Below are positions 1 through 7,100 of a DNA stretch of 7,100 nucleotides, piece after piece (position 1 is the first letter of the stretch; each line of letters starts with the position of its first letter). The stretch comes from Oscillospiraceae bacterium (GTDB taxonomy: Bacteria; Bacillota; Clostridia; Oscillospirales; Ruminococcaceae): positions 1 to 7,100 of the forward strand of contig JAFQND010000273.1 in assembly GCA_017396055.1 (NCBI GenBank). Direction: 5' to 3'. The translations under genes were made by a program, and so were the position numbers. The notes beneath the pieces were generated by a model. That model searched no databases. It was not told where the DNA came from and was given only the letters and a program-made list of their open reading frames with translations.

Positions 1-206
1 ATGACCAGTGCTCTGCGGTCGGCCACGCTGCGCAGGATAAAAAGTCTGCCGGAAGCGGTGACCTTGCGGCAGGGGTGATAAACAAGCTGCTGCACCGGAT
101 TGCCGTGCAGGTCAGAACCGGTATTCAGCCGCACATCGGTCAGGGTGCTGTGGCGGCCGGGGGGGTTCAGTTCGATAAGTTCAGAGCAGTTTTGGACAAA
201 GGTCAT
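1..206 (-). CDS. N-terminal part of an unrecognised protein
   Basis: The minus strand reads open from an ATG at 206-204 to the window edge, giving 68 complete codons with no stop. The protein begins MTFVQNCSELIEL and continues through a stretch containing NPPGRHSTLTDVRL and RLFILRSVADRRALVM. A purine-rich AAAGGGGAA ribosome binding site sits a few bases upstream of the ATG, and an extended -10 promoter lies about 40 bases upstream, so this is a real gene start. There is no signal peptide or membrane segment in the visible part. The alternation of short hydrophobic and polar stretches suggests beta-strand structure, but I recognise no family, and most of the protein is outside the window. It runs away from the hairpin island and in the same direction as pfkA, separated from it by the pfkA terminator. 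No function is assigned. Confidence 0.7.
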   Translation of the reverse strand, partial: MTFVQNCSELIELNPPGRHSTLTDVRLNTGSDLHGNPVQQLVYHPCRKVTASGRLFILRSVADRRALV

Positions 207-244
207 GGAAATTCCCCTTTCGTTTCGGGATATCGTTTGATTTC

Positions 245-273
245 AGTATAGCACCTTATCCTGCACAGCGCAA
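245..273 (-). promoter_or_regulatory. Sigma-A-type promoter of the left-edge gene (extended -10)
   Basis: On the minus strand TATACT (plus 250-245) is preceded by TGC, giving an extended -10. Seventeen bases upstream is TTGCGC (plus 273-268), a weak -35 that keeps only the TTG. The ATG of the partial gene is about 39 bases downstream of the -10. The weak -35 combined with a TG-extended -10 is a common pairing in Firmicutes. Confidence 0.6.
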
Positions 274-294
274 TGGAGTAAAAAATGTTCTGTC

Positions 295-321
295 TTGCGG
301 ATTTTTACTGCTTATCCGCAA
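295..321. repeat. 8-bp inverted repeat upstream of the left-edge promoter
   Basis: TTGCGGAT (295-302) and ATCCGCAA (314-321) are perfect inverted repeats around an 11-base spacer. Neither strand has a T-run directly after the stem, so it is not a standard terminator. It lies just upstream of the -35 of the left-edge gene, where an operator could sit. It does not share the words of the palindromic elements to its right. Confidence 0.5.
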
Positions 322-374
322 AGAACGAAACATCGGGTCAAGGTTTTTTCAGTTGGCAGTTGATCTTCTGCAGC

Positions 375-445
375 AAAAGTTTTTGGAGATTCTTAAGCCC
401 CTTTTTCCAAAAAGGGGCTTAAGCGAGTCCAGAGCGGAGCTTTGG
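375..445 (+). repeat. Palindromic element, copy A
   Basis: In order: AAAAGTTTTTG (375-385), linker GAGATT, left arm CTTAAGCCCCTTTTT (392-406), CC, and right arm AAAAAGGGGCTTAAG (409-423), a perfect 15-bp stem. A linker containing GAGTC follows, then CCAGAGC-GGA-GCTTTGG (429-445), a 7-bp stem with one G-U pair. The words shared with the other copies are the AAAAGTTTTTG head, the TTTTTCCAAAAA apex and the GGA loop. There is no T-tract after either stem, so I do not call it a terminator. Confidence 0.8.
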
Positions 446-451
446 TCGGGT

Positions 452-537
452 TTGGATCGAAGGTCCAACAGCAGATAAACAAATCCCCGCCGCATCGCGC
501 GGCGGGGAGATCTTGTCCCATCCTCCCGGATGGGACA
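452..537. repeat. Core hairpins H3-H5 between copies A and B
   Basis: Three independent stems fill the space between the inverted copies. H3 is TTGGATC-GAA-GGTCCAA (452-468, one G-U). H4 has arms CCCCGCCGC (485-493) and GCGGCGGGG (499-507) around ATCGC. H5 has arms TGTCCCATCC (514-523) and GGATGGGACA (528-537) around TCCC. H4 and H5 are GC-rich and only six bases apart. Neither has a following T-run, so they are unlikely to be simple terminators. They might be cargo of the composite element, or part of a structured transcript; no promoter for such a transcript is evident. Confidence 0.65.
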
Positions 538-552
538 TTTTGCATGATATTG

Positions 553-625
553 TTGGAGCTCCGCTCCAAACCACGGCAAAGAGAACTTTTTGGAAAAAGT
601 TCTCTTTGATCTCTCAAAAACTTTT
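553..625 (-). repeat. Palindromic element, copy B (inverted relative to A)
   Basis: Read on the minus strand: AAAAGTTTTTG (625-615), linker AGAGAT, left arm CAAAGAGAACTTTTT (608-594), CC, right arm AAAAAGTTCTCTTTG (591-577), linker, then TTGGAGC-GGA-GCTCCAA (569-553). Both stems are perfect. Compared with copy A, the 15-bp stem differs at seven paired positions and all seven stay complementary. The TTTTTCCAAAAA apex and the GGA loop are unchanged. It sits 10 bases past the far end of the pfkA terminator. Confidence 0.8.
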
Positions 626-634
626 ATTCCGGAC

Positions 635-668
635 AAAACAAAAGATCCGCCCCTTGCGGAGCGGATCT
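635..668 (-). terminator. Intrinsic terminator of pfkA
   Basis: On the minus strand, AGATCCGCTCC (668-658) pairs with GGGGCGGATCT (653-643) around a GCAA tetraloop: 11 bp with one G-U. It is followed by TTTTGTTTTG. It begins nine bases after the pfkA stop codon. This is a classical rho-independent terminator, distinct from the palindromic element next to it. Confidence 0.9.
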
Positions 669-676
669 CTTTTCTT

Positions 677-1663
677 TTAGAAGGATACGTCGTCAGCGAC
701 TTCGTACAGACCCAGAGGAAGGGTCTTCTTCATCTGCAGAGCCTCGTTGATATCATAGTCAACGATAACGCCGTGCTGCTGAGCGACAACGCGGTTGCCA
801 ATACCCTGAGTCAGCAGCTGAACTGCATAATGACCCATTCTGGTAGCGATAACGCGGTCGGTGACAGTGGGGCTGCCGCCTCTCTGGACATGGCCCAGAA
901 CAGTGGCGCGGGTCTCAACGCCTGTGATCTCTTCGATCTTCTTGGCGATAGAGGTGGAACCGCCTTCGATGCGTTCGGCAACGCCTTCGGCAACGACGAT
1001 GATGAAGTGACGCTTGCCTTCCTTGTAAGCATCGGTGATCTTTGCGAGCATATCTTCCATGACGAAGGGACGCTCGGGAACAGCGATATAGGAAGCACCG
1101 ACAGCAAGACCGACGTTCAGTGCGATATAACCGGCATGACGGCCCATGACTTCAACAACGCTGCAGCGGTCATGAGAACGGCTGGTATCGCGCAGTTTAT
1201 CCACCATTTCCATGGCGGTGTTCATGGCGGTGTCATAGCCAATGGTATATTCAGTGCAGGAAATGTCATTATCGATGGTGCCGGGCAGGCCAACGCAGTT
1301 GATGCCGCCGAGGTTGGTCAAGTCGCGGGCGCCGCGGAAGGAACCGTCACCGCCGATGACGACGAGGCCTTCGATACCGGCTCTCTTGCAGTTTTCAGCT
1401 GCATGCTTGACAACTTCGGGATCCTTGAACTCGGGGCAGCGGGCGGTATACAGCATGGTGCCGGTGGTCTGTGCGATACCGGAAACATCACGCATATCCA
1501 GATCGATAAAATCGTTGCGGATCAGGCCGTTATAGCCTCTGCGAACTCCCTTTACCTTAAAGCCGTTATGGATAGCAGCGCGGACAACAGCGCGGACGGC
1601 TGCGTTCATACCAGGGGCGTCACCGCCACTGGTGAGCACACCGATGGTTCTAACATCTGCCAT
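677..1663 (-). CDS. pfkA: ATP-dependent 6-phosphofructokinase (PfkA)
   Basis: Cytoplasmic glycolytic enzyme that phosphorylates fructose-6-phosphate to fructose-1,6-bisphosphate with ATP. The protein has 328 residues, close to the 320 of the E. coli and Geobacillus enzymes. Visible motifs are SGGDAPGMN (12-20, nucleotide loop), GGDGS (104-108), PGTIDND (127-133, with Asp131 the expected catalytic base), SVVEVMGR (168-175, substrate binding) and RGGSPT near 261-266. Gly in GGDGS and PGTIDND, rather than the Asp and Lys of pyrophosphate-dependent enzymes, supports ATP as donor. The RGGT segment found in E. coli PfkA is TTGT here (66-69). I chose the internal ATG (MADVRTIGV): the upstream ATG at 1675 directly abuts the AAGGAGG site (1682-1676), while this one is 12 bases from it. 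It lies downstream of the phosphoglucomutase with its own promoter, and ends in a strong terminator. Confidence 0.96.
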   Translation of the reverse strand: MADVRTIGVLTSGGDAPGMNAAVRAVVRAAIHNGFKVKGVRRGYNGLIRNDFIDLDMRDVSGIAQTTGTMLYTARCPEFKDPEVVKHAAENCKRAGIEGLVVIGGDGSFRGARDLTNLGGINCVGLPGTIDNDISCTEYTIGYDTAMNTAMEMVDKLRDTSRSHDRCSVVEVMGRHAGYIALNVGLAVGASYIAVPERPFVMEDMLAKITDAYKEGKRHFIIVVAEGVAERIEGGSTSIAKKIEEITGVETRATVLGHVQRGGSPTVTDRVIATRMGHYAVQLLTQGIGNRVVAQQHGVIVDYDINEALQMKKTLPLGLYEVADDVSF

Positions 1664-1675
1664 TATGGATAACAT

Positions 1676-1682
1676 CCTCCTT
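1676..1682 (-). promoter_or_regulatory. pfkA ribosome binding site that decides the start
   Basis: AAGGAGG on the minus strand is a full Shine-Dalgarno match. The ATG immediately after it (1675-1673) has zero spacing and cannot be used efficiently. The in-frame ATG at 1663-1661 is 12 bases away and begins the conserved family N-terminus. The spacing is slightly long but workable. Confidence 0.75.
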
Positions 1683-1705
1683 GTATACTCTCTCGTACTC
1701 TATCT

Positions 1706-1733
1706 ATTGTAAGGATTTTTTGCGGATTGTCAA
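1706..1733 (-). promoter_or_regulatory. Sigma-A promoter of pfkA
   Basis: Minus strand: TTGACA (plus 1733-1728), a 16-base spacer, then TACAAT (1711-1706). The -35 is consensus and the -10 has one difference. Transcription should start near 1699, giving a leader of about 36 bases that contains the ribosome binding site. This allows pfkA to be expressed independently of the mutase gene upstream. Confidence 0.8.
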
Positions 1734-1759
1734 GAGCAGACGGGAGATATTTGGCAGTA

Positions 1760-1796
1760 TTCACAAATATTGTCAGATGGTTAACAATTTTGTGAA
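1760..1796 (-). repeat. AT-rich bulged hairpin over the mutase stop codon
   Basis: TTCACAAA (1760-1767) and ATTGT (1769-1773) pair with ACAAT (1784-1788) and TTTGTGAA (1789-1796), a 13-bp stem with a single bulged T and a 10-base loop. The TGA stop (1775-1773) of the mutase gene lies in and beside the stem. No T-run follows on the minus strand, so termination would be weak. A second dyad, ATATTTG (1747-1753) and CAAATAT (1764-1770), overlaps it and could form instead. Confidence 0.45.
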
Positions 1797-3485
1797 ACTT
1801 TCTTTCAGCGCAGCCTCGCCCTTTCTTGCTTCTTCCTCGGTTTTTTCGATAACGAAGAAGTAGAACTTGATCTTGGGCTCGGTGCCGGAGGGACGGATAA
1901 CTGCCTTATAACCGTTCTCGAGAGTGTACATCAGAACTGCAGACTTGGGCAGAGTGATGGCGGTCTTTTCGCCGGTAACCATGTCAACAGTGACCTGAGC
2001 CTGATAGTCGCTGAACTCGACGACCTTGACTCCGTCGATCTCTTTTGCGGGATCGGCGCTGAGCTTCTCCATGATAGCCTTCATGTTGGCCATGCCCTGT
2101 TCGCCTTCAAAGGCAAAGGAAGCCTGAGTGCACAGATGATAGCCATAGGTATCGTACAGTTCATTGAGAACGTCGACAACGCTGCGGCCTTCGGCGGAAT
2201 AGAAAGCAGCCATCTCACAGATCAGCATGGAAGCAACGACAGCGTCCTTATCGCGGACATAGGTGCCGGCCAGATAGCCATAGCTCTCTTCGTAGCCGAA
2301 GATGAAGCGCTCTTCCTCGCCCTTTTCCTCCAGCAGAGCGATCTGCTCGCCGATGTACTTGAAGCCGGTGAGAACGTTCTTGAGGATGATGCCGTATTTC
2401 TCACAGATACGGGTGGTCAGCTCGTTGGTAACGATGGTCTTGACAGCAACGGGGTCCTTGGGCATGGTGCCTTTGGCGATGCGCTGGGAAGCGATATAGT
2501 TGAGCAGCAGAACGCCTACTTCGTTGCCGGTCAGCAGTTTGTACTCGCCGTTGTACTTGACAGCGATACCGACGCGGTCAGCGTCAGGGTCGGTGGCCAG
2601 CAGCAGGTCGCAGCCGGTCTTTTCGCACAGCTCGATACCCAGTTTCAGTGCGTCGCGGATCTCGGGGTTGGGATAAGAGCAGGTGGGGAAATTGCCGTCG
2701 GGATATTCCTGTTCGGGAACGACGACAACGTCGGTGATGCCGATTCTCTTGAGGATCTCGCGGACGGGCTTGTTGCCTGCGCCGTTGAGGGGGGTATAGA
2801 CGATCTTGAAACCGCTGGAAGCAGCAACGTCAGCGTTGATGGAACGGGAGAGGACGTTGGCATAATAAGCCTCATAGACTTCCTCGCCGATATAGTTTAC
2901 CAGACCCTCTTCAACAGCCTTGTCGAAGTCCATCAGCTTGACGGAATCGAACTCGTTGAGCTTGCCGATGGCAGCAATGACGCCGTTGGCGGTCTCACTG
3001 GTGATCTGGCAGCCGTCAGAGCCATAGGCCTTATAACCGTTGTACTTGGCAGGGTTATGGGAAGCGGTGATCATGACGCCCATGGTGCACTTCAGTTCAC
3101 GGGTGGCAAAGGACAGGCAGGGAACGGGCATCAGTTCGGGGTAGATCCATACCTTGATGCCGTTGGCGGCCAGAACGCGGGCAGTCTCTTTTGCGAAGAC
3201 GTCGGACTTGATACGGCTGTCATAGCTGATGGCAACAGAGCCGGTGCCGTAAGTCTCGTTGATGTAATCAGCGATACCCTGGGTAGCTTTGCGGACGGTG
3301 TAGATGTTCATGCGGTTGGTGCCTGCACCGATAACACCGCGCAGACCGGCAGTGCCGAACTCCAGCTCACGGTAGAAGCGATCACGGATCTCTTCGGGCT
3401 TGTCGGCAACAGCCTGCAGCTCGGGCAGCAGATCGGGATCCTCGGTGGCCTTCAGGAGCCATTCGTTGTACTTGGTATTTACCAT
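1773..3485 (-). CDS. pgcA: Phosphoglucomutase/phosphomannomutase family phospho-sugar mutase (PgcA-like)
   Basis: Cytoplasmic enzyme of the alpha-D-phosphohexomutase superfamily. The likely reaction is interconversion of glucose-1-phosphate and glucose-6-phosphate, feeding glycogen or cell-wall sugar synthesis in one direction and glycolysis in the other. The 570-residue length matches the PgcA subfamily (B. subtilis PgcA is about 580) rather than shorter GlmM/ManB proteins. All four superfamily motifs are present: TASHNP (140-145, phosphoserine Ser142), DPDADR (299-304, metal loop), GYEES (397-401, sugar specificity loop) and RPSGTEPK (531-538, phosphate binding). An early FGTAGLRG segment (43-50) is also typical. 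An AAAGGAT ribosome binding site lies 11 bases before the ATG. It has a near-consensus promoter and no strong terminator before pfkA 109 bases downstream. Whether it prefers glucose or mannose phosphate cannot be decided from motifs. Confidence 0.93.
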   Translation of the reverse strand: MVNTKYNEWLLKATEDPDLLPELQAVADKPEEIRDRFYRELEFGTAGLRGVIGAGTNRMNIYTVRKATQGIADYINETYGTGSVAISYDSRIKSDVFAKETARVLAANGIKVWIYPELMPVPCLSFATRELKCTMGVMITASHNPAKYNGYKAYGSDGCQITSETANGVIAAIGKLNEFDSVKLMDFDKAVEEGLVNYIGEEVYEAYYANVLSRSINADVAASSGFKIVYTPLNGAGNKPVREILKRIGITDVVVVPEQEYPDGNFPTCSYPNPEIRDALKLGIELCEKTGCDLLLATDPDADRVGIAVKYNGEYKLLTGNEVGVLLLNYIASQRIAKGTMPKDPVAVKTIVTNELTTRICEKYGIILKNVLTGFKYIGEQIALLEEKGEEERFIFGYEESYGYLAGTYVRDKDAVVASMLICEMAAFYSAEGRSVVDVLNELYDTYGYHLCTQASFAFEGEQGMANMKAIMEKLSADPAKEIDGVKVVEFSDYQAQVTVDMVTGEKTAITLPKSAVLMYTLENGYKAVIRPSGTEPKIKFYFFVIEKTEEEARKGEAALKESFTKLLTI

Positions 3486-3544
3486 AAACAGTCACGATCC
3501 TTTCTGAATTGAAAACAGATTTCTCCATTTTCATTATTATAATA

Positions 3545-3573
3545 ATCATACCCGATTTTCGGCCGCGTGTCAA
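3545..3573 (-). promoter_or_regulatory. Sigma-A promoter of the phosphoglucomutase gene
   Basis: Minus strand: TTGACA (plus 3573-3568), a 17-base spacer, then TATGAT (3550-3545). The -35 is consensus, the spacing is optimal and the -10 has one difference, so high expression is expected. Start of transcription should be near 3538, giving a leader of about 52 bases. The spacer contains the short dyad CCGAAAATCGG. Confidence 0.88.
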
Positions 3574-3639
3574 TGAAAAATCCGTCTGAAACGGCTTTGC
3601 AGGTGGGAATATGAGAAAAGCGGCACGATCCTCCAAAAT

Positions 3640-3714
3640 AAAAGTTTTTGCGGGATCTCAAAGGGCACTTTTTTCAAAAAGCGCCCTTTGACAGAGTCTG
3701 AGACGGAGTCTCAG
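3640..3714 (+). repeat. Palindromic element, copy C (solitary)
   Basis: AAAAGTTTTTG (3640-3650), linker CGGGATCT, left arm CAAAGGGCACTTTTT (3659-3673), TC, and right arm AAAAAGCGCCCTTTG (3676-3690). A linker with GAGTC follows, then CTGAGAC-GGA-GTCTCAG (3698-3714). The long stem has 14 pairs and one A-C mismatch, which becomes a G-U pair in RNA from the minus strand. The layout, head word and GGA loop match copies A and B. It lies between the cysS terminator and the mutase promoter, with no inverted partner in the window. Confidence 0.8.
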
Positions 3715-3725
3715 CAATGAATACA

Positions 3726-3758
3726 CAAAAAGACCGCACCGGTAACGGCACGGTCTTT
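3726..3758 (-). terminator. Intrinsic terminator of cysS
   Basis: Minus strand: AAAGACCGTGCCG (3758-3746) pairs with CGGTGCGGTCTTT (3741-3729) around TTAC, a 13-bp stem with two wobble pairs, continuing into a TTTTT run (3731-3727). It starts 12 bases after the cysS stop codon. The complementary A-run before the stem means it may also work on the plus strand, but no plus-strand gene ends here. Confidence 0.92.
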
Positions 3759-3770
3759 GACGGGACTCAC

Positions 3771-5183
3771 TTATTTTGCCAGTTCCCACAGAGTTCCTTC
3801 GCGGGTGTCCTTGATGACAACGCCCTTTTCCAGCAGCTCGGCGCGGATAGCGTCGGCCTGAGCGAAGTCCTTGGCCTTCTTGGCGGCCTTACGGGCAGCA
3901 ATGCGCTCTTCAACCCATGCAGCCAGCTCGCCGTCCACCTCGGCAGTTTCCTCTTCGGCCAGAAGATTCAGCGAGAGGACCTGATCGAAATCGCCGATCA
4001 GCCAGCGCTTGGTGGGGCCGTTCAGGTCGGCCTTCAGCACATCATACAGGACAGTGAAGCCCATGGAGGTATTCATGTCGCTGCCGACAGCCTCGATGAA
4101 AGCTTCTTTGTAAGGAGCAGCGGCGGCCATATCCACTTCACCCTCTTTGGGCAGGGCACGGATACGGGCCAGCAGCTTCTGATAGGTCTGGGCGACGTTG
4201 TCCAGAACGGGATAGCTGAACTCCAGAGGCTTGCGGTAATGGGACTGCAGGCAGAACATTCTGTATGCCAGAGGATCATAGCCTTTCTGCTCCAGCAGGG
4301 AAACAGTCAGGAAATCGCCCTTGGATTTGCTCATCTTGCCGGTGGAATCGTTCAGATGCAGTACATGGAACCAGTAACCGCACCATTCATGGCCGAGGAA
4401 TGCCTCGGACTGAGCGATCTCGTTGGTGTGGTGGGGGAAGATGTTGTCCACGCCGCCGCAGTGGATGTCCAGATATTCGCCCAGATGCTTCATGCTGATG
4501 CAGGAGCACTCGATATGCCAGCCGGGATAACCGATGCCCCAGGGGCTCTCCCACTTCAGTTCCTGGTCGTCGAACTTGGACTTGGTGAACCAGAGAACAA
4601 AGTCGGTCTTGCTGCGCTTATTGGTATCTTCCTCAACACCTTCGCGGACGCCGACAGCCAGTTCTTCCTCGTTCTGGTTGCTCAGGACATAATATTCCTT
4701 CAGCTTGGAGGTGTCGAAATAGATGTTGCCGCCGGCTTCATAGGCATAACCCTTTTCCAGCAGAGCGGAGATGACCTTGATGAACTCATCGATGCAGTTG
4801 GTGGCGGGCTCGACCACGTCGGGACGCTTGATCTGCAGCTTCTCACAGTCGGAGAAGAAAGCCTTGGTGTAGAAATCGGCGATCTCGAGAACGGTCTTCT
4901 TTTCGCGCTTGGCGCCCTTGAGCATCTTGTCCTCGCCGGTATCGGCGTCGCTGGACAGATGGCCTACGTCGGTGATGTTCATGACGCGGGTGACGTCATA
5001 GCCTAAGTAGCGCAGGAATTTTTCCAGTGCGTCCTCCATGATATAGCTGCGCAGGTTGCCGATGTGGGCAAAGTGATAGACGGTGGGACCGCAGGTGTAC
5101 ATGGACACCTTGCCGTCGACACGGGGAACAAAAGTCTCGACCTTTTTGGTGAGCGTATTATAAAGGTTCAGTCTGTTTTCCAT
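3771..5183 (-). CDS. cysS: Cysteinyl-tRNA synthetase (CysRS)
   Basis: Cytoplasmic class I aminoacyl-tRNA synthetase that charges tRNA-Cys with cysteine using ATP. The 470 residues compare with 461 in E. coli. The Rossmann signature appears as HIGN (40-43) and the second as KMSKS (283-287). The catalytic zinc ligands are all present: Cys31, Cys226 in GWHIECS, and His251 and Glu255 in PHHTNE. The Cys-His-Glu spacing equals that of E. coli (209-234-238). There are about 14 extra residues between the first and second zinc ligands. The C-terminus (about 400-470) is the Ala/Lys-rich helical region typical of the family. AAAGGAG lies 9 bases before the ATG. The gene has its own promoter and terminator and appears monocistronic. 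The leader is too short for a T-box riboswitch. Confidence 0.97.
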   Translation of the reverse strand: MENRLNLYNTLTKKVETFVPRVDGKVSMYTCGPTVYHFAHIGNLRSYIMEDALEKFLRYLGYDVTRVMNITDVGHLSSDADTGEDKMLKGAKREKKTVLEIADFYTKAFFSDCEKLQIKRPDVVEPATNCIDEFIKVISALLEKGYAYEAGGNIYFDTSKLKEYYVLSNQNEEELAVGVREGVEEDTNKRSKTDFVLWFTKSKFDDQELKWESPWGIGYPGWHIECSCISMKHLGEYLDIHCGGVDNIFPHHTNEIAQSEAFLGHEWCGYWFHVLHLNDSTGKMSKSKGDFLTVSLLEQKGYDPLAYRMFCLQSHYRKPLEFSYPVLDNVAQTYQKLLARIRALPKEGEVDMAAAAPYKEAFIEAVGSDMNTSMGFTVLYDVLKADLNGPTKRWLIGDFDQVLSLNLLAEEETAEVDGELAAWVEERIAARKAAKKAKDFAQADAIRAELLEKGVVIKDTREGTLWELAK

Positions 5184-5227
5184 ACAGCATTTCTCCTTTT
5201 AAAGATTGGCAAAGCCTTAACAGATAG

Positions 5228-5256
5228 AGTATACCACAAATCTTCCCCGGTGGGAA
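5228..5256 (-). promoter_or_regulatory. Sigma-A promoter of cysS (extended -10)
   Basis: Minus strand: TATACT (plus 5233-5228) preceded by TGG as an extended -10, with TTCCCA (5256-5251) 17 bases upstream as a 4-of-6 -35. The leader before the ATG is about 38 bases. The dyad at 5241-5258 covers the whole -35. Confidence 0.75.
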
Positions 5257-5258
5257 GA
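5241..5258. promoter_or_regulatory. Operator-like dyad overlapping the cysS -35
   Basis: TCTTCCC (5241-5247) and GGGAAGA (5252-5258) are perfect 7-base inverted repeats around CGGT. The dyad overlaps the cysS -35 and half of its spacer, and is about 20 bases upstream of the divergent peptidase -35. A repressor bound here could block cysS and touch the other promoter. No known operator is recognised. Confidence 0.4.
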
Positions 5259-5278
5259 GGAGAACGGGAATTTTTCCA

Positions 5279-5307
5279 TTGCCTTTTTCACGGGAAGAAT
5301 TTATAAT
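5279..5307 (+). promoter_or_regulatory. Sigma-A promoter of the S9 peptidase gene
   Basis: TTGCCT (5279-5284), a 17-base spacer, then a consensus TATAAT (5302-5307). Transcription should begin near 5314, giving a leader of about 36 bases that contains GAAAGGAG 9 bases before the ATG. The direct repeat ACGGGAA (5264-5270 and 5290-5296) flanks the -35. The promoter faces away from that of cysS. Confidence 0.8.
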
Positions 5308-5349
5308 GAAACTGTCAGGAGTTTCTTTTCCCGAAAGGAGTCTGCAGCC

Positions 5350-7100
5350 ATGAAAAAAGTCAGCTATACCGATTTCTGTGAGATAAAGTCCCTGCCGGGC
5401 ATCACTGCCTCCCCCGACGGGAAAAAGGCAGCTTTCGTTGTCCGTCAGCCCGATCTGGAAAAGGACCGTTATCTGAGCCATATCTGGGTCTGGGAGGATG
5501 GAAAACTCTGCCGCCTGACCGGCATGGGCAAAGAATCCGGCTTTATCTGGCTGGACGATGAACAGATCCTCTTTCCCGGCGACCGTCAGGAAAAATACAA
5601 GGGCAAGCCGCCCCACACCGTCTATAACCGTATCTCCATCCGGGGCGGTGAGGCGGAGGAAGCCTTCGTCCTGCCCTTTGCGGCATCGGGCCCTGTATCG
5701 CTGGGAGACGGAAAATTCCTTGTCCGGGGCGTCTATGATCCCATGCGTTTCACATCCGAAGACGGTTCCCTGCGGGAAAAGACCGCCGACGAACTGGAGG
5801 CCGACAAACGGGTGGAGATCTTCGATGAGCTTCCCTTCTGGCAGAACGGTCAGGGCGTCATCAACAAAAAGCGCAGCCGTGTCTATCTTTGCGATACCCT
5901 TTCGGGAACACAGACTGCCCTGACACCCGAACTGATGGACGTTTCCTCCTTTGAATATTCCAAAGAAAAGGGCGAACTGATCATCATCGGCGAGGAATAC
6001 ACCGACATGGCCATCCGCAAACAATCGGTCCGGCTGTATACCCTGGACGGCAGCTATACCGAGCTGCTGCCCCGGAAGGATTATGGGGTATCGGATGTAT
6101 GGTTCTTTGGCGAAGACTTCCTGATGATGGCCTCCGACGGCAAAAAATACGGCACCAGCCAGAACGACAGCTTCTTCCTGCTGAAGCGGGACGGCAGCCT
6201 CGAAAAACTCTGTGACCCCGATATGACCATCGGCGGCGGTGCCGGCTCGGACTGTGCCGCGGGCGGCAGATCGATCGTGATGGAGGACGAGAGCCTCTAC
6301 TGCCTCGAGACGCGGGATTATATCTCCTTTATTGTAAAAATGGATCCCCGTACCGGCGAACGGGTGCAGCTGACCCCTGCCGACTGCGGCAGAGTGGACG
6401 GTTTCGACAAAAAGGGCGACGTGATCTATTACACCGCCATGAAGGGCAGCGGCCTGCAGGAGCTTTACCGGCTGGAAAACGGCACCGAAACAAAGCTCAC
6501 CTCCTTCAACGACGAGTACCTGGAGACCCATGATATCATCCCGCCGGAATACATCCCCTTCACCGACAAAGAGGGCGTCCGCATCGACGGCTGGATCATC
6601 CGTCCCGCCGATTATGACCCCGAAAAGACCTATCCCGCCATCCTCGATGTCCACGGCGGCCCCAAGGGTGTCTACGGCACCGTTTATTTCCACGAGATGC
6701 AGCTCTGGGCCAATATGGGCTATTTCGTCTTCTTCTGCAATCCCCACGGCGGTTCCGGCAGGGGCGACGAGTTCTCGGACATCTTCGGCGAGCAGTACGG
6801 CGTCCGGGATTACAACGACCTGATGGAATTCACCGACCATGTCCTCGCCCTTTATCCCCAGATCGACAAGGAGAAGGTCGGCATGACCGGCGGCTCCTAC
6901 GGCGGATTCATGGCCAACTGGATCGTCGGCCACACCGATCGCTTTGCGGCGGTGGCTTCCCAGCGGTCGATCTCCAACTACATCAGCAAATGCCTGACCA
7001 CCGATATCGGTTATTACCACAACCTCTCGGCTCTGGAAGCCTCCCCCTGGGAGAATTTCGACCAGCTCTGGGAGCACTCGCCTCTGAAACACGCCTGCAA
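5350..7100 (+). CDS. S9-family (prolyl oligopeptidase-like) serine peptidase, C-terminus cut off
   Basis: Likely cytoplasmic peptidase or acylaminoacyl-type peptidase that trims small peptides; no signal peptide is visible. The ATG at 5350 has GAAAGGAG 9 bases upstream, and 583 codons are open to the window edge. The first ~390 residues have the repetitive strand-rich pattern of the S9 beta-propeller, including LPGITASPDGKKAAFVV near 15-31. The alpha/beta-hydrolase domain follows: VHGGP (434-438, oxyanion region), GYFVFFCNPHGGSGRG, and GGSYGG (514-519) with the nucleophile Ser516. The catalytic Asp and His would be in the missing last 70-110 residues, judging by the 650-690 residue length of relatives such as B. 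subtilis YuxL. It starts divergently from cysS. Substrate specificity cannot be told. A long antisense reading frame covers it but has no start signals. Confidence 0.92.
   Translation, partial: MKKVSYTDFCEIKSLPGITASPDGKKAAFVVRQPDLEKDRYLSHIWVWEDGKLCRLTGMGKESGFIWLDDEQILFPGDRQEKYKGKPPHTVYNRISIRGGEAEEAFVLPFAASGPVSLGDGKFLVRGVYDPMRFTSEDGSLREKTADELEADKRVEIFDELPFWQNGQGVINKKRSRVYLCDTLSGTQTALTPELMDVSSFEYSKEKGELIIIGEEYTDMAIRKQSVRLYTLDGSYTELLPRKDYGVSDVWFFGEDFLMMASDGKKYGTSQNDSFFLLKRDGSLEKLCDPDMTIGGGAGSDCAAGGRSIVMEDESLYCLETRDYISFIVKMDPRTGERVQLTPADCGRVDGFDKKGDVIYYTAMKGSGLQELYRLENGTETKLTSFNDEYLETHDIIPPEYIPFTDKEGVRIDGWIIRPADYDPEKTYPAILDVHGGPKGVYGTVYFHEMQLWANMGYFVFFCNPHGGSGRGDEFSDIFGEQYGVRDYNDLMEFTDHVLALYPQIDKEKVGMTGGSYGGFMANWIVGHTDRFAAVASQRSISNYISKCLTTDIGYYHNLSALEASPWENFDQLWEHSPLKHAC

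Follow-up and report, generated by a model that had tools for sequence, protein, structure and literature searches.

Results

Genes and hairpins at the pfkA locus

The window, by which we mean the whole 7,100-nucleotide stretch analyzed, corresponds to contig C186 of the assembly G000 (1.90 Mb in 351 contigs, 67.7% complete). It contains pfkA on the minus strand (1675-677) with a predicted terminator at 671-640, and just beyond this terminator lies the region 375-625, which forms the subject of this work (Table 1). The original prediction described this region as seven hairpins enclosed by 11-base inverted ends, and both are present: the ends occupy 375-385 and 615-625, and the fold is far more stable than that of shuffled sequences, with -134 kcal/mol (z -11.4) on the plus strand and -133.3 kcal/mol (z -12.6) on the minus strand against shuffled means near -74 kcal/mol, and with 0 of 200 shuffles as stable on either strand. 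The symmetry lies, as had been proposed, in the layout and not in the stem sequence, the stems of the two halves being different. We read the region as two modules, A and B, arranged tail-to-tail with their end boxes outermost.

The 7-bp stems noticed earlier are real, but the GGA-loop stem at 429-445 is not the partner of the right stem (TTGGAGC-TCC-GCTCCAA). The true counterpart on the left is TTGGATC-GAA-GGTCCAA, which contains one T.G pair and retains the family frame GTTTGG..CCAACA. The GGA-loop hairpin is an insertion in A-type copies that is also found in the copies on contigs C308 and C210 of the same genome; the covariance model R1 (see below) took it for the HP2 of module A. At the core of the region, the two perfect 10-bp stems HP3a and HP3b are both terminator-like, one on each strand. 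The stretch scanned has four such sites, where shuffles give 0.8; the remaining two belong to pfkA's own terminator. The same scan (GC stem followed by a T-tract) flagged neither HP1 nor HP2 in the window. Hence, the earlier statement that no terminator function accounts for the region holds only in part, given the predicted terminators of the HP3 pair.

Table 1. Features of the hairpin region and of the third module in the window
Feature	Coordinates	Strand	Basis
Left end box (TIR) AAAAGTTTTTGGAGATT, module A	375..391	+	conserved in 11 copies aligned (A3)
HP1 of module A, perfect 15-bp stem, 2-nt loop	392..423	.	fold
Extra 7-bp GGA-loop hairpin of A-type copies	429..445	.	fold; C308 and C210 sequences
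HP2 of module A, 7-bp stem, GAA loop, one T.G	452..468	.	GTTTGG..CCAACA frame
HP3a, predicted intrinsic terminator for leftward transcripts	484..508	-	terminator scan
HP3b, predicted intrinsic terminator for rightward transcripts	514..537	+	terminator scan
HP2 of module B	553..569	.	sequence; model R1
HP1 of module B, perfect 15-bp stem	577..608	.	repeat finding and fold
Right end box (TIR), module B	609..625	-	inverted ends; model R1
Module A, model R1 match	375..447	+	76.1 bits
Module B, model R1 match	551..625	-	73.3 bits
Third module, single, between pgm and a terminator-like hairpin behind cysS	3640..3716	+	73.5 bits

Further features of the window are recorded here in their own right. 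The HP2 of the third module faces the terminator-like hairpin behind cysS. Positions 331-344 hold a remnant (ACATCGGGTCAAGG) of an apparent second palindromic repeat family (GGGTCAAGGG..CCCTTGC), which also occurs near modules on contigs C10, C24, C87 and C150 of G000. Very long antisense open frames run over the genes of the window (5158-7092 on the minus strand; 590-1672, 2136-3512 and 3717-5006 on the plus strand) and are probably an effect of codon usage.

A 74-base module dispersed through Clostridia

The repeating unit is a module of 74 bases made up of an end box (AAAAGTTTTTG), a 15-bp HP1 and a 7-bp HP2; its consensus reads AAAAGTTTTTGNGGATT for the end box, followed by HP1 with a 2-nt loop, HP2 with a 3-nt loop and a terminal CAACA. 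A BLAST search of the window's own genome with positions 340-660 gave 24 matches, including the query itself, on 12 contigs. In an alignment of 11 gap-free copies from G000, G023 and G028, 11 of 22 base pairs have changed on both sides and 97.5% of the cells are paired; when the partners are shifted by one base, the pairing falls to at most 61.6%. For HP1 alone, 8 of 15 pairs have changed on both sides with 98.2% of the cells paired (11-relative alignment). The covariance model R1 recovers 21 matches of at least 57 bits in G000, namely the three of the window and 18 elsewhere, which supports the dispersed element suspected by the original prediction. The tail-to-tail layout recurs on C210, as a model match, and on C308, by reading of the sequence, where the right half has lost its HP1. 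The flanking sequence differs from copy to copy, and the copies occupy unrelated sites.

Among G000 and 99 relatives, R1 matches at E <= 0.001 were found in 16 of the 100 genomes, under stricter filters and with 49 candidates scored per genome. Strong matches occur in other genera (G023, G028, G050 and G055), and the 100%-complete G028 has nine model matches at eight places; in the 13 genomes of the same genus the best match reaches 38.3 bits, with 49 candidates scored in each. One of these same-genus genomes, G011, carries a different dispersed element (L169-L179), a young repeat whose length we judge by eye at about 250 bp; its 60-base hairpin core is identical in the 11 places retrieved, and several of these have ends resembling AAAAAAGACTTTTTCGAC.

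An exact-pattern scan of named genomes returned at least 112 stretches, 80 of them among the matches listed, and by their titles the records among the matches listed belong to Clostridia (Oscillospiraceae, Clostridiales, Acutalibacter sp. 1XD8-33 and one Christensenellaceae). Viral contigs gave no exact match to the pattern, and carriage by phages was set aside on this count. The listed stretches derive from 38 genomes, and all 38, being chosen for holding the motif, have module matches at E <= 1e-6, ranging from 2 to 126 per genome with a median of 44 and a sum of at least 1965; at most 128 candidates were scored per genome, making the high counts lower bounds, and the matches are not independent by descent. 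Tandem arrays also occur, with periods of 300 bp (L270), 184 bp (L232) and 190 bp (L241). Two more multi-copy stretches, at 812-982 and 6806-7070 of L280 in SIG693, have matches elsewhere among the 38 genomes. The literature searched on the subject held no published description of the repeat; palindromic candidate RNAs of human microbiomes are reported in PMC8040213 and may overlap with the present family.

Arrangement of modules and position relative to genes

The best 110 of 258 matches (80 named loci) all lie outside the predicted coding sequences, as called by a home-made gene finder at a coding fraction of 0.79. Of 106 modules with a gene end on the side of HP2, 64 have a stop codon nearest and 42 a start codon, and 34 of the 64 stops lie within 20 nt. 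The end-box side shows 45 stops and 40 starts in 85 cases, with 6 and 0, respectively, within 20 nt. Only 4 of the 82 modules flanked by genes on both sides lie between divergent genes.

Single modules and both orientations of pairs occur. When neighbors within 400 nt are considered among the best 150 matches of the named loci, 20 are head-to-head, one is tail-to-tail and five point in the same direction; weaker partners, counted by eye, add a few more tail-to-tail pairs, and the set comprising G000 and its relatives has six head-to-head and three tail-to-tail neighbors. The exact stretch 375-625, whose presence or absence the original prediction had proposed to compare, does not represent the usual unit of the family: pairs elsewhere are mostly head-to-head and the window copy has the opposite arrangement.

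In G023, each of the six head-to-head elements examined lies between inverted repeats (23-47 aligned nt) that are private to its locus, with flank alignment scores of 26-40 within the own locus versus 8-24 across loci, and five of the six beat all 200 shuffles. These outer repeats are seen at L194-L198 of G023 and at L204 of G028. We rejected them as a feature of the family, for among 25 other pairs only L204 is clear (score 60), L259, with a score of 24, barely exceeding the 95% level of the scores across loci. At L196 (G023) and L204 (G028), the stop codon of the host gene has been taken into the private repeats. Two readings may account for the G023 repeats—either the elements entered existing hairpins, or template switching palindromised the flanks.

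The pfkA locus in related genomes

The pfkA loci of the 13 same-genus genomes, some of which end soon after pfkA in the stretches fetched, contain no module at E <= 0.01, the best score being 15.8 bits. The comparison of this locus came out on the side of a dispersed element: the same-genus relatives have no strong copy, either here or at other loci, and conservation of the whole region with no further genomic copies was not observed.

In G005, G010, G009 and G001, pfkA (about 80% identical in the former two and about 56% in the latter two) is followed within about 150 nt by a tail-to-tail gene for a 95-aa protein, here called Y. Y and pfkA are apart in G000, each with a copy of the element behind it: Y is on contig C308 beside a 129-bp stretch 96% identical to window positions 342-470. 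Near-identical element halves are thus seen behind Y (12177-12619 of C308) and behind pfkA (342-676 of the window). One reading is that recombination between copies parted Y from pfkA in G000; a misassembly is also possible. The element as the cause of the rearrangement finds no clear support, since genomes lacking strong modules have lost the linkage as well. Y lies beside pfkA in four of the 13 same-genus genomes and 1.2 kb away in G008; G002, G004 and G007 do not have it in the 1.5 kb retrieved, and the shorter stretches beside pfkA of G013 (1.1 kb) and G011 (0.6 kb) do not contain it either; the linkage is not judgeable in G003, G006 and G012.

The end box echoes HP1, and stems are replaced between close relatives

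The T-run of the end box matches the A-run in the 3' arm of the module's own HP1, as in the end box/HP1 combinations TTCTTG/CAAGAA, GCTTTTC/GAAAAGC and TTTTTTG/CAAAAAA. Of the 51 modules that fall outside the search pattern, 43 show this agreement against a mean of 16.0 and a maximum of 28 in 5000 permutations, and we accordingly rejected the search pattern as its source. The 71 pattern-matching modules are uninformative in this regard (70 agree, with a permuted mean of 70.0), and a mixed count of 107 of 113 includes modules with both runs fixed by the pattern; likewise, the ten G000 rows in the echo count are all 5/5 and uninformative. In G023 alone, six of eight agree, and 22 of 5000 permutations do as well. 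A match to the own HP1, with runs of 5-7, is seen in seven of the eight listed G023 modules, the exception being L198:566-662 with a run of 3. Pairing of the end box with the opposite end box is disfavored: five intact G023 pairs have end boxes of different types, and because the partners differ in this way it is the own HP1 that is echoed. T-rich relatives of the module in G066 (L187-L193; GGCCGTTCTTCTTTTTGCTTC...) also seem to show an end-box echo of the hairpin.

Comparison of orthologous sites points to rapid turnover of the stems. SIG693 and RGIG4150 align at 93% over 5.1 kb and at 94% over 1.5 kb and were compared at three orthologous module sites, at one of which the module differs by a single base. 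At the other two, the HP1 stem is a different one, again paired; in one of these HP2 is also different and paired in both genomes, and in the other an insertion disrupts the HP2 of RGIG4150. Where they align, SIG693 and RGIG2197 are 81-85% identical; at one site common to both, two neighboring HP1 pairs read C-G in one genome but G-C in its counterpart. Elsewhere, at a gene end, the HP2 of a SIG693 module adjoins a stop codon, and RGIG2197 has at that place a plain terminator-like hairpin, no module and a different next gene. RGIG5585 gave no module match in the stretch fetched around the orthologous gene. No exact empty site free of other change was found, and a candidate at L231/L244 was dismissed, the length difference there not being a module.

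Structured RNA, transposase or replication

Covariation in the stems, the frequent placement of HP2 within 20 nt of a stop codon and the terminator-like HP3a and HP3b would be expected of a structured RNA or 3'-UTR element under selection on the transcript. The pairing statistics speak to this directly. Over the best 110 distinct rows, HP1 has 1604 Watson-Crick cells (98.5%), 12 G.U, 5 A.C and 7 others; HP2 is less perfect, with 557 Watson-Crick, 8 G.U, 5 A.C and 23 others in the same rows. The search pattern fixed parts of HP1, and the four free pairs provide the fair test: across 106 rows, they comprise 406 Watson-Crick pairs, 5 G.U, 1 A.C, 7 other mismatches and 5 gapped cells, with GC, AU, CG and UA all in use and several pair types per column. 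Structured RNAs usually have many more G.U pairs. Single transitions lead to G.U and A.C equally often, and the excess of the former over both hairpins (20 versus 10) leans slightly toward selection on RNA, although the numbers are small. Against an RNA also stand the replacement of stems between close relatives, the variable flanks of the copies and the results for known families: Rfam has no match in the window at E <= 1, and the 26 matches in ten related loci are all below gathering scores and nearly all to miRNA hairpin models, by which a known Rfam family was dismissed. Taken together, selection on a transcript appears highly improbable as the explanation of the family.

The DNA-level alternatives invoke a transposase. 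The original prediction considered, besides a structured RNA or DNA site, a BIME- or MITE-like mobile unit moved by a REP- or IS200/IS605-type enzyme. A dispersed, non-coding, BIME-like element is supported; the Y1 mover is not. A REP/BIME family mobilized by a Y1 (RAYT/TnpA-REP) transposase acting on single-stranded hairpins would agree with dispersed, extragenic palindromes in inverted pairs and arrays, and with the somewhat higher median module count in genomes with Y1 (54 versus 31.5 without; Mann-Whitney p 0.074, 38 genomes). However, G000 (68% complete), G028 (100% complete) and G029 yielded no Y1 gene, G023 has only partial or broken matches, and of the 38 motif-selected genomes 14 have a match and 24 have none; the latter include genomes with at least 101 (G100), 102, 97 and 96 module matches. 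The stretches fetched around 46 (30 + 16) Y1 loci, those among the matches listed, contain no module at E <= 0.01, the best being a partial HP1-like match (E 0.018). By eye, there is also no GT[AG]G at the foot of either hairpin, the A3 consensus having GATT before HP1 and CGGAGT before HP2. Mobilization by Y1 is thus very unlikely. A second candidate, a MITE that is non-autonomous and served by a conventional IS (DDE or other), would have the paired modules as its two ends and would suit the dominance of head-to-head pairs and especially the version in SIG645 (1.4 Mb). There, the head-to-head element is discrete and non-coding, about 360 bp long with imperfect inverted ends, and present at different sites in at least 40 copies (matches of 232-373 bp, 82-97% identical apart from the query itself, with only 40 of 186 candidates scored); eight inspected copies have common ends and different flanks. 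By eye, no target-site duplication is visible at these eight, the ends being only approximately defined, which would suit the Y1 route and may count against a MITE. The outer ends differ between genomes, single modules and both pair orientations exist, and no autonomous partner was noticed in the loci inspected. We consider a MITE unlikely.

A probable DNA-level, fast-turning-over repeat

The near-absence of G.U pairs, the end-box echo and the replacement of stems jointly lead us to a DNA-level, fast-turning-over, BIME-like mosaic repeat. The modules are dispersed, those examined are intergenic, the end box matches HP1, and stems have been replaced at orthologous sites. We therefore interpret 375-625 as a tail-to-tail pair of a dispersed 74-base extragenic repeat, whose stems are likely kept paired and turned over by copying at the level of DNA; we give this reading a probability of roughly 0.6.

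Mechanistically, hairpins formed in single-stranded DNA at replication may let the polymerase switch templates, and such a switch would rewrite one arm from its partner and the end box from HP1. By itself, this process duplicates an arm without bringing in new sequence; for a whole stem to be replaced, conversion between copies or re-insertion is needed. Copies would also convert or replace one another, and new ones would enter the spacers behind genes. Neither a transposition nor a template switch was directly observed. The pair behind pfkA would in addition act as a passive two-way terminator through 484-508 and 514-537; this role of HP3 is local and does not explain the family. A bolder version, in which the repeat is a transposase-free parasite that spreads by template switching at replication, rewrites its end box from HP1 and palindromises host flanks, strikes us as quite unlikely.

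If the reading of a DNA-level repeat is true, the repeat is present in a large set of Clostridia that have been little studied, with counts reaching 126 or more per genome. It would offer a natural system for asking whether template switching can maintain palindromic repeats, and even disperse them, in the absence of a transposase. The same reading would warn that covariation in such hairpins need not signify a functional RNA.

Comparison with known systems

According to the parts of PMC6006769 considered, REP/BIME systems with RAYTs are characterized by many dispersed extragenic copies, often in inverted pairs, a 5' GT[AG]G tetranucleotide at the foot of the hairpin, a tnpA-REP gene near REPs of the same family, and binding of gyrase, IHF or Pol I. 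The module family shares the many dispersed extragenic copies, often in inverted pairs; on sequence grounds, membership among RAYT-served families is not supported, the GT[AG]G foot and a linked tnpA-REP gene being the two features on which it fails. With the BIMEs, REPs and REPINs of, for example, E. coli, it has in common short extragenic palindromes in many copies, inverted pairs and sometimes arrays, but the module is of other sequence, combines two hairpins with an end box echoing HP1, and is without the tetranucleotide and without Y1/RAYT linkage in the tested loci. Hence, it works like a BIME, which falls short of proof that it is one.

The SIG645 version resembles MITEs with terminal inverted repeats in being discrete, non-coding and multi-copy, and departs from them in that no target-site duplication was seen at its eight inspected copies and in the existence of single modules. 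The innermost hairpins of the window copy, HP3a and HP3b, look like an intrinsic terminator on each strand, whereas it is HP1 and HP2, unflagged in the window, that make the family. Finally, the hairpins attributed to template switching, as far as the portions of PMC8794818 and PMC8604942 considered describe them, share with the modules near-perfect arms and no wobble intermediates—there template switching is a mutation process that acts on hairpins and inverted repeats, and here we propose a dispersed family that would use it.
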